From Gordonia sp. 'Campus' (lineage in GTDB: Bacteria > Actinomycetota > Actinomycetes > Mycobacteriales > Mycobacteriaceae): DNA of 64,000 nt. The first letter of the stretch is position 1, and the number at the start of each line of letters is the position of its first letter. The stretch covers positions 124,001 to 188,000 of the forward strand of contig NZ_JAKOIW010000007.1 in the NCBI RefSeq assembly GCF_022206305.1, read 5' to 3'. The notes under the pieces were generated by a model. The model saw only the letters and a list, made by a program, of their open reading frames with translations. It made no database searches and was not told the DNA's origin. Both the position numbers and the translations under genes were made by a program. Positions 1-64,000 of this stretch are shown here, one piece after another.

Positions 1-2
1 CC

Positions 3-575
3 GGCGGCACGACCCGCGCGGGCCTGCTCATCGACGCGTCGCAGACCGGCCTGAAACTGTTCCCCAACAACACGATGATCGGGGGCTGGGCCTTCAGTGT
101 CGACAAGGGCGGGCCCGGCCAGGACTGGGTCGAGATGGCACCGATCCGCAGACTCGACGCGAGGTCGGGAAGCGGCACCCACCGTGAGGCACTCGGCCGG
201 GCGGTGGAAGAGGGCCTGTCGAACCTCGGCGGCGGAACCGGTTTGTACGACACCACTCTCGCCGCCTTCAAGAAGGTCCAGGACACCTACGATCCGAACT
301 ACTCGAACAGCGTCATCATCATGACCGACGGGCAGAACGAGGACCCGGAGAGCATCACCCTCGACAACCTGCTCGCGGAACTGAAGCGACTCGAGGACCC
401 GGCACGGCCGGTTCTGGTGCTGACGATCGGAATCTCCGACGACGCGGACTCCAACGCGCTCAAGCAGATTGCGACGGCGACCGGCGGCACCACCTATGTC
501 GCCGAGAACGCCGCCGACATCCGCACCGTGTTCGTCGACGCCATCCAGGCGCGGGTCGCCGCGGCGGGCCGCTGA
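3..575 (+). CDS. VWA-domain protein, C-terminal part (5' end outside window)
   Basis: The frame is open from the first bases of the window, so only the last 190 residues are seen. They form the second half of a von Willebrand factor A domain: a strand reading VIIMTDGQNED, a later strand VLVLTIGISDDAD, and a final helix AADIRTVFVDAI. Acidic residues in TDGQNED would sit near the metal-ion site; the first MIDAS motif (DxSxS) must lie upstream of the window. In Gordonia and relatives such domains often end long extracytoplasmic substrate-binding-like proteins, but the N-terminus is missing so this cannot be tested. It ends 56 bases before the FMN-binding lipoprotein gene and may or may not be transcribed with it. 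Confidence 0.8.
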   Translation, partial: GGTTRAGLLIDASQTGLKLFPNNTMIGGWAFSVDKGGPGQDWVEMAPIRRLDARSGSGTHREALGRAVEEGLSNLGGGTGLYDTTLAAFKKVQDTYDPNYSNSVIIMTDGQNEDPESITLDNLLAELKRLEDPARPVLVLTIGISDDADSNALKQIATATGGTTYVAENAADIRTVFVDAIQARVAAAGR

Positions 576-631
576 GTGCGGATCCGGACGTCACCGGGAC
601 TTTCCGGCGAACTGTCGGCACAATTGAGCCC

Positions 632-1162
632 ATGACCCTCACCCCGGAAATGTCCCAGTCGTCCGATTCGTTGTCGGCGTCCCGCACCCCCGCTCCGCGT
701 ACCTCGTCAGCGCTGGCACGGACCGGCGGGGTGATCGCCGCGATGGCAGCGGTCGGGCTCGTCGCCGGCGCGTGTTCCTCGGAGGACTCCGGTTCCGGCG
801 ACTCGACCTCCGGGACCACCGCGGGCAGTTCGGCCGCCACGGAGGTGGCCGATGCCGGGTCGGGTGACTACAAGAACGGTGAGTACACCGCGGTCGGCGA
901 ATACATCTCCCCGGGCGGGCCGCAGACGGTGGGTGTGACGGTGACCCTGTCGAACTCGGTGATCACCGCGGTGTCCATCGACACGAGTCAGACGAAGGGG
1001 CCGTCGCTGGAGTACCAGGGCAAGTTCTCCAGCGGCATCTCCGACGTCGTGGTGGGCAAGAACATCGACGAGATCGATGTGGACAAGGTGTCCGGCTCGT
1101 CGTTGACGTCGGGCGGCTTCAACGACGCGATCGCCCAGATCAAGCAAGAGGCCCAGGCCTGA
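632..1162 (+). CDS. FMN-binding domain lipoprotein (NqrC/RnfG-like)
   Basis: A 176-residue exported protein. Residues about 30-48 form a hydrophobic segment ending in the lipobox VAGAC, so Cys48 is the likely lipidated residue, followed by a Ser/Gly/Thr linker to about residue 75. The rest matches the FMN-binding domain of NqrC and RnfG. The flavinylation motif is read at residues 151-160 as DKVSGSSLTS, close to the consensus Dxx(S/T)GA(S/T)xT; the usual Ala and Thr are both Ser here, so Ser157 would be the FMN-accepting residue. The next gene encodes ApbE, the enzyme that attaches FMN to such motifs, and the one after it a membrane electron-transfer protein. An ACAATT hexamer lies 6 bases before the ATG, so the mRNA may be leaderless. 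Inferred role: outer-face electron carrier. Confidence 0.85.
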   Translation: MTLTPEMSQSSDSLSASRTPAPRTSSALARTGGVIAAMAAVGLVAGACSSEDSGSGDSTSGTTAGSSAATEVADAGSGDYKNGEYTAVGEYISPGGPQTVGVTVTLSNSVITAVSIDTSQTKGPSLEYQGKFSSGISDVVVGKNIDEIDVDKVSGSSLTSGGFNDAIAQIKQEAQA

Positions 1163-2046
1163 CGTCCCTCGCCACCGCCCACCATTGGGCGTTCGACGCT
1201 CTGGGCACCCGGTGGACGATCAGCACGCCTGCGCCGCTGACCGTCGACACGGTTGCCGCGGTGGAAGCCGAGATCGACCGGATCGACCGGGTGTGGTCGC
1301 GGTTCCGGGATGATTCCGTGGTCGCGGACATGGCGCGTCGAGCCGGCCGCTACGAGGTCGCCGAGTCCGATCAGCCTCTCCTCGACTGGTACCGCCGTCT
1401 CTACGACTTGACCGGCGGCGGGGTGTCGCCGCTGGTGGGCCAGACCCTCGCCGATGCCGGGTACGACGCCGGCTATTCGTTGCGTCCGTCGCCGCAGGTG
1501 CCTGTCGCGCCGGACTGGGATGCGGTGATCGCCGACCACGTGGGTGTCCTCGACATGCGGGCGCCGGCGCTGCTCGATGTCGGCGCCGCCGGAAAGGGTT
1601 TCGCGGTGGATCGCGTGGCGGCGATCGTGGCGGAGTGTGTCGGAGACTACGTCGTCGACGCAGGCGGGGACATGGCGATCTCACCGCGAGACCGAGGCGT
1701 TCGCGTGGCGCTGGAACATCCGCTGGACTCATCGAAGGCGATCGGTGTGGTGTCGGTGGCCGGCGGGGCGATCTGCGCGTCGGCGAGCAACCGCCGTGCA
1801 TGGGCGGACTGGCATCACATCGTCGACCCGCGGACCGCATCGCCCGCCCGAGAGGTGCTGGCCACGTGGGTGATCGCGCCGTCGGCGATGGAGGCCGACG
1901 GGCTTGCGACGGCACTGTTCTTCACGCCGGCGGCGTTCCTGCGCGGGGACTTCGACCATCACCGCGAGGGGTTTCATCACGTGACCATCCGACGCAACGG
2001 GAGTGTCGAGCACACCGCGATCCCCGGATTGGAGCTGTTCCTGTGA
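1159..2046 (+). CDS. apbE: FAD:protein FMN transferase (ApbE family)
   Basis: Transfers FMN from FAD to a Ser/Thr of target proteins. ApbE landmarks in order: FDALGTRWTIST near the N-terminus, DVGAAGKGFAVDRVA, VVDAGGDMAIS, and HIVDPRTASPAREV followed by AMEADGLATALFF. The N-terminal FDALGTRW block belongs to the family core and lies upstream of the first in-frame GTG (1261), and no ATG, GTG or TTG is found in frame between. The best start is CTG at 1159, which overlaps the stop of the preceding gene as CTGA and has AGAGG at 1147-1151. That gives 295 residues. The stop overlaps the GTG of the next gene (GTGA). The probable substrate is the lipoprotein encoded just upstream. Confidence 0.9.
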   Translation: MTSLATAHHWAFDALGTRWTISTPAPLTVDTVAAVEAEIDRIDRVWSRFRDDSVVADMARRAGRYEVAESDQPLLDWYRRLYDLTGGGVSPLVGQTLADAGYDAGYSLRPSPQVPVAPDWDAVIADHVGVLDMRAPALLDVGAAGKGFAVDRVAAIVAECVGDYVVDAGGDMAISPRDRGVRVALEHPLDSSKAIGVVSVAGGAICASASNRRAWADWHHIVDPRTASPAREVLATWVIAPSAMEADGLATALFFTPAAFLRGDFDHHREGFHHVTIRRNGSVEHTAIPGLELFL

Positions 2047-3623
2047 CATCGGTCCTCCCACGGTTACTCACGCCGATCGACGCGTCGCGGCGGCACCTGA
2101 CGCCTTACCGGGCGGTGCTCTGCGGGCTTCTCCTGTTGGTGGTCGCTGCCTTTGTGGTGTCGGTGGTCGACGCCGACTTCGGTTACGGGCCCGACGAACT
2201 CGCTGTATGGCTGGTGGTGGCGGTCGGGGTCAGCGCCGTCGTGAGCTACGTGTGCGCCGCCGTGGTGCGCGTGCCGCCGAACTCGGATTCGTGGCTCATC
2301 ACCGGCCTGATCTTGTTCTTCGTCCTGCCGGGCGGGTCGGAGGACACCGCGGTGACGACGGTCGCGGTCGGTGCGGCCATCGCCGCGGTGTCGAAATATG
2401 TTCTGGCGTGGCGGCGTCGGCTGTTCGTCAACCCGGCGGTCGCCGGCGCGGTCGGTTGTTACGCATTGGCGTACGCCGGCGTCGAGGGCATCAGCTTCCC
2501 GTTCTGGTGGGTCGCCACCGAGCCACTGCTCGTCCCGATGATCGTGATCGGTGCCGTGGTGGTCACCCTCATCCGGGACTGGCAGCTGGTCGTCGTGTTC
2601 ATCGCCGCCTCACTGGTCACGATCGGCGTCGTCGAACTGGTCCGTGGTGGTCAGGATCTGTCGACGTGGATCGTGTCGAGCCCGATGCTGTTCGTCGCGG
2701 CGATCATGCTCCCTGAGCCGCTGACCTCACCGGCGACGCAGGTCCACCGGCTCGTCTACGGCGCGCTCGTCGGTGTGCTGATGCACTGCCAGTACACGGT
2801 CGCGATCACCGATTCCTACACCTTGGCCTTCGTGCCCGAGGTCGCCCTGCTGGTCGGGTGTCTGTATGCGTTCGTGGTGCGGCTGGTCTCGGGGACCGCG
2901 CGCCGTGTGCCGCTCGACGTCGAGGCGGTTCCCATCGCCGACCGCAGCTACTCGGTCCGCGCGGAGCCGACCGGTGGTGCGCCCGCGTTTCGGGCGGGGC
3001 AGTGGTCGAGCGTCAGCCTGCCGCGATGGTCGGCGCCGGTGTGGGCCGGTTCGCGCCGGGTGTTCTCGTTCGTGTCGGCTCCCGGGCAGTCGCCTGTCGA
3101 GTTCGGGTTCACGGTCGCATCGGAGCCGTCCGCATACAAGGCGGCGCTGATCGACGGAACCGCCAAGCGCGCATTCGTCGACGAGATCGGCGGCGACTTC
3201 GTGCTGCCCCGCGGATTCCCGTCGAGGGGCCGGGTGGTGCTGATCGCGTCGGGGATCGGGATCACGCCGTTCGTGTCGATGGTGCGTGAACTGACGTCGG
3301 CTGCGCCGGACGCAGACCTCGCGGAACTGTCACTGGTGCACATACTGCGCGACGACGCGCGGGCGGTGTATTCCGACGACCTCGACGCCGCGCGCGCCCG
3401 CGGTGCACGAGTGGAGACGGTCGTTGCACCCGAATCGGCCGACGGGATCGACGATCCCGCACGCCTCGCCGAACTGATCGGCTCCCGCGCGGGTGAGGCG
3501 GACTACTACGTGTCCGGCACACCGGCGTTCGTCGAGGTGACCTCGGCGACCATCCGGCGCCACGATCCCGCCACGAGGATGCGTCCATGGCGCATCCACA
3601 CCGACTCGTTCACCGGGTATTGA
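2043..3623 (+). CDS. NqrB/RnfD-like membrane domain fused to ferredoxin-NAD(P)+ reductase-like domain
   Basis: A 526-residue fusion. Residues 1 to about 295 contain some nine membrane spans with RnfD/NqrB hallmarks: KYVLAWRRRLFVNPAVAG, and LFVAAIMLPEPLTSP, the counterpart of the FMATDPVTSP stretch. I do not see the Thr motif that carries covalent FMN in NqrB and RnfD. Residues about 300-526 are a flavin reductase module: FRAGQW, the FAD-binding RVFSFVSAP, the pyridine-nucleotide loop IASGIGITPF, and YYVSGTPAFV near the end. GTG start at 2043 overlaps the apbE stop. Known for the family: electrons pass from NAD(P)H or ferredoxin through flavins to the outer membrane face. Inferred: this protein feeds the flavinylated lipoprotein encoded two genes upstream. 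Confidence 0.85.
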   Translation: MTSVLPRLLTPIDASRRHLTPYRAVLCGLLLLVVAAFVVSVVDADFGYGPDELAVWLVVAVGVSAVVSYVCAAVVRVPPNSDSWLITGLILFFVLPGGSEDTAVTTVAVGAAIAAVSKYVLAWRRRLFVNPAVAGAVGCYALAYAGVEGISFPFWWVATEPLLVPMIVIGAVVVTLIRDWQLVVVFIAASLVTIGVVELVRGGQDLSTWIVSSPMLFVAAIMLPEPLTSPATQVHRLVYGALVGVLMHCQYTVAITDSYTLAFVPEVALLVGCLYAFVVRLVSGTARRVPLDVEAVPIADRSYSVRAEPTGGAPAFRAGQWSSVSLPRWSAPVWAGSRRVFSFVSAPGQSPVEFGFTVASEPSAYKAALIDGTAKRAFVDEIGGDFVLPRGFPSRGRVVLIASGIGITPFVSMVRELTSAAPDADLAELSLVHILRDDARAVYSDDLDAARARGARVETVVAPESADGIDDPARLAELIGSRAGEADYYVSGTPAFVEVTSATIRRHDPATRMRPWRIHTDSFTGY

Positions 3624-3630
3624 GCAAGAC

Positions 3631-3691
3631 GCTCCCCGAGGTGCGAGGAGCGCAAACGCCACACCGCTCCCTGAGGTGCGAGGAGCGCAAG
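3631..3691. repeat. Two direct copies of a 26-bp intergenic repeat, period 35
   Basis: The core GAGGTGCGAGGAGCGCAA is preceded by GCTCCCC in copy one (3631-3656) and by GCTCCCT in copy two (3666-3691). Copy two runs on into GCGACGAGCCACGAGGGG, which doubles as the ribosome-binding region of the MOSC gene. A related copy in opposite orientation lies at 40920-40957. Confidence 0.85.
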
Positions 3692-3713
3692 CGACGAGCC
3701 ACGAGGGGCACCC

Positions 3714-4262
3714 ATGTCTCACCGATACGACTGCGAGATAGTCACGTTCGTGGTCTCGCCCGCGCACGCCTATTTCGGTCGGCCCAAAGACGGACCCGCC
3801 GATGATGTCGAGACCTCGACGCCTGAGTCCGTGGAGATCGCCGCGGACAAGGGGATTCGTGGTGACCGTTTCTTCGGGGTGCGAGCGCACACCGAGGCGG
3901 CGGTCACGTTCCTGGCGCTCGAGGCGTGGACGGCGGCCGCGGGGGACGTCGACCCCGTGCTCGCCCGGCGGAACGTCGTCGTGCGCGGTCTCGAGTTGGA
4001 TCCGCTCCGCGGTCGCGAATTCGCACTGGACACCGGGTCGGGGCCTGTCCGGTTCCGTGGGGGTCGTCCCGCACATCCCTGTTCGTGGATGGACACGGTC
4101 GCCGGCGAGGGTGTCCGCAAGGCCTTGATCGGGCGCGGCGGGTTACGGGCGCAACCGTTGACCTCCGGGACGCTCAGCCTCGGCCCTGCGGTCATCATCA
4201 CCGACGAGGTCCTCGATGCGGGTCGAGCTGCAGACCAGGTACGGCGCGCCCAGCCCCTGTGA
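3714..4262 (+). CDS. MOSC domain-containing protein
   Basis: A 182-residue stand-alone MOSC (MOCO sulfurase C-terminal) domain. Visible landmarks are GIRGDRFFG near residue 45, the ARRNVVVRGLELDPLRGREF block, and the conserved cysteine in PAHPCSWMD near residue 125, the residue thought to carry sulfur in this family. The protein ends shortly after SGTLSLGPAVI, as short bacterial MOSC proteins do. Stand-alone MOSC proteins are linked to molybdenum-enzyme sulfuration or to reduction of N-hydroxylated compounds; which applies here cannot be told from sequence. GAGGGG six bases before the ATG supports the start. It follows the electron-transfer fusion gene, but the intervening repeats argue against tight coupling. 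Confidence 0.85.
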   Translation: MSHRYDCEIVTFVVSPAHAYFGRPKDGPADDVETSTPESVEIAADKGIRGDRFFGVRAHTEAAVTFLALEAWTAAAGDVDPVLARRNVVVRGLELDPLRGREFALDTGSGPVRFRGGRPAHPCSWMDTVAGEGVRKALIGRGGLRAQPLTSGTLSLGPAVIITDEVLDAGRAADQVRRAQPL

Positions 4263-4357
4263 GGGGGCGCCCGAACCCGCGAGCACTGTGGAGTTGTCAA
4301 GGGACGGATGCGGTCCCGGGGGCGCCGGGTGCGGAAGATGCTGCGCGAGGGGCGGTT

Positions 4358-5671
4358 TCAGGCGGCGTGGTCGAGTCTCATGGTGCGTCGGTTGTGGGCG
4401 GGTAGTGGGCGGCGGTGTGGGTCGATGGTGGCGGGCGGGACGATCCAGGGATGCCGGTCGAAGCCGAGGATCACATCCCAGCCGTGGTGGTGGACTTGAG
4501 TGTGGCAGCGTTGGCAGAGCAGGCAGCCGTTGTCGAGGTCGGTGCTGCCGCCGTCGGCCCAGTGGGCGATGTGGTGGACCTGCGTGTGCGAGGGCGGTGC
4601 ACCGCATTTGATGCAGCACCGGTCGCGGACGACAACGGCTTTACGGAGGTGGGCGGGGAACAAGCGCCTGGTGTGTCCCATCTGTAGCGGCACGCCTTCG
4701 CCGTCGAGGACGATCTCGGTGAGTGATCCGTCGCAGGACACTTGTTTGGCGGTCGCCTGGCTGATCGATCCGGTCCATGGCAGGGCCGCCGGGTCGCCGG
4801 TGGCGGGGATGGTGACCATCAGTTGGGTGCGTGGGCGGCCGATGCTGTCGATGCTCGCTCCGAGTGCTGCTTGGTCGAGGATCAGTTCGAGGGCGTCGGC
4901 GCGGCGTTGTTCTGCGGTGCGGCGATCTTCGGCGCCGTCGGGTTCGGGGCGTGGGCAGGAGCGTTCGTCGATCATGGTGAGGAACTTTTCGCCGATGGTC
5001 TGGGTGAGGTCGGCGCGGATCTCGACGCGTCCGTCGTCGGTGGTGTGGGCGTTGACCGCGTTCATACCAGCGTCGTCGGCGGCGGGTATTCCGGTGTCGG
5101 TGGCGTCGGCGAGGGTGTTGCCGATGGCGCGGGCGTGGCGCTCTATCTCTGCCGGCGTGGCACCGGACAGGGCTTGTCCGAGGAGGGCGGTTTCCTGGGT
5201 GGCACGCTCCTCGTTGGTAAGCGTTGTGGGCGAACGTTTGTCGATGTGCGCCACGCCGCGTGCGATGGCGTCGGCGATCTCGGTGGACAGTCGTCCGTCG
5301 GCGGCGTGACGGGCGAGAGTGGGCAGTGATGGTGAAGCCTCGACGATCCGCATGGTGCGCGATGCTGCTGTCGGTGCAAAACCCATGTCGATCAACATCT
5401 TTCGGGTGGTGGCGCCCGCCTTGCGCGCAACACCCAGAAGATCGAGTTGTGCTGTGTGGGTGACGATGAGCTGGTCGGCCGCATTGCGAATCAACCGCAA
5501 TGTGTTGAGCGCGTCGAACGTTGCCCTTCCGGCGGGATCTTCAATGGGCGGGGAGATCTCGATGAGCCGATCGAGGAGATTGTCGAGCTCTGTCATGACT
5601 TTACGATACTCGAACATACTGGCGAATGCAAGGGGTGACGCGAACTCGAATGAGTTCAATGTCGTTGCCAC
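4358..5671 (-). CDS. DUF222 / HNH endonuclease domain protein (13E12 family)
   Basis: A 437-residue protein with a long helical DUF222 region (about 40-300) and a C-terminal HNH domain. The HNH part shows two CxxC pairs (CIKC and CQRC) around HTQVHHIAHWADGGSTDLDN, with the final His in CHTQVHHHGW, so it should bind zinc and a catalytic metal. Proteins of this type belong to the 13E12 repeat family of M. tuberculosis and are multicopy in many Mycobacteriales; their function is not settled. The start is uncertain: besides 5671 there are in-frame ATGs at MFEYRK (residue 18) and MTELDN (residue 27), and the latter suits the domain boundary better. No partner genes or insertion-sequence ends were recognised. 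Confidence 0.85.
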   Translation of the reverse strand: MATTLNSFEFASPLAFASMFEYRKVMTELDNLLDRLIEISPPIEDPAGRATFDALNTLRLIRNAADQLIVTHTAQLDLLGVARKAGATTRKMLIDMGFAPTAASRTMRIVEASPSLPTLARHAADGRLSTEIADAIARGVAHIDKRSPTTLTNEERATQETALLGQALSGATPAEIERHARAIGNTLADATDTGIPAADDAGMNAVNAHTTDDGRVEIRADLTQTIGEKFLTMIDERSCPRPEPDGAEDRRTAEQRRADALELILDQAALGASIDSIGRPRTQLMVTIPATGDPAALPWTGSISQATAKQVSCDGSLTEIVLDGEGVPLQMGHTRRLFPAHLRKAVVVRDRCCIKCGAPPSHTQVHHIAHWADGGSTDLDNGCLLCQRCHTQVHHHGWDVILGFDRHPWIVPPATIDPHRRPLPAHNRRTMRLDHAA

Positions 5672-6374
5672 GCAATACTAGTCGCGCCACATTCGAGTCA
5701 TTCTTGACAGTGGGGAACTCCTGTCGCATCTGTACTGGACATTCGGCTTGCGGGGAGAGTCTGCTGCCTTTTGAACACTCGTCGGAGCTCGCGACGAGGC
5801 TGTCGCGTGACCGCAGTGATGTTTCGGAAGCCATGCGACGGGTGTGAGATCACAATTGTGTTCGCGCGTCGTCCCTGTGCGGGGCCGACACTTCGGCGTT
5901 TGGCAACTTCGCTGAGGGCGGGGCGGGCCCGCTTGCGGTGTCGTTGCCAGGGGAGTTCGATTCCTTGGGATGCCACCGCTGACTCTGCATCCTCTTATCC
6001 GGATTCTGGCGGTCTGAAGACGCGATGATCTCTGCTCCGGGGTTCCAGTCGTCGTGAATTACCCGCAGCCGAGGCCGCGCGTCGCGCCCTCGGAGAAGCG
6101 AGCTAGGCCCTCGATTTCGTCGTGGGTGCCGTACTCATCCGACGATTCTGGGTGGTTCGAATTCGCCTGCGCGAACGGCTGATAATCGGATTGCGTCGCT
6201 GGGGCCCGGTATCGAGTCCATTCCAGCAGCGATGGACGGGCCATAGATCCTTCCTAGCCGAGTCGCCGACCGCCCGGAACTCGCCAGCATGAATCAAATC
6301 GATCGGACTGCACGAGACGAAACGGTTACCTTGGCCAGCGACACCGTGATGCACGACGAGAGGTAACCAAACCA
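5672..6374. other. Gene-free stretch of 0.7 kb
   Basis: No reading frame here has convincing codon bias, a good start or a recognisable product. By eye the base composition is richer in A+T than the flanking genes. It holds two small palindromes: TGTGA-GA-TCACA at 5843-5854 and CACAATTGTG at 5851-5860. A TTGACA at 5704 lacks a matching -10. It may be the remains of an insertion next to the 13E12-type gene. Confidence 0.5.
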
Positions 6375-6788
6375 GTGGAAGACGAGGAGTTCTATCACGT
6401 GTCCTCGGTGAGCAATCGCGAGTCGATCGTCACCCACGGCCTCGATGCCCGTCGGATGGGCGCGGCGCGGGGGATCGCGGGGAGTGATCGTCCCGAGCAG
6501 GACGGCTGCTTCCTGGCGCGAGGCGCGCACGAGCGCGATCACTTCGTCCGCATGAACAACAGCGGAGGACCGGTGGACGTGTGGCGGGTCCGCGGTGTCG
6601 ACCCCGCACAGCTGTTGACCTCGCCCGCCGGTTACACGTACGTGCCCGGAACGATCGGCGCTGGGCGACTCACGCTGGTCGACGCCGACGTGGTGACCCG
6701 ACGCCCGGCGACTCCGGCTGCGACACCGGCTTTCGACACCTGCCTCACCGTCGTGCTCGACAGCGACGGTCCTCGAAAGGGCGGCTGA
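6375..6788 (+). CDS. Conserved hypothetical protein, possible ADP-ribosyltransferase-like fold
   Basis: 137 residues, GTG start, with GAGAGG about 12 bases upstream. The N-terminus FYHVSSVSNRESIVTHGLD has the layout of small ADP-ribosyltransferase/KptA-type domains (an aromatic-His pair, then a helix and xxHGL), followed by CFLA, a VWRVRGVD strand and YVPGTI. Similar stand-alone proteins exist in other actinobacteria as uncharacterised proteins. I cannot assign a catalytic Glu with confidence, so the fold is only a suggestion. No linked antitoxin gene is visible: the upstream 0.7 kb is empty and the next gene, on the other strand, is proline dehydrogenase. Confidence 0.6.
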   Translation: MEDEEFYHVSSVSNRESIVTHGLDARRMGAARGIAGSDRPEQDGCFLARGAHERDHFVRMNNSGGPVDVWRVRGVDPAQLLTSPAGYTYVPGTIGAGRLTLVDADVVTRRPATPAATPAFDTCLTVVLDSDGPRKGG

Positions 6789-6794
6789 CCCCAC

Positions 6795-7748
6795 TCACCC
6801 CGACACCAGCGCGCGGAGAAAGAACCCGACGTTGGCGGGCCGTTCGGCCAGGCGGCGGACGAGGTAGCCGTACCACTGCCCGCCGTACGGGATGTACACG
6901 CGGACCCGGGCTCCGGTGGCGGCGAGTCGACGCTGTTCGTCGCTGCGGATCCCGTACAGCATCTGGTGTTCCCAGGTGTCCGGCGCGCGCCCGAATTCAC
7001 CCGCCAGGATCGTCGCCGCCTCGATCATGGTCGGGTCGTGACTGGCGACCATCGGGCAACCGTTGCCCCGCATCAGGATTCGCAGGCACCGGAGGTAGCT
7101 GTCGTCGATCTGCCGTCGCCCGGGGTAGGCGACCGCCGGAGGTTCCGCGTAGGCGCCCTTGCACAGGCGGATTCGGGCGCCCGACGCCGCGAACTCGGTG
7201 CAGTCGTCCTCCGTGCGCCGCAGGTAAGCCTGGAGTACGGTCCCGGTGCCGGGGAAGTCGGCGCGCAGTGCGCGGACGATCGCCAGCCTCGCGTCGACGG
7301 TGGTGTGATCCTCGGCATCGATGGTGACCAGAACGCCTCGACGATGGGCCGCCTCGACGACAGTGCGCGCGTTCTCCTCGGCGATCTTGTGGCCGTGATC
7401 GGGGAGGTCGAGCCCCACGGCCGTCAGTTTGAGCGACACCTCCATCGCCTCACCCGTCGTCGAAGCGGGCACCGGCATCGCGTCGAGGAGTTCGAGATAC
7501 GCCTGCACGGTGGCGTCCGCACCGGCCTCGTCGATGGTGTCCTCGCCGAGGAAGTCGACGGTCACGGTGAGTCCGTCACGGCGCTGGTCGTCGATCGCGC
7601 GGATCACCTCCGGTAGGGACTCGCCGGGCACGAATCGGCGGACGACCTTCTCGGTGACGGTCCATCGCTGGGAGGTCTGTTCGATCCACTCGCTGCGTGA
7701 CGCCGCGGCGATCGTGGGCCGCAGCAGGCCGTCGAACACGGTACCCAT
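6795..7748 (-). CDS. pruB: Proline dehydrogenase
   Basis: Monofunctional FAD-dependent proline dehydrogenase of 317 residues, oxidising L-proline to 1-pyrroline-5-carboxylate. Typical TIM-barrel strands are visible: TVDFLGEDT, VSLKLTAVGLDL, LVTIDAEDHT, VLQAYLRRTEDD, IRLCKGAYAEPP, and MVASHDPTMI, with the C-terminal YIPYGGQWYGYLVRRLAERPAN that contributes substrate-binding Arg residues. The ATG at 7748 shares one base with the stop of pruA (TGATG), so the two are translationally coupled. A longer open frame upstream of this ATG lies within pruA and is not used. It is the second gene of the divergently regulated proline operon. Confidence 0.95.
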   Translation of the reverse strand: MGTVFDGLLRPTIAAASRSEWIEQTSQRWTVTEKVVRRFVPGESLPEVIRAIDDQRRDGLTVTVDFLGEDTIDEAGADATVQAYLELLDAMPVPASTTGEAMEVSLKLTAVGLDLPDHGHKIAEENARTVVEAAHRRGVLVTIDAEDHTTVDARLAIVRALRADFPGTGTVLQAYLRRTEDDCTEFAASGARIRLCKGAYAEPPAVAYPGRRQIDDSYLRCLRILMRGNGCPMVASHDPTMIEAATILAGEFGRAPDTWEHQMLYGIRSDEQRRLAATGARVRVYIPYGGQWYGYLVRRLAERPANVGFFLRALVSG

Positions 7749-9394
7749 CAGACGGCCGTCCAGTCGGTGCTCATGTGGGGATAGCGCGACGAGGTGGGCG
7801 GGGTGAAGGTCTCCTTGATCGTCCGGGTCGACGTCCAGCGCTGCAGGTTCTGCTTCGACCCCGCCTTGTCGTTGGTGCCCGAGGCGCGTCCGCCGCCGAA
7901 CGGTTGTTGCCCGACGACCGCTCCGGTCGGCTTGTCGTTGACGTAGAAATTGCCTGCCGCGTTGCGGAGTCGGTCCGACGCCAGCGCGATCGCCGCGACG
8001 TCGGTTGCCACGACTGACCCCGTCAGAGCGTAGGTCGCCGACGAATTCACCAGGGACAGAACCGTTTCGTACTCGGTGTCGTCGTAGACATGGACCGACA
8101 GGAGCGGTCCGAAGTACTCGACGGCGAACGATTCGTCGGTCGGGTCGTCGGAGAGCAAGACAGTCGGCCGTACGAAGAATCCCACGGTGTCGTCGCACTG
8201 CCCGCCGACTGCGACGGTGACCGACGGGGTGGATTTCGCGCGGTCGATCGCGGCCACCTGCTTGTCGTACGCCCGCCGATCGATCACCGCGCCACCGAAG
8301 TTCGACAGATCACGCACATCGCCGTAGGCGAGTTCGGCTGTCTCCTCCAGGAAGTCGTCACCCATCCGGTCCCAGACCGACCGCGCGATGTACGCCCGCG
8401 ACGCGGCCGAACACTTCTGTCCCTGATATTCGAACGCCCCGCGGATCAGTGCTGTCCGGAGAACATTCGCATCGGCCGAGGCGTGGGCGACGACGAAGTC
8501 CTTGCCCCCGGTCTCTCCGACGAGACGCGGATAGTTCCGGTAGCTGTCGATCCGTGCGCCGACCTCGCGCCACAGATGGCGGAAGGTCGCCGTCGAACCG
8601 GTGAAATGTATACCGGCGAGGTCGTTGTCGGCGAGAACGACGTCGGAGACCGCCGCGCCGTCACCGTGGACGAGATTGATCACGCCGGGCGGCAGACCGG
8701 CGGCTTCGAGCAACGCCATCGTGAGTTGGGCCGAATACGCCTGGGTGGGAGAGGGCTTCCACACGACGGTGTTTCCCATCAGCATCGGTGCGGTGGGCAG
8801 GTTCGCGGCGATCGCGGTGAAGTTGAACGGCGTGACCGCGTAGACGAATCCGTCCAGGGGCCGATGGTCGAGACGGTTCCAGACGCCGGGCGACGACAGG
8901 GGTTGTTCGGCCAGGATCTCGCGGGCGAAGGCGACGTTGAACCGCCAGAAGTCGACCAGTTCGCAAGGCGCGTCGATCTCGGCCTGCTGCACCGACTTCG
9001 ACTGTCCGAGCATCGTCGCGGCGGCGATCCGTTCGCGCCACGGCCCCGCCAGTAGTTCGGCCGCACGCAGGACAACCGCGGCGCGGTCGTCGAAGCTGGT
9101 GTGTGCCCAGTCGTCGGCCGCCGCGCGTGCCGCATCCACCGCGGCGCGGGCGTCGTCGTGGGTGGCGTTGTGAACGAAGCCGAGCACCTCGCGGTGCGCA
9201 TGAGGCTGAACGACGTCGATCGGGGCACCGTTCCCGAGACGCAGCCGTCCGCCGATGATGTGGGGTAGTTCGCGGCGGCCGGCGCGCGATTGGCGGTCGA
9301 GCTCATCGACGATCCGCGTTCGCTCGGGCGTGCCGGGGGCGTAGGTGTGGACGGGTTCGTTGACCGGTCGCGGTGGTGTGGTGACGGCATCCAT
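7748..9394 (-). CDS. pruA: 1-pyrroline-5-carboxylate dehydrogenase
   Basis: NAD-dependent aldehyde dehydrogenase family enzyme of 548 residues, converting glutamate semialdehyde to glutamate as step two of proline degradation. Visible: TPFNFTAIAANLP (188-200), WKPSP (212-216), the FTGST nucleotide loop, the catalytic Glu294 in VGETGGKDF, the nucleophile Cys328 in YQGQKCSAASR, and the C-terminal PFGGGRASGTNDKAG. The open frame extends far upstream of 9394, but that part runs through the divergent regulator gene and is not coding. ATG 9394 matches the family N-terminus. The 75-bp gap to the PucR-type gene carries a 28-bp inverted repeat that is the likely operator. Confidence 0.95.
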   Translation of the reverse strand: MDAVTTPPRPVNEPVHTYAPGTPERTRIVDELDRQSRAGRRELPHIIGGRLRLGNGAPIDVVQPHAHREVLGFVHNATHDDARAAVDAARAAADDWAHTSFDDRAAVVLRAAELLAGPWRERIAAATMLGQSKSVQQAEIDAPCELVDFWRFNVAFAREILAEQPLSSPGVWNRLDHRPLDGFVYAVTPFNFTAIAANLPTAPMLMGNTVVWKPSPTQAYSAQLTMALLEAAGLPPGVINLVHGDGAAVSDVVLADNDLAGIHFTGSTATFRHLWREVGARIDSYRNYPRLVGETGGKDFVVAHASADANVLRTALIRGAFEYQGQKCSAASRAYIARSVWDRMGDDFLEETAELAYGDVRDLSNFGGAVIDRRAYDKQVAAIDRAKSTPSVTVAVGGQCDDTVGFFVRPTVLLSDDPTDESFAVEYFGPLLSVHVYDDTEYETVLSLVNSSATYALTGSVVATDVAAIALASDRLRNAAGNFYVNDKPTGAVVGQQPFGGGRASGTNDKAGSKQNLQRWTSTRTIKETFTPPTSSRYPHMSTDWTAV

Positions 9395-9409
9395 GCCACT
9401 CAGTTCACC

Positions 9410-9437
9410 TCGGACATCACCCGAGCGATATGTCCGA
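9410..9437. promoter_or_regulatory. Inverted repeat in the pruA/regulator divergent promoter
   Basis: TCGGACAT-N12-ATGTCCGA, 8-bp perfect arms, lies between the pruA start (9394) and the -10-like TACTCT (9457-9462) of the regulator. Its position suits an operator for the adjacent PucR-type protein. Confidence 0.65.
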
Positions 9438-9469
9438 TCGGCAAGCAGTGCGGCCGTACTCTTGGCGAT

Positions 9470-11077
9470 ATGGACAAACCGGTGGGCGTGGCTCTGGGGA
9501 GGTTGATCCTCGCCCTGGACCGGACGCTGGCAACCCTGGTCAGCGCCCCGCACGGACTCGACGAGCAGGTCGCGACGGTGGCGATGCTCGACGTCGACGA
9601 CCTCCGCTACGGCCTCGGGCGTGCCGCACGGGCGGCCGACCTGTTCCTGCTCGTCGGCCTGCCCGACGCGGCCGCCGGGGAACTGCTGACCGGCCTCGGC
9701 ACGCACCGCCCGGTGGCGATCATGAGCAAGGCGCCCACGCCCGGGCTCGCCGATGTCGCAGACCGACTCGGGGTCGCGGTCATCGCCATCGACCCACACG
9801 CACGTTGGGAGCGGATCTACAACCTCGTGATGCGGGTACTCGACATCGCCCGCGTGGGTTCGGGACCCGACGGCGAGTCGATGCGCTCGGGGAACACCGG
9901 TGACCTGTTCGAGCTGGCGGGACAGGTGGCCCGGCGCACCGGCGGGCTCGTCAGCATCGAGGACGAGCACTCCCACGTCCTGGCCTACAGCACCGCGGGC
10001 GATGAGGCCGATGAACTCCGGAGACTGTCGATCCTGGGTCGGGAAGGCCCACCCGAGATGCTCGCCTGGCTGCGGCAGTGGGGGATTCTGGACGCCTTGC
10101 GCACCTCGTCGGCGGTGGTCACCGTCGACGAACGCGCAGATCTGCGGCTCCGCCCGCGCCGGGCGGTGGCGATCCGTGCGCCGGGATCCGGCGAATTCCT
10201 CGGCGTGGTCTGGCTGCAGAAGGGGGCCGGCCGCCTCGCGGACGACACCGACGAGGTCCTCATCGGTGCCGCCGCCGTCGCCGCGCGGGTGATCACCCGC
10301 CGGCGCTCCCTCGGCACCGAACACGACGACCTCGTCCGCACTCTTCTGGGTGCCCGCGGTGACATCGTCGACGCCGGTCGACTGGCCACCGACCTGGGTG
10401 TCGACCCGTCGTCCGCGGTCACCGTCGTCGGATTCACGGCACCCGGTGGCGAGCATGCGACACATGTGTCGGCCCTGACATTGCATGCCAGCGCTTTCAG
10501 CCCGCTGTCGGTGACCACAGGTATAGGTGACCGTGCCTACGCCGTCCTCCCCGACGTCATCACCGAGGCCGCGGTCGCATGGGCACGACTCGCCGTCGAC
10601 GCCGGCCGCAGACAGTTCGGGCTGCAGATCCGCGCGGTCGTCGCCGGTCCGGAAAACATGGCGGCCGTGCCGGATCTGCGGACACAGGTGGACCGCGTCC
10701 TCGACGCGGCCATGCGGGAGTCGGAGCTGATCGACGACGTCACCACCGTTGCGCGTTCACGCACCGGCGTACTGCTCGGTGAGATCGTCGGATTGCTTTC
10801 GGAGAATCCGGATCTCGTCGACTCCCGCGTGACCGAGCTCGCCGCCATCGACGCCGCCGGTGGCAGCGGTTTCACCGCCTCCCTCCGTGCCTACCTCGAT
10901 CATTTCGGTGATGTGCGGGCCGCCGCCGGCAGCCTGCACATCCATCCGAACACGTTGCGCTACCGCATCCGTCGCCTACAGGCGCTGACGGGTATGGACC
11001 TCGACGATCCGGCGACGCGGTTGGTGGTGGCGCTGTCCCTGCGCGTCCGCCGGGTGCCGGGACATCCGACCGACTGA
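9470..11077 (+). CDS. PucR-family transcriptional regulator of proline use
   Basis: A 535-residue regulator with an N-terminal sensory half, a GGDEF-like middle and a C-terminal PucR helix-turn-helix at about 480-520, where LRAYLDHFGDVRAAAGSLHIHPNTLRYRI is split across helices. It sits divergent to pruA-pruB with 75 bp between. In mycobacteria and streptomycetes a PucR-type protein next to proline catabolic genes activates them in response to proline, so the same job is inferred. The ATG at 9470 is preceded by TACTCT at a 7-base distance, indicating a leaderless transcript. A longer frame upstream runs through the operator and into pruA and is discounted. Confidence 0.88.
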   Translation: MDKPVGVALGRLILALDRTLATLVSAPHGLDEQVATVAMLDVDDLRYGLGRAARAADLFLLVGLPDAAAGELLTGLGTHRPVAIMSKAPTPGLADVADRLGVAVIAIDPHARWERIYNLVMRVLDIARVGSGPDGESMRSGNTGDLFELAGQVARRTGGLVSIEDEHSHVLAYSTAGDEADELRRLSILGREGPPEMLAWLRQWGILDALRTSSAVVTVDERADLRLRPRRAVAIRAPGSGEFLGVVWLQKGAGRLADDTDEVLIGAAAVAARVITRRRSLGTEHDDLVRTLLGARGDIVDAGRLATDLGVDPSSAVTVVGFTAPGGEHATHVSALTLHASAFSPLSVTTGIGDRAYAVLPDVITEAAVAWARLAVDAGRRQFGLQIRAVVAGPENMAAVPDLRTQVDRVLDAAMRESELIDDVTTVARSRTGVLLGEIVGLLSENPDLVDSRVTELAAIDAAGGSGFTASLRAYLDHFGDVRAAAGSLHIHPNTLRYRIRRLQALTGMDLDDPATRLVVALSLRVRRVPGHPTD

Positions 11078-11119
11078 GGTGCGACACCGCCCCGGCGGAC
11101 GGTGGGTACCGTGGCGTCC

Positions 11120-11998
11120 ATGCCCTCGTCGTCGACGTCGCTCTCCGAACTGGCGGGCTCTCGAGTCGTTGTCACCGGTGCCACCAACGGAATCGGGATG
11201 GCCACCGCCCGCGCGCTGGCCGGCGCAGGTGTGCGGGTGGTGCTGGCCGTCCGCGACACCGACCTCGGCGGACGTCGCGCACGGGAATTCGGCGGTGATT
11301 GCGAGGTGCTCCGGCTCGATCTCGCCGACCTCACCTCGGTGCGGGCGTTCGTCGACGAACTCGACGGCCCGGTCGATGTGCTCGTCAACAACGCCGGGAT
11401 GTTTCCCCACCTACGCAGAAAGACGCCGGACGGTTTCGAACTCGGCATGGGCACGAACTTCCTCGGCCCGTTTGCCTTGACCAATCTCCTCCTGCCGCGC
11501 GTCACAAGGCAGATCGTGTCGGTCGGTTCCGAGGGGCATCGGCGCGCGCGTATCGACCCCACCGATCTCGACTACCGGCGCACACGCTGGTCGTCACCGC
11601 GGGCCTACACCGCTTCCAAGCTCGCGGTGATGGTGTGGGGCCTGGAACTCGACCGGAGGTTGCGCGCCGCGGGGTCACCGGTGGTCTCGATGCTGACCGA
11701 CCCGGGTTGGGCCGCGTCGAACATCTCGAACAAACCCGGCCTCGGAGCCCTGCACCGGGTGGCCCAGGGGCTGGCGGGAGTGGTCGGCAACGACCTCGAC
11801 GCCGGCGCAGCACCAACGCTGCACTGCCTGACCGAACCGATCCCGCCCGGCAGCTATGTGGGAGTCGACGGGCCGTGGGGACTGCGCGGCCGGCCGGTGC
11901 TGTCGGGACGGGCTCGGACGGCGTGCGATTACGACCTCGCCGCTCGCCTGTGGACCGAGGCCGAGACTCTCACGGGCACCCGGTGGCCCCTGGGGTGA
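11120..11998 (+). CDS. Short-chain dehydrogenase/reductase
   Basis: 292-residue SDR with the Rossmann motif TGATNGIG, the NNAG motif, a catalytic Ser in IVSVGSEG and the YTASK active site. After the active site the chain reads MLTDPGWAASNISNKPG, the pattern of retinol-dehydrogenase/WW-oxidoreductase-like SDRs, which use NADP(H); the arginines in AVRDTDLGGRRARE after strand two agree with NADP. Substrate unknown. ATG 11120 is preferred over the in-frame GTG 11102, since TACCGT (11107-11112) stands 7 bases before it and would be the -10 box of a leaderless transcript. Stands alone between the proline regulator and glutamine synthetase. Confidence 0.88.
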   Translation: MPSSSTSLSELAGSRVVVTGATNGIGMATARALAGAGVRVVLAVRDTDLGGRRAREFGGDCEVLRLDLADLTSVRAFVDELDGPVDVLVNNAGMFPHLRRKTPDGFELGMGTNFLGPFALTNLLLPRVTRQIVSVGSEGHRRARIDPTDLDYRRTRWSSPRAYTASKLAVMVWGLELDRRLRAAGSPVVSMLTDPGWAASNISNKPGLGALHRVAQGLAGVVGNDLDAGAAPTLHCLTEPIPPGSYVGVDGPWGLRGRPVLSGRARTACDYDLAARLWTEAETLTGTRWPLG

Positions 11999-12052
11999 CC
12001 GGAAGAGCCTCGGACGCGGTGTCGGTGGGTGTGGGTCAGTGGTGCGATCGGA

Positions 12053-14224
12053 TCAGAGGATGGTGAGCATCTCGTTGTAGGTGGGCAGTGGCCACAGGTC
12101 GTCGGCGACGATGGCCTCGAGCGTGTCCGCGACACCGCGGACGGCGGCCATCGCCGGGATCAGGTTCTCCAGGGCGTACTTCGACTCCTCGTGCGCCGAC
12201 TCGCCGTGCATCCCGGCGATGGCCACATCGAGGGCGACGACTGTGTCGTGCAGCGTGCCGATCAGCTCGGTCAACTCCGGCAGAACCGGTGTGGGGGCAT
12301 CGATCCCGGCCATCTTCAACGAGGCGGCGGTACCGGCGAGCTCGCCCTGATAGCGGATCGCGGCGGGCATGATCATCGTCTTGGCGATCTCCGCCGTCTC
12401 CTTCGCCTCGACGAGGATCGTGAGGCCGTACTGCTCGAAGATGACGTCCTCGCGGGCCTGGAGTTCGCGCGCAGACAAGACGCCGTACTTCTCGAAGATC
12501 TCCACGACCTCCGGTGAGGTGTACTCGGTGACCGCGTCGACGGTCGTGCGCAGGTTCTTCAGACCGCGCGCGGCGGCCTCCTCCTGCCATTCGTCGGAGT
12601 AACCGTTGCCGTTGAAGATGACCGCTCCGTGGGTGTTGATGATCTCCTGCAACGTCTTCTGGACCGCGTCCCCCAGTTCCAGACCCTCACCGAGCAGCTT
12701 CTCGAGAGCCGTCGAGATGTGATCGATGGACTCGGCGAGAATGGTGTTGATGGCGACCATCGGATCGGAGATCGACTGGTTCGATCCGGGCGCCCGGTAC
12801 TCGAAGCGGTTGCCGGTGAACGCGAACGGGCTCGTCCGGTTGCGGTCACCCGGGTCGGCCTTCAGCGGCGGCAGCGTGTCGACGCCCAGTTCGATGACCC
12901 CGGCTGTCTTGGACCCGGTGGCACCGCCCTTGGCGATCTGGTCGAAGACGTCCATCAACTGTTCGCCGAGGAAGATCGAGATGATCGCCGGCGGAGCCTC
13001 GTTCGCCCCGAGGCGATGGTCGTTGGATGCCGAGGCGACCGCCGCACGCAGGAGTCCGCCGTACAGGTGGACCGACCGGATGATGGCTCCGCAGAAGGTG
13101 AGGAACTGCATGTTCTCGTGCGGGGTGTCGCCCGGGTTCAACAGGTTTCCCTGATTCGCGTTGCCCAGCGAGAAGTTGACGTGCTTGCCCGATCCGTTGA
13201 CGCCGGAGAACGGCTTCTCGTGCAGTAGGCACTTCATGCCGTACTTCTCGGCGACGGCCTTCATCGTCGTCATCATCAGCTGCTGGTGGTCGTGGGCGAG
13301 AACCGAACGCTCGAAGACGGGTGCGATCTCGAACTGACCGGGTGCGACCTCGTTGTGACGGGTCTTGGCCGGGATCCCCTGTTTGAACAGTTCGCGGTCG
13401 AGTTCGATCATGAACGACAGCACCCGCTCGGGGATCGCCCCGAAATAGTGGTCGTCGAACTCCTGGCCTTTCGACGGCGGCGCGCCGAAGAGGGTGCGAT
13501 TGGACGTCATCAGATCGGGTCGGGCATAGAAGAAGTGCTCGTCGATCAGGAAGTACTCCTGCTCGGCGCCGGCGTAGGAGACGACGGTGTCGACGTCGTC
13601 GTGGCCGAAGATCCTGAGCAACCGCATGGCCTGCTTGCTCATCGCCTGCTGGCTGCGCAGCAGCGGGGTCTTCTTGTCGAGCGCTTCACCGGTCCACGAG
13701 ATGAAGATCGTGGGGATGCACAGGGTGTTCCCGTTCGGGTTCTCCAGCAGATAGGCGGGACTGGTGACATCCCAGCCGGTGTAACCGCGCGCCTCGAAGG
13801 TGCCGCGGAGTCCGCCGTTGGGGAAACTCGACGCGTCGGGCTCACCTTGCATCAGGGTCTTGCCTGCGAACTCGGCGAGCGAGGCTCCGGTGGAATCGGG
13901 TTCGAGGAACGAATCGTGCTTCTCCGCGGTGAAACCGGTCAGCGGGTAGAAGACATGGGCGTAGTGGGTGGCGCCCCGCTCGATCGCCCAGTCCTTCATG
14001 GCGACCGCGACATAGTCGGCGAGCGTCGGATCGAGGGCGCATCCGGTGTCCACCGTGGCGGCAACCGCCTTGAAGACATGCTTCGGGAGCCGCTTCTTCA
14101 TCACGGACAGTCCGAACACGTTGCGTCCGAACGTGTCTGCCAACGGTTCGGAGAATCCGGGCGCCGAGACGTCGTAGGTCGTCACGGCCTCGATCGCCTG
14201 CCGGCGGGACATGCTGCCACTCAT
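12053..14224 (-). CDS. glnN: Glutamine synthetase type III
   Basis: At 723 residues this is the large GSIII class, not the approximately 475-residue GlnA1. Class features: [17 protein letters not shown] near the N-terminus, the metal/ATP-site stretch [13 protein letters not shown], the glutamate-binding [30 protein letters not shown], and [20 protein letters not shown]. It makes glutamine from glutamate, ammonium and ATP and forms dodecamers in other species. ATG 14224 has AGGAG five bases upstream, so the GTG two codons earlier, which overlaps that site, is not used. A -10-like TAGCGT and a small inverted repeat lie about 85 bases upstream. GSIII is uncommon in this order and is probably a supplementary enzyme. 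Confidence 0.93.
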
Positions 14225-14292
14225 GGTCACTCCTGGATGAATCGGCCCCGATCGCGCAGGGCCGGCACGACGACGTCGTTACGCCGGTGTCG

Positions 14293-14315
14293 CAGATGCG
14301 AGCGATCTGACGCTA
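14293..14315 (-). promoter_or_regulatory. Putative glnN promoter and operator
   Basis: On the minus strand TAGCGT (14315-14310) is a -10-like box. Just downstream, at the expected start point, is the inverted repeat CAGAT-N7-ATCTG (14293-14309). This would give a leader of about 80 bases to the ATG. I see no clear -35 and no recognised GlnR or AmtR consensus. Confidence 0.35.
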
Positions 14316-14363
14316 TGACCTGGGTGTATGCGTCCGATTGCGCAGGTGTGACGCTGAGGAAAA

Positions 14364-16331
14364 CTAGTAGATCGCGTTGTCGCCCATCACCGCACCCTCA
14401 CGCCGCGGGTCCGCACCGCCGATCCAGCCGCCGTCCTTGCGCACCAGGGCGCTGAGTCCGCTCGACTGTTCCTCGACCGACACCTCGGCGCCGCGCTCCC
14501 GGAGTCCACGGACGAGTGGGTCGTGCGCTCCGTCGTCGGAGGTGTCGACCAGAGGGTGCTCGCCGCCGACATTGGTCGTCGGGCTGTTCGCCGAACCGAA
14601 GTCGATCATCGAGACCGCCTGTTGCGGATCGAGACCCCAGTCGAGCATCCCGACGATCGTCTTGACGACGAACTGGATGATCACCGATCCGCCCGGTGAG
14701 CCGAGGGCAGCGAGCACTTCCGCGGGGGCGCCTGCGGTGCCGGGCGAAAGGACGAGGGTCGGCGCCATCGACGATCGCGGTCGCTTACCCGGCGACACCC
14801 GGTTGGCCAGGAGCATTCCGTCGTCGTCGCGTGGTTCGGCCGAGAAATCGGTGAGCTGGTTGTTGAGCAGGAAACCATCGACCATGTGATAGCTGCCGAA
14901 CGCGGATTCGATCGTCGTGGTCATCGACGCGACGTTGCCGTAGCGGTCGGCGACGGTGATGTGACTCGTGCCGTGTTCGGTGCCGGGGTGGGAACCCAGC
15001 GGAACCGGGCCCAGATCGCCGGCCTCCGCCTCGCCGAGAGACGCGTCGGGGCGGATCAGCTGTGCCCGCGCCCGCAGGTAGCCCGGGTCCAGGATCGTCG
15101 CGACACCCCGGCCGGGCAGCGGCACGAAGTCCGGGTCTGCCACGTACTTGTCGCGATCGGCGTACGCCAGCCGCTCGGCCTCGGTGATCAGATGCACGGC
15201 AGCGGGATCCGGACGACCGCCGTCGGTGTCGAGGTCTCCGGGTGGCATCGCCGGGAGGTCGAAGTTCTCCAGGATTCCGAGCGCGGAGGCGACGGTGATC
15301 CCGCCGGACGAAGGGCCCGGCATCGCGACGATCCGTCGCCCGCGGTAGGTCGTGACAACCGGATCGCGTTCCACGGCACGGTAATCGCGGAGATCCCCGA
15401 CCGTCATGAGGCTGGGTGTCATGCCGCCTGCCGTACTGCCGGCCTCGGCGACGATGGCCTGGGCGAGCGGGCCCTCGTACATCGCCTGTGGGCCGTCGGT
15501 GGCCAGCACGCCGAGCGTCTTCGCGTATGCCGGGTTCACCAGCTCGACTCCCTCGGTTTTCGGGTTGCCGTCGCCGTTCAGGAAGTAGTCGCGTGCCTCC
15601 TTGTCGGCGGCGAGCTCGTCGGCCGACTCCGCGATCGCCGACGCCAGTCGCGGGCTGATCTCGAACCCGTTGTCGGCCAGCGAGACCGCCGGGGTGAACA
15701 GGTCGCGCCACGTCTGCCTGCCGTATCGGCCGTGCACGAGTTCGAGCATGCGCATTAGGCCCGGTACACCGATCGACCGTCCGGAGGCGCGCGCGCTCGG
15801 CACCGGCGGCGCCGGGTTGTCGGGACTGATCCGGCTCAGGTAGGTCTCGGTCGCGGCGGCAGGCGCGGTCTCACGCCCGTCGAAGGCGCGTACCGCCTTC
15901 GACGCCGCGTCGTAGTAGAGCACGAATGCCCCACCGCCGATGCCGGACGACTGCGGTTCGACGAGCCCGAGAACCGTCTGCGCGGTGACGAGCGCATCGG
16001 CGGCGGTGCCACCGTCGCGCAGGACCTCGCATGCGGCACCGGTGGCCAGGGGGTTGGCGGTCGCGGCGGCGAAGGTCTGGGTCGTGACGGGCCGCATGCC
16101 GGTTCGGTAGCCGGATGCGACCTCGGGCCGCGTGGCGATGTCGGTGGGAGACCCGGACTCATCGTCCCGGGCGGCGATCATCTTGCCGTTGGGGAGCTCC
16201 GCGCAGGTGACCGGCGCGGCAGTCGGCTCGTCGGGCTCTCCGTTGTCATCGGTGCACGAGGCCACCATCGACGCGGCGACGGTGGCGACTGCCAGTGCGC
16301 GCAGGACGCGGCTGATCTCGCGGCGGCTCAT
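14364..16331 (-). CDS. ggt: Gamma-glutamyltranspeptidase, lipoprotein
   Basis: 655 residues. The first 27 form a lipoprotein signal ending SMVASC, so Cys27 is the probable lipid anchor and the enzyme acts outside the membrane, splitting gamma-glutamyl bonds (glutathione, glutamine). The precursor cleaves itself before the nucleophilic Thr, found in HGTSHITVADRYGN, which starts the small subunit. Other family blocks: SGIGGGAFVLYYD, PSSGGITVASALGILE, RPRSSMAPTLV and the oxyanion GSPGGS. An upstream extension of the frame to 16424 is not needed: ATG 16331 starts directly at a positively charged SRREISR before the signal. It lies downstream of a GSIII gene read the same way, but 107 bases and a putative glnN promoter separate them. 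Confidence 0.92.
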   Translation of the reverse strand: MSRREISRVLRALAVATVAASMVASCTDDNGEPDEPTAAPVTCAELPNGKMIAARDDESGSPTDIATRPEVASGYRTGMRPVTTQTFAAATANPLATGAACEVLRDGGTAADALVTAQTVLGLVEPQSSGIGGGAFVLYYDAASKAVRAFDGRETAPAAATETYLSRISPDNPAPPVPSARASGRSIGVPGLMRMLELVHGRYGRQTWRDLFTPAVSLADNGFEISPRLASAIAESADELAADKEARDYFLNGDGNPKTEGVELVNPAYAKTLGVLATDGPQAMYEGPLAQAIVAEAGSTAGGMTPSLMTVGDLRDYRAVERDPVVTTYRGRRIVAMPGPSSGGITVASALGILENFDLPAMPPGDLDTDGGRPDPAAVHLITEAERLAYADRDKYVADPDFVPLPGRGVATILDPGYLRARAQLIRPDASLGEAEAGDLGPVPLGSHPGTEHGTSHITVADRYGNVASMTTTIESAFGSYHMVDGFLLNNQLTDFSAEPRDDDGMLLANRVSPGKRPRSSMAPTLVLSPGTAGAPAEVLAALGSPGGSVIIQFVVKTIVGMLDWGLDPQQAVSMIDFGSANSPTTNVGGEHPLVDTSDDGAHDPLVRGLRERGAEVSVEEQSSGLSALVRKDGGWIGGADPRREGAVMGDNAIY

Positions 16332-16455
16332 CGATTCAGCGTCGCACACCCGTGTTGTCCGTGTTGTGGACTCGACCGGGACGCCTGACCACATAGGCTC
16401 GACGGGACGGGCCGGCCCGCACACGGTCGGCGGAGCACGACGAACGGGGATCAGC

Positions 16456-16893
16456 GTGGGAGTGGTACGGCATCAGGCGAAGATCGACAGTCCGCGCGAG
16501 CGGGTGTTCGATTACATCGACGGGTATCAGAACGTGCCCGAGTACATGCTGGGGATCAAACGTTTCGAGCCGACGACGGAGCAGACGAGCGGGCTCGGGG
16601 CGAAGTTCGCGGTGTCGATGGATGTCGGGCCGAAGACGCTGAAGTCGGTGGTCGAGTGCACCGGGTACGTCGAGAACGAACTCATCGAACTGAAGGCCGT
16701 CGAGGGTTTCGACGCGAACACGACGTGGCGCTTCGCCGACGCCGATGGTGGGTCGGGCACCGAGCTCGACGTCGAGATCGCCTACAACCTGCCCGGCGGG
16801 ATGGCGGGCAAGCTCCTCGGCAAGGTCGTGGGGCCGTTCGCCGCGCAGGGGGTACGTCATACGGAAGCGACCATCAAGAAGAAGCTCGGTTAG
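16456..16893 (+). CDS. SRPBCC (START-like) family protein
   Basis: A 145-residue polyketide-cyclase/START-like fold protein: VVRHQAKIDSPRERVFDYIDGYQNVPEYMLGIKRFEP is the usual first strand, helix and turn (split here by the helix), and the chain ends with LGKVVGPFAAQGVRHTEATIKKKLG, the long C-terminal helix. Such proteins bind small hydrophobic ligands; no substrate can be named. Starts considered are GTG 16456 and GTG 16462; both fit. It is convergent with the MFS transporter gene, 22 bases away, and divergent from ggt, so it is probably a single-gene unit. Confidence 0.8.
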   Translation: MGVVRHQAKIDSPRERVFDYIDGYQNVPEYMLGIKRFEPTTEQTSGLGAKFAVSMDVGPKTLKSVVECTGYVENELIELKAVEGFDANTTWRFADADGGSGTELDVEIAYNLPGGMAGKLLGKVVGPFAAQGVRHTEATIKKKLG

Positions 16894-16915
16894 CGATCGT
16901 CCCCGCCTGCGGGGC

Positions 16916-18544
16916 TCAGGCTGCCGACCTCTGGTCGTCGGGGCCCGGGGCGGGATCGGGTATTCGGTTGGGCAGGTGTCGGGAGAAGAGCAGCGCCAGC
17001 ACGAGTAGGGCGAACACGACGAACAGCGCCTGCTGGAGCGCCGTGATCTGCGCGTCGGAGTAGGCCTGGGACACGGCTTGCGCGGCATCCGGTGTCCCGC
17101 CGGCGTCGAGGACGAGGGTGCGTGCCTGCTCGCCGGAGACGATGGGTACTCCGGCGTCGTCCACCGACGCCGTGACCTGTTGTCGCTCTGCGGGTGTCAG
17201 GCTCTCGGTGTCGCCGACCGCGGACACGAATCCCGAAGACAGCAACAGGATGAACACCGATCCGGCGACGGCGGTGCCGAACGACGAACCGAGGTTCTGG
17301 AAGGTGCCCTGGAGTCCGCCGACCTCGGAGGTGTCCTTCTCCTCGACCGCCGACATGTTGACGTTGCCCAACTGGGAGGCGAGAAGACCGAAGCCCGAAC
17401 CGATCACGAACATACCCGCGGCGAAGGCCGCGCTGCGGAGGTCGGTGCCGACCGAGGCGATGACGAGAAGTGTGCCCACCGCCATGGTGATCTGTCCGCC
17501 GCGGGCGATGAAACGCGCGGATCGTCGTGCCGTCAGCCAGGATCCGAGTACGGAGAACAGCACGAGACCCACCGACAGCGGGAGGATCTTCACGCCGGTC
17601 TGCAGTGCGTCGCGACCGAGCATCGTCTGCAGGTACACCGGAACGACGAAGAACAGTGCGGCGATGGCGAAGTACTGGGCGAGGAAACCGCCGAGTCCGC
17701 TTCGCAGCGCGGGGATCCGGAACAACTGCACGCGCAACAGGGGTTTCCGTCCGGATGCTGCGAGGGTCCGCTGACGCAGGACGAACAACCACAGCACGAT
17801 CACGCCGGCGAGGAGCAGATAGGCGACCGGCGAGACGCCGAGCGGTGCGATCTCGTTGCCGTCGATCTCCGGCGGGTGCTGCGGTGCGAGCCACCCCCAG
17901 GTCTTTGACTGCAGCACACCGTAGACGATCAGCGACAAGCCGCCGGCGGATGCCGCGACGCTCAGCAGGTCGATGCGGACGCTCCTGTCCCGCGGCACAT
18001 CTCGGATCAGCTTCGCGGCGAACAGGACCGCGATCATCACCACCGTCTCGGCGACGAAGACGTAGCGCCAGGAGAGGTAGGTGGTCATCACGCCACCCAG
18101 TAGCGGGCCCACCGCCGCGGCGAGCCCGGTCACCGCGCCCAGGATGGAGAACGCGGTGACCCGTGCCTTGCCGGTGTAGTTGATCGCGGCAAGAGAAGCG
18201 ATGGCCGGGATGACGAGGACCGCTCCGAGGCCCTCCACCAGCGACCAGCCGATGAGCAGCACGGTCAGGTTGGGGCTCAGTGAGGTGGTGAGCGAACCGA
18301 TTCCGTAGATGACGGCACCGATCTTGAATGCCCGGGCGCGGCCCATGAGGTCGCCGAGCTTGCCGCCGGTCAGCATGAACGCCGCCATCGTCAGGGCGTA
18401 GAAGGTGATGGCTGCCTGCATGCCGGTGATGGATGTGCCCAGGTCGGCGGCCACGACCGAGATCGACACGTTCATGACGGTGCTGTCGAGCACCATGACG
18501 AATTGCGACACCGCGAGAATCGCGATCACCGACCATGAGCGCAT
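16916..18544 (-). CDS. MFS transporter, DHA2 family (EmrB/QacA type)
   Basis: 542 residues and 14 predicted membrane spans. The signature FVMVLDSTVMNVSISVVAADL in span 1 (motif D1), GGKLGDLMGRAR in the loop after span 2 (motif A), and GAVTGLAAAVGPLLGG in span 5 (motif C, the antiporter motif) place it among proton-driven multidrug-type exporters. A periplasmic loop of about 65 residues precedes the last span. Directly upstream on the same strand, 54 bases away, is the TetR-type gene next to lcp, so the transporter may be co-transcribed with and controlled by that repressor. Whether it exports a toxic compound or a rubber-degradation metabolite is unknown. A same-strand overlapping Arg-rich frame of 548 residues is a shadow. 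Confidence 0.92.
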   Translation of the reverse strand: MRSWSVIAILAVSQFVMVLDSTVMNVSISVVAADLGTSITGMQAAITFYALTMAAFMLTGGKLGDLMGRARAFKIGAVIYGIGSLTTSLSPNLTVLLIGWSLVEGLGAVLVIPAIASLAAINYTGKARVTAFSILGAVTGLAAAVGPLLGGVMTTYLSWRYVFVAETVVMIAVLFAAKLIRDVPRDRSVRIDLLSVAASAGGLSLIVYGVLQSKTWGWLAPQHPPEIDGNEIAPLGVSPVAYLLLAGVIVLWLFVLRQRTLAASGRKPLLRVQLFRIPALRSGLGGFLAQYFAIAALFFVVPVYLQTMLGRDALQTGVKILPLSVGLVLFSVLGSWLTARRSARFIARGGQITMAVGTLLVIASVGTDLRSAAFAAGMFVIGSGFGLLASQLGNVNMSAVEEKDTSEVGGLQGTFQNLGSSFGTAVAGSVFILLLSSGFVSAVGDTESLTPAERQQVTASVDDAGVPIVSGEQARTLVLDAGGTPDAAQAVSQAYSDAQITALQQALFVVFALLVLALLFSRHLPNRIPDPAPGPDDQRSAA

Positions 18545-18598
18545 CGCTGCCTCCCTGGGGCGTGGCGGGACGCTGGTGATCTTTGCAGGTCGGCGCCG

Positions 18599-19264
18599 TC
18601 AGCGCGGCGGATTCAGCATGGGCACCAGGAATTGGCGCGCCACCCGGGCGAGCTGGGCGTCATCGGTGATGTCGACGACCCGGCTGGGCACGGTGAGGAA
18701 CGACGCCGAGACGCGCACCATCATCTCGGCGACCAGCTCGACGTCGAGGAGGTCGGAGATGTTGCCCGCCAACTGTTCTCGGCGCAACTGCGCCGCCACG
18801 AAATGCTGGACCATCGCCAGGAGCATGCCGTCGCCGCCGATCATCGACTCGATGAGCATGCTGGGCTCGGCATCGTTGATCTCGCCGATCAGGGGGTTGC
18901 TCGAGATGGCTCGCAGGGAGCCGACGAAGCCGAAGACGACGCGGTCGGCGACACTGTCGGCCCGGGGGATCTCCGCGCGGAAGCGGTCGAAGTACCGCCG
19001 GAACTCGCGCAGGACCACCTGGTCGACGAGCGCGTCCTTGGTGGCGAACTTGCGATAGAGCGTCACGCGCGTGACCCCGGCGCTCTTGGCGACCTTCTCC
19101 ATCGGGGTGCGCTGCACACCGAGGCGGCAGAACAACTCGAACGCCGCGTCGAGAAGCCGTTCGGCAGTGGGGTCGGTGGCCTCCTCGGACGGGGTCGAGG
19201 ACTCGAGGAACGCACGCGCGAGAAGTGAACTCGACAGCGACGCGCCGGTCGGTTGCGTGGTCAC
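18599..19264 (-). CDS. lcpR: TetR-family regulator, likely regulator of lcp (LcpR-like)
   Basis: 221 residues. The helix-turn-helix is at about 45-75, with RTPMEKVAKSAGVTRVTLYRKFATKDAL; the rest is a ligand-binding helical domain without recognisable ligand residues. GTG start at 19264 with a GGGGG tract 8-12 bases upstream. It is divergent from the latex clearing protein gene across 152 bp and upstream of an MFS exporter gene. In Gordonia polyisoprenivorans VH2 a TetR repressor (LcpR) encoded beside lcp controls rubber oxygenase expression; the same role is inferred from position. It could equally or also control the exporter. Confidence 0.8.
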   Translation of the reverse strand: MTTQPTGASLSSSLLARAFLESSTPSEEATDPTAERLLDAAFELFCRLGVQRTPMEKVAKSAGVTRVTLYRKFATKDALVDQVVLREFRRYFDRFRAEIPRADSVADRVVFGFVGSLRAISSNPLIGEINDAEPSMLIESMIGGDGMLLAMVQHFVAAQLRREQLAGNISDLLDVELVAEMMVRVSASFLTVPSRVVDITDDAQLARVARQFLVPMLNPPR

Positions 19265-19342
19265 CTGGTCACCCCCTTCCCATCACATGATGACGTCGCG
19301 AGCTTCCATGATCGCAAAGTTGTCGGTTCCCGTGTGTCGTGG

Positions 19343-19398
19343 ACCACCAAGTGGTATTGATGATACAAGGATACGTTGTTTGTCACATTGATACATGG
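19343..19398. promoter_or_regulatory. lcpR-lcp intergenic repeats, putative operator
   Basis: The divergent intergenic region (19265-19416) holds the palindrome ACCAC-CAA-GTGGT at 19343-19355 and a direct repeat, TGATACAAGG at 19361-19370 and TGATACATGG at 19389-19398, 28 bases apart. By eye this short A+T-rich stretch contrasts with its neighbours. I infer TetR binding here; the exact sequence bound by LcpR is not known to me. Confidence 0.45.
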
Positions 19399-19416
19399 AA
19401 GTGATGGGACGGGGTC

Positions 19417-20640
19417 ATGGAAGATCTGAACAGACGGAAACTCTTGCGCGCCGGTGGTGCCGTCGGTGCGGCCGGTGCGGTCGCGGCGGTGGCGCAGTCG
19501 ACACCGTGGACGTGGTCGCCGGCCAACTCGGTGCCCGGGCGGGGCCGCGGTGGGGACCCGCGCCAGCAGTTCGACGACGAGGCCGATCCGGTGATCGCCA
19601 AGGTGATCGACAGCGGGCAGGCACCCAAGGTCAACAAGTTGCTGCGTACGTGGCATCGGAACGCCCAACCACTGCCCGCCGGCCTGCCCTCCGAACTCCG
19701 TGACTTCATGGAGTACGCACGGCAACTGCCGTCGTGGACCGACCAGGACAAACTGGCGTCCGCGGTCAAATTCAACCAGAAGCGCGGCACTTACCTCGGT
19801 GTTCTCTACGGCTTCGCCAGCGGCATGATGAGCACCGTCATCCCGCGCGAGGCACGCGCGGTGTACTACTCCAAGGGTGGCTGGGACCTCAAGGATCGCA
19901 TCACCAAGACCGCCAAGCTCGGCTACGACATCGGCTCGCTGAATGCCTACCAGCCCGGTGGCGAGATGGTCGTGACCTGTGTCAAGACCCGAATGGCCCA
20001 TGCCGGCGTCCGCCACCTTCTACCGCAGTCCCCGCACTGGGTGCACAACGCGACCGAGACGAAGCCGATCAGCCACGCCGACATCATGGTCACCTGGCAC
20101 AGCCTGCCGACGACGGTCATGCGCAACTTCGACAAGTGGAACGTCCCGATCGCGGCCGACGAGTCCGCGGGCTTCCTGCACTCGTGGCAGGTCAGCGCCT
20201 ACATGCTCGGGGTGAAGGACGAGTACATCCCCGCCTCGTGGGCCGCCGCGGATTCACAGGCCAAGCAGGTCCTCGACCCGATCCTCGCGCCGACGCCGGA
20301 GGGGATCAAGCTCGCGGACATGCTGCTCGACCTGGGCATGAACCTCGACCTCACCCTGCTCTCCCGCGGCGTCCTGGGAGCGTTGACGCGCTTCATGCTG
20401 GGTGACCAGGTCGCCGATTGGCTGCGCATCCCGCGCGAGCCGGTGTGGACACCGCTGCTCGAGACCGCGTGGGGTCCGTACGTACAGGTCCGTGAAGGGC
20501 TGCTGAACGTCGGTATGCCGCGCGAGGCGTACTGGTTGTTCGACGAATTCCTCCGCCAGTTCGTGCTGTTCTACATGTCCGAGCTGCGGATGCCGATCAA
20601 CATCGAGATCCCGGTGTTCAACAACCCGCGTTACAAGTAG
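19417..20640 (+). CDS. lcp: Latex clearing protein (rubber oxygenase), secreted via Tat
   Basis: 407 residues. Lcp is a b-type haem dioxygenase that cleaves cis-1,4-polyisoprene endolytically outside the cell. The N-terminus NRRKLLRAGGAVGAAG is a twin-arginine signal, cleaved near residue 27. The DUF2236 core carries every residue known to matter in Streptomyces K30 Lcp at a constant offset of three: Glu145 (E148), Arg161, Lys164 and Thr165 in RITKT (R164, K167, T168), and the haem ligand His195 (H198) in RMAHAGVRHLLP. GFLHSWQVSAYMLGV is a further family block. Length equals Gordonia Lcp1. GGGG five bases before ATG supports the start. It lies divergent from an LcpR-type gene, and the next gene is convergent, so it is a single-gene unit. 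Confidence 0.93.
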   Translation: MEDLNRRKLLRAGGAVGAAGAVAAVAQSTPWTWSPANSVPGRGRGGDPRQQFDDEADPVIAKVIDSGQAPKVNKLLRTWHRNAQPLPAGLPSELRDFMEYARQLPSWTDQDKLASAVKFNQKRGTYLGVLYGFASGMMSTVIPREARAVYYSKGGWDLKDRITKTAKLGYDIGSLNAYQPGGEMVVTCVKTRMAHAGVRHLLPQSPHWVHNATETKPISHADIMVTWHSLPTTVMRNFDKWNVPIAADESAGFLHSWQVSAYMLGVKDEYIPASWAAADSQAKQVLDPILAPTPEGIKLADMLLDLGMNLDLTLLSRGVLGALTRFMLGDQVADWLRIPREPVWTPLLETAWGPYVQVREGLLNVGMPREAYWLFDEFLRQFVLFYMSELRMPINIEIPVFNNPRYK

Positions 20641-20647
20641 CCCACCG

Positions 20648-22042
20648 CTACGGGTGACCCACCTGGTCGGCGGTCACTTTCTCAGCCCCCGCCGACTCCT
20701 CGACTTCGGCCGCCCGGTCCCGCTGTCCCCCTCGCCGCCAGAGCCGCAGGGGGATCCGGGGCCGGGCGGTCAGCCATTTGCTGAACGGTAGGCGGAGCAG
20801 GATGTCCACCAGTGCGAGCGATGCGACGAGCACCACGGTGATCAGGATCAGCGACCGGATGACCGCCGAGTGCGGGAACCAGTCGAAGAGGCCGCCGAGG
20901 AAGCCGAGGCGACCGAGGATGTCCAGGATCAAGGGATGCACGGCGAAGACCCCGAACGCGCGCAGAGTGGCCTGCGAGACCAGCTTCCCGCCGGCCGGAC
21001 GGCCTGCCGCGCGACGGTCGTCCCACACCAGCCCGATCAGCCACAGCAGTGCGAGACCGCCGATGAACCAGGGGAGCGACATCGGGTTCCAGGCGGTGTT
21101 GGCCTGCCACGGCACGTTGCCGGGTGAGGTCGCCAGCAGATAACCCGCGACGGTGAACGCCGCGCACCCCGCCGCGATCAGGACGACGGTGGCCATGTGG
21201 TCCCGGAGCCAGCGGTCCACGCTCTCCCGGTGCTGCGCCGCCAGGACGCCGACCGTGATGAACAATGCGTACATCGGCAGCGTCTTCCACAGGTGCTGGT
21301 AGGCGATGTCCCACGCCTGACCAGACGGTCGCGGCAGGTACTGGTAGGTGACGAACACCGCGAGCTGGAGTGCCAGACCGCCCGACAGCAACAGCCAGGG
21401 CCGGTTGCGCCCGCGCTCGAAGATCCACGAGATGAGCGGGAAGAACAGATAGATCTGCATCGAGATCAGCAGGAAGTACAGCTGGTACTTGCCCTCGCCG
21501 ACGAGCAGGTCATGCGCGAGATGGGGGAGCATCTCGCCGGCCGGCGGGAACGGGTTGTCGGCGATGATGAGGTGGTCGGTGATGGTGTAGATCAGGGTCC
21601 ATGCGAGGTACGGGCCGACCACGAGGCCGAAGCGCCGGCGCCAGAACTGCCACGGCGACATCTCCCGCCCCTGCATGCTGAGCACGAGTACATACAGGGT
21701 CACCGCGACGAATCCGTAGCGGGTCAGGTGACACAGGACGCCCACGAGGTTCGCGCCCCGGATCTCGTCGGCCCCGCCGTTGATGGCGTTGACGCTGTGC
21801 GCCACGACCACGAACGTGAAGAGGACCACGCGGACGAAGTCCGCGGTGTGCGCGCGGCCGCGCGGCTTGGCCGGTCCCGTCGACCGTGCGGGTTTCGACG
21901 GCCCGGCGCTCGGGGTGCCGTCGGCTGCGCCGGTTGCCGATGCCCCGTCGGCGGCGGTGGACGACGATGCCTCGTCGGCGCCGACGGATGACGATGTGTC
22001 GTCAGGCGCGATGGGTGCTGGTCCGGATGCCGCGTGCACCAA
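20648..22042 (-). CDS. Acyltransferase 3 family membrane protein
   Basis: 464 residues. About 65 residues of Ala/Ser/Asp-rich low-complexity cytosolic tail, then some ten membrane spans of the acyltransferase-3 (OafA/YrhL) type. The family's catalytic His is probably that in FVVVAHSVNAIN in the first span; RRRFGLVVGPYLAW and FLLISMQIYLFFPLI are further family blocks. Such enzymes acylate surface sugars or lipids using acyl-CoA on the inner face; the acceptor is unknown. The C-terminus ends in a charged tail. It is convergent with lcp with seven bases between stops. An 8-spaced inverted repeat lies about 100 bases upstream. Confidence 0.85.
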   Translation of the reverse strand: MVHAASGPAPIAPDDTSSSVGADEASSSTAADGASATGAADGTPSAGPSKPARSTGPAKPRGRAHTADFVRVVLFTFVVVAHSVNAINGGADEIRGANLVGVLCHLTRYGFVAVTLYVLVLSMQGREMSPWQFWRRRFGLVVGPYLAWTLIYTITDHLIIADNPFPPAGEMLPHLAHDLLVGEGKYQLYFLLISMQIYLFFPLISWIFERGRNRPWLLLSGGLALQLAVFVTYQYLPRPSGQAWDIAYQHLWKTLPMYALFITVGVLAAQHRESVDRWLRDHMATVVLIAAGCAAFTVAGYLLATSPGNVPWQANTAWNPMSLPWFIGGLALLWLIGLVWDDRRAAGRPAGGKLVSQATLRAFGVFAVHPLILDILGRLGFLGGLFDWFPHSAVIRSLILITVVLVASLALVDILLRLPFSKWLTARPRIPLRLWRRGGQRDRAAEVEESAGAEKVTADQVGHP

Positions 22043-22139
22043 CGAGAAGACCTCCCCGGGCCGTGATGTGGACGTGTGCGCTAGGCAGTCTACGGCTCCA
22101 ATCTGGCAGGAACCTCAACGCCGGGGTGTCCACAGTGGC

Positions 22140-22161
22140 GACAATCACAGTCCGGATTGTC
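22140..22161. promoter_or_regulatory. Inverted repeat upstream of the acyltransferase gene
   Basis: GACAATC-N8-GATTGTC, perfect 7-bp arms, lies between the end of the ATPase regulator gene (22191) and the acyltransferase start (22042), both on the minus strand. It has no T-tract on either side, so an operator is more likely than a terminator. Confidence 0.45.
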
Positions 22162-22190
22162 CGTTTGTGGCAACGTCCGGCACCGCTGAC

Positions 22191-24704
22191 TCAGAGGCCG
22201 TCGGGGAGCTCGCCACGCGCGTGGACTCCGAGCGTGCGAAAACCGTGGGCGACGTGGTTGCGCACGGTGGCGGAGGAGATCCCGAGTTGCGCAGCGATCT
22301 CCCGGGCTGTGAATCGCTGTCGGTACAGGCGGAGGATCTGGCGTTCGCGGGCGGTCAGCCGGGCCATCCGCGGATCGTGGGCCGTGGCCCGGCGCAGGTG
22401 GTCGACGATGCGGGTCCGGACCGGATGTGCCGTGATGCCCGGTCCGCTGGTTGTCGATGCGGGGGCGAGCACCGCCGAGACCACCTCCAGCGGCAGGTCG
22501 TCGGTGATCCCGTGGCGCTCGGCCCGACTCCGGCCGCGTTCCAGCCAGACCGCGGCGTCGGGTTCTCCGCGTCCGACGGCGATCAGAGCGCGCGCGGCGT
22601 CGCCGTGGTGCTCGCCGATCACCGCGGCCGCAGGCATTCGGTCGGCCTCGACGAGTGCGGTGCTCGCCCCCTCGGGGTCTCCCGCCGCGGCGAGGGTGAG
22701 AGCGAGCCAGTGACGGGCGATGCGTTCGTCACTGACATGCCGACTGCGATGCAGCAACTCGACGGCGTGCCCCGCACGGCTCGCCGACTCGGCGAACTCC
22801 GCGTTCCAGAAGGCGAGTTCCGAGCGCAGTGTCGCCAGCCACGCGCGCATCCGCAGGTCGCCGAGCGTCGTGGCCGACCTGGCCGCAGCGATCTCCCGTT
22901 CGGCGCCGACCGGGTCGTCGGAGCGCAGGTGGGCTCGGGCGCGCATCGCGTGCAACTGGGCCGACGACAGGCCCTCGTCGGCAGCCGTCGTCGGGTCGGG
23001 CAGCCGGGCCGTCAGGGAGCGGTCTCCGGTCAGGTCTGCGGCGAGGAACCAGGTCGCCCACGCGGCGCCGCGGACGGCGGGCTCGGTCTGTTGTGACAGC
23101 ACACGCCACGGGGTGTCGGGGTCGGGCCGGCCCGTGTAGGTCCGGATCAGGGCGTCGGCGACCTGTGCCATGGGGTGCGCGTCGACCCCCGGGGCGCGTA
23201 GGCGATCACGCGCCGGCCCCGGTTCGGCGTCCTTGAGGAACACCGAGATCGCGGCCGCAGTGTCGATGGCCGGTGACGGGACCGGCAGGGTGGCCTGGAC
23301 GGCGGCGAGCCGCGCGGCGATCTCGTGCCCCGGCAGGGTGCCCAGGGTCATGGCGTGCGCCCAGACGAACCCCGCTTCGGGGGTCGGTTCGGCGCGCCAC
23401 GCCGCGGCGGCGAACCGTTCGGCGCTGTCCGGGTCGCCGGCCGTCAGGTGGAACGCCCCCGCGGCGAGGAGGTCGGCCACCGCGACCGGACGGTTAGTCC
23501 GCAACCCCCACGACGCCCGCATCACCGGTGTCGTCGCCGTCGCGTACAGACGGTCGGCCACGTGCGACCGGCGGGCCGGGCCGAGGGACTGCTCGGTGGC
23601 CTCGGCGATCAGCGCCGACGCCGCTCGTGCTCCCTCGGTGTCGGTGGCGACGAGTCCGTGGTCCTCCAGCGTCGCGACGGCGTCGAGGACGTCGAGTTCG
23701 TGGGCGGTGCGCCAGTCGAGGGCTCCGGCGAGGACGACGAGGGCGAGCGCGTCCGCGCAGTGCTCCGGCAGTCCGGCGAGGCGACGCCGCACTGTGTCGG
23801 CCACCCCGTGGCCCGCGGCGGCGCCGTCGCGCGCGAGCGCACAGATGAGCTCCGGATTACCATGCGCCGCAGACACTTCAACCGCTCCGACGATGTGCCC
23901 GAGAGCGGCGGAGGCGGCATCGTCCAACGGGCCCAACGCGTGGTGCGCCCATCGGCCGGCCCGGAGTCGGTCCGTGACCGTCCCGGGCGCCTCCCGATCG
24001 GTGGGGGAAGCGGCGAGGATGCGGAGGGGCTCCATCTCGGCGAGTGCCGTCAGGAGGTCGATGATCGCGGGTTCGGCCCGGTGGATGTCGTCGGCGACGA
24101 CCAGCGCGGGCGTCCGGTCGGAGTGGCCGGACCGTCGTCGGAGGGCCGCGACGGGGTCGTCGTCGGTCCCGGCCCGCGCGCGCAGCGCGGCGACGGTGGG
24201 CGGCAGGACCACGATGCGCTGCCACCGGGAGGGCCGAGGCGGCGCAGCGCTGGTACCCACGGCCGAGAACTCGGCGAGCAGGCGCGACTTTCCGATGCCG
24301 AACGGGCCGGTGACCAGGACCGCGTCGTGTGTGTCGAGCAGGCGGGCCACCGAGTGCAGATCGGTGTCGCGACCCAGGAGCGGCGGAGGGACGTGTCCGG
24401 GTCCGTGCAAGCCGGCGAGTCGGTACCCGGACGTGGTGCGCTGCAGGCTGCCGGGCGGCAGTTTGTCCCGCAACCGGCTGAGGACCGTTCGTAGCGCCGC
24501 GTCCGGGTGGCGGGGCCGCAGCGTCGGCCAGATGCCGGCGACGAGGTCGTCGTCGGAGATGCCGACCTCGCGATGCCGAAGCAAGAGGGCCAGAGCCTGC
24601 CGGACACGCGGACGCAGCGGGATCGGGTGGTGCTCGGCATCGAGCAGGGCCACGACCGGCGTGGTCGTGTACGCCACCGCCCGTCCCGCGTCCGTACCGG
24701 TCAT
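22191..24704 (-). CDS. ATPase transcriptional regulator with OmpR-type N-terminus and LuxR C-terminus
   Basis: 837 residues. An N-terminal winged-helix of the OmpR/SARP type (about 15-100: LRPRVRQALALLLRH, then ALRTVLSRLRDKLP) is followed by a STAND/AAA ATPase with Walker A VTGPFGIGKSR near residue 135 and Walker B ALVVADDIHRAEP near 205, then a long helical Ala-rich region of probable TPR-like repeats. It ends in a LuxR HTH (LTARERQILRLY, then REIAAQLGISSATVRNHV) at about 775-830. LuxR-type large ATPases (LAL) usually have only the C-terminal HTH and SARPs only the N-terminal one; carrying both is unusual. Target genes unknown; the acyltransferase gene lies downstream on the same strand. Confidence 0.85.
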   Translation of the reverse strand: MTGTDAGRAVAYTTTPVVALLDAEHHPIPLRPRVRQALALLLRHREVGISDDDLVAGIWPTLRPRHPDAALRTVLSRLRDKLPPGSLQRTTSGYRLAGLHGPGHVPPPLLGRDTDLHSVARLLDTHDAVLVTGPFGIGKSRLLAEFSAVGTSAAPPRPSRWQRIVVLPPTVAALRARAGTDDDPVAALRRRSGHSDRTPALVVADDIHRAEPAIIDLLTALAEMEPLRILAASPTDREAPGTVTDRLRAGRWAHHALGPLDDAASAALGHIVGAVEVSAAHGNPELICALARDGAAAGHGVADTVRRRLAGLPEHCADALALVVLAGALDWRTAHELDVLDAVATLEDHGLVATDTEGARAASALIAEATEQSLGPARRSHVADRLYATATTPVMRASWGLRTNRPVAVADLLAAGAFHLTAGDPDSAERFAAAAWRAEPTPEAGFVWAHAMTLGTLPGHEIAARLAAVQATLPVPSPAIDTAAAISVFLKDAEPGPARDRLRAPGVDAHPMAQVADALIRTYTGRPDPDTPWRVLSQQTEPAVRGAAWATWFLAADLTGDRSLTARLPDPTTAADEGLSSAQLHAMRARAHLRSDDPVGAEREIAAARSATTLGDLRMRAWLATLRSELAFWNAEFAESASRAGHAVELLHRSRHVSDERIARHWLALTLAAAGDPEGASTALVEADRMPAAAVIGEHHGDAARALIAVGRGEPDAAVWLERGRSRAERHGITDDLPLEVVSAVLAPASTTSGPGITAHPVRTRIVDHLRRATAHDPRMARLTARERQILRLYRQRFTAREIAAQLGISSATVRNHVAHGFRTLGVHARGELPDGL

Positions 24705-24784
24705 CCCGTCATGGTCCTTCTTCGGGTGCAGCGATGTCCGCGTCGTGTTTCCATCGCGGATTTCGGAATGATCAATTGTGCATC

Positions 24785-25036
24785 ATGAGTCGCCGGGCGT
24801 TGTCCTCGACGCTGAAGTGCATGAGGAAGATAGCGATGCTGATGGCATGTGCAGCACTGACCGCGATCTGCTGCATCGTTGCTGCGGGTCTGGCGCTGAC
24901 CTGGAATTCCGATGAAGCCGCACTAGTGGCCGGCGCCGTCTCGGTGGTCGCCGGTGCGGTGTCGTGGGCGTCGGTCCGGCGGGTGCGTGCGGCGAACCGA
25001 CGCCTCGGGACCAACTACACGATCTTCACCATCTGA
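24785..25036 (+). CDS. Small membrane protein, uncertain
   Basis: 83 residues from ATG 24785, which lies 81 bases from the start of the divergent regulator. Two hydrophobic stretches are visible (AMLMACAALTAICCIVAAGLAL and AALVAGAVSVVAGAVSW, given in parts) flanked by Arg, so a two-span membrane protein is plausible. There is no recognised family, no clear ribosome site, and the ATG at MRKIAML (residue 12) is an alternative. It might be a chance frame in this G+C-rich gap. Confidence 0.35.
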   Translation: MSRRALSSTLKCMRKIAMLMACAALTAICCIVAAGLALTWNSDEAALVAGAVSVVAGAVSWASVRRVRAANRRLGTNYTIFTI

Positions 25037-25132
25037 CGCGTTCTCGATGCCGACTCGCGGTGCCGTGGGCATTGTCGTCGGAGACGGTTGCTCAAGTAGA
25101 CTCCCGCTGTCGGTGGCCACGCCCGCCGAGTC

Positions 25133-25208
25133 GCCTTCGTAGCTCAGGGGATAGAGCAACCCTCTCCTAAAGGGTAGGTCGCAGGTTCGAATCCTGCCGA
25201 GGGCACCA
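25133..25208 (+). tRNA. tRNA-Arg (anticodon CCT)
   Basis: A full cloverleaf can be drawn. The acceptor stem pairs GCCTTCG with CGAGGGC (one G-T pair). The D arm is GCTC...GAGC. The anticodon stem ACCCT/AGGGT encloses the loop CTCCTAA with anticodon CCT, which reads AGG. The T arm GCAGG-TTCGAAT-CCTGC is perfect, and ACCA is encoded at the 3' end. Confidence 0.97.
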
Positions 25209-25225
25209 TCGTGTTCGACTCCGGT

Positions 25226-26188
25226 TCACGGATGCGTCGTCGCCTTCGCGAATCGACGTCGGTACACCAGCGGCGAGACGCCGACGGATGCGGCGAAATG
25301 ATGTCGTAGGAGCGTCGCGGACGCGAAGCCCACGCGGCGCGCGACCTCGTCGACACCCCAGTCCGTGGATTCCAACAGGTTCTTCGCGGACAGGACGCGC
25401 TGCTCGGTGAGCCACCGGCGGGGGGACACGCCCACCTCGTCGACGAAGCGCCGAGCGAAGGTGCGTCCCGACATGTGCATCCGAGCGGCCATGTCGTCGA
25501 CGCTGATGTCGCGATCCAGGTTCTCCACCAGCCAGGCGAGCAGGGCGCCGAAACCGTCATCGGTGCATGCGGGCATGGGTGCGTCGACGAACTGCCGTTG
25601 CCCGCCGTCGCGGTGGGGCGGTACGACCATGCGACGTGCGATCCGGTTGGCGACGGCGGGGCCCCAGGCCTCGCGGACGAGGTGCAGGGACGCGTCGATG
25701 CCAGCCGCGGTGCCCGCACTCGTGGTGACGGGCCCGTCGTCGACGAAGAGCACGTCGGTGTCGACCCGCGCCCGGGGGAACATGCGGGCCAGATGGCTGC
25801 CGTAACGCCAGTGGGTGGTGCACCGGCGGCCGTCGAGGAGTCCGGCCGCGCCGGCCACGAACGCACCCGAGCAGACGGTGAGGACACGTCCTCCGTTGTC
25901 GACGACCGCGCGAATGGTGTCGAGTACCTCGTCGGGGTAGTCGCCGCTCACGCTGCCGCCGGGGATGACGACGAGGTCGACGTCGCGGCATTCGTCGAGG
26001 GTGTGCGACACCTGGATCGACACCCCGTTGCCGACGGCGAGCGAAGTCCCGGGATCCGGTGTGGCGACGCGGAAGTCGAAGGCGGGTACGTCGTCGTCGG
26101 TGCGATCGAGACCGAACACCTCGTGGACGACCCCGAACTCGAACAGCGCGACGTGCCCGTACAGGAGGACACCGATCGAATGCAGCAC
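25226..26188 (-). CDS. GlxA-type AraC regulator with DJ-1/PfpI domain
   Basis: 320 residues. An N-terminal class I amidotransferase-like domain (about 3-165; elbow cysteine in VLTVCSGAFVAGAAGLLDGR, conserved THWRYG) is joined to a C-terminal AraC double HTH (about 215-315: ISVDDMAARMHMSGRTFAR, then VDEVARRVGFASATLLRHHF). Such regulators control catabolic or amine-use genes; the N-terminal domain is thought to sense a ligand rather than act as an enzyme. GTG 26188 follows CATACT by six bases, a leaderless arrangement. The frame stays open upstream, but that part overlaps the next gene. Target unknown; the tRNA lies just downstream. Confidence 0.88.
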   Translation of the reverse strand: MLHSIGVLLYGHVALFEFGVVHEVFGLDRTDDDVPAFDFRVATPDPGTSLAVGNGVSIQVSHTLDECRDVDLVVIPGGSVSGDYPDEVLDTIRAVVDNGGRVLTVCSGAFVAGAAGLLDGRRCTTHWRYGSHLARMFPRARVDTDVLFVDDGPVTTSAGTAAGIDASLHLVREAWGPAVANRIARRMVVPPHRDGGQRQFVDAPMPACTDDGFGALLAWLVENLDRDISVDDMAARMHMSGRTFARRFVDEVGVSPRRWLTEQRVLSAKNLLESTDWGVDEVARRVGFASATLLRHHFAASVGVSPLVYRRRFAKATTHP

Positions 26189-26258
26189 ACGACCAGTATG
26201 GCGGATAATTTGCGAAGAATGACATAGCTGCCACTGGTGGCCGAAAACATGCGAGCAG

Positions 26259-26495
26259 ATGATTACTGCCATGACACTCGTTTTCGTTCTCGCCTTCGTC
26301 GTTGTCGCCTCGGTCGCAGGCGCATCCGGAATCCTGGCCCTCGCCGCGCGGCGCACGCCGGCAGGTCGGCGCACACCGGGCCAGCGGCTCGCCGACTGGT
26401 TCACCCGAAACCCGCGGCGCCCCTACGGCCCCGACACCGAGCGGGTCGCCGCCGAGCTCAGCATCCTCACCCGCCGGTACGACAAGCTCGTCTGA
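26259..26495 (+). CDS. Small single-span membrane protein
   Basis: 78 residues. One hydrophobic span at about 6-30 (LVFVLAFVVVASVAGASGIL), then a basic, Arg- and Pro-rich cytosolic tail. Starts at 26259 and at 26271 (MTLVFVLAF) both fit. No family recognised. It ends 30 bases before a SDR gene that appears to have its own leaderless promoter, so operon membership is uncertain. Confidence 0.5.
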   Translation: MITAMTLVFVLAFVVVASVAGASGILALAARRTPAGRRTPGQRLADWFTRNPRRPYGPDTERVAAELSILTRRYDKLV

Positions 26496-26525
26496 CGTCT
26501 CGGCCGCTGCGCTACCGTTGCGGTC

Positions 26526-27335
26526 GTGAGTTCTCAGACTGTCCTCGTCACCGGCGCGACCAGCGGCATCGGGGCCGAGGTGGCACGCCAGTTCGTGTCC
26601 CGAGGCCATCGCGTCTTCGGCACCACCCGCAACCCCGACGCCGTGCGTGCCCCCATCCCCGGTGTCACCTATGTCCGCCTCGACAATGCCGACTACGACT
26701 CGGCGGCATCGTGCGCAGCTCTGGTCGGTGAGGTGGACATTCTCGTCAACAACGCGGGGGAGTCGCAGGCGGGTGCGCTCGAGGACACGCCGCTGTCGGC
26801 GATCGAGGATCTGTTCCGCGTCAACGTGTTCGGTCCGATCGCGCTGACCAAGGCGGTCCTGCCGGGCATGCGGGAGCGGCGTCGCGGCACGGTGGTGATG
26901 GTCGGTTCGATGCTGTCGAGCTTCCCGGTCGCCTTCCGGTCGAACTACGCCGCGACCAAGTCCGCGCTCAAGGCATTCGCGCTGGCGTCACGACGGGAGC
27001 TCGCGCCCTACGGAATCCGCATGATCAGTGTGGAACCGGGCACGATCGCCACCGGGATCGGCGACCGGCGCAGCATCTTCGTGGGTGAGAACTCGGTCTA
27101 CCGCGAGGAGTACGAGACACTCGCGGCCGCGACCCGACGCAACGAGGACGCCGGCATCAGTGCCGAGAGCATGGCCGCCCAGATCGTCGACGCCGCTCTC
27201 GCCGACCATCCGAAGCCGTTCTACGCCAGGGGTAATCAGGCGGGCGTGGTCTTCCTGCTGAGAAGGCTCGCACCCCGCCAGCTGATCCTGGACATGACCG
27301 CCCGCAAGCACGGGCTCCCGAGGGTGAAGATCTGA
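26526..27335 (+). CDS. Short-chain dehydrogenase/reductase
   Basis: 269-residue classical SDR: TGATSGIG cofactor loop, TTRNPD after strand two (Arg suggests NADP), VNNAGE, catalytic Ser in MVGSMLSS, and the active site YAATK. The following VEPGTIATGI fits the substrate loop. Substrate unknown; the layout resembles ketoreductases acting on lipids or steroids. TACCGT at 26513-26518 stands seven bases before GTG 26526, so the mRNA is probably leaderless. cobF follows after two bases and is likely translated from the same message, although a functional link between the two is not apparent. Confidence 0.88.
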   Translation: MSSQTVLVTGATSGIGAEVARQFVSRGHRVFGTTRNPDAVRAPIPGVTYVRLDNADYDSAASCAALVGEVDILVNNAGESQAGALEDTPLSAIEDLFRVNVFGPIALTKAVLPGMRERRRGTVVMVGSMLSSFPVAFRSNYAATKSALKAFALASRRELAPYGIRMISVEPGTIATGIGDRRSIFVGENSVYREEYETLAAATRRNEDAGISAESMAAQIVDAALADHPKPFYARGNQAGVVFLLRRLAPRQLILDMTARKHGLPRVKI

Positions 27336-27337
27336 CC

Positions 27338-28096
27338 GTGCGAATCACGCTGCGAGTCATCGGGATCGGCCCCGGCGGCCCGCGTCAGATCACGTTGCAG
27401 GCCATCGATGCGATGGCCGACGTGGACGTGTTCCTGGCACTCGAGAAAGGGACGTCCAAGAGCGGTCTGCTCGATGCCCGACGCGCCGTTCTCGACGCCC
27501 ATGCGCGGCAGGGATCGTCGTTGGTCGAGATTCCCGACCCGCCGCGCGACCGTGCTCCGGCGGACTACGACGCGGAGGTCCGCCGCTGGCACGCGGCCCG
27601 GGCCGACCTCATCGCCACGGCACTGCGCGACGAAGTGGGCGACGGGGGTGTGGCCGCCTTTCTCGTCTGGGGAGATCCCGCGCTCTACGACAGCACGCTG
27701 CGCATCGTCGACGACCTCGCCGCACGCGCGGACCTCGACCTGTCCGTCGAGGTGATCCCCGGTGTCACCAGCGCGAGCGCGCTCACCGCGGCGCACGGCA
27801 TCGTCGCCAACCGCGTCGGGGAACCCATCCACATCACCACCGGACGGCGCCTGGCCGACACCCCCGCCGGAGCGGACGCGAACCAGATCGTGATGCTCGA
27901 CGGTGAACTCGCCTTCCGGCACACGGCGAGCCCGGACGACCACATCTGGTGGGGCGCCTACGTGGGCACCGACGACGAGATCCTCATCAGCGGCAGGGTC
28001 GCCGATGTCACCGACCGCATCGTCGCTGCCCGCACGGAGGCCAGGGAACGCATCGGCTGGATCATGGACATCTATCTCATCCGCAAGGCGCACTGA
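27338..28096 (+). CDS. cobF: Precorrin-6A synthase (deacetylating)
   Basis: 252-residue tetrapyrrole methylase fold protein. CobF methylates C-1 of precorrin-5 and removes the acetyl group in aerobic cobalamin synthesis. Family features: LRVIGIGPGGPRQITLQAIDAM at the N-terminus (GxGPG loop for S-adenosylmethionine), LALEKG, LVWGDPALYDSTLRIVD, and EVIPGVTSASALTAAHG. The C-terminus carries HIWWGAYVGTDDEIL, typical of CobF. GTG start two bases after the SDR stop. No other cobalamin gene is in this window, so cobF is separated from the main cluster, as in other Mycobacteriales. Confidence 0.93.
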   Translation: MRITLRVIGIGPGGPRQITLQAIDAMADVDVFLALEKGTSKSGLLDARRAVLDAHARQGSSLVEIPDPPRDRAPADYDAEVRRWHAARADLIATALRDEVGDGGVAAFLVWGDPALYDSTLRIVDDLAARADLDLSVEVIPGVTSASALTAAHGIVANRVGEPIHITTGRRLADTPAGADANQIVMLDGELAFRHTASPDDHIWWGAYVGTDDEILISGRVADVTDRIVAARTEARERIGWIMDIYLIRKAH

Positions 28097-28127
28097 GTAC
28101 CGGCACCCGTCTGCAGGTGTTCAGGGT

Positions 28128-28877
28128 TCACAGTCGTTCGCGGGCAACGAGTTCGACGGTGACGAGCATGGCGATGGAACTGACGGTCAAGAGTGCCACG
28201 AGGACGAACAACTGCATCGCCGCCGCAGCCCACACCGAGGCGCCGCCGAGGACCATGCCCACGAACGCGCCGGGGATGGTGACGAGCCCCACCGACTTGG
28301 TCTGATCGAGTCCGGGGATGAGGGCACTCGACGCGGCGGGCCCGCAGATCTCCATGCGCGCGTCCCGCGAGAGCAGACCCAGCGACAACGCTGCGTCCAC
28401 CTCGCCGCGGCGCACCCTCAACTCGTCATGCGCCCGGCGCCCGGCGAGCGACGTGGTGACCATCGCGCCACCGATGAGGATTCCGGCCGTCGGGATGACG
28501 GCGATCCCGCGGGCGGGAAGTACTCCGATGACGACGAGTGCGGTGACGATGACGATGGTTGGCAGGGCGACGGGACCCGCACACCACGCGATCCCGACGA
28601 CGCCGGAGCGCTCCGGGTGCACGCGCCGGGCCGACGTCCACGCCGCTGCCGACGCCATGAGAAGGACGAACAGCGCGGAGGCCCACAGGTGGGGGACGAC
28701 CACCGCCAGCACCGCGGCCAGTGCGGCGAGTTGCGCGACGGCACGCAGCACCGCCACGAGGGTCTCGGTGGCCAGACCGGACCGGCGGTTGACCACCGCC
28801 GCGGCCACCGCCAGCAGTACGACGACGACAATCAGTGCGGGCCCGATCCGTACGACCGCGTCGCCGACTCCGTTCAC
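28128..28877 (-). CDS. FetB-family permease (UPF0014)
   Basis: 249 residues with seven hydrophobic spans. The family signature is clear near residue 195: ALIPGLDQTKSVGLVTIPG followed by AFVGMVLGGAS. In E. coli FetB is the membrane part of an ABC exporter (FetAB) that affects iron handling; FetA, the ATPase, is not encoded nearby, which is common for this family in actinobacteria. It follows cysQ on the same strand by 10 bases and is probably co-transcribed with it. Substrate not assigned. Confidence 0.85.
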   Translation of the reverse strand: MNGVGDAVVRIGPALIVVVVLLAVAAAVVNRRSGLATETLVAVLRAVAQLAALAAVLAVVVPHLWASALFVLLMASAAAWTSARRVHPERSGVVGIAWCAGPVALPTIVIVTALVVIGVLPARGIAVIPTAGILIGGAMVTTSLAGRRAHDELRVRRGEVDAALSLGLLSRDARMEICGPAASSALIPGLDQTKSVGLVTIPGAFVGMVLGGASVWAAAAMQLFVLVALLTVSSIAMLVTVELVARERL

Positions 28878-28887
28878 GGTGTCGGGG

Positions 28888-29628
28888 TCACCAGATCTGC
28901 TGCAGGGCCGCCAGCATCTCCTCGCGGATCTCGCTGCGGCAGATCACGAAGTCGGGCATGTACGGATGCCGGTTGTTGTAGACGATCTCCGAACCGTCCA
29001 GACGGCTGCAGTGCAGCCCGGCAGCCAGCGCGACCCCGACCGGCGCTGCGTTGTCCCATTCGTATTGACCGCCGGCGTGGACATAGGCATCGGCATCGCC
29101 ACGGACGACGGCCATCGCCTTCGCGCCCGCCGACCCCACCGGCACCATCTGTAAGCCGAGTCGGTTGGCGACGTAGCTGGTCTCATACGACCCGCCCCAG
29201 CGGGAGGTGACGAGGCGACGCGTGAGGGGCCCGTCGGTCTCCTCGACCGTGTCGGAGCGGAACAACTCGCCCGTCGCGGGCAGCGACACCGATGCCTCGG
29301 TGACGATCCCGCTCTCGGTGAGCGCGACGTGCACGGCCCAGTCCGCCGAGCCGCCGGCGAATTCCCTTGTGCCGTCGAGAGGGTCGATGATCCAGACGCG
29401 CTGCGCGGTGGACCGGTCGCCGACGTCGGCGGCCTCCTCGCTCAACACCGCGTCCCGGGGACGGTGTTTGCGCAGCACCGTCGAGATCCATGCCTGGGCA
29501 AGCGCATCCCCGACATCGCCGAGCATGGCCCCGCCGAGCAGTCCGCCGGAACGGATTCCGAGAAGTACCTCCCCGGCCCCCTGCGCGATCCGGGCAGCCA
29601 GTTCGGCATCGGAAAGACGGGAGTTCAT
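28888..29628 (-). CDS. cysQ: 3'(2'),5'-bisphosphate nucleotidase / inositol-phosphatase family (CysQ)
   Basis: 246 residues of the lithium-sensitive phosphatase superfamily. Metal-binding landmarks are LSEEAAD, WIIDPLDGTREF, and the second-half motif QYEWDNAAPVGVALAAG. CysQ removes PAP formed in sulfate assimilation; family members in mycobacteria also act on inositol phosphate and fructose bisphosphate, so the substrate is likely but not certain. It is divergent from fpg with only 25 bp between starts, and fetB-like follows after 10 bases. Confidence 0.9.
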   Translation of the reverse strand: MNSRLSDAELAARIAQGAGEVLLGIRSGGLLGGAMLGDVGDALAQAWISTVLRKHRPRDAVLSEEAADVGDRSTAQRVWIIDPLDGTREFAGGSADWAVHVALTESGIVTEASVSLPATGELFRSDTVEETDGPLTRRLVTSRWGGSYETSYVANRLGLQMVPVGSAGAKAMAVVRGDADAYVHAGGQYEWDNAAPVGVALAAGLHCSRLDGSEIVYNNRHPYMPDFVICRSEIREEMLAALQQIW

Positions 29629-29653
29629 CCCTCAACTAGAGCACACTGTTGGC

Positions 29654-30544
29654 ATGCCTGAGCTTCCAGAGGTGGCCGCCATCGCCGACTATGTCGACGG
29701 ACGCGCGGCCGGACTCCCGATCCGCAGGGTCGATGTCGCGTCGTTGTCGGTGCTCAAGACCGCCGACCCGCCGTACAGCGCGTTGCACGAGCGCATCGTC
29801 GAATCGGTCGGGCGGGTGGGAAAGTACCTGGTCATCCGTACCATTCCCGGGTCGGCGGCCACGGCCCCAGAGCCGTTGCTGCAGCTGGTCATCCATCTGT
29901 CGCGCGCCGGATGGGTGCGATGGAGCGAGGAACTCTCGCCCCGGCCGTTGCGGCCCGGCGGCAAGAGTCCCATCGCGCTGCGCGTCCACTGTGGATTGCC
30001 GGGGGAGGGGTTCGACGTCACCGAGGCCGGCACCCAGAAACGGCTCGCAGTGTGGCTGGTGCGGGAGCTCACCGACATCGAGCGTGTCGCCGGACTCGGT
30101 CCCGATGCGCTCGAACTCACCCTGGAACAGTTCGCCGCCGTCCTCGCCGGGACCACGGGCCGGATCAAGAACGTGCTCACCGATCAGCGGGTGATCGCCG
30201 GGATCGGCAACGCCTACAGCGACGAGATCCTGCACACCGCCCGCATGTCGCCGTTCGCGTCGTCGAAGACCCTGAAACCGGACCAGGTGGCCACGCTCTA
30301 CGACGCCATGCGCGAGGTACTCACCGACGCGACCGATCGCCTGGAGGGTCAGACGGTGGCACGGCTCAAGTCGGAGAAGCGCACCGGTCTGCGCGTCCAT
30401 GCCCGTACGGGCCTGCCGTGCCCGGTGTGTGGCGACATCGTGCGCGAGGTGTCCTTCGCCGACCGGTCGTTCCAGTACTGCGCCACCTGTCAGACCGGCG
30501 GCAAGGTCCTGGCCGACCGTCGGATGTCACGTCTGTTGAAGTGA
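29654..30544 (+). CDS. Formamidopyrimidine-DNA glycosylase family protein (Fpg/Nei)
   Basis: 296 residues. Base-excision repair enzyme of the H2TH family. The N-terminus MPELPEV supplies the catalytic Pro2 and Glu3; the beta-hairpin Lys is in GRVGKYLVI; the H2TH region reads IKNVLTDQRVIAGIGNAYSDEILH; the C-terminal zinc finger has CPVCG and CATCQTGG. It corresponds by position to Rv0944 of M. tuberculosis, which lies before an SDR (Rv0945) as here. Whether it removes oxidised purines or acts like Nei is not decided by these motifs. The frame extends upstream through cysQ, but MPELPEV fixes the start. Confidence 0.93.
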   Translation: MPELPEVAAIADYVDGRAAGLPIRRVDVASLSVLKTADPPYSALHERIVESVGRVGKYLVIRTIPGSAATAPEPLLQLVIHLSRAGWVRWSEELSPRPLRPGGKSPIALRVHCGLPGEGFDVTEAGTQKRLAVWLVRELTDIERVAGLGPDALELTLEQFAAVLAGTTGRIKNVLTDQRVIAGIGNAYSDEILHTARMSPFASSKTLKPDQVATLYDAMREVLTDATDRLEGQTVARLKSEKRTGLRVHARTGLPCPVCGDIVREVSFADRSFQYCATCQTGGKVLADRRMSRLLK

Positions 30545-30591
30545 GCGCGGGCCGGCCGGGACGCGGGGCTACCGGCCGGTAGCCTGGCGTC

Positions 30592-31335
30592 GTGACGACA
30601 CGGCAGAGAATCCTCATCACCGGTGCGAGTTCGGGACTGGGTGCGGGCATGGCCCGCCGGTTCGCCGACCAGGGACGTGCGCTCGGGTTGGCCGCGCGTC
30701 GCGTCGAGAAGCTGGACGAGCTCGCGGATCAGATCCGGCCCGCCGCCGCACGGGTCGAGGTGGAAGCGCTCGACGTCACCGATCTCGCATCCGTGCCGAC
30801 GGTGTTCGGTCAGCTCGCCGACCGGCTCGGCGGCCTCGACCGGGTCATCGTCAACGCGGGCCTCGGCAAGGGTGCCCCGCTCGGAACGGGCAACGCGGCG
30901 GCCAACATCGAGACCGTGCAGACCAATCTCGTCGGTGCGCTCGCGCAGGCGGAGGCCGCGCTGGAGATCTTCCGTGCCCAGAACGCCGGACACCTCGTCC
31001 TCATCAGCTCGATCTCGGGGGTCCGCGGTATGCCGAGAGCCCAGGCCGCCTACTCGGCGTCCAAGGCGGGCCTGACCGCACTCGGTCAGGGTCTGCAGGC
31101 GGAGTTCGCGAACTCACCCATCACCGTGACGGTCGTCGCGCCGGGTTACATCGAGACCGACATCAACCGTGGCGTCAAGACGTCGCTGATGGTCGACACG
31201 GACAAGGGCGTCGATGCGATGGTCACGGCGATCGAGGCCGAGAAGGACTGGGCCCCGGTGCCGGGTTGGCCGTGGACGCCCATCGCGGCAGCGTTGAAGT
31301 ACCTGCCCGCGTCGGTCACCCGTCGCATGATCTGA
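30592..31335 (+). CDS. Short-chain dehydrogenase/reductase (Rv0945-like)
   Basis: 247-residue SDR with TGASSGLG, LAARR (NADP preference), NAG, catalytic Ser in LISSISGVRGMP, YSASK, and PGYIETDIN. It follows fpg in the same order as Rv0944-Rv0945. TAGCCT at 30580-30585 stands six bases before GTG 30592, so it has its own leaderless start despite the short gap from fpg. The substrate is not known; the C-terminal WTPIAAALKYLPASVTRRMI resembles SDRs of lipid metabolism. Confidence 0.9.
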   Translation: MTTRQRILITGASSGLGAGMARRFADQGRALGLAARRVEKLDELADQIRPAAARVEVEALDVTDLASVPTVFGQLADRLGGLDRVIVNAGLGKGAPLGTGNAAANIETVQTNLVGALAQAEAALEIFRAQNAGHLVLISSISGVRGMPRAQAAYSASKAGLTALGQGLQAEFANSPITVTVVAPGYIETDINRGVKTSLMVDTDKGVDAMVTAIEAEKDWAPVPGWPWTPIAAALKYLPASVTRRMI

Positions 31336-31402
31336 CCGGCCCGGATCATTCACCGGACGGATTTTCCGGGCTTCGCCTCCATGCGCCGATTATCGTGACG
31401 GG

Positions 31403-31918
31403 ATGTCTCCCTTGCGATTCCGGCCGGTGTGCGCGGGAGTCGTCGTACTCGGCGCGCTGGTCACCGGCTGTGGACCGTCCGACCCGGTCGATCGCACGCC
31501 CGGGCCGCCGGTCTCGACGCCGGTGCAGGTGAGCAAGACCGTGACCGCAGGACCGCGACGCGACGTCGAGCCGGTCGTGGCCCGCTTCCCGCTGCTCACC
31601 GGTGCGCGCGTCGACGCATGGGCGGCAGGGACTCTCGGGGGCGAGGGCACCGGTCGGGTGCCCGGGCCCAGCACGTATTGGTTCGACGCCGTGGTCGATG
31701 TAGGGACCGATCGGGTGACCCGATGGTCGGAGCTCTACGACACCCGGCCGGTGGCCGCGCCGGGTGCGTCGGCCGAGGTGGTGCGTCCGTGGTTACCGAC
31801 CGGCCGACTGCTCGGCGGACCCGAACTCGACCGCGCCTTCTCCTCGGCGCAGTGGGACGCGACCGTGTACCTGTCCCCGGCCACCGGCCGCGTGGTCGTG
31901 CTCGGTCTCGACGACTGA
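31403..31918 (+). CDS. Putative lipoprotein of unknown function
   Basis: 171 residues. Residues 1-23 are a lipoprotein signal (basic start, VCAGVVVLGALVTGC) with Cys23 as the anchor, followed by a Pro/Thr-rich linker and a small domain without a recognised family. TATCGT at 31391-31396 is six bases before the ATG, a leaderless layout. The stop codon lies within the first copy of a 19-bp tandem repeat. Not part of the conserved mycobacterial order as far as I can judge. Confidence 0.7.
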   Translation: MSPLRFRPVCAGVVVLGALVTGCGPSDPVDRTPGPPVSTPVQVSKTVTAGPRRDVEPVVARFPLLTGARVDAWAAGTLGGEGTGRVPGPSTYWFDAVVDVGTDRVTRWSELYDTRPVAAPGASAEVVRPWLPTGRLLGGPELDRAFSSAQWDATVYLSPATGRVVVLGLDD

Positions 31919-31951
31919 TCTGCGTGCGGACCACTGATCTGCGTGCGGACG
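31914..31951. repeat. 19-bp tandem duplication
   Basis: ACTGATCTGCGTGCGGAC is followed by C in the first copy (31914-31932) and by G in the second (31933-31951). The first copy includes the stop codon of the lipoprotein gene; the second lies in the gap before the next gene. It looks like a recent slippage event. Confidence 0.85.
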
Positions 31952-31975
31952 ACCGACGTGCGTAAGGTGACCGAC

Positions 31976-32509
31976 GTGGCGAACAAGCAGGGACAGGTGG
32001 TCGCGTCGGGTGCCTTTCAGCTCTTCGGGGGAGGTCTCCGCGACCGGGTCGGCGAGTTGCTCGGCGAGATCTTCGACCGCACCGACATCGAGGCGGTCGG
32101 TGCTGACTGGCGCGGCATCGTCTACTTCACTCTCGACGACGACGAGTCGACCGCACCCGAGTCGGTCCTCGGGTTCGATCCGTCGAGCGGTACGTCCGGG
32201 GAGCTGGCAACTCTCGACGAGGTCCTCGGGGCGGTGCGGACCGGAGACATCGCCGAGGCGGTGGACTCGGTGAGTTTCGACGCGTGGCGCACCGCGACCG
32301 GTACCCGGTCGCTGGACATGGGTGCCTGCGTCGCGCCTGCCGTCTACGAGTTCCTCGGTGGCGATCCCGCCGAAAGGGACGTGGAGGCAACCGATCTCGT
32401 CACCTACGTGGCGACCGCGGCCGCGATCATGGGCCGTATCCAGGCGCTGGACGTCCAACCGGGTGACGAGATCCCCGACGAGGTGTTCGACGAGGACTAC
32501 TGGAAGTAG
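31976..32509 (+). CDS. Conserved hypothetical protein, acidic
   Basis: 177 residues, soluble and strongly acidic at the C-terminus (DEIPDEVFDEDYW). The start is GTG 31976: TAAGGT (31963-31968) lies seven bases before it, so an earlier in-frame start at 31943 would be upstream of the promoter. The region around GDIAEAVDSVSFDAWRTA and ATAAAIMGRIQALD suggests a small alpha/beta domain, perhaps of the SMI1/DUF1851 type, but I cannot confirm it. Convergent with pgi. Confidence 0.7.
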   Translation: MANKQGQVVASGAFQLFGGGLRDRVGELLGEIFDRTDIEAVGADWRGIVYFTLDDDESTAPESVLGFDPSSGTSGELATLDEVLGAVRTGDIAEAVDSVSFDAWRTATGTRSLDMGACVAPAVYEFLGGDPAERDVEATDLVTYVATAAAIMGRIQALDVQPGDEIPDEVFDEDYWK

Positions 32510-32515
32510 CCTCAT

Positions 32516-32530
32516 CCACCCGCCGGGTGG
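32516..32530. terminator. Short G+C hairpin between convergent genes
   Basis: CCACCC-GCC-GGGTGG forms a six-pair stem between the stop of the acidic protein gene (32509) and that of pgi (32546). There is no T-tract, so efficient intrinsic termination is not assured. Confidence 0.35.
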
Positions 32531-32545
32531 GCTCGTCGAAACCCC

Positions 32546-34243
32546 TCAGACCGCGCGGCCCCGGCGCTCGCGGTACCACGCGACGAGCGCGTCCGTCGAC
32601 GAATCGTCATGCGTTGCGGGAGCTTCGACGCTGGTGATGGTGCCGAGCAGTTCCTTGGCCTGGGTCTTGCCCAGTTCGACGCCCCACTGGTCGAACGGAT
32701 TCACGCCCCAGATGGCGCCTTCGACGAAGACCTGGTGCTCGTAGAGTGCCACCAGCTGACCGAGTACCGACGGGGTGAGTCGGGGGGCCAGGATGGAGGT
32801 GGTCGGCCGGTTGCCGGGCATCACCTTGTGGGCCACTACGTGCGCCGGTACGCCTTCGGCTGAGATCTCGTCGGCGGTCTTGCCGAACGCGAGCACCTTG
32901 GTCTGGGCGAAGTAGTTGCTCATCAACAGGTCGTGCATGGAGCCGGAACCGTCTGCGGCGGTGGGCAGGTCGTCGGTCGGCTCGGCGAAACCGATGAAGT
33001 CCGCCGGGACCATCCGGGTCCCCTGATGCAGCAGCTGATAGAACGCGTGCTGGCCATTGGTCCCCGGCTCACCCCAGAAGATCTCACCGGTCTCGGTGGT
33101 CACGTGGTGCCCGCTCGCCGTCACCGACTTGCCGTTGGATTCCATCGTCAGCTGCTGGAGATAGGCGGCGAAACGCGCCATGTCGTTGCTGTAGGGCAAC
33201 ACGGCGCGGGTGGCGGCATCCCAGAAGTTGTTGTACCAGAGGCCGATCAGGCCGAGGAGTACCGGCGCGTTGCGCTCGAGGGGTTGTGTGCGGAAGTGTT
33301 CGTCGACGAGATGGAACCCTTGCAGGAACTCCGCGAACCGTTCCTTGCCGACCGCCGCCATCACCGACAGCCCGATGGCCGAGTCCACCGAGTACCGTCC
33401 GCCCACCCAGTCCCAGAAGCCGAACATGTTGTCGGTGTCGATGCCGAACTTCGCCACCTCGTCGGCGTTGGTGCTGACCGCGACGAAATGCTTGGCCACC
33501 GCGTCGGACTCGGCGGCGAGCGCCTCGAGCAACCACGTCCGGGCGGCGGCGGCGTTGGTCAGCGTCTCGAGCGTGGTGAACGTCTTCGACGCGATGATGA
33601 ACAAGGTGGTCTCGGCGTCGAGATCGGCGAGAGTGCCGACCATGTCGGCGGGGTCGACATTGGAGACGAAGTGGCAACGGATCCCGGCATCGACGTAGTG
33701 GCGCAACGCCTGATAGACCATGACCGGGCCGAGATCGGAGCCGCCGATACCGATGTTGACGACGTCGGTGATCGGTTTTCCGGTGTGGCCTTTCCATTCT
33801 CCGCTGCGCAACCGGTCGGTGAACTCGCCCATCCGCGTGAGCACCTCGTGGACGTCGGCGACCACGTCCTGACCGTCGACGGTGAGCGTCGCATCGGCGG
33901 GCAGCCGGAGCGCGGTGTGCAGAACCGCGCGGTCCTCGGAGGTGTTGATGTGTGCGCCGGCGAACATGTCGTCGCGCATCTCCTCGAGACCGACCTCGCG
34001 CGCGAGACTCAGCAGCAGTTCGAGCGTCTCCCGGAGCACACGGTGTTTGGAGTAGTCGATGTGCAGATCACCGACGTCGACGGTCAGTTCGCGGCCGCGA
34101 GCGGGGTCGATCGCGAAGACCTCACGCAGGTGCATCGCGTACACGTGCGGTTGATGCGCTGCGAGCGCCTGCCAGGACTGCGTCGCGGTGATGTCGCCGT
34201 GATCGGTGCCGGTGAAGTCGCTGCCAGGGGCCTGGGTGCTCAT
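32546..34243 (-). CDS. pgi: Glucose-6-phosphate isomerase
   Basis: 565 residues, full length for the bacterial/eukaryotic-type PGI. It interconverts glucose 6-phosphate and fructose 6-phosphate. Visible: [22 protein letters not shown] (phosphate-binding Ser/Thr), the first signature [17 protein letters not shown], the catalytic Glu and His regions [13 protein letters not shown] and NQ-type turns, and the second signature [15 protein letters not shown] 34243 matches the family start. Position corresponds to Rv0946c. The chorismate mutase gene ends 65 bases upstream on the same strand. Confidence 0.96.
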
Positions 34244-34308
34244 GACTGTTCACCCTATGTGCTCGACGGCCGGGCCGCGACGGTCACGGCGTGGGCCGGT
34301 TCGCGGCG

Positions 34309-34668
34309 TCAGCGTCCCAGGGGGCCGCGCCCGAGCCGCAGCAGGAGCATCGCGAGGGTGTGCCCCTCCTGGCCCAGGTCCTTGAACCGTTCGAGCACCT
34401 TGACCTCGCGGCTGTGCACCAGACGCGGGCCGCCCGACGCCATTCGCGCCGCCCCGATCTTCTTGGACACGGCCGAGCGCCGTTTGATCGCGCCGAGGAT
34501 GACCGCATCCAACCGATCGATCTCCAGGCGCAGCTGGTCGATGTCATCGGGAAGGTCGGCGACATCGGAGCTGAGCTGGTACTTCTCGAGGTCGATCGTG
34601 TTCTCGAAGGACTCCCCGCCGGTCGGACGGGGTTCTTGCGCTCCGGAATCAGGGCTGCGATCGGTCAC
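34309..34668 (-). CDS. Chorismate mutase (AroQ type, Rv0948c-like)
   Basis: 119 residues, all-helical. Chorismate mutase makes prephenate for Phe and Tyr. LRLEIDRLDAVILGAIKRR is helix 1 with the active-site Arg; KKIGAARMASGG and VHSREVKVLERF follow; the end LLLRLGRGPLG matches the C-terminus that in M. tuberculosis contacts the DAHP synthase that activates this enzyme. The first 35 residues are a poorly ordered extension. GTG 34668 stands six bases after CAAAAT, a leaderless arrangement; the longer frame to 34755 overlaps the divergent gene's leader and is not needed. Position corresponds to Rv0948c. Confidence 0.92.
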   Translation of the reverse strand: MTDRSPDSGAQEPRPTGGESFENTIDLEKYQLSSDVADLPDDIDQLRLEIDRLDAVILGAIKRRSAVSKKIGAARMASGGPRLVHSREVKVLERFKDLGQEGHTLAMLLLRLGRGPLGR

Positions 34669-34769
34669 GGCCCGATTTTGCCACGGCGATGCCCGCCGTC
34701 CCGCATGCGCCTGCCGCGGCATGCGACCTCGGGTGTGGAGGCCAACGCCGCCCATGGAGACTGGAGCGC

Positions 34770-36641
34770 ATGCCCAACGCGCGGATGGTGTCCTTGATTG
34801 CCGTCTTCCTGATCGCGGGTCAGCTGATCGTCCGGGGCTGGCTGGTCGCGACCGGTGACTTCTACTGGGACGACCTCGTCCTCATCGCACGTGCCTCGTC
34901 GGGGCCGATCCTGTCCTGGGAGTACTTGGGGCACAGCCACGACGGCCACTTCATGCCCGCGGCCTTCCTCGTCGCCGGAGTGGCCACCTGGCTGGCCCCG
35001 CTGAACTGGGTGGTGCCCGCACTCATGCTGGTGGCGATGCAGGCCGTTGCGTCGATCGCGGTGTGGCGCATGGTCAGGAGCATCGCGCCCCGGGCCCGGG
35101 TGGGCGCGCTGATCGCGCTCGGGTTCTACCTGTTCAGCCCCATGACCGTGCCTGCTTTCGCGTGGTGGTCCGCGGGCCTCAACACCTTGCCCATGCAGGC
35201 CGCGATGGCGTGGATCGTCGCCGACGCGGTTCGGCTCGCGAGGGGCGAGGTCGACGAGGCGAGGCGCAGGACGGTGTGGATCCGCTCGGCGGTGATCTTC
35301 CTGGTCGCGCTGGCGTTCTTCGAGAAGTCGGTGTTCATCCTGCCCGTGGCCCTGGTGGCCGCGGTCCTGGCTCGTGGCGGTCCACGCGCGATCCGGTCGA
35401 CCCTGAACGTCTGTCGGGAACTGTGGGTCGCCTTGACCGCACTGTCGGCGGTGTGGCTCGTCCTGTACTTCCTCGTCTCGGACCCGACGTCCGGGGAGCA
35501 TTCGTCGGTGCAGACCGCCCGGCTCGTGTGGCGGTCCGTCAACTCCGCGATCGTGCCCTCGCTGATGGGTGGTCCCTGGGAGTGGGAGCGGTGGAATCCC
35601 GGTCCCCCCACCGGTTTCCCGCACGTGTGGATGATCGTCGGCGGCTGGATCGCGCTCGCCGGGGTGGCGTGGGTCGCCGTCAGCCGCAAGCGAGGCGGCG
35701 CCGCGATCGTCGCCTGTGCGGCGGTGTACGCGGTGGCAGCGCAGATACCGGTGATGTGGAACCGGTCCAGTCCCCAGACGGCCATCGAGTTGGCGCAGCA
35801 CATGCGTTACCTGCCCGACACCGCGATGGTCTTCGCGATCGCGATCGCCCTGCTGTTCGCCGCGCCGTCGAGAACCCCGGGGAAGAAGATCTCCGAGAAG
35901 AGGACGCCCGGGGCGCGGATACCCGAGATGACCGGCGGACGGCACGCCCGGGAGCACGAGGACGCCGGTCACGAGCTCGGCGAGGGCCGATCGGTGCTCG
36001 TCGCCTCGGCCGCGGTCGCCGGGGCGTTCGTCGTCGTGTCGGCCCTGGTGTCGATGGTCGCGTTCTCGTCATCGTGGCGGGACAACCCGACGGGGGAGTA
36101 CCTCGACACCGCCGTCGCATCGTTGCACGACAATGCCGATGCGACGCTGCTCGATCAGTCGGTGCCGCTGGAGATCCTGCAACCGTTCGTCTACCCCGAC
36201 AACCAGGTCAGCCGCATCTTCGGGCGGGTCGACCCGCGGCCGGCGTTCGGCGACTCCACGGACCGCCAGCTCGTCCTCGACACCGCGGGCAACCTGGTGC
36301 CCGGCGGGGTCACGCAGCGACGCATCATCGGGGCGGGCCCCGGAACGTGCAGGCTGCCCGAGGTCGACGGTCCCACGGAACTGCGCCTCGACGGTCCGCT
36401 GTTCTCGTGGCCGTGGACGGTCGCACTCAGCTACTGCGCGACGCGCGACGGCGAGGTCGAGATCGCCCTCGAGGGCGGGGCCCCGGTCCGGGTGCCGGTC
36501 CGCGCCGGACTCGGCGCGACCTACGTGCGTCTCGACGGCGGCGGTGACCACATCGACCTGCGCCCCCTGACTCCGGGGCTTCGCCTGCACACCGGTGCCG
36601 GGCGGGTGGGCGAGGCGGCCGAGGCGCGCTTCGCCGGCTGA
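34770..36641 (+). CDS. Polytopic membrane protein, possible GT-C-like
   Basis: 623 residues. About ten membrane spans fill residues 10-395, then a Lys/Arg/Glu-rich cytosolic loop, one more span near 435-460, and a C-terminal domain of about 165 residues on the outer face. The DFYWDDLVLI stretch after the first span places paired acidic residues just outside the membrane, as in GT-C glycosyltransferases that use polyprenyl-phosphate sugars, but there is no decisive motif. ATG 34770 follows GGAG by four bases; the frame upstream overlaps the divergent chorismate mutase leader. Absent from the M. tuberculosis order at this place, so it is an insertion into the conserved block. Confidence 0.75.
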   Translation: MPNARMVSLIAVFLIAGQLIVRGWLVATGDFYWDDLVLIARASSGPILSWEYLGHSHDGHFMPAAFLVAGVATWLAPLNWVVPALMLVAMQAVASIAVWRMVRSIAPRARVGALIALGFYLFSPMTVPAFAWWSAGLNTLPMQAAMAWIVADAVRLARGEVDEARRRTVWIRSAVIFLVALAFFEKSVFILPVALVAAVLARGGPRAIRSTLNVCRELWVALTALSAVWLVLYFLVSDPTSGEHSSVQTARLVWRSVNSAIVPSLMGGPWEWERWNPGPPTGFPHVWMIVGGWIALAGVAWVAVSRKRGGAAIVACAAVYAVAAQIPVMWNRSSPQTAIELAQHMRYLPDTAMVFAIAIALLFAAPSRTPGKKISEKRTPGARIPEMTGGRHAREHEDAGHELGEGRSVLVASAAVAGAFVVVSALVSMVAFSSSWRDNPTGEYLDTAVASLHDNADATLLDQSVPLEILQPFVYPDNQVSRIFGRVDPRPAFGDSTDRQLVLDTAGNLVPGGVTQRRIIGAGPGTCRLPEVDGPTELRLDGPLFSWPWTVALSYCATRDGEVEIALEGGAPVRVPVRAGLGATYVRLDGGGDHIDLRPLTPGLRLHTGAGRVGEAAEARFAG

Positions 36642-36646
36642 CCGCG

Positions 36647-38203
36647 CTAGTCGTAGTGGTAGGCGGAGATGTTGTCGCTCTGGTTCTCCTGGGCGATCAA
36701 CGTACGGAGGGCCGTCGCCGCGTCCTCCTCGGCGACGAAGTAGACGACCTTCGCGTCACCGGCGGCGGCGACCTGCTGTTCCATCTGTTTCCGGAGGACC
36801 TCGGTGCCCTCCCAGGAGGGATCGAAGACGCCGCCCGCGAGGTGTTCGCTGTACCCCTCGCCGAAGGTGATGTGCATGTTGCCGTCGGTGCCGATGCCGT
36901 CGAAGAGGTAGTCGCCGCGCTTGATGGCGTAGTAGCTCGGCAGCCCGGTGACGCTGGCGCCGAATCGTGCCTGCTGCGGCTCCTTGTTGCCGGTCCGCAC
37001 GTAGACGATCTCGGTGTTGGTCTGCTTCTCGTTGTTGTCGATCAGATCGTTGAGCTCATCGGTGGTCGCATCGAGGAAGGCGAGGTAGGTGAAGCTGTAC
37101 CGCGAACCGATGTTGGTGTCCGGCGGGAGGTTGGTCGCCGCACACCGGGTGGTGCCGTTGCGACCGAAATCGACGCGCAGGACGACCTTGCACTCACCGC
37201 CGACCGCACCGGGCGGACGGTTGCCCACCGCGAAGTTGAGGGTCAGACCGTAGTTGAAGTGGCCGCGCACGTCGTCGGTGTAGGGGCTGCCCTGGACCGT
37301 GTAGTCGAACGCGCAGGACGACGTGGTGCATGCGCCGGTCTGACGCGAGGTGACCACCGGCTGCTTCATCCACAGGCCGGGCGCCGGAACCGACAGCAGG
37401 TCCGACACGAGTGCGCGCTGGTTGGCGAACACCTTCTGCGCCTGATCGGCGGGCTGCAGGCTGACCGCGGTGTCGATGTCGTAGGTGACGGAGTCCTGCA
37501 CGCTCTGCCCCTTGACGTGCGTGACGTTCTTGGTCTCCGGATCGAACGTGACCTCCCACGTGCCCAGCTTCACCTTGTCGTCGCCGATGAACTCGATCGG
37601 CGGGTCCGAGGTGGGCCAGCGGCGGGCGTCGGGCGTGCCCTTGTTGGGCGTGGGGAGTTCGGCACCGAGCTGGGGTTCGGAGTCGGTCTCGATGTTGCCG
37701 ATGTCGCCGGCGAGGTTGTCGGGGCCCAGGATCGTGCCCAGGCGCGGCATGCTCGTGAAGCGGGTCGAGGCCCACTTGTTGTCCAGCGGCGCGGCGTCGA
37801 GGTTGGTCTTCTCGGCGTCGACGAGCAGTTCGGTCCACAGCGCACTCGGGGCGCTGATGAAGGGGCTGTTGCCGATCTGGCGGTACTCGCCCTGCTGCGA
37901 GCCGAGCGAGATGGTGCCCTCGGCCGTGTTGGACGTGGTCACGATCAACTCGTCGAATTCGACCGTCCCGTCGCCCCGTTCGTCGTCGTAGGTGTAGGTG
38001 ACCTTGCCGGTGAACTGGGCCGCCGGGCTGGTCGCCATCTTGAACAGCACCTCGTCGAGGCTCTTCTGGGCGCGGAACGCGGGCGTGGGTTCGACGGTCC
38101 CCGCGCTGCTGAACGGCACAAACGACAGGACGAGCGCTATGACGAGGGCCAGTGCTCCGACACCGAGGGTGATGGCGGCGGGAACGACGGACGGTCTCTT
38201 CAT
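36647..38203 (-). CDS. Membrane-anchored extracytoplasmic protein of unknown function
   Basis: 518 residues. One N-terminal membrane anchor (about 8-33: ITLGVGALALVIALVLSFVPF, in part), then a large domain outside the cell. Four cysteines sit in two groups, GACTTSSC and GGECK...TTRC, suggesting disulfides. Two successive beta-rich halves seem likely, each with a weak GKVTYTY / DSVTYDI style strand. No family recognised by eye. It converges with the preceding membrane protein gene (five bases between stops) and is divergent from pcrA. Together these two genes separate chorismate mutase from uvrD1, which are neighbours in M. tuberculosis, so they may form a small acquired surface-related pair. 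Confidence 0.75.
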   Translation of the reverse strand: MKRPSVVPAAITLGVGALALVIALVLSFVPFSSAGTVEPTPAFRAQKSLDEVLFKMATSPAAQFTGKVTYTYDDERGDGTVEFDELIVTTSNTAEGTISLGSQQGEYRQIGNSPFISAPSALWTELLVDAEKTNLDAAPLDNKWASTRFTSMPRLGTILGPDNLAGDIGNIETDSEPQLGAELPTPNKGTPDARRWPTSDPPIEFIGDDKVKLGTWEVTFDPETKNVTHVKGQSVQDSVTYDIDTAVSLQPADQAQKVFANQRALVSDLLSVPAPGLWMKQPVVTSRQTGACTTSSCAFDYTVQGSPYTDDVRGHFNYGLTLNFAVGNRPPGAVGGECKVVLRVDFGRNGTTRCAATNLPPDTNIGSRYSFTYLAFLDATTDELNDLIDNNEKQTNTEIVYVRTGNKEPQQARFGASVTGLPSYYAIKRGDYLFDGIGTDGNMHITFGEGYSEHLAGGVFDPSWEGTEVLRKQMEQQVAAAGDAKVVYFVAEEDAATALRTLIAQENQSDNISAYHYD

Positions 38204-38409
38204 GGGCGGCTCTTTCTCCTCGCCGGGGCGAGTCCCCGCGTGCGACGGTCCGCAGAGGGGCCACCCCGAGCCACTGATACCGGGTCATCGTAGCCGCGGG
38301 GCATGACGCTCGGGGTGTCAACGCACGCGGCAGGTCCACTGTTCGCACGACGTCGTCGGCGCCCGGCGCCCGGAAACGTGTCGGTCCGGGCGGGTAGCCT
38401 GGACAACCG

Positions 38410-40902
<2,493 letters not shown>

Positions 40903-40919
40903 CGGTGGTGAGGGCGGCG

Positions 40920-40957
40920 GGCCTTCGAAGCTCGTCGCTCCTCGCACCGCAGTGAGG
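40920..40957. repeat. Inverted-orientation copy of the 3631-3691 repeat
   Basis: Read on the minus strand it has GGTGCGAGGAGCG followed directly by ACGAGCTTCGAAGG. The copy at 3666 has the same core, with six extra bases (CAAGCG) and two or three changes in the tail. It lies between the convergent pcrA and M23 genes. It contains the palindrome CTTCGAAG. Confidence 0.75.
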
Positions 40958-40995
40958 GTGGAAAAGCTGCTCGCACCCAGGGGCGCAGGAGTCTC

Positions 40996-42066
40996 TTAGC
41001 CGGTGTAGCCGGAGAGCTTGATGCCCTTGGCGGCGAGCCACGGCACCGGGTCGATCTTGGTGACGCCGTCTTTCCACACCTCGAAGTGCAGGTGCGGACC
41101 GAAGGAGAACCCTTCGTTGCCGACGAGGGCGATGACGTCGCCGGCCGTGACGCGCTGGCCCGCGTGGACCAGGACGCCCGAGGAGGCCATGTGGCCGTAC
41201 ATCGTGACCGTGCCGTCGGCGGCCTTGATCTGCACCCAGTGGCCGTAGCCGGAGGCGGGCTCGGCCTTGATGACGACCCCGTCGGTGGCGGCGTGGATGG
41301 GGGTGCCCAGCGGAGCGGCCATGTCGATGCCGCCGTGCATGGTGCCCCAGCGCATCGCGAAGGAGGAGGTGAAGTCGTACTTGCCGAGCGGGATCGGTGA
41401 TTGATAGAACGGCCGCCGGTTCATGGCGTCGACACGCGCCTCTGCCTCGGCCCGCTTGGCGCCGACGGCCAGCTGGTCGCCGAAGACCTTCATCTGGTCT
41501 GTCTGGGCCGTGGCGGCGGCGACCCCTGGTCCGAGGTCGACGGGCGCCGCGGTCTGGGCGGCGGCGTCGTTGACGGCTGCCGCGTTCACCGGGGCGGGCG
41601 CCTCGCTGCTCGTGCCGGCCTGAGAGGCCGCGGCGACGGCTGCGCCTGCCGCCATGGCGATGAGAGCCGCACGGCCGCCCTTGAGGGCGTTCGGCGGGGC
41701 CGCGATGCGGTGCTTGCCGCCGCGACGGACGCGTTGTCCGGCTGGGTTGGTGCGGAAGGGGAGGTGCTCGGTCTCGACGTCGGTGTCGTCGTCGACGAGG
41801 ATGTCGAGTTCGGCCCCTTCGACGTCGAACGGCTCGTCGTGTTCGTACTGGTCGAACTCGTGCTCCGGGATCAGGATGTCCTGCGTGATCTCGGAGCGCG
41901 AGGGGCGGTAGTAGCCCTGCCACGACGACGGGGTCCACCCGGCGTCGGAGGACGTCTGTACCTGGGACTTCCGAGAAGTGGAGTCGGAGTCGGCGAAATC
42001 GAAGTCGTAATCGCTGAGGTCGTAGCCTGCGGCGTCGGGATCGACGATCGGGATGATAGTGGTCAT
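40996..42066 (-). CDS. M23 family metallopeptidase (LytM), membrane-anchored
   Basis: 356 residues from ATG 42066. A long acidic N-terminal tail lies in the cytosol; one membrane segment, ALIAMAAGAAVAAASQAG, follows; then a linker and the peptidase domain. Zinc ligands are visible as HxxxD in MHGGIDMAAP and HxH in HLHFEVW, so it should be an active peptidoglycan endopeptidase. Corresponds to Rv0950c. An open frame runs to a TTG at 42252, but that triplet is part of the apparent -35 box, so the real start is downstream: GTG 42153 or ATG 42066. Upstream lies an exact CRP/GlxR-type site. Confidence 0.9.
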   Translation of the reverse strand: MTTIIPIVDPDAAGYDLSDYDFDFADSDSTSRKSQVQTSSDAGWTPSSWQGYYRPSRSEITQDILIPEHEFDQYEHDEPFDVEGAELDILVDDDTDVETEHLPFRTNPAGQRVRRGGKHRIAAPPNALKGGRAALIAMAAGAAVAAASQAGTSSEAPAPVNAAAVNDAAAQTAAPVDLGPGVAAATAQTDQMKVFGDQLAVGAKRAEAEARVDAMNRRPFYQSPIPLGKYDFTSSFAMRWGTMHGGIDMAAPLGTPIHAATDGVVIKAEPASGYGHWVQIKAADGTVTMYGHMASSGVLVHAGQRVTAGDVIALVGNEGFSFGPHLHFEVWKDGVTKIDPVPWLAAKGIKLSGYTG

Positions 42067-42222
42067 CTCTTCCGCTGTGACGTCATCGAGCAGTCCGCCC
42101 GATCGGACGCGGCTCGATCCGCGTGAGACATCGAGTCCCGCCAAATCGTCCACCTCATCTCTTCGTTGCGCGGATCCGAAGTAAACGTCCGTAATCCTTC
42201 TGTGACCAACTGCTGAAAGCCG

Positions 42223-42252
42223 ACGGTAACGAAATGATTGCGGCAAGTCCAA
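42223..42252 (-). promoter_or_regulatory. Promoter of the M23 peptidase gene
   Basis: On the minus strand TTGGAC (42252-42247), an 18-base spacer and TACCGT (42228-42223) form a good promoter, starting near 42216. The transcript would have a leader of about 60 bases to GTG 42153 or 150 bases to ATG 42066. Confidence 0.55.
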
Positions 42253-42565
42253 CCGTAGAAACGGGCATACCGGGATATTGTGAGCTGAGTCACATGACTT
42301 CGGCGTGGTTCGTCGAGATCGAGAATCTCCTGTTCACAAGAGAGTATCGACGCCGCTGGGGTGGGGTTGGGCGTCGCGACGGAGTAACCGCTGCTCAACG
42401 GTCGATACCTCACGTACATCACCCACAGCTGTGAGAACCGACCGAGCGAGTGATCTGTCGCACAAGCGCAGGGTGCGCGCGGGGTGGCGATTTCCGACAG
42501 GTTTAGAGTCCGATATGGCCCGCATTACACCCTTGCGCGGGCAAATCTACGAGATGGTGAGCTGA
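42253..42565. promoter_or_regulatory. Divergent control region of M23 peptidase and sucCD, with a CRP/GlxR site
   Basis: This 313-bp gap contains TGTGA-GCTGAG-TCACA at 42279-42294, an exact match to the CRP/GlxR consensus TGTGA-N6-TCACA. The site centre is about 70 bases upstream of the predicted M23 start point, a class I activator distance, and about 280 bases before sucC. I could not place a convincing sucC promoter; no gene is seen here. Confidence 0.6.
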
Positions 42566-43729
<1,164 letters not shown>

Positions 43730-43742
43730 GGGAGCCACGGAA

Positions 43743-44645
43743 ATGTCGATCTTTCTGAACAAGGACAACAAGGTCATCGTCCAGGGCATCACCGGCGGCG
43801 AGGGCACCAAGCACACCGCCCTGATGCTCAAGGCCGGCACCAACGTCGTGGGCGGTGTCAACGCACGCAAGGCCGGCACCACCGTCTCGCACGTCGACGC
43901 CGACGGCAACAACGTCGAGCTCCCGGTGTTCGCCTCGGTCGCCGAGGCGATGAAGGAGACCGGGGCCGACACCTCGATCGCCTTCGTGCCGCCGAAGTTC
44001 TCCAAGGACGCCATCATCGAGGCCATCGACGCGGAGATCCCGCTGCTCGTGGTCATCACCGAGGGCATCCCGGTGCAGGACTCCGCCTACGCGTGGGCCT
44101 ACAACGTGGAGAAGGGCGAGAAGACCCGCATCATCGGCCCGAACTGCCCCGGCATCATCACCCCGGGTGAGGCGCTGGTGGGCATCACGCCGAACAACAT
44201 CACCGGCAAGGGGCCGATCGGTCTGGTCTCGAAGTCGGGCACCCTGACCTACCAGATGATGTACGAGCTGCGCGATCTCGGCTTCTCGACCGCCATCGGC
44301 ATCGGCGGCGACCCGGTCATCGGGACCACCCACATCGACGCCATCGAGGCGTTCGAGAAGGATCCCGAGACCAAGCTGATCGTCATGATCGGTGAGATCG
44401 GTGGCGACGCCGAGGAGAAGGCTGGCGAGTACATCAAGGCCAACGTGACCAAGCCGGTCGTCGGCTACGTCGCGGGCTTCACCGCTCCCGAGGGCAAGAC
44501 CATGGGCCACGCGGGAGCCATCGTCTCCGACGGTGCGGGCACCGCCCAGGGCAAGAAGGAGGCCCTCGAGGCCGCGGGCGTCAAGGTCGGCAAGACGCCG
44601 TCCGAGACCGCCTCGCTGGCACGGGAGCTCTACGAGGCCCTGTAA
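43743..44645 (+). CDS. sucD: Succinate-CoA ligase (ADP-forming), alpha subunit
   Basis: 300 residues. CoA-binding Rossmann domain at the N-terminus ([15 protein letters not shown]), [24 protein letters not shown], and the ligase domain with [12 protein letters not shown], whose His is the phosphorylated residue of the reaction. The first family loop usually reads GxTGxxG, as here. ATG 43743 follows GGGAG by eight bases. Last gene of the sucCD operon; a strong hairpin terminator follows 15 bases later. Corresponds to Rv0952. Confidence 0.97.
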
Positions 44646-44660
44646 GCCTCACTGCAGACG

Positions 44661-44699
44661 AAAAAGCCCGAGCGGGAGTCCTCCCCGCTCGGGCTTTTT
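44661..44699 (+). terminator. Intrinsic terminator of sucCD
   Basis: Perfect 16-bp arms, AAAAAGCCCGAGCGGG (44661-44676) and CCCGCTCGGGCTTTTT (44684-44699), with a 7-base loop and a T-tract at the end of the stem. This is the only textbook intrinsic terminator I see in the window. Confidence 0.93.
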
Positions 44700-44742
44700 C
44701 ATGGGCCGACCCGCCACAACCGTCGCGTGAGATAATCCGTCG

Positions 44743-45453
44743 GTGAACTCCCAGGTGCGACGCGGCGCGTTTCCCCAGCTGGTGGGGGAGTCGGTGCGAT
44801 ACGCGGGGGTCCTCGTGGGGGTCGCCGAACGGCTTCCCGTGGCGGGCGGGCTGATCGGGTCCGTGCGGGCGCGGATCACCACGATCACCGACGCCGTGGT
44901 GGCGGCAGTCGTATCGACGACGCGAACAGTTCTGGGTGTCGTCATCCGGGAGGTCGTCGACGCTCTGGTCGAGGAGGTCGACCTCACCGACCTCGTCCTC
45001 ACCCAGGTGGATCTGAAGCGCCTCATCACCGAGGTGCTCGCACTCATCGACATCGACGAGGTGATCACCACCGTCGACCTCGATCGTGCTGTGGCGCAGG
45101 TGGATCTGATGGCGGCGATCGATCTCGTCGACCTCGACGCCGTCATCGGGAAAGTGGATCTCGATTCCGTCGCCACCCGCATCGACATCGACGCGATCGC
45201 CGCCCGCATCGACATCGACGCCATTCTCGGGCGCGTCGATCTGATCGGACTCGCCGAGGAGATCATCGACGGCGTCGATCTCCCCGACATCATCCGCGAG
45301 GCCAGCACATCGGTGACCGCCGATGTGATGACCGATGTGCGCAGCACCAGCGAACGGGCCGACGACGTGGTGGCCAACGCGGTCAACCGCTTTCTCCGAC
45401 GACGCGGCACAGAATCCGGCGACACCGAGAGCGGCGGAGGAGCTCCGAGATGA
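44743..45453 (+). CDS. Nonapeptide-repeat protein of unknown function
   Basis: 236 residues, GTG start six bases after GATAAT (leaderless). The N-terminal 75 residues are mixed hydrophobic and helical. Residues 102-173 are eight consecutive 9-residue units with consensus (V/I)D(L/I)Dx(V/I)xxx, for example VDLDAVIGK, VDLDSVATR, IDIDAIAAR, IDIDAILGR. Two looser units precede (VDLTDLVLTQ, VDLKRLITEVLAL). The C-terminus is a charged tail. The next gene, an RDD membrane protein, overlaps by four bases (ATGA), so the two are translationally coupled and probably work together at the membrane. Function unknown. Confidence 0.8.
   Translation: MNSQVRRGAFPQLVGESVRYAGVLVGVAERLPVAGGLIGSVRARITTITDAVVAAVVSTTRTVLGVVIREVVDALVEEVDLTDLVLTQVDLKRLITEVLALIDIDEVITTVDLDRAVAQVDLMAAIDLVDLDAVIGKVDLDSVATRIDIDAIAARIDIDAILGRVDLIGLAEEIIDGVDLPDIIREASTSVTADVMTDVRSTSERADDVVANAVNRFLRRRGTESGDTESGGGAPR
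45046..45261 (+). repeat. Eight in-frame 27-bp units encoding the nonapeptide repeat
   Basis: The protein repeat is nearly exact in spacing (9 residues, 27 bases each), and successive units share GTCGAC/ATCGAC-type starts (for example ATCGACATCGACGC). The DNA copies have diverged at third positions, so the array is old or under protein-level selection. Confidence 0.75.
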
Positions 45454-45977
45454 CCACCAACCCCGACGAGGTCGCCTCCGGCCAGAGTGAGGGTCAGAGT
45501 GCGCCTGCGGCAACGACTCCCGCGTTCACTCCGGTGCACCGGGCGCACGCCGTACAGGACCGTGACAAGAACGCGGGCATCGTGAGCCGGGGCATCGCGG
45601 CATTCCTCGACCTTCTCGTCGTCTGGACCGTCCTGGGTGCGGGTTACGCCGGTCTGGCACTGATGAAGTTCGCGGTCTCGGTCGGCGAATTCGCCTTGCC
45701 CGAGGTCGATCTCATCTTCACGACAACGGGTTTCGTACTGGTGTCGGTTCTGTACCTGGCGACGTGCTGGGAGGTGTCCGGGCGGACACTGGGGGCCGTC
45801 GTCATGGGGTTGCGGGTGGTCAATGCGAAAGGCACACGCATTCGTCCCGTCGTCGCGGTTCTGCGCGCGCTCATCTGCACCCTGTTCGCCGTCGGCCTGG
45901 CATGGGTCGTCGTGGACCGGCGGCGCCGATCGGTCGCCGACGTCCTGCTGCGCACCAGGGTCATCTACTCTCGCTGA
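45450..45977 (+). CDS. RDD family membrane protein
   Basis: 175 residues. A 40-residue Thr/Ala/Gln-rich cytosolic start, then an RDD domain: GIVSRGIAAFLDLLVVW contains the first Arg and Asp of the family name, two more spans follow, then GRTLGAVVMGLRVVNAKGTRIRPVVAVLRALI, split by the loop, and a basic DRRRRSVADVLLRTRV end. RDD proteins are small membrane proteins of mostly unknown role. The start overlaps the repeat protein stop. Its last 17 bases overlap the 3' end of the opposite-strand SRPBCC gene. Confidence 0.88.
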   Translation: MTTNPDEVASGQSEGQSAPAATTPAFTPVHRAHAVQDRDKNAGIVSRGIAAFLDLLVVWTVLGAGYAGLALMKFAVSVGEFALPEVDLIFTTTGFVLVSVLYLATCWEVSGRTLGAVVMGLRVVNAKGTRIRPVVAVLRALICTLFAVGLAWVVVDRRRRSVADVLLRTRVIYSR

Positions 45978-46425
45978 CCGCCTTCAATTGGGCCAGGCCC
46001 TTCTCGAAGTCCCTGCCCAGCAACTTGTCCAGGAATCCGAGTGCGCCCCCCACCCGACTGAACAGCGTCTGTTTGCCGACCATCGTCCAAATGACACGCG
46101 TGGACCGACCCTGCGGAACCAGTTCGAACGTGACCGTGTTGGTGGTCTTCATCGGCTTCTCGAAATCGAGGCGCACCTCGACCTCGCGCGGCTCGTCGAC
46201 GCGGGTGATCTCCATCGCGCCGCGTCCCGCCTTCTTGTTGCCCGACCACGCGTACTTCGCACCGACTCCGGACTCCGCACCCGAATACTCGCGGGACATC
46301 CCCGGATCGACCTGTTCCCACGGCGACCAGTGCACCCACTGCCGAAAGTCGGTGAGCTGTGCGAGCACGGCGGTCGGCGGGGCCTCGACAGTGATCGATC
46401 GGGTGATGCGGAAGGTGTCGGACAT
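45961..46425 (-). CDS. SRPBCC family protein
   Basis: 154 residues: SDTFRITRSITVEAPPTAVLAQLTDFRQWVHW is the first strand and helix of the START-like fold (in two parts), with SPWEQVDPGMSREYSG and a long C-terminal helix DKLLGRDFEKGLAQLKAV. Family members of this layout bind or modify hydrophobic ligands; no substrate can be named. ATG 46425 has AGGAG six bases upstream, so the longer open frame to 46563 is not used. It faces away from the monooxygenase gene. Confidence 0.85.
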   Translation of the reverse strand: MSDTFRITRSITVEAPPTAVLAQLTDFRQWVHWSPWEQVDPGMSREYSGAESGVGAKYAWSGNKKAGRGAMEITRVDEPREVEVRLDFEKPMKTTNTVTFELVPQGRSTRVIWTMVGKQTLFSRVGGALGFLDKLLGRDFEKGLAQLKAVSESR

Positions 46426-46553
46426 CGGGGTCTCCTGGCCGTCGGTCGACTGGTTCGAGTTGACGTGAGTATGACACCGGCGGGCGACGGAAGTCATCGC
46501 CTCGGTGGTGTGAGCGCCTTCGCTACCCGGATCGATGCGCAGCGTGTCGATCG

Positions 46554-46613
46554 CCAGGTGCACGGTGCACCCTCAGGCACCCCGGCGGCGCTCCCGGTGC
46601 ACCTTGCACCTGG
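46554..46613. promoter_or_regulatory. GTGCAC array, large imperfect inverted repeat
   Basis: Two 18-bp arms, CCAGGTGCACGGTGCACC (46554-46571) and GGTGCACCTTGCACCTGG (46596-46613), are inverted copies with one mismatch. Each arm carries two GTGCAC units 7 bases apart (the fourth is TTGCAC). Arm centres are 42 bp apart, four helical turns. It lies about 100 bases before the monooxygenase ATG, in the divergent gap with the SRPBCC gene. Confidence 0.7.
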
Positions 46614-46711
46614 TCGGACGAAATGAGGTGCGCGCTGTCGTAGTCAACAACGTCAAGCCCCAGCCACTGTGGATGTCACGAAGTCACCAGAACGACGAGG
46701 AGTTGGCAGCC

Positions 46712-48247
46712 ATGACAATCGAGGCACCGAGCAAAGTCGCGGAGTTCGACGTCGTCGTCATCGGAGCAGGAATCTCCGGGCTCGGCGCGGCAACGTATTT
46801 CAGCCGTGAGCTCCCACACAAGTCCCTCGTCGTGCTGGAGGGCCGCGACAACATCGGCGGCACGTGGGATCTTTTCCGCTACCCGGGCATCCGCTCCGAT
46901 TCCGACCTGCACACCTTCGGTTACGAGTTCAAACCGTGGCGCCACGAGTCGGCGATCGCCGACGCACACCTGATCCGTGAGTACCTCCAGGAAACAGTCG
47001 AGGAGAACAACCTGGCGCACCTCATCAAGTTCGGACACCGGGTCGTGCGTTCGGATTGGTCGTCGGCGGATTCGAAATGGACGCTCACCGTCGAAAAGAC
47101 TGACCCCGTCACCGGTTCAACCGCCACGAAGACGATCCGTACCGGGTGGGTTTTCGCGGCTACGGGCTATTACCGGTACGACGAGGGGTTCTCTCCGGAG
47201 TTTCCCGGCCGCGACGATTTCGCGGGTCCGGTGGTTCATCCGCAGCACTGGCCGGAGGACCTCGAATACCGCGGCAAGAAGGTTGTGATCATCGGCAGCG
47301 GCGCGACCGCGGTCACGATGGTGCCGGCGATGTTGACCGGTCCTGGCGCCGCCGATCACGTGACGATGCTGCAGCGCACTCCTACCTACATCATGCCGGT
47401 TCCACGTGTCGACCGCCTTGCTGTTGCACTCACGAAACTCCTTGGCACGGAACGCGGTTACGCAGTGACGCGGTTCAAGAACATCTGGATCGAACGCGGG
47501 GTGGTCAAGGGGCTCCGGATGTTTCCGCACGCTGGGCGAACGCTGATCCGTTGCGCGAACATCAAGCGGCTGCCCGACGGTGTCGACGTCGACAAGCACT
47601 TCAACCCGCCCTACCACCCATGGGACCAGCGCCTGTGCGCAGCGCCCGACGGAGACTTCTTCGACGCGATCGAGGACGGCAGCGCCTCGGTGGTCACTGA
47701 CTCCATCGTGCGTTTCAGCAAACGCGGAATTGTGTTGGGGTCGGGTGAAGAGTTGGACGCCGACATCATCGTGACCGCCACCGGCCTGAATCTGCAACTG
47801 TTCGGCGGAATGCCGATCGTGGTCGACGGGCAGCACGTGGACCTCGCGGACTCGTTCTGCTACCGCGGGATGCTTCTGAGTGGAATTCCCAACTGGGCCA
47901 TAGCCATCGGCTATACGACGTCGTCCTGGACGCTCAAGGTGAGCCTGATGTGCCGCTACTTCATCGACCTGGTCAGGCACATGGACACTCATGGATACGA
48001 CCGGGTGGTCCCGGTCCCGCCGCCGGGGATGGATCGCAGGCCAGTGATGGACCTCCAATCCGGTTACGCCAAACGCGCGGCGAAGACCCTGCCCAAGCAG
48101 GGCTCCGTCGCCCCATGGCGGATGGCGATGTCCTATCAGGAGGACGCCAAGGCGCTGCGCGGCCCAGTGGCCGATGAGAGCCTCGAGTTCGGTGCTGGCG
48201 GGTCGCCTTCGCGGCGACCCGCCAAGGCGGAACCGGCAAATGTCTGA
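46712..48247 (+). CDS. Flavin-dependent Baeyer-Villiger monooxygenase (EthA-like)
   Basis: 511 residues. N-terminal FAD loop VVIGAGISGLGAA, then GTWDLFRYPGIRSDS, the Baeyer-Villiger fingerprint FAGPVVHPQHWP (FxGxxxHxxxWP), and the NADP loop VVIIGSGATAV. The HPQHWPEDLEY variant and GSGATAVTMVPAM are those of the EthA (Rv3854c) branch, which oxidises ketones to esters and also thioamides. GAGGAG ten bases before ATG 46712 supports the start; the longer frame overlaps the GTGCAC array. The stop overlaps the hydrolase start by eight bases. First gene of a coupled three-enzyme unit; substrate not known. Confidence 0.92.
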   Translation: MTIEAPSKVAEFDVVVIGAGISGLGAATYFSRELPHKSLVVLEGRDNIGGTWDLFRYPGIRSDSDLHTFGYEFKPWRHESAIADAHLIREYLQETVEENNLAHLIKFGHRVVRSDWSSADSKWTLTVEKTDPVTGSTATKTIRTGWVFAATGYYRYDEGFSPEFPGRDDFAGPVVHPQHWPEDLEYRGKKVVIIGSGATAVTMVPAMLTGPGAADHVTMLQRTPTYIMPVPRVDRLAVALTKLLGTERGYAVTRFKNIWIERGVVKGLRMFPHAGRTLIRCANIKRLPDGVDVDKHFNPPYHPWDQRLCAAPDGDFFDAIEDGSASVVTDSIVRFSKRGIVLGSGEELDADIIVTATGLNLQLFGGMPIVVDGQHVDLADSFCYRGMLLSGIPNWAIAIGYTTSSWTLKVSLMCRYFIDLVRHMDTHGYDRVVPVPPPGMDRRPVMDLQSGYAKRAAKTLPKQGSVAPWRMAMSYQEDAKALRGPVADESLEFGAGGSPSRRPAKAEPANV

Positions 48248-49166
48248 CCACGGCATCGACCGATACGCAACCCTCACGTCCGGGACAACGGTCTGCTTTC
48301 GCGTCTCCGGCGACGACGCCGAGCCCGCCATCCTGCTCATCGCCGGGCTGGGCGAGGACCTCACCTTCTGGACCGAATCGTTCATCAGATCGATTGCTGC
48401 CCGGGGATTTCGGGTCATCACCATGGACAACCGGGACGTCGGCCAGTCGACGTTCGCAGCTACTCCGGCACCTGCGCTCTGGCGTCAGCTGATGGGGCGT
48501 CCCCGACGCGATGCCTATTCACTCGCGGAGATGGCCGACGACTGTGTCGGCCTGCTCGACCACCTGGGTATCACCCAGGCCCATCTCGTCGGGCGGTCCA
48601 TGGGCGGGATGATCGCGCAGACGATCGCCGCCACCCAGGCTCAGCGAGTGCTGTCGCTGACCTCCATCTACTCGACCACCGGGGCAAGCAGGGTCGGCCA
48701 GCCGGCGCTCTCGACAATCCCGCTGCTCGCCGCCCCACCGCCGAGGACCAGAACCGCGGCAGTGCGCGCCCACCTGCGGACCACCGAGCACATCGCAGGA
48801 ACGGCGTACCCCATCGATGCCGCGGAGGAGGCCGCGATTGCCGCACGCGGATGGGACCGCAGCGCCGGCGACATGGCTGCAGGTGTTGCGCGCCAGATCC
48901 AGGCGATCCAGTGCTCCGGGGACCGCACCGCCCAGCTGAGCAGGATCACAGCACCGACCTTGGTCATCAACGGCGACCGGGACCTGATGGTGCACCCCAG
49001 CGGTGGCACCGCGACCGTCACCGCCATCCACTCGTCGCAGCACATCGTCATCCCAGGCATGGGCCACCACATCCCACAGGCCCTGGTTGATCCGATCACC
49101 CGATACATCTCGCATCACGCACACCGCGCGAGCGAAGGAGGAGGAAACAATGTCGCAATCGCCTGA
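48240..49166 (+). CDS. Alpha/beta hydrolase
   Basis: 308 residues. Nucleophile elbow GRSMGG (Ser), acid in INGDRDLMV, and His in GMGHHIP complete a catalytic triad; the oxyanion region is IAGLGEDLTFW. A cap domain sits at about 160-230. ATG 48240 overlaps the monooxygenase stop by eight bases, and the amine-oxidase-family gene begins 17 bases before its stop, so the three are translated as a unit. Next to a Baeyer-Villiger enzyme it is expected to open the ester or lactone formed. Confidence 0.9.
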   Translation: MSDHGIDRYATLTSGTTVCFRVSGDDAEPAILLIAGLGEDLTFWTESFIRSIAARGFRVITMDNRDVGQSTFAATPAPALWRQLMGRPRRDAYSLAEMADDCVGLLDHLGITQAHLVGRSMGGMIAQTIAATQAQRVLSLTSIYSTTGASRVGQPALSTIPLLAAPPPRTRTAAVRAHLRTTEHIAGTAYPIDAAEEAAIAARGWDRSAGDMAAGVARQIQAIQCSGDRTAQLSRITAPTLVINGDRDLMVHPSGGTATVTAIHSSQHIVIPGMGHHIPQALVDPITRYISHHAHRASEGGGNNVAIA

Positions 49167-50538
49167 AAACGGTACTGAGGCCGCTTCCGTCGACGTCGTG
49201 ATCGTCGGTGCGGGCTTCGCGGGCCTGAGCGCAGCGGAGCGCCTGGTCAGCATGGGGCTTTCAGTGACCGTTCTCGAAGGTCGGGACCGGGTCGGGGGCC
49301 GATCGTTCTCCGGTGAGATCGCCGGCGTCGAGGTAGACCTCGGGGCAACGTGGGTGTCGCCGCGGCACACCGCGATCCGTGACCTCGCCAAGCGAATGGG
49401 ATGCACGACGACCGGTCAGTTCGACCATGGCCGCAACGTCCTGTGGTTGGCCGGTCGCCGTCGCACGTACAAGGGCACGATCCCTCCCGTCTCCCCGCTG
49501 GTCATGGTCGACATGGCCCGCATGCAGCTGACGTTGGAAAAGTCGGCACGTGCCGTAGACGTCGATGCCGCCTGGGAGTCCCCGGACGCCAACCGTCTCG
49601 ACGCCATCTCGTTCGGCGAATGGCTCGATCGTAAGAAGGCCCTGCCCAGCACTCGCGCGCTGATGGCGATCGTCAGCAAGGTGCAGTGGGGCTGCAGCCC
49701 GGCAGACGTCTCGCTGCTTCATGTACTGCGCTATATCCGCGCTGCAGGGGGGCTCAACCATATGCTCGACGTCGAGAACGGGGCCAATCAAGACCGCATC
49801 ACCGAAACCACCCAGGAGATCGCCAAGCGGCTCGCCGAGCGGCTCGGTGATCGAATCTTCGTCGACGCACCGGTCCGCCGTATCGCCCAGGACGACAACG
49901 GCGTAACCGTCCAGACCGACGCGGCAACTATCAAGGCCAAGTACGCCATCGTCACGGCGGCCCCGCCGCACCGCGCCGACATCGAGTTCGAGCCTGCGCT
50001 TCCCGAGAAGACCGTCGGACTCACGCGGACCTGGCCCATGGGCGCGCTCAGCAAGGCGTTCGTCGCCTATGACAAGCCGTTCTGGCGGGCTGACGGGCTG
50101 TCGGGTGAAGGTCTCACCGACACCGGAACGGCCTTCATCACCTTCGATGTCACGCCGGACGACACTGGACCCGGAATCCTGATGGTGTTCTGCGCGCCGC
50201 GTGTGTTCGACGGCTTCAGCCCCGAGATGCGGCGTAGCCGAGTGATCCGACAGCTTGTGGACTTGTACGGCCCACAGGCGATGACCCCCATCGACTACAT
50301 CGACCACTGCTGGGGCACAGAGTCGTTTGCCCCCGGTGGACCACACCCCGCAGCGCCTCCCTACGCGTCTGTGAGCTATGGCAGCGCCCTCGCCGACCCG
50401 CACGGACGAATTCATTGGGCGGGCACCGAAACCGCGGGCGAGTGGGCCGGAACGATGAATGGTGCTGTTCTCACCGGCCTGCGGGCCGCAGAACGGGTCG
50501 CGGGACTGGTGGGGATCGAGGAAAAAGCGTCGGTGTAG
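49150..50538 (+). CDS. Flavin monoamine oxidase family protein
   Basis: 462 residues. FAD loop VVIVGAGFAGLSAAERL, VGGRSFSGEI, DLGATWVSP, and the C-terminal FAD block GRIHWAGTETAGEWAGTMNG followed by AVLTGLRAAERV. Aligned with human MAO, the stretch before that block has no cysteine (PPYASVSYG), so FAD is probably not covalently bound. The two tyrosines of the MAO aromatic cage fall at His and at Thr (EWAGTMNG), so the substrate need not be a simple amine. Relatives include cyclohexylamine oxidase. GGAGGAGG six bases before the ATG is the strongest ribosome site in the window. Confidence 0.88.
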   Translation: MSQSPENGTEAASVDVVIVGAGFAGLSAAERLVSMGLSVTVLEGRDRVGGRSFSGEIAGVEVDLGATWVSPRHTAIRDLAKRMGCTTTGQFDHGRNVLWLAGRRRTYKGTIPPVSPLVMVDMARMQLTLEKSARAVDVDAAWESPDANRLDAISFGEWLDRKKALPSTRALMAIVSKVQWGCSPADVSLLHVLRYIRAAGGLNHMLDVENGANQDRITETTQEIAKRLAERLGDRIFVDAPVRRIAQDDNGVTVQTDAATIKAKYAIVTAAPPHRADIEFEPALPEKTVGLTRTWPMGALSKAFVAYDKPFWRADGLSGEGLTDTGTAFITFDVTPDDTGPGILMVFCAPRVFDGFSPEMRRSRVIRQLVDLYGPQAMTPIDYIDHCWGTESFAPGGPHPAAPPYASVSYGSALADPHGRIHWAGTETAGEWAGTMNGAVLTGLRAAERVAGLVGIEEKASV

Positions 50539-50574
50539 CGCCTCGTCCCGCACGGTCAGGGGAGACTTGTCGGT

Positions 50575-51864
50575 ATGGAGGACTTGTGGCCCCTGCCCAC
50601 CGTCGAGGCCGCTGACGCAATCCGAGCATTGTGTCAGCGGCTCTTGACGGAAACAGATGCGATGACCGAGGTCATCGGGGTCATCGCCGATGCCGCACTC
50701 TTGGCGCAGTACGAGCCTGCCCTGCTTCCGGATGCGTCGCTGGTCGAAGAGGACCGCCACCTCAACCGCTCCGACCTCGTCCAGTGGCTGACGTCGAACA
50801 TCCAACAACCGGGGCGGAGGGTCGAGCCCTACGTCGGCCCGAGGGCAGCGGAATACATCGGCGACCTTGTATCCCGCGGCATCGCACCAGATTTCGCTGA
50901 CGGGTGGCGGGTGGCACTCGGCCTCGGCTGGCGCCGATGGCTCGAAGAATGCGTGGCGCACTGCACAGACCCCGACCTCCTCGTGGAGGTCCTCGACGTG
51001 TCGGCGAAGTCGTTGGTGCAGTACGCGCTCGACTCGGTTTCGGCCCTGCGTGAGGCGGGTCTGGCGGCCGCGATGGGCAATGCGAATGCCGACGCGACTG
51101 CGCTGATACAACTGATCGCGAGTGGAGCCCCCATAACCGAGGACCTCGCCGAAGGGCGGCTGAGGTACCGGTTGGCCCGCTCACACGTGGGTGTCGTCGT
51201 ATGGGCCGACGATCCTCAGCAGGCCGACGCGTTGGACGATGTGGTCGCGGCCGTGCGTTCGGCTTCGGCGGGGGGAAGTGTCCTGATAGCCCGTGCAAGC
51301 GCCACGTCGCGCTGGATCTGGCTGTCCGGGGCGGAGGCACCTGACCTTCGCCATGTCGAGAAGATCGTGGCGAAGGTGGCAGATGTTCGAGCGGCCGTCG
51401 GGAGGCCGGGCCGAGGACTCGACGGTTTCAGGTCCAGCCATCAAGACGCCCTCGCGGCGCAGGCGATGGTCGTTCGGCTCGGATCCGGCCGGCGCTTCAC
51501 GGCGTACGCAGACGTCGAGCTCATCGACAGCATCACGCACCAACCTGCCAGCGCGCAAAGGTTCGTGACCAAGACTCTCGGCCCATTGGCCGAAGCAGAC
51601 GAAGCGATTCGGCAGGCTCTCCTGACCTACGTGCAGTGCGGCTTCAACACCACTCGGGCGGCGGCCACTCTCTACGCGCACCGAAACACCGTCGAGCGCC
51701 GGGTCTCGCGCGCCAACGAACTCTCCGTGGTCAAAGTGGAAGAGAACCCCACACACGTCGCTGCCGCGCTTCTGGTGTTGGAGATCGCACCCAACATAGT
51801 GGCGACCACAGTCCCCGGCGCAGCGACGGCCGGCGGTGATCCCGAGAACAGAAGGCGGCTTTGA
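50575..51864 (+). CDS. PucR/CdaR-type transcriptional regulator
   Basis: 429 residues. A helical N-terminal domain (1-170), a GGDEF-like central part (170-340) with VGVVVWADDPQQ, and a C-terminal PucR HTH at about 355-395: ALLTYVQCGFNTTRAAATLY and HRNTVERRVSRANEL. It starts 36 bases after the three-enzyme unit, on the same strand, and is likely its dedicated regulator. The candidate binding site is the GTGCAC array upstream of the first gene. It differs in domain make-up from the PucR protein at 9470. Confidence 0.88.
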   Translation: MEDLWPLPTVEAADAIRALCQRLLTETDAMTEVIGVIADAALLAQYEPALLPDASLVEEDRHLNRSDLVQWLTSNIQQPGRRVEPYVGPRAAEYIGDLVSRGIAPDFADGWRVALGLGWRRWLEECVAHCTDPDLLVEVLDVSAKSLVQYALDSVSALREAGLAAAMGNANADATALIQLIASGAPITEDLAEGRLRYRLARSHVGVVVWADDPQQADALDDVVAAVRSASAGGSVLIARASATSRWIWLSGAEAPDLRHVEKIVAKVADVRAAVGRPGRGLDGFRSSHQDALAAQAMVVRLGSGRRFTAYADVELIDSITHQPASAQRFVTKTLGPLAEADEAIRQALLTYVQCGFNTTRAAATLYAHRNTVERRVSRANELSVVKVEENPTHVAAALLVLEIAPNIVATTVPGAATAGGDPENRRRL

Positions 51865-51932
51865 CCACTGAGGAACCCCCGAACGCCACAGCGTTGCCGC
51901 GGGCCATGACCCGCCGGGATACGGTGGCATCC

Positions 51933-53414
51933 ATGGGTGAACGGGCACGGCTGACGGCAACGGACCTGCGCGACATGCTCGTCGACGAGGGAAGCTGGAC
52001 ATCGTGGGACGCCCCGGTCGGGAGTCCGGCGTCCACATCGGACGGCGACGACGCAGCCTACGCCGAGGAACTGGCGCGGGCCCGCGAGCGCACCCGGTCC
52101 GACGAATCGGTGACCACCGGCACCGGCGTGATCGGCGGTCATCCGGTGGCCCTGGTGGTCAGTGAATTCGGCTTCCTCGGTGGGTCCATCGGACGCGACG
52201 CGGGTGCCAGGATCGTGACCGCGGTCCGGCGTGCGACCGAGGAACGCCTCCCGCTGATCGCCCTTCCCGCCTCGGGTGGCACGCGGATGCAGGAGGGAAC
52301 CGCGGCGTTCCTCCAGATGGTCGCGATCGCCGGGACGGTCACCGACCACAAGGCAGCAGGTCTGCCCTATCTCGTCTATCTCCGGCATCCGACCACCGGG
52401 GGCGTCTTCGCGTCGTGGGGATCCCTCGGACATGTCACCTGGGCCCAACCGGGGGCGCTGGTCGGCTTCCTCGGGCCGCGTGTGTACGAAGGCTTGTACG
52501 ACGAGGCGTTTCCCGGCGGGGTGCAGACAGCCGAGAACCTGGCTCGCACAACGGTCGTCGACGATGTCGTAGACCCCGGCGATCTCGCCGCCCGACTCAC
52601 GTCGGTGTTGGGGCTGCTCGCGCGCCGATCGTCGCCACCACCATCCGTCGAGACCGTCGAGACCACCACGACGTCGGAACCGACCGTCCACCGGTCGCCG
52701 AAGGACGCGTGGAAGTGTGTCCTCGCGACCCGGGCGTCCGGGCGGGCGGGGCTGATCGAATTCCTCGCGGCGGGTGAATCGGCGCCGCTGTCGGACGCCG
52801 GCCCACTGCGCTTCTCGCTCAGCGACTTCGGGGGACGGGTGGCTCTCGTCGTCGGTTACGACCGGGCGTCGCAGGCAGGCGGCGATCTGCCCGGCCCGCG
52901 GCATCTCCGCGAGGCGCGCCGGGCGATCATGGCCGCCGGTGACCTCGGCCTGCCCGTCGTCACGGTGATCGACACGCCGGGAGCGGAACTGTCGGTGGTG
53001 GCTGAAGAAGGTGGTCTCGCCGCGCAGATCGCCCGCTGCACAGTCGAATTGATGAAAGCCCCGGTCGCAACGGTCTCAGTGCTGCTCGGTCAGGGTGCCG
53101 GGGGTGCGGCGCTGGCGCTCTTCCCGGCCGACCTCCGGGTGGCGCGGTCGGATGCATGGCTGTCGCCGCTCCCGCCGGAGGGGGCGAGCCTGATCGTGCA
53201 TCGCGACCGCGATCATGCCGGCGAGATGGCGGCACGGCAGGGCATCCTCGCCGGGCGGCTGGCCGCGCAGGGGATGGTGGACGAGATCGTCGATGCCGCA
53301 TCCGACCCCGCCGCGATCGACGAGATCCGGAGCCTCATCGGGCGGTACCTCGCCACCTCCCCGAACCCCGACGCGGCAGCGCGTACCCGCGTTCCGTCGG
53401 TGCACGCGCGATGA
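51933..53414 (+). CDS. Acyl-CoA carboxylase carboxyltransferase subunit (AccD3-like)
   Basis: 493 residues, two crotonase-fold halves joined. First half: GTGVIGGHPVALVVSEFGFLGGS, in two parts, PLIALPASGGTRMQEG, and TGGVFASWG. Second half: GYDRASQAGGDLPGPRHLREA, TVIDTPGAELS, GQGAGGAAL and GRLAAQGMVDEIV. Size and order agree with AccD3 (Rv0904c, 495 residues) of M. tuberculosis, whose partner and substrate are not settled; I see no zinc finger. ATG 51933 is preceded by TACGGT at seven bases, so the leader is absent; the frame back to TTG 51861 would place codons before the promoter. The Nudix gene follows with an ATGA overlap. Confidence 0.88.
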   Translation: MGERARLTATDLRDMLVDEGSWTSWDAPVGSPASTSDGDDAAYAEELARARERTRSDESVTTGTGVIGGHPVALVVSEFGFLGGSIGRDAGARIVTAVRRATEERLPLIALPASGGTRMQEGTAAFLQMVAIAGTVTDHKAAGLPYLVYLRHPTTGGVFASWGSLGHVTWAQPGALVGFLGPRVYEGLYDEAFPGGVQTAENLARTTVVDDVVDPGDLAARLTSVLGLLARRSSPPPSVETVETTTTSEPTVHRSPKDAWKCVLATRASGRAGLIEFLAAGESAPLSDAGPLRFSLSDFGGRVALVVGYDRASQAGGDLPGPRHLREARRAIMAAGDLGLPVVTVIDTPGAELSVVAEEGGLAAQIARCTVELMKAPVATVSVLLGQGAGGAALALFPADLRVARSDAWLSPLPPEGASLIVHRDRDHAGEMAARQGILAGRLAAQGMVDEIVDAASDPAAIDEIRSLIGRYLATSPNPDAAARTRVPSVHAR

Positions 53415-53821
53415 CCGAGCGCGTCGTGGCGGTGGGGGCACTCATGACCGACGAGGACGGCCGAATCCTGTTGATCCTGCGCCGCAACGAGCCGTCGGCC
53501 GGGCACTGGAGCCTTCCCGGCGGCAAGGTCGAGCCGGGGGAGACGCTCGAGCAGGCGGTCGTCCGCGAGGTCGAGGAGGAGACGGGTCTGATCGTCGAGG
53601 TCGGTGAACCGGCTGTGCAGCTGGAGATCCCGACTGGCGACGGGCGGGTCTACGAGGTGTACGACTTCCGCGCCGAGATCCGCGCGGGCACCCTGCGGCC
53701 CGGCGACGACGCCGCCGACGCCGCGTACTTCACTCCCGCGCAGGTTCGCGACGCCAAGGTGACCGACCGGCTGGTGGAGTACCTCGAGCGGGCGGGGGTG
53801 CTGCCGCGGGCATCGCGCTGA
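53411..53821 (+). CDS. Nudix hydrolase (MutT-like)
   Basis: 136 residues with a complete Nudix box GGKVEPGETLEQAVVREVEEET-GL (Gx5Ex7REUxEExGU, residues about 37-60). MutT-like members remove oxidised or excess nucleotides; specificity is not readable here. Its ATG overlaps the stop of the carboxyltransferase gene (ATGA), so it is translationally coupled to it. Confidence 0.9.
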   Translation: MTERVVAVGALMTDEDGRILLILRRNEPSAGHWSLPGGKVEPGETLEQAVVREVEEETGLIVEVGEPAVQLEIPTGDGRVYEVYDFRAEIRAGTLRPGDDAADAAYFTPAQVRDAKVTDRLVEYLERAGVLPRASR

Positions 53822-53879
53822 GGATGTGAGCCCGAGGCCGACGTTGGTGCCGCACGGAAGTCTTGTGCAGGATGGAGTG

Positions 53880-54500
53880 ATGACCGAACTACTGCCCCTG
53901 GATCCCGACCAGCTCCTCACGACCACGCGCTCGGTGCGCAAGCGTCTCGACTTCGACCGCCCGGTGCCGCTCAAGGTGATCAAGGAGGCCCTTGAGGTCG
54001 CACTCCAGGCGCCGACCGGCAGCAACAGCCAGACGTGGCACTGGATCGTGCTCACCGATGCCGAGCTCAAGCAGAAGGTCGCGGACTATTACGCGCAGTC
54101 CTTCGCCAAGTACTACACCGGTCAGGCTCCGCGGGACGAGACCGGAAAGCGGGTGGCCTCCAGCGCCCAGTACCTCGCCGACACGATGGGCCAGGTCCCG
54201 GTCCTGGTGATCGGCGCCATCTACACCGGCGGAGATCTGCCCGCGGGTAACCAGGCGGGTGTGTGGGGCTCGCTGCTGCCCGGCGCGTGGAGCCTGCAGC
54301 TGGCGCTTCGTGCCCGCGGTCTCGGCTCGGCGTGGACGACGCTGCACATCAACTACGAGAAGGAGATCGCCGAACTCCTCGGCATCCCGGACAACATCCA
54401 CCAGGGTGTGTTGCTCCCGGTCGCATACTCCAAGGGCACCGACTTCAAGCCGGCGCCGCGCAAGCCGCTCGACTCGGTCCTGCACATCGACGGTTGGTGA
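53880..54500 (+). CDS. Nitroreductase family protein
   Basis: 206 residues. FMN-dependent nitroreductase fold: TTTRSVRKRLDFDRPVP at the FMN phosphate site, LQAPTGSNSQTWHWIV, and the C-terminal GLGSAWTTLHIN with LLPVAYSKG. Substrates range from quinones to nitroaromatics. AGGA lies seven bases before the ATG. It is 58 bases after the Nudix gene; the TetR regulator converges on it. Confidence 0.9.
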   Translation: MTELLPLDPDQLLTTTRSVRKRLDFDRPVPLKVIKEALEVALQAPTGSNSQTWHWIVLTDAELKQKVADYYAQSFAKYYTGQAPRDETGKRVASSAQYLADTMGQVPVLVIGAIYTGGDLPAGNQAGVWGSLLPGAWSLQLALRARGLGSAWTTLHINYEKEIAELLGIPDNIHQGVLLPVAYSKGTDFKPAPRKPLDSVLHIDGW

Positions 54501-54513
54501 GCCGCCGGACCGG

Positions 54514-55167
54514 TCACGTCCGGTCCGGGACCTCACATCGAAGGGCGGCCAGGGCCATCGCGGTGAGCAAGTGCCGTAACCGGTCCTGGTCGAAGGCGGG
54601 GAGCCGCGGCGAGGAGTTCAACAGGCCGAACATGGCGTGGACCCGCACACGGGCTTCGTCACGATCGCCCGGCCGGCCCTCGGCGTCGCCCACCGCCAGC
54701 AACACGTCGACCCACCTCTCGACGTAGCGCCGCTGCAGCAGGCGCACCCGATGATTGGCGGCCGGCGTCATCGACGAGATGTCGCGGTCCTGCACGGTGA
54801 TCAGGTCGGGGCGGGTGACCAGTACGTCGATGTGGAAGCCGATCAGTGCCACCAGCGTGTCCGCGGGTCGCCCGCCGCGGTCGGCCACCTCGGTGCCGCC
54901 GTCGTGCAGACGCTGACTGATGTCGATGAGCATCTCGTCGAGCAGTTCGGTCTTCGACGAGAAATGCCGGTACATCGCCGGGCCGCTGACGCCGACGGCG
55001 CGGCCGATGTCCTCGAGGCGGACACCGGCGAATCCACGCTCGGCCATCTGCGCGGCGGCGGAGGTCAGCAGCTCGGCACGACGCGCCGCCTTGGCCTGGG
55101 TTCGGCGCGTGGGCGGACGAGTCTCGGATGCCGTCTCGCCGCCGCGCGCTTCGTGCGTCGCGGACAT
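54514..55167 (-). CDS. TetR-family regulator
   Basis: 217 residues. HTH at about 45-75 (FAGVRLEDIGRAVGVSGPAMYRHFSSK, split between helices 2 and 3), then a ligand-binding domain of the fatty-acid/steroid type. ATG 55167 follows TAGAGT by seven bases, so it is leaderless, and the palindrome CGGAC-ATC-GTCCG covers the start codon. Regulators like this control acyl-CoA metabolism in Mycobacteriales; the targets are unknown. Candidates are its neighbours or the carboxylase operon at 60713. Confidence 0.88.
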   Translation of the reverse strand: MSATHEARGGETASETRPPTRRTQAKAARRAELLTSAAAQMAERGFAGVRLEDIGRAVGVSGPAMYRHFSSKTELLDEMLIDISQRLHDGGTEVADRGGRPADTLVALIGFHIDVLVTRPDLITVQDRDISSMTPAANHRVRLLQRRYVERWVDVLLAVGDAEGRPGDRDEARVRVHAMFGLLNSSPRLPAFDQDRLRHLLTAMALAALRCEVPDRT

Positions 55168-55173
55168 CGTCCG
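55161..55173. promoter_or_regulatory. Palindrome on the TetR gene start codon
   Basis: CGGAC-ATC-GTCCG, 5-bp perfect arms, overlaps the ATG of the leaderless TetR gene and its expected transcription start, a position suited to autoregulation. Confidence 0.45.
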
Positions 55174-55396
55174 AACTCTACGCGCCCGGCGTGCCGGGCA
55201 GCCGTCGAAACAGTGCGGCCTCCGCGCCGACGCCCGGGACCCCGGTGACCTCCGGTCGAATGACAACTCCGCTCACCGGTGCGCGCCCGGGGGCGCAGGA
55301 TCTAGTCTTGCGCCAGATCATGCCCGGCGTAGACGCGCGGGCTGGTGAGCAACCGCGGAGTCCAACCGGCCCGCGCCGTCGACGAGGAGTGCAACC

Positions 55397-56011
55397 GTGA
55401 ACGCAGGCGACCCTCAGCAGCAAGGCGGGCAGTGGTCGGGCGTACCCCAGGGGCAGCCACAGACCGGCAGCTTCCCCGGGCAGCCGTGGGGCGGGCCGGG
55501 CGGTCCGTACCCGACCGGTGGCTGGGGCCCGACCCCGGGCAGTACGGTCCCGCGCGCCGACCTCGCGGTGATCTTCGCGCTCGCCTCCTCGCTGGCCGGG
55601 ATCGTCACCTATTTCATGGGTTTCCTCGGATGGATCTCGGTGTCGGCCGGTGCCGAGGAAGAACTGAACCGGTGGGGGACAGATTTCGAGGACGGCCAGG
55701 GTGGGATTCCGGCGTACCTCTCTTATGAGATCGTTCTGAACCCCGGGAAGTTCTTCATCGTTCTCGGGGTCGTCGGCATCGCAGCGACTCTCGTCCTGGT
55801 TCCGCGCTATCGCAAAGCCCTCCCGTTCTTGGCGGTGATCGGAGCGGCAGCGTGGCTGGCCCTGTTCGCGGCAGCACTCATCACGCCGCCGTTCCTCGAC
55901 CTCGGTGCCGGAGCCATCGTCGGCCTCATCCTGGGGTTCCTGCAGGTGGCCCTGTTGATGGCGGCGGCGTTTCTGTACGGTCTGAAAAAGGATGACGCAC
56001 AACCCGCCTGA
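55397..56011 (+). CDS. Four-span membrane protein (34 kDa antigen / Rv0954-like)
   Basis: 204 residues. A Gly/Pro/Gln-rich 50-residue tail (GGPGGPYPTGGWGP) precedes four membrane spans, the layout of the mycobacterial 34 kDa antigenic protein (Rv0954) and its DUF5336 relatives. The role of the family is not settled; cell-envelope or division-linked functions have been suggested. GTG 55397 follows GAGGAG by seven bases. A TAGTCT about 85 bases upstream may be its -10 box. The methyltransferase gene overlaps its 3' end by 20 bases. Confidence 0.8.
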   Translation: MNAGDPQQQGGQWSGVPQGQPQTGSFPGQPWGGPGGPYPTGGWGPTPGSTVPRADLAVIFALASSLAGIVTYFMGFLGWISVSAGAEEELNRWGTDFEDGQGGIPAYLSYEIVLNPGKFFIVLGVVGIAATLVLVPRYRKALPFLAVIGAAAWLALFAAALITPPFLDLGAGAIVGLILGFLQVALLMAAAFLYGLKKDDAQPA

Positions 56012-56780
56012 CGACCCCGTGGTCGCCCTCCTGCGCGGAGCCGGCTGCGTGTTCGCCGAGCAGGAGGCGGCGATCCTGCGCGAGCACGCCCGTGACGCAA
56101 CCGAACTCGATGACCTGTGTGCGCGCCGCGCCTCCGGGCAACCGCTCGAGCACCTCGTCGGCTGGGTGCAGTTCGGCAATCTGCGCTTGTCGGTCGGGCC
56201 GGGTGTCTTCGTACCGCGGCAACGTTCGCTGCTGCTGGCGCGGACCGCGGTCGCCGCAGCGCGGGCGCGAGTGTCGCCGCTCGTGCTCGAGGCGTTCTGC
56301 GGTGTCGCACCCATCGCCGCGAGCGTGGCGAACGCTGTCCCCGGTGTCGGCCTGCACGTCGTCGATGCCGACGACACCGCGCTGGCCTTCGCGCGCCGAA
56401 ACCTTCCGGGCGGGAGCGGAATTCATCTCGGCGCCGGGCTCGGACCACTGCCTACTCACCTACGCGGCCGCGTCGATGTGATCGCGGCCGTGCCTCCCTA
56501 TGTGCCCGACTCGGCGCGCGGACTGCTTGCGCCCGAGGCCCGGGACCACGAACCACCCCGGGCGCTGCTCGGTGGCCCCGACGGCCTCGACCACGTCACG
56601 GCGTTGATCTCCGCCGCCCGGGAATGGCTCGCTGTCGGCGGCGAACTGCTCGTCGAGATGAACACCGCCCAATACGATCTGATCGTCCGCGACGGGCGGG
56701 CGGGCCCGTCGTACGAGTGCAGTGCCGTGTCTGGTGACGATGGGCAGACCGCCGTCGCGCGTCTTCGGCGGACGCGCTGA
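55992..56780 (+). CDS. PrmC/HemK-like methyltransferase with altered NPPY motif
   Basis: 262 residues. An N-terminal helical part and VFVPRQRSLLLAR match the PrmC/HemK family, followed by an S-adenosylmethionine Rossmann fold (VLEAFCGVAPIAASV and VVDADDTALAFARRN). The catalytic NPPY of the family reads AVPPYVPD here: Asn, which positions the glutamine amide, is replaced by Val. DxGxGxG is also changed, to EAFCGVAP. It is therefore unlikely to be the release-factor methylase and may be inactive or methylate something else. It overlaps the membrane protein gene upstream by 20 bases. Confidence 0.82.
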   Translation: MTHNPPDDPVVALLRGAGCVFAEQEAAILREHARDATELDDLCARRASGQPLEHLVGWVQFGNLRLSVGPGVFVPRQRSLLLARTAVAAARARVSPLVLEAFCGVAPIAASVANAVPGVGLHVVDADDTALAFARRNLPGGSGIHLGAGLGPLPTHLRGRVDVIAAVPPYVPDSARGLLAPEARDHEPPRALLGGPDGLDHVTALISAAREWLAVGGELLVEMNTAQYDLIVRDGRAGPSYECSAVSGDDGQTAVARLRRTR

Positions 56781-56798
56781 CGGCAGTCTGAACCGCCC

Positions 56799-56869
56799 CT
56801 GAAAACCGCCCTCCAGCCGGCGTCCGACGACATATCGCGATCGGGTGCTCTCCAGAGGGCGGTTTTCAG
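56799..56869. terminator. Long-loop inverted repeat between convergent genes
   Basis: CTGAAAACCGCCCTC (56799-56813) and GAGGGCGGTTTTCAG (56855-56869) are perfect 15-bp arms separated by 41 bases that include the palindrome ATCGCGAT. It lies between the convergent methyltransferase and oxidoreductase genes and probably ends transcription from both sides. Confidence 0.6.
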
Positions 56870-56886
56870 ATCCCAGGGACGTCGTA

Positions 56887-59800
56887 TCAGACGCCCAACG
56901 CCGCCCGCTGCCGCCCGAGCTCCGCGCGATAGCGCTCCACATTCCGCATCTTGACACCCTCGTATCCGCGCACCATGTCCGGCAGCTCGGCCAGTGCGAT
57001 CACCGCAGGCATCTGCTCGGCACCGAGTCCGCCACCGGAGAACGCGCGGGCCAGGGACTCCAGCAAAGCACGATACTCGGCGACCAGGGCGCGCTCGGTC
57101 CGCCGGATCTCGCTGCGGCCGAACGGGTCCAGGGCCGTGCCACGAAGTCGCTTCATCTTCGCGAGCGCACTCAGCGGTGTGTTCGCCCACCGGCCGAGGG
57201 CCAGCTTGTCGCGCATCCCGAGCGTCCGCAGGGTCGGCGGATGGAGTCGGACCGCGACCTGTGCATCGTTCCCGAACTCGTGGGACACCCGCGCCGCGAA
57301 TGCGGGGTCCTGGGTGAGCCGGGCCACCTCGTACTCGTCCTTGTACGCCATCAGCTTGTACAGGTTCCGGGCGACCGCGGCGGTCAGTGCGTCGTCGGAT
57401 GCAGCCGCATGCAACCGACCCACCGCATCGAGATACGTTCGCGCATAGTGCTCGTCGGCATAGGCGATGAGCTCGTCGTAGCGGATGGCGACGGTCGCCG
57501 CGAGTTCGTCGTCGAGTCCGGAGAGGTCCGGTGAGGCGGTCACCATCGCGACCGCGCGGCTGCTCGGCGCCGGCGTGGTCTCGGGGGTTCCCCGAAGCTC
57601 GGCCACCGTCGACGCCACCGCGGCCGCATCGACCACCGTCTGTCGTCCCCGCCGGAACGCCTGCACGTTCGCGTCGACCGCCACGCCGTTCAGGGTGATC
57701 GCGCGCTCGATCGCCGACGCCGTGATCGCCAGCGCCCCGGCCTGATACGCAGCACCCACCATGAGCATGTTGGCGAACTGCTCGTCGCCGAACAGCGCCG
57801 TCGACAACGCGCCGGAGTCGAGGTAGACCCCGCGGGTGACACGCGCGTCGATCGCGGAGTGGACCGCGGCCTCGGCCGGGTATCCGACGGAGGTGTCGAT
57901 GACCATCAGTCCGGTCGGCACCTGCGTGGTCGACACGACGGCGACGGTCTTCTCCGGAGCCGCGACCTTGAGGTTGGCCGGGTCGGTCCCGACGAGTGGA
58001 TCGCACACGAGGTACAGGTCGCAGTCGTCGGAGGCGACCTTCGCGGCCTGCTCGAGAGGACGCGGTGCCACCTTGATGTCGCTGACCACCGCACCTCCCT
58101 TCTGCGCCAGCCCGGTCATGTCGACGGTCCGCGCCCAGTGGCCGTCGAGGACCGCGGCGGTCGCCAGCACCTGGGAGACCGTCACGACGCCCGTGCCGCC
58201 GATGCCGGTGACACGCATCGAGAACGTGTCCCGCACCGAGGGAACGGCGGGAGTCGGCAGCGCGGAGTCGGCGAGATCGGCTGCTCGGCGGCGCGTACGG
58301 ACAGACCCCGGTGTGACCGTGACGAACGACGGGCAGTCGCCGTCGAGGCACGAGTAGTCCAGATTGCAGGAGCTCTGGTCGATCTGCGTCTTGCGGCCGA
58401 ACTCGGTCTGCACGGGGTGCACCGACAGACAGTTGGACTTCTCGCCGCAGTCACCGCAGCCCTCGCAGATGCGCTCGTTGATCATCACCCGCGTGGTGGG
58501 GGTGGGCATGGTGCCGCGCTTGCGCTTACGACGCTTCTCGGCGGCGCAGTGCTGGTCGTGGACGAGGACCGTCACCCCGGGCACGGCCGCGAGTTCGGCC
58601 TGGACGTCGAGGAGATCGTCCCGATGGCGTACCTCGACCTTTCCCGGAAGTCCCAGCGCGCGAGTGCGTTTGGTGTCGTCGGAGGTGACGACGACCTTCG
58701 CCACGCCCTCGTCGAGGAGCATGGCGGTCAGCTGTGGGAGCGCCATCGCGCCCACGGGGTCCTGCCCTCCGGTCATCGCGACCGTGCCGTTGAACAGCAG
58801 CTTGTAGGTGATGTTTTCGCCCGAGGCCACCGCGGCCCGCAGCGCGAGAGACGCCGAGTGCAGAAAGGTGCCGTCGCCGACGTTCTGTACGAAATGACGA
58901 GCGGACACGAACGGCGCCATGCCCAGCCACTGCGCTCCCTCGCCGCCCATCTGCGTGACCCCGGCGATGTCGCCGACCTGACGCGGATCCATCAGCAGAA
59001 CCATCGCGTGGCAGCCGATGCCGGCACCGACCAGGGTGTCCTCGGCGACCTTCGTCGAACTGTTGTGGGGGCAACCGGAGCAGAAGTACGGGGTCCGCAC
59101 GGCCAGCGGCAGCTCGATCCGGTTGCGGCGGGCAGCCTTTCGATCGAGCCACTGCTCTGCGGCCTCGACATGATGCCGGGCGAGCCGGTCGGCGAGCCCG
59201 CGGGTCACCGCGTCGACATCGAGTTCGCCGAAGCGCGAGAACAGCGTGGAACCGTCTTCGTGCACCTTCCCGACGATGCGTGGGGCCCGCGGGTGACGGA
59301 ACAGGATGTCGCGCATCATGGTCTCGATGAAGTCGCGCTTCTCCTCGACGACGATGACCTCGTCGAGATCTCCGGTCGCGGTGTCGAACATGAAGCGATT
59401 CAGTATCTCTCGCTCGATGGGGTAGACCATCCCGAGCTTGAGGATGCGTATACCCAGCCGTCGGAGGTCCTCGTCGTCGATGCCGAGGAGGCGCAGTGCC
59501 TCCCGGAGGTCGAGGTAGGTCTTGCCCGCGGCGACGATGCCGATGCGGTCGTCGGGGCCGGAGACCACGATGCGGTTGATCCCGTTGAGGCGCGCGTACT
59601 CCTGCGCACGGGGGAGCCTGATGGTGAGTTGGTTCTGCTCGAGTTCCATGAGATTCGATCCGAGCAAACGCCCGCTGGGAACGTGTGGGCTCCTGCCGAG
59701 GTCACCGTGGACGGGCACGATGCGGTCTGGGTCGACATGGGCTGTCGACGCGCCGTCGGCGACGTGGGCGGAGATCTTCAGAGAGGTCCACAGTCCGCTG

Positions 59801-60471
59801 ACCCGGCTCATGGTGGCCGCGTGGACGCCGAGGTCGAGGATGTCCTGCGAGTCGGCGGGGTAGAGGATGGGGATGTAGAGGTCGGCTAGGGCCATCTCGG
59901 ATGCGCAGGGGACCGTCGACGACTTGGCGCCGGGGTCGTCGCCGACGAGAGCGACGGCACCGCCGGCCGGGTGTGTCCCGATGAGGTTGGCGTGCCGCAG
60001 TGCGTCGGTCGCGCGGTCGAGTCCCGGTGCCTTGCCGTACCAGTAGCCGACGACCCCGTCGCGAGCCGCGCCGTCGGGTGCTCGACGCAGGCCGTCCGGG
60101 CCCGTCACCTGGGCGGCGAGCTGGGAACCCATCACCGATGTGGCGGCCAGTTCCTCGTTGAGCGCCGGGCGGTGGATGACGTCGTACTCGGCCAGGAGAT
60201 CCCGGCGGCGGGCGAGCTCGAGATCGTAACCGGCGAGGGGCGACCCCTCGTACCCGGAGATGAACGATGCGGTCCGGAGGTTCTGGCGGCGGTCGACGCG
60301 AGCGCGGTCCCGGACCATCCGGACGAGAGCCTGGATTCCGGTGAGGTAGATGTCGCCCGCGTCGCGGGTGTAGCGCTCGTCGAGCGAGAACCCGGCGATG
60401 CCGGTCTGCGGGGCACGCGGGGCGGGTTCCGCGGCGTTCCGGGGTCGTGCGCGGTCGTCTGCGAGGGTCAT
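56887..60471 (-). CDS. Indolepyruvate ferredoxin oxidoreductase family protein (fused subunits)
   Basis: 1194 residues joining all parts of a 2-oxoacid:ferredoxin oxidoreductase. The N-terminal alpha-like part has SFISGYEGSPLAGYD and GDDPGAKSS; the thiamine-diphosphate part has FCSGCPHNSSTK and GIGCHAM ... MGGEGAQW; a 4Fe-4S insert holds CEGCGDCGEKSNC with further cysteines in CNLDYSCLDGDC; the gamma-like part starts at GIGGTGVVTVSQ. It decarboxylates aryl-pyruvates or other 2-oxoacids from amino acid breakdown, passing electrons to ferredoxin. Fused forms of this size are known in aerobic bacteria. The neighbouring acyl-CoA carboxylase operon fits a role in amino acid catabolism. Confidence 0.9.
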   Translation of the reverse strand: MTLADDRARPRNAAEPAPRAPQTGIAGFSLDERYTRDAGDIYLTGIQALVRMVRDRARVDRRQNLRTASFISGYEGSPLAGYDLELARRRDLLAEYDVIHRPALNEELAATSVMGSQLAAQVTGPDGLRRAPDGAARDGVVGYWYGKAPGLDRATDALRHANLIGTHPAGGAVALVGDDPGAKSSTVPCASEMALADLYIPILYPADSQDILDLGVHAATMSRVSGLWTSLKISAHVADGASTAHVDPDRIVPVHGDLGRSPHVPSGRLLGSNLMELEQNQLTIRLPRAQEYARLNGINRIVVSGPDDRIGIVAAGKTYLDLREALRLLGIDDEDLRRLGIRILKLGMVYPIEREILNRFMFDTATGDLDEVIVVEEKRDFIETMMRDILFRHPRAPRIVGKVHEDGSTLFSRFGELDVDAVTRGLADRLARHHVEAAEQWLDRKAARRNRIELPLAVRTPYFCSGCPHNSSTKVAEDTLVGAGIGCHAMVLLMDPRQVGDIAGVTQMGGEGAQWLGMAPFVSARHFVQNVGDGTFLHSASLALRAAVASGENITYKLLFNGTVAMTGGQDPVGAMALPQLTAMLLDEGVAKVVVTSDDTKRTRALGLPGKVEVRHRDDLLDVQAELAAVPGVTVLVHDQHCAAEKRRKRKRGTMPTPTTRVMINERICEGCGDCGEKSNCLSVHPVQTEFGRKTQIDQSSCNLDYSCLDGDCPSFVTVTPGSVRTRRRAADLADSALPTPAVPSVRDTFSMRVTGIGGTGVVTVSQVLATAAVLDGHWARTVDMTGLAQKGGAVVSDIKVAPRPLEQAAKVASDDCDLYLVCDPLVGTDPANLKVAAPEKTVAVVSTTQVPTGLMVIDTSVGYPAEAAVHSAIDARVTRGVYLDSGALSTALFGDEQFANMLMVGAAYQAGALAITASAIERAITLNGVAVDANVQAFRRGRQTVVDAAAVASTVAELRGTPETTPAPSSRAVAMVTASPDLSGLDDELAATVAIRYDELIAYADEHYARTYLDAVGRLHAAASDDALTAAVARNLYKLMAYKDEYEVARLTQDPAFAARVSHEFGNDAQVAVRLHPPTLRTLGMRDKLALGRWANTPLSALAKMKRLRGTALDPFGRSEIRRTERALVAEYRALLESLARAFSGGGLGAEQMPAVIALAELPDMVRGYEGVKMRNVERYRAELGRQRAALGV

Positions 60472-60645
60472 GGGGTCACCTGGCCTTCTGTATGCGGTGG
60501 GTCGATGCCGTGGGTTTCGGCTGGTCGGCGCATCGGTTGTCGCGGCCCGGGGGTGGTGGGCCTGCCACCACAGTACGAGAACCGGTGATGTGCGTCACGT
60601 TCCACGGGGATGTGAGCCGGCGCGAGTCCCGGTGGCACCGATTGC

Positions 60646-60703
60646 GTGACACAGGCCACTGCGTCGCGTAGTATCTCGTTTCAGTTAATCCCAACTAACT
60701 GAA
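60646..60703 (+). promoter_or_regulatory. Promoter and TetR-type operator of the acyl-CoA carboxylase operon
   Basis: GTGACA (60646-60651), 17 bases, TAGTAT (60669-60674) form a promoter. At the start point lies TTCAGTTA-N8-TAACTGAA (60680-60703), perfect 8-bp arms, where a bound repressor would block the polymerase. The ribosome site GAAGGG overlaps the end of the operator. Confidence 0.75.
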
Positions 60704-60712
60704 GGGTCGACG

Positions 60713-62290
60713 GTGACCAGCACGCTCGAAGGCTTCCGGGCCGCCCACCAGCGCAACATCGACCTCCTCGGTGAGCGGCTCCGCGAGGTGTCCGCCGGTG
60801 GCGGCGCCAAGGCGCGGGAACGTCATGTCTCCCGCGGGAAGCTGCTCCCGCGAGACCGGGTCGACGGACTGCTCGACGTCGGGTCCCCGTTCCTCGAAGT
60901 CGCCCCGCTGGCGGCCTATGAGATGTACGACGGCAAAGCGCCCGCCGCGGGTGTCATCGCGGGGGTGGGACGCGTCGCCGGCCGCGAATGCATGATCGTC
61001 GCCAACGACGCGACGGTCTCGGGCGGCACCTACTACCCGGTCACGGTCAAGAAGCATCTCCGGGCGCAGGAGATCGCCGCGGCCAATCGCCTGCCGTGCA
61101 TCTATCTCGTCGACTCCGGCGGCGCCATGCTGCTGCAGCAGGACGAGGTCTTCCCCGACCGTGACCATTTCGGTCGGATCTTCTACAACCAGGCGACGAT
61201 GAGTGCCGCGGGCATACCCCAGATCTCCGCCGTCCTGGGTTCGTCCACCGCCGGTGGGGCGTATGTGCCGGCGATGAGCGACGAGACCGTGATCGTGCGC
61301 AACCAGGGCACCATCTTCCTTGCCGGACCGCCCCTGGTGAAGGCGGCGACGGGAGAGGACGTCTCGGCCGAGGACCTCGGCGGCGGTGCGATGCACTCCT
61401 CGGTGTCCGGCGTGACCGACCATCTCGTGGAGAACGATCAGCAGGCCCTGGAGAAGGTCCGCGACATCGTCGCGACACTCGGCCCGCGCGCGGCGCCGCA
61501 GTGGGAGACCGTCCCGGTGCGTGAGCCGCTGCGGCCGCAGACCGACATCTACGACGTCGTGCCCACCGATCCCCGCACGCCGTACGACGTCCGTTCGGTC
61601 ATCGAGATCATCTGCGACGGCGGCGAGTTCAGCGAGTTCAAGGAGAACTACGGAACTTCGCTGGTGACCGCGTTCGCTCACCTCCACGGCCATCCGGTGG
61701 GAATCGTCGCCAACAACGGTGTGCTCTTCGGTGAGTCGGCCCTCAAGGGTGCGCATTTCATCGAATTGTGCGACCAGCGCCGAATCCCGTTGCTGTTCCT
61801 GCAGAACATCACCGGCTTCATGGTGGGCAAGGCCTACGAGCAGGGCGGGATCGCCAAGCACGGCGCGAAGATGGTGAACGCGGTGGCCTGTGCCCGCGTT
61901 CCCAAGTTCACCGTCATGGTCGGCGGCTCCTTCGGCGCAGGCAACTACTCGATGTGCGGACGGGCGTACTCGCCCCGGTTCCTGTGGATGTGGCCCAACG
62001 CCCGCATCTCCGTCATGGGTGGACCGCAGGCCGCGGACACGCTGGGCACGGTGCGGCGCAACCAGATCGAGCGATCCGGGCAGGAGTGGGCGGCCGACGA
62101 CGAGGAGGCGTTCAAGGCGCCGATCCGCGAACAGTTCGAGCGTCAGTCCGACGCCTACTATTCGACGGCTCGCCTCTGGGACGACGGCATCGTCGATCCA
62201 GCCCAGACCCGGACCCTGCTCGGACTCGCGCTCGAGACCGCCCGGTATGCGCCGCTCGCCGAGCCGCGCTACGGCGTCTTCCGGATGTGA
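60713..62290 (+). CDS. accD1: Acyl-CoA carboxylase carboxyltransferase subunit (AccD1 / methylcrotonyl-CoA type)
   Basis: 525 residues. Two crotonase-like halves: [20 protein letters not shown], in parts, [27 protein letters not shown], in parts, [16 protein letters not shown], and the second half with [18 protein letters not shown], in parts, [23 protein letters not shown], in parts, and [20 protein letters not shown]. The [11 protein letters not shown] and GFMVGxxYE patterns are those of 3-methylcrotonyl-CoA carboxylase beta (leucine degradation) rather than propionyl-CoA carboxylase. GTG start six bases after GAAGGG. It is first in an operon with the biotin carboxylase subunit. Confidence 0.92.
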
Positions 62291-62308
62291 ACCCCGACCA
62301 TGTGGAGC

Positions 62309-62336
62309 CCCGATCCGGTGAACCCGATCCGGTGAA
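62309..62336. repeat. 14-bp tandem duplication in the accD1-accA1 gap
   Basis: CCCGATCCGGTGAA occurs twice head to tail (62309-62322, 62323-62336). The surrounding gap repeats GTGAACCCC-like words, so it appears to have grown by slippage. Confidence 0.8.
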
Positions 62337-62375
62337 CCCCGACCACCCCTACCGCCGACCCGGAGGACCCCGACC

Positions 62376-64000
62376 GTGAGTACCAGAGCCATTCGCAGCG
62401 TCCTGGTGGCCAATCGTGGCGAGATCGCCTGTCGCGTCATCGACACACTGCGACGCATGGGCATCCGTAGCATCGCGGTGTACTCCGATGCCGATGCGAA
62501 CGCCCGCCACGTTCGCGAAGCCGACGTCGCGGTACGCATCGGACCCGCCGCCGCGACGCAGAGCTACCTCGACATCGATGCCGTGGTCGACGCGGCCCGT
62601 CGGACCGGCGCCGACGCCGTCCACCCGGGTTACGGATTCCTCTCCGAGAACCAGGGATTCGCGGCCGCACTCGACGACGCGGGCATCATCTTCATCGGTC
62701 CACCGGCCGAGGCCATCGCGACGATGGGCGACAAGATCACCGCCCGGGCGGCGGTCACCGCTCGCGGAGTCCCGGTGGTCCCCGGGTTGTCCCGCCCGGG
62801 GCTGTCGGACGACGACCTGATCGCCGCGGCCCCCGACATCGGATTCCCGGTGCTCATCAAGCCGAGCGCGGGCGGCGGCGGCAAGGGCATGCACCGTGTC
62901 GAGGACCCGGCGGGCCTGCCCGCCGCCCTGCAGCGTGCGCGGCGCGAGGCCGCCGCAGCGTTCGGCGACGATGCCCTGTTCCTGGAGCACTTCGTCGACA
63001 CGCCGCGGCACATCGAGGTGCAGGTGCTCGCCGATCAGCACGGCAACACCGTCCACCTCGGCGAACGTGAGTGCTCGCTGCAGCGGCGCCACCAGAAGGT
63101 CATCGAGGAGGCGCCCTCGGCGCTGCTCGACGCCGACACACGTGCCCGCATCGGCGAGGCGGCCTGCGATGCAGCTCGGAGCGTCGGCTACACGGGTGCG
63201 GGAACCGTCGAGTTCATCGTGTCCGCGCACCGGCCCGACGAGTTCTTCTTCATGGAGATGAACACCCGGCTCCAGGTCGAACATCCGGTGACCGAGCTGG
63301 TCACCGGCGTGGACCTGGTGGAGCAGCAGATCCGCGTCGCGCGGGGAGAGGTCCTGGGCCTCGAGCAGGACTCGATCACCCTCACCGGACACGCTGTCGA
63401 GGCACGCGTCTACGCCGAGGACCCGGCCCGCGGGTTCCTGCCGACCGGCGGAACCATCGAGCACCTCGTGCATCCGGACACCGCTCCGGGCAGCGGTGTG
63501 CGCGTCGATTCGGCGATGATCGACGGTCTCCGCGTCGGTAGCGACTACGACCCCATGCTCGCCAAGGTGATCGCATACGGCACCGACCGTGAGGAGGCGC
63601 TCGAACGGCTCGACCAGGCGCTCGCCCACACCCGGGTCCTCGGCGTCGTCACCAACATCGACTTCTGTCGGTTCGTTCTCCGTCGGCCGGAGGTGATCGA
63701 GGCCCGACTCGACACCGAGCTCCTGGATCGTCTGGTCGCCGAGTACGTCGACCCCGAACCGGCGCCGGAGGCGCTGGCGCTCGTCGGACTCGCGCGTATC
63801 GGCACGCGTGACCCCGGTGACGTCTGGTCGTCGGCCGTCGGATGGCGCGTGGGCCCCGCCGCGCCGGTGGTCACGCGGCTGGTCGGCGACGGGCGGCACT
63901 GGACGGTCGCCATCCATGTCGATCACGCCGACGCACAGTCGATCTCGGGCACCGCGACCGTCACCCACGAGGACGCCGATGACGGCGGGTCGCCGACCTG
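62376..64000 (+). CDS. accA1: Acyl-CoA carboxylase biotin carboxylase subunit (AccA1-like), 3' part outside window
   Basis: 541 codons seen, open at the window end. The biotin carboxylase domain is complete: [22 protein letters not shown], in parts, [10 protein letters not shown], the ATP-grasp glycine loop [30 protein letters not shown], and [17 protein letters not shown] with the catalytic glutamates and Arg. Residues beyond about 450 begin the linker domain; the biotin-carrying domain should lie beyond the window. GTG 62376 follows GGAGGA by eight bases. With the upstream carboxyltransferase it forms an acyl-CoA carboxylase, most likely for methylcrotonyl-CoA. Confidence 0.92.

Follow-up and report, generated by a model that had tools for sequence, protein, structure and literature searches.

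What kind of redox system is encoded by three overlapping genes for a flavin-binding lipoprotein, the FMN transferase ApbE and a membrane-bound reductase, and on which side of the membrane does the lipoprotein receive its flavin? We addressed this question in a 64,000-nucleotide window of Gordonia sp. 'Campus' (NZ_JAKOIW010000007.1, positions 124,001 to 188,000), combining profile searches, structure prediction, and comparison with related loci.

Architecture and conservation of the locus

Pfam profile searches placed the lipoprotein in PF04205 (E 2.1e-5; 25.5 bits against a cut-off of 22), ApbE in PF02424 (E 1.9e-37), and the third product in both PF03116 (E 8.2e-8) and PF00175 (E 1.9e-6), each above cut-off. 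The three genes are joined by two 4-base overlaps, the fusion starting at the GTG of a GTGA overlap (Table 1). The flavin trio described in a first-pass annotation of this DNA is thereby confirmed, including its family assignments and gene junctions.

Table 1. Features of the flavin trio and its flanks (window positions)
Feature	Positions	Strand	Basis or remark
SBP_bac_11 + VWA protein, C-terminal part	3..575	+	Gene start some 960 bases ahead of the window; kept in synteny, but outside the system
FMN_bind lipoprotein, 176 aa	632..1162	+	PF04205; AGAC lipobox with Cys48 (codon 773-775), found by eye
Flavinylation motif D151-KVSGSS-157, then L158-T159	1082..1108	+	Motif rule and conservation over 49 partners
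Ser157 codon, predicted FMN acceptor	1100-1102	+	
Thr159 codon, conserved, beyond the published motif	1106-1108	+	
apbE, encoding an FAD:protein FMN transferase with no export signal at its N-terminus	1159..2046	+	PF02424; CTG start, CTGA 4-base overlap
Fusion of NqrB/RnfD-like membrane domain and ferredoxin-NAD(P)+ reductase-like module, 526 aa	2043..3623	+	PF03116 + PF00175
Membrane part of fusion, residues 1-285	2043..2897	+	Ten hydrophobic peaks, N-terminus inside; without the RsxD Thr187 segment
Cytosolic FAD/NAD(P) reductase module of fusion, residues 286-526	2898..3620	+	
182-aa protein, 'MOSC' of the first-pass annotation	3714..4262	+	Without family match; inconstant neighbour

The gene order was preserved in 19 of 20 regions from the genus, which supplies the co-occurrence in relatives on which the first-pass reading had been made to depend; three regions carried a broken fusion (L034, L042, L044), and one was missing the lipoprotein (L038). 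Among named loci, FMN_bind occupied position -2 in 64/80 and ApbE position -1 in 66/80, some loci being cut by contig ends. The host genome, rated 100% complete, contains a single ApbE (E<=0.001) and a single FMN_bind match (E<=10), both in the trio; because these lone genes lie together here and their order recurs across the genus, we do not attribute the arrangement to chance. With 28 of the 59 genus genomes lacking the fusion, the system is dispensable.

We reconstructed a quick tree of 107 fusions, comprising 69 with ApbE type A1 (the type found here), 29 with type A2, and 9 without ApbE. ApbE type required one change on this tree, against a mean of about 25 after shuffling, and the target motif required four and went with ApbE type (GSSLT 61 and GASLT 3 with A1; GA[ST]xT 29 with A2; one exception). 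ApbE type and target motif thus track the fusion tree.

The membrane fusion belongs to the NQR/RNF-like class

The AlphaFold model of the fusion (pLDDT 91, pTM 0.90) revealed an RnfD/NqrB-like part joined to an NqrF/FNR-like module; this structure prediction, which the first-pass annotation had proposed as a check, agrees with the two Pfam domains and bears out the fusion that it had named. The best 50 Foldseek matches were all of the reductase type, with RnfD and NqrB recovered in a second look, and hydropathy analysis places the reductase inside. Alignment with RsxD was moderate (hhalign probability 72.6, E 3.2e-5), and the RsxD segment containing Thr187, which we take to be the FMN-carrying residue, was missing from the fusion in this sequence alignment. 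Of the 107 fusions, none contained the covalent-FMN motif D..[ST]G[AS][ST], and 2 contained the more relaxed pattern D..[ST].A[ST].

These features distinguish the trio from Na+-NQR and Rnf: three genes stand in place of six subunits plus apbE, and the fusion has neither the covalent-FMN segment nor a ferredoxin domain before the reductase. They coincide with the NQR/RNF-like systems as outlined in sections of Meheust 2021 (PMC8238504) and Huang 2024 (PMC11334425), which describe the same two-subunit architecture with apbE nearby: an NqrB/RnfD-like membrane domain with C-terminal PF00175, lacking the covalent-FMN threonine, and an extracytosolic FMN_bind protein, mainly in Actinobacteria and CPR. 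The trio combines the membrane-PF00175 fusion, an FMN_bind lipoprotein, an adjacent apbE, and the absence of the flavinylated threonine. It is therefore a system of this published type, sharing its architecture, its missing covalent-flavin site, and its proposed path, and no structural difference from the published NQR/RNF-like systems was found. What the locus adds is an ApbE without signal, the linkage of ApbE type, motif, and acceptor residue, a CTG start, and a patchy distribution within the genus. Flavinylation-type clusters of another class, the MsrQ-like systems, are also common in Actinobacteria according to parts of Meheust 2021 (PMC8238504); these have a heme-type membrane protein (PF01794) where the trio has the NqrB-like fusion.

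For the NQR/RNF-like class, one-way flow from NAD(P)H to the outside has been proposed (PMC8238504, section 13; PMC11334425, section 9). The first-pass annotation, made unaware that the class had been published, arrived at the same putative route of NAD(P)H electrons through one membrane protein to an outer FMN. In the opposite direction, NAD(P)H would be produced by the fusion with electrons that an extracytosolic reductant had given to the lipoprotein. This would match Nqr and Rnf, whose outer FMN delivers electrons by way of NqrB/RnfD towards the cytosol, as excerpted from a review. Such inward flow is highly improbable: a covalent flavin near -184 mV, the value excerpted for SaFMN3, would hardly reduce NAD(P)+ without energy input, and the Rnf-Nqr pump subunit (PF02508; NqrD/E, RnfA/E) gave 0 matches at E<=1 in this complete-rated genome.

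The lipoprotein and its predicted FMN acceptor

The lipoprotein has a hydrophobic N-terminus, and its residues 48-176, as modelled by AlphaFold, are similar to SaFMN3-D2, RnfG, and NqrC. A Foldseek search with this model returned no match reaching E 0.001, and in a second look IscU-like folds were mixed with RnfG and NqrC. The published flavinylation rule, as quoted from a review, reads D-x-x-[S/T]-G-A-[S/T], with FMN on the last residue. The lipoprotein carries D151-K-V-S-G-S-S157, and because the rule puts FMN on the final motif residue, the acceptor is expected to be Ser157, in line with the guess of the first-pass annotation. We also considered Thr159, whose column is Thr in 46/49 partners and Ser in 3/49; it was rejected since the residue following G-A is the last one of the published motif.

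In the predicted acceptor column, 38 partners have Ser and the other 11 have Thr, so that all 49 carry one or the other. When partners were grouped by ApbE type, the residue following G[AS] was Ser in 65/65 partners of type A1, whereas type A2 partners had Thr in 23/29 and Ser in 6/29. A predicted serine acceptor throughout the partners of the local ApbE type is new here; known ApbEs favour threonine, as stated in review excerpts. This preference counts against the proposed reading, as do the replacement of Ala of the rule by Ser and a leading Asp kept in 19/49 partners.

ApbE is predicted to remain in the cytosol

The ApbE frame contains no ATG, GTG, or TTG within 60 codons upstream of the fold. 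Its candidate start, CTG 1159, recurs in 6/6 close genomes (L269-L274, our own counted), and the N-terminus begins right at the fold. The protein has the motifs ADxxxT and HxxDPxT in common with E. coli ApbE, and no export signal was found in its N-terminal sequence. An ApbE acting on exported proteins would be expected to carry a secretion or lipidation signal, and the trio ApbE departs from this expectation.

We then scored export signals across relatives with a single hydropathy rule, which is not a trained signal-peptide predictor. None of the 92 evaluated ApbEs beside such fusions scored positive (7 of 99 loci were not evaluable), whereas 96 of 101 FMN_bind partners did under the same rule, the other 5 falling under the threshold. 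Genus ApbEs with a fusion gave 0/22, 13 of these 22 coming from genomes already within the 92. As controls, ApbEs of E. coli and Alphaproteobacteria carried a signal in 20/27 cases, three partial loci (L261, L266, L267) having been excluded beforehand. ApbEs of this class are thus predicted to lack an export signal while their FMN_bind partners carry one, which is new here. The first-pass annotation had missed this point. No report of flavinylation before export was found in the open-licence literature, nor, in open-licence titles and abstract openings, a statement that actinobacterial ApbEs lack signals.

The absence of a signal might have been peculiar to the trio. This was rejected, as actinobacterial ApbEs without a fusion within 1.5 kb behaved alike (0/37; 7 genus loci plus 30 loci listed for the class, where 121/197 genomes matched), and four more non-trio ApbEs, three of them chloroflexotal and one actinobacterial, also scored <1.6. 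A first HMM search for further FMN_bind-ApbE pairs found none; 9 such pairs were subsequently examined, of which 8 had ApbEs without a hydrophobic stretch. In the ninth, L314, the score of 1.99 arose from read-through sequence well ahead of the fold. Among 11 FMN_bind proteins of the further pairs, 6 had a hydrophobic N-terminus, and the other 5, with long linkers, had none within the 110 residues examined. These actinobacterial pairs, possibly of the MsrQ-like class, resemble the trio in having a signal-less ApbE.

Since the target bears a Sec/lipoprotein signal and no export signal is seen on ApbE, we infer that flavinylation occurs in the cytosol. The same export unit could also operate if ApbE left the cytosol along a path that needs no recognisable signal and modified the lipoprotein outside, as in Vibrio and Salmonella. 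According to passages of a review (PMC12052999), ApbE is as a rule secreted and anchored by lipid, with cytosolic ApbEs named for cytosolic targets, and part of another source (PMC10339131) links an exported Streptomyces protein to externally located flavin transferases; moreover, the hydropathy rule could overlook a signal, and non-classical ApbE export is conceivable. Against this stand the null result for all evaluated ApbEs and the frames of several relatives (e.g., L042, L047, L050), which leave no space for a signal. Any RR pair was present in 11/101 partners, favouring neither a Tat route for a partner already folded and flavinylated nor piggy-back export of ApbE. We consider external flavinylation unlikely.

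A further explanation of the compartment mismatch is that the lipoprotein is never covalently flavinylated, holding loose FMN or none, while ApbE serves some cytosolic protein. Klebsiella has a cytosolic ApbE modifying cytosolic fumarate reductase, as excerpted from the review (PMC12052999), and the non-standard motif points the same way. This is very unlikely, given that the lipoprotein is the sole FMN_bind match in the genome, that its motif and the ApbE type follow the fusion tree, and that the acceptor column is invariably Ser or Thr.

Neighbouring genes and the search for an acceptor

The first-pass annotation had suggested links to a VWA protein before the trio and a MOSC protein after it. 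The former does contain VWA but is in fact an SBP_bac_11 + VWA protein whose gene begins upstream of the window. Present in 52/59 genus genomes, it also occurs in 22/28 that lack the fusion (identity 60-75% in 12 of these and 40-44% in the other 10, the latter possibly paralogues), and in 8 of 30 fetched VWA loci both FMN_bind and ApbE were missing from the flanking 1.5 kb; we therefore rejected it as a partner. The 'MOSC' gene, beside the trio in only 8/20 genus regions, was rejected likewise, and its name found no basis, with no Pfam match at E<=1 and no NCBIfam match at E<=0.1. What stands of the earlier reading is the proposed outward electron unit of fusion, lipoprotein, and ApbE conserved together, without these flanking ties.

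The hunt for an acceptor covered 103 of 119 listed neighbour proteins, from loci outside a 17-member Arthrobacter synteny group, and no family dominated (HATPase_c 7, Nramp 3, E1-E2 ATPase 2). Among 80 loci, 19 had a histidine-kinase-like gene within a distance of six genes, 18 a response regulator, and 10 a P-type ATPase, at varying positions, which at most hints at metal or redox sensing. No constant neighbour pointing to an acceptor appeared among the loci compared.

Proposed electron path and implications

Taken together, the trio is probably a unidirectional NQR/RNF-like electron-export unit whose lipoprotein is flavinylated by ApbE, in the cytosol first. NAD(P)H would be oxidised on the cytosolic side by the FAD module of the fusion, which would pass electrons to a putative flavin bound non-covalently within the NqrB/RnfD-like membrane part; this amounts to the return limb of Rnf/Nqr working in reverse. 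From there they would reach FMN covalently held at Ser157, which would stand in for the missing covalent FMN of NqrB/RnfD (flavin positions as given in review excerpts). The lipoprotein would then hand them on beyond the membrane, where Fe(III) or some other metal or oxidant might be the acceptor. Contact between the two subunits has been modelled for Ktedonobacter racemifer in the portion of Huang 2024 (PMC11334425) dealing with this class. ApbE would attach FMN on or soon after the ribosome, ahead of the prolipoprotein crossing the membrane, and such an order would also make FAD export needless.

If so, the trio is a compact electron-export route and a simple substitute for Nqr or Rnf, made up of a single lipoprotein and a single membrane protein that includes a reductase module. 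A further departure from known ApbEs is the predicted serine acceptor of type A1. The larger point is the mismatch between a signal-less ApbE and an exported target. In Vibrio, Salmonella, Treponema, and Listeria, the known order is periplasmic. Sec is able to pass bulky conjugates. It is a tentative but real possibility that, in Actinomycetota, CPR, and at least some Chloroflexota, signal-less cytosolic ApbEs flavinylate redox proteins (on serine in the local type) that are then exported by Sec. Flavinylating first and exporting second would reverse the order of those four genera and would show that Sec accepts a protein bearing a covalent flavin. Were this to hold phylum-wide, models that need FAD export and an external ApbE would not apply there.

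Gene content and relation to known systems

Both junctions of the proposed three-gene run (632-3623, 4-base overlaps) were confirmed, with CTGA at 1159 and an ordinary GTGA overlap at 2043. Translation of ApbE apparently starts at the CTG of the CTGA overlap (1159-1162), because no in-frame ATG, GTG or TTG lies within 60 codons upstream of the fold. This CTG start is conserved in 6/6 closest genomes (own and L270-L274); in most other genus members an ATG, GTG or TTG lies slightly downstream of the CTG site.

Coordinates of the trio and flanking genes (window positions unless marked)
Feature	Position	Strand	Evidence or remark
FMN_bind lipoprotein, 176 residues, FMN_bind domain C-terminal	632-1162	+	PF04205, 25.5 bits (cut-off 22)
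ApbE	1159-2046	+	PF02424, 1.9e-37
Fusion of NQR2/RnfD domain and NAD-binding reductase domain	2043-3623	+	PF03116 + PF00175
ORF of 437 aa, downstream of trio	4358-5671	-	DUF222/HNH-type protein by eye
Beta-lactamase-fold gene, P-type ATPase, MT0933-like antitoxin gene, SBP_bac_11 + VWA gene	5667-12572 of own-genome locus L026		upstream of and into window

The window trio shares its architecture with systems named NQR/RNF-like in a 2021 survey, which reports 127 such clusters from as many genomes, most of them Actinobacteria or CPR (Meheust et al., PMC8238504). The class was modelled in 2024 on Ktedonobacter racemifer, missing threonine included (Huang et al., PMC11334425). As this architecture is already published, the trio is one more ordinary representative of an established class. 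The own genome, rated 100% complete, contains a single ApbE and a single FMN_bind match, both in the trio, and no match to an Rnf-Nqr gene at E<=1. The trio therefore does not belong to an Nqr or Rnf complex; enzyme and target stand as an isolated pair.

Conservation and distribution

The fusion was found in 31/59 genus genomes and in 22/61 genomes of the first relative set, own included. Across a phylum sample, 21/396 genomes matched it at E<=1e-8; eight of these (own included) span most of the fusion, and the remainder match by the reductase domain alone. Co-occurrence of the three genes, anticipated by the first-pass annotation, was borne out by the lipoprotein-ApbE-fusion order in 19/20 genus regions. 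Among the named loci (best 80 of 295 confirmed), FMN_bind occupies position -2 in 64 and ApbE position -1 in 66. Going by record titles, the hosts include Williamsia, Arthrobacter, Microbacterium and Agreia, together with Saccharibacteria and other CPR, Ktedonospora, Dictyobacter and Mesorhizobium.

On a quick tree of 107 fusions from 108 loci (L034 was dropped as too short), two ApbE types, A1 (including the window ApbE) and A2, assigned by score against an HMM built in this analysis, required 1 change versus ~25 in shuffles, a clustering that near-copies favour. Lipoprotein motif classes required 4 changes and track ApbE type with one exception. Even allowing for near-copies and a quick tree, the three genes clearly travel as a unit.

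Several loci depart from this arrangement. One genus cluster (L038) has no lipoprotein, and decaying fusion copies carry an internal stop (L034, L042) or a frameshift (L044). The sole fusion of genus member L022 (G035) is a distant version (35% identity), accompanied by a lipoprotein and an ApbE of its own, which suggests horizontal replacement. The L097 genome, labelled Kitasatospora arboriphila, encodes a fusion ~50% identical to that of the window, and its VWA gene shares 83% identity with the one in the Williamsia record; it may be misnamed.

Predicted FMN acceptor

The lipoprotein motif reads D151-KVSGSS-157. According to a review, FMN attaches to the final residue of D-x-x-[S/T]-G-A-[S/T], so Ser157 (codon 1100-1102) is the expected acceptor, in agreement with the site predicted earlier; known ApbEs are described in the review as preferring threonine. 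Among 49 partners (FMN_bind proteins encoded beside the fusion or ApbE), the acceptor column holds Ser in 38 and Thr in 11, the motif Ala position Ser in 33 and Ala in 16, and the leading Asp is present in 19. Sorted by ApbE type, with 8/107 rows yielding no motif, partners of A1 all carry Ser at the published FMN position (65/65), and partners of A2 carry Thr in 23 cases and Ser in 6. A Thr two residues past the predicted acceptor is almost invariant.

Export signals of ApbE and its target

The window ApbE begins at the fold, with no N-terminal hydrophobic segment. We scored export signals as a 12-residue hydropathy mean >=1.6 in the N-terminal region. ApbE was held by 99 loci with such fusions, of which 7 were skipped (strand or missing fold landmark), and 0/92 scored ApbEs passed, versus 96/101 FMN_bind partners. 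A separate search of genus ApbEs with a fusion gave 0/22, 13 of them from genomes already counted. As positive control, 20/27 ApbEs from E. coli and Alphaproteobacteria (the class of the Mesorhizobium locus) passed; three more scored 1.39-1.57, with RR-type signals by eye.

None of 37 actinobacterial ApbEs without a fusion passed, nor did three chloroflexotal non-trio ApbEs, and 9 other actinobacterial FMN_bind-ApbE pairs were mostly alike—a signal-less ApbE beside FMN_bind—with some exceptions. Since ApbEs without a fusion and other pairs share it, the trait is not confined to the trio; as predicted by hydropathy, it is a property of actinobacterial, CPR and some chloroflexotal ApbEs.

According to a review of ApbE, the majority of bacterial ApbEs are apparently secreted, and cytosolic ones are described for cytosolic targets (PMC12052999); a Streptomyces flavinylated protein has been linked with externally located transferases (PMC10339131). 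The 2021 survey required a signal on at least one target gene per cluster and not on ApbE (PMC8238504), a criterion that would hide a compartment mismatch; searches of open-licence papers brought up none that states such a mismatch.

Neighbouring genes

In 17/20 genus regions the trio is preceded by a P-type ATPase, an MT0933-like antitoxin gene and an SBP_bac_11 + VWA gene, and in 13/20, some regions ending before reaching it, also by a beta-lactamase-fold gene. We take this four-gene stretch to resemble the mycobacterial Rv0907-Rv0910 (ctpE) neighbourhood. The suggested link to the VWA gene did not hold: it occurs in 52/59 genus genomes, including 22/28 without the fusion, and is thus a landmark rather than a partner. 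The putative MOSC gene fared no better, adjoining the trio in 8/20 genus regions and matching no family. Neighbours outside the genus regions vary, and the electron acceptor is not legible from gene context.

In L038, L042 and L043 the trio lies in a different context, preceded by acyltransferase-like and AMP-ligase-like genes and followed by CsoR-like and DUF302-like genes (by eye); the FMN_bind proteins of L042 and L043 have no lipobox cysteine. Several relatives carry a proline dehydrogenase-like gene at the place of the DUF222/HNH-type ORF, and an Nramp metal transporter gene directly follows the fusion in L124, L147 and L155 (Patescibacteria-type or unnamed MAGs).

Proposed mechanism

The mechanism outlined in the first-pass annotation matches the published proposal for the NQR/RNF-like class; its electron steps here, like all steps beyond gene content and fold, are ones that we infer. 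NAD(P)H would reduce FAD in the reductase module of the fusion, from which electrons would pass to a non-covalent flavin in its membrane part. According to a review, the riboflavin of RnfD/NqrB sits towards the cytosol and the covalent FMN towards the outside, with electrons usually moving inwards. The lipoprotein FMN would replace this outer flavin and receive electrons moving outwards; the 2024 paper suggests that the flavin of the lipoprotein visits a non-covalent flavin site (PMC11334425). ApbE would act on the lipoprotein, the one FMN_bind substrate that the genome search turned up, and would do so before export, the simplest reading of the compartments of the two proteins. Beyond the published class, the trio offers a countable, testable compartment puzzle and the predicted serine acceptor that goes with its ApbE type.
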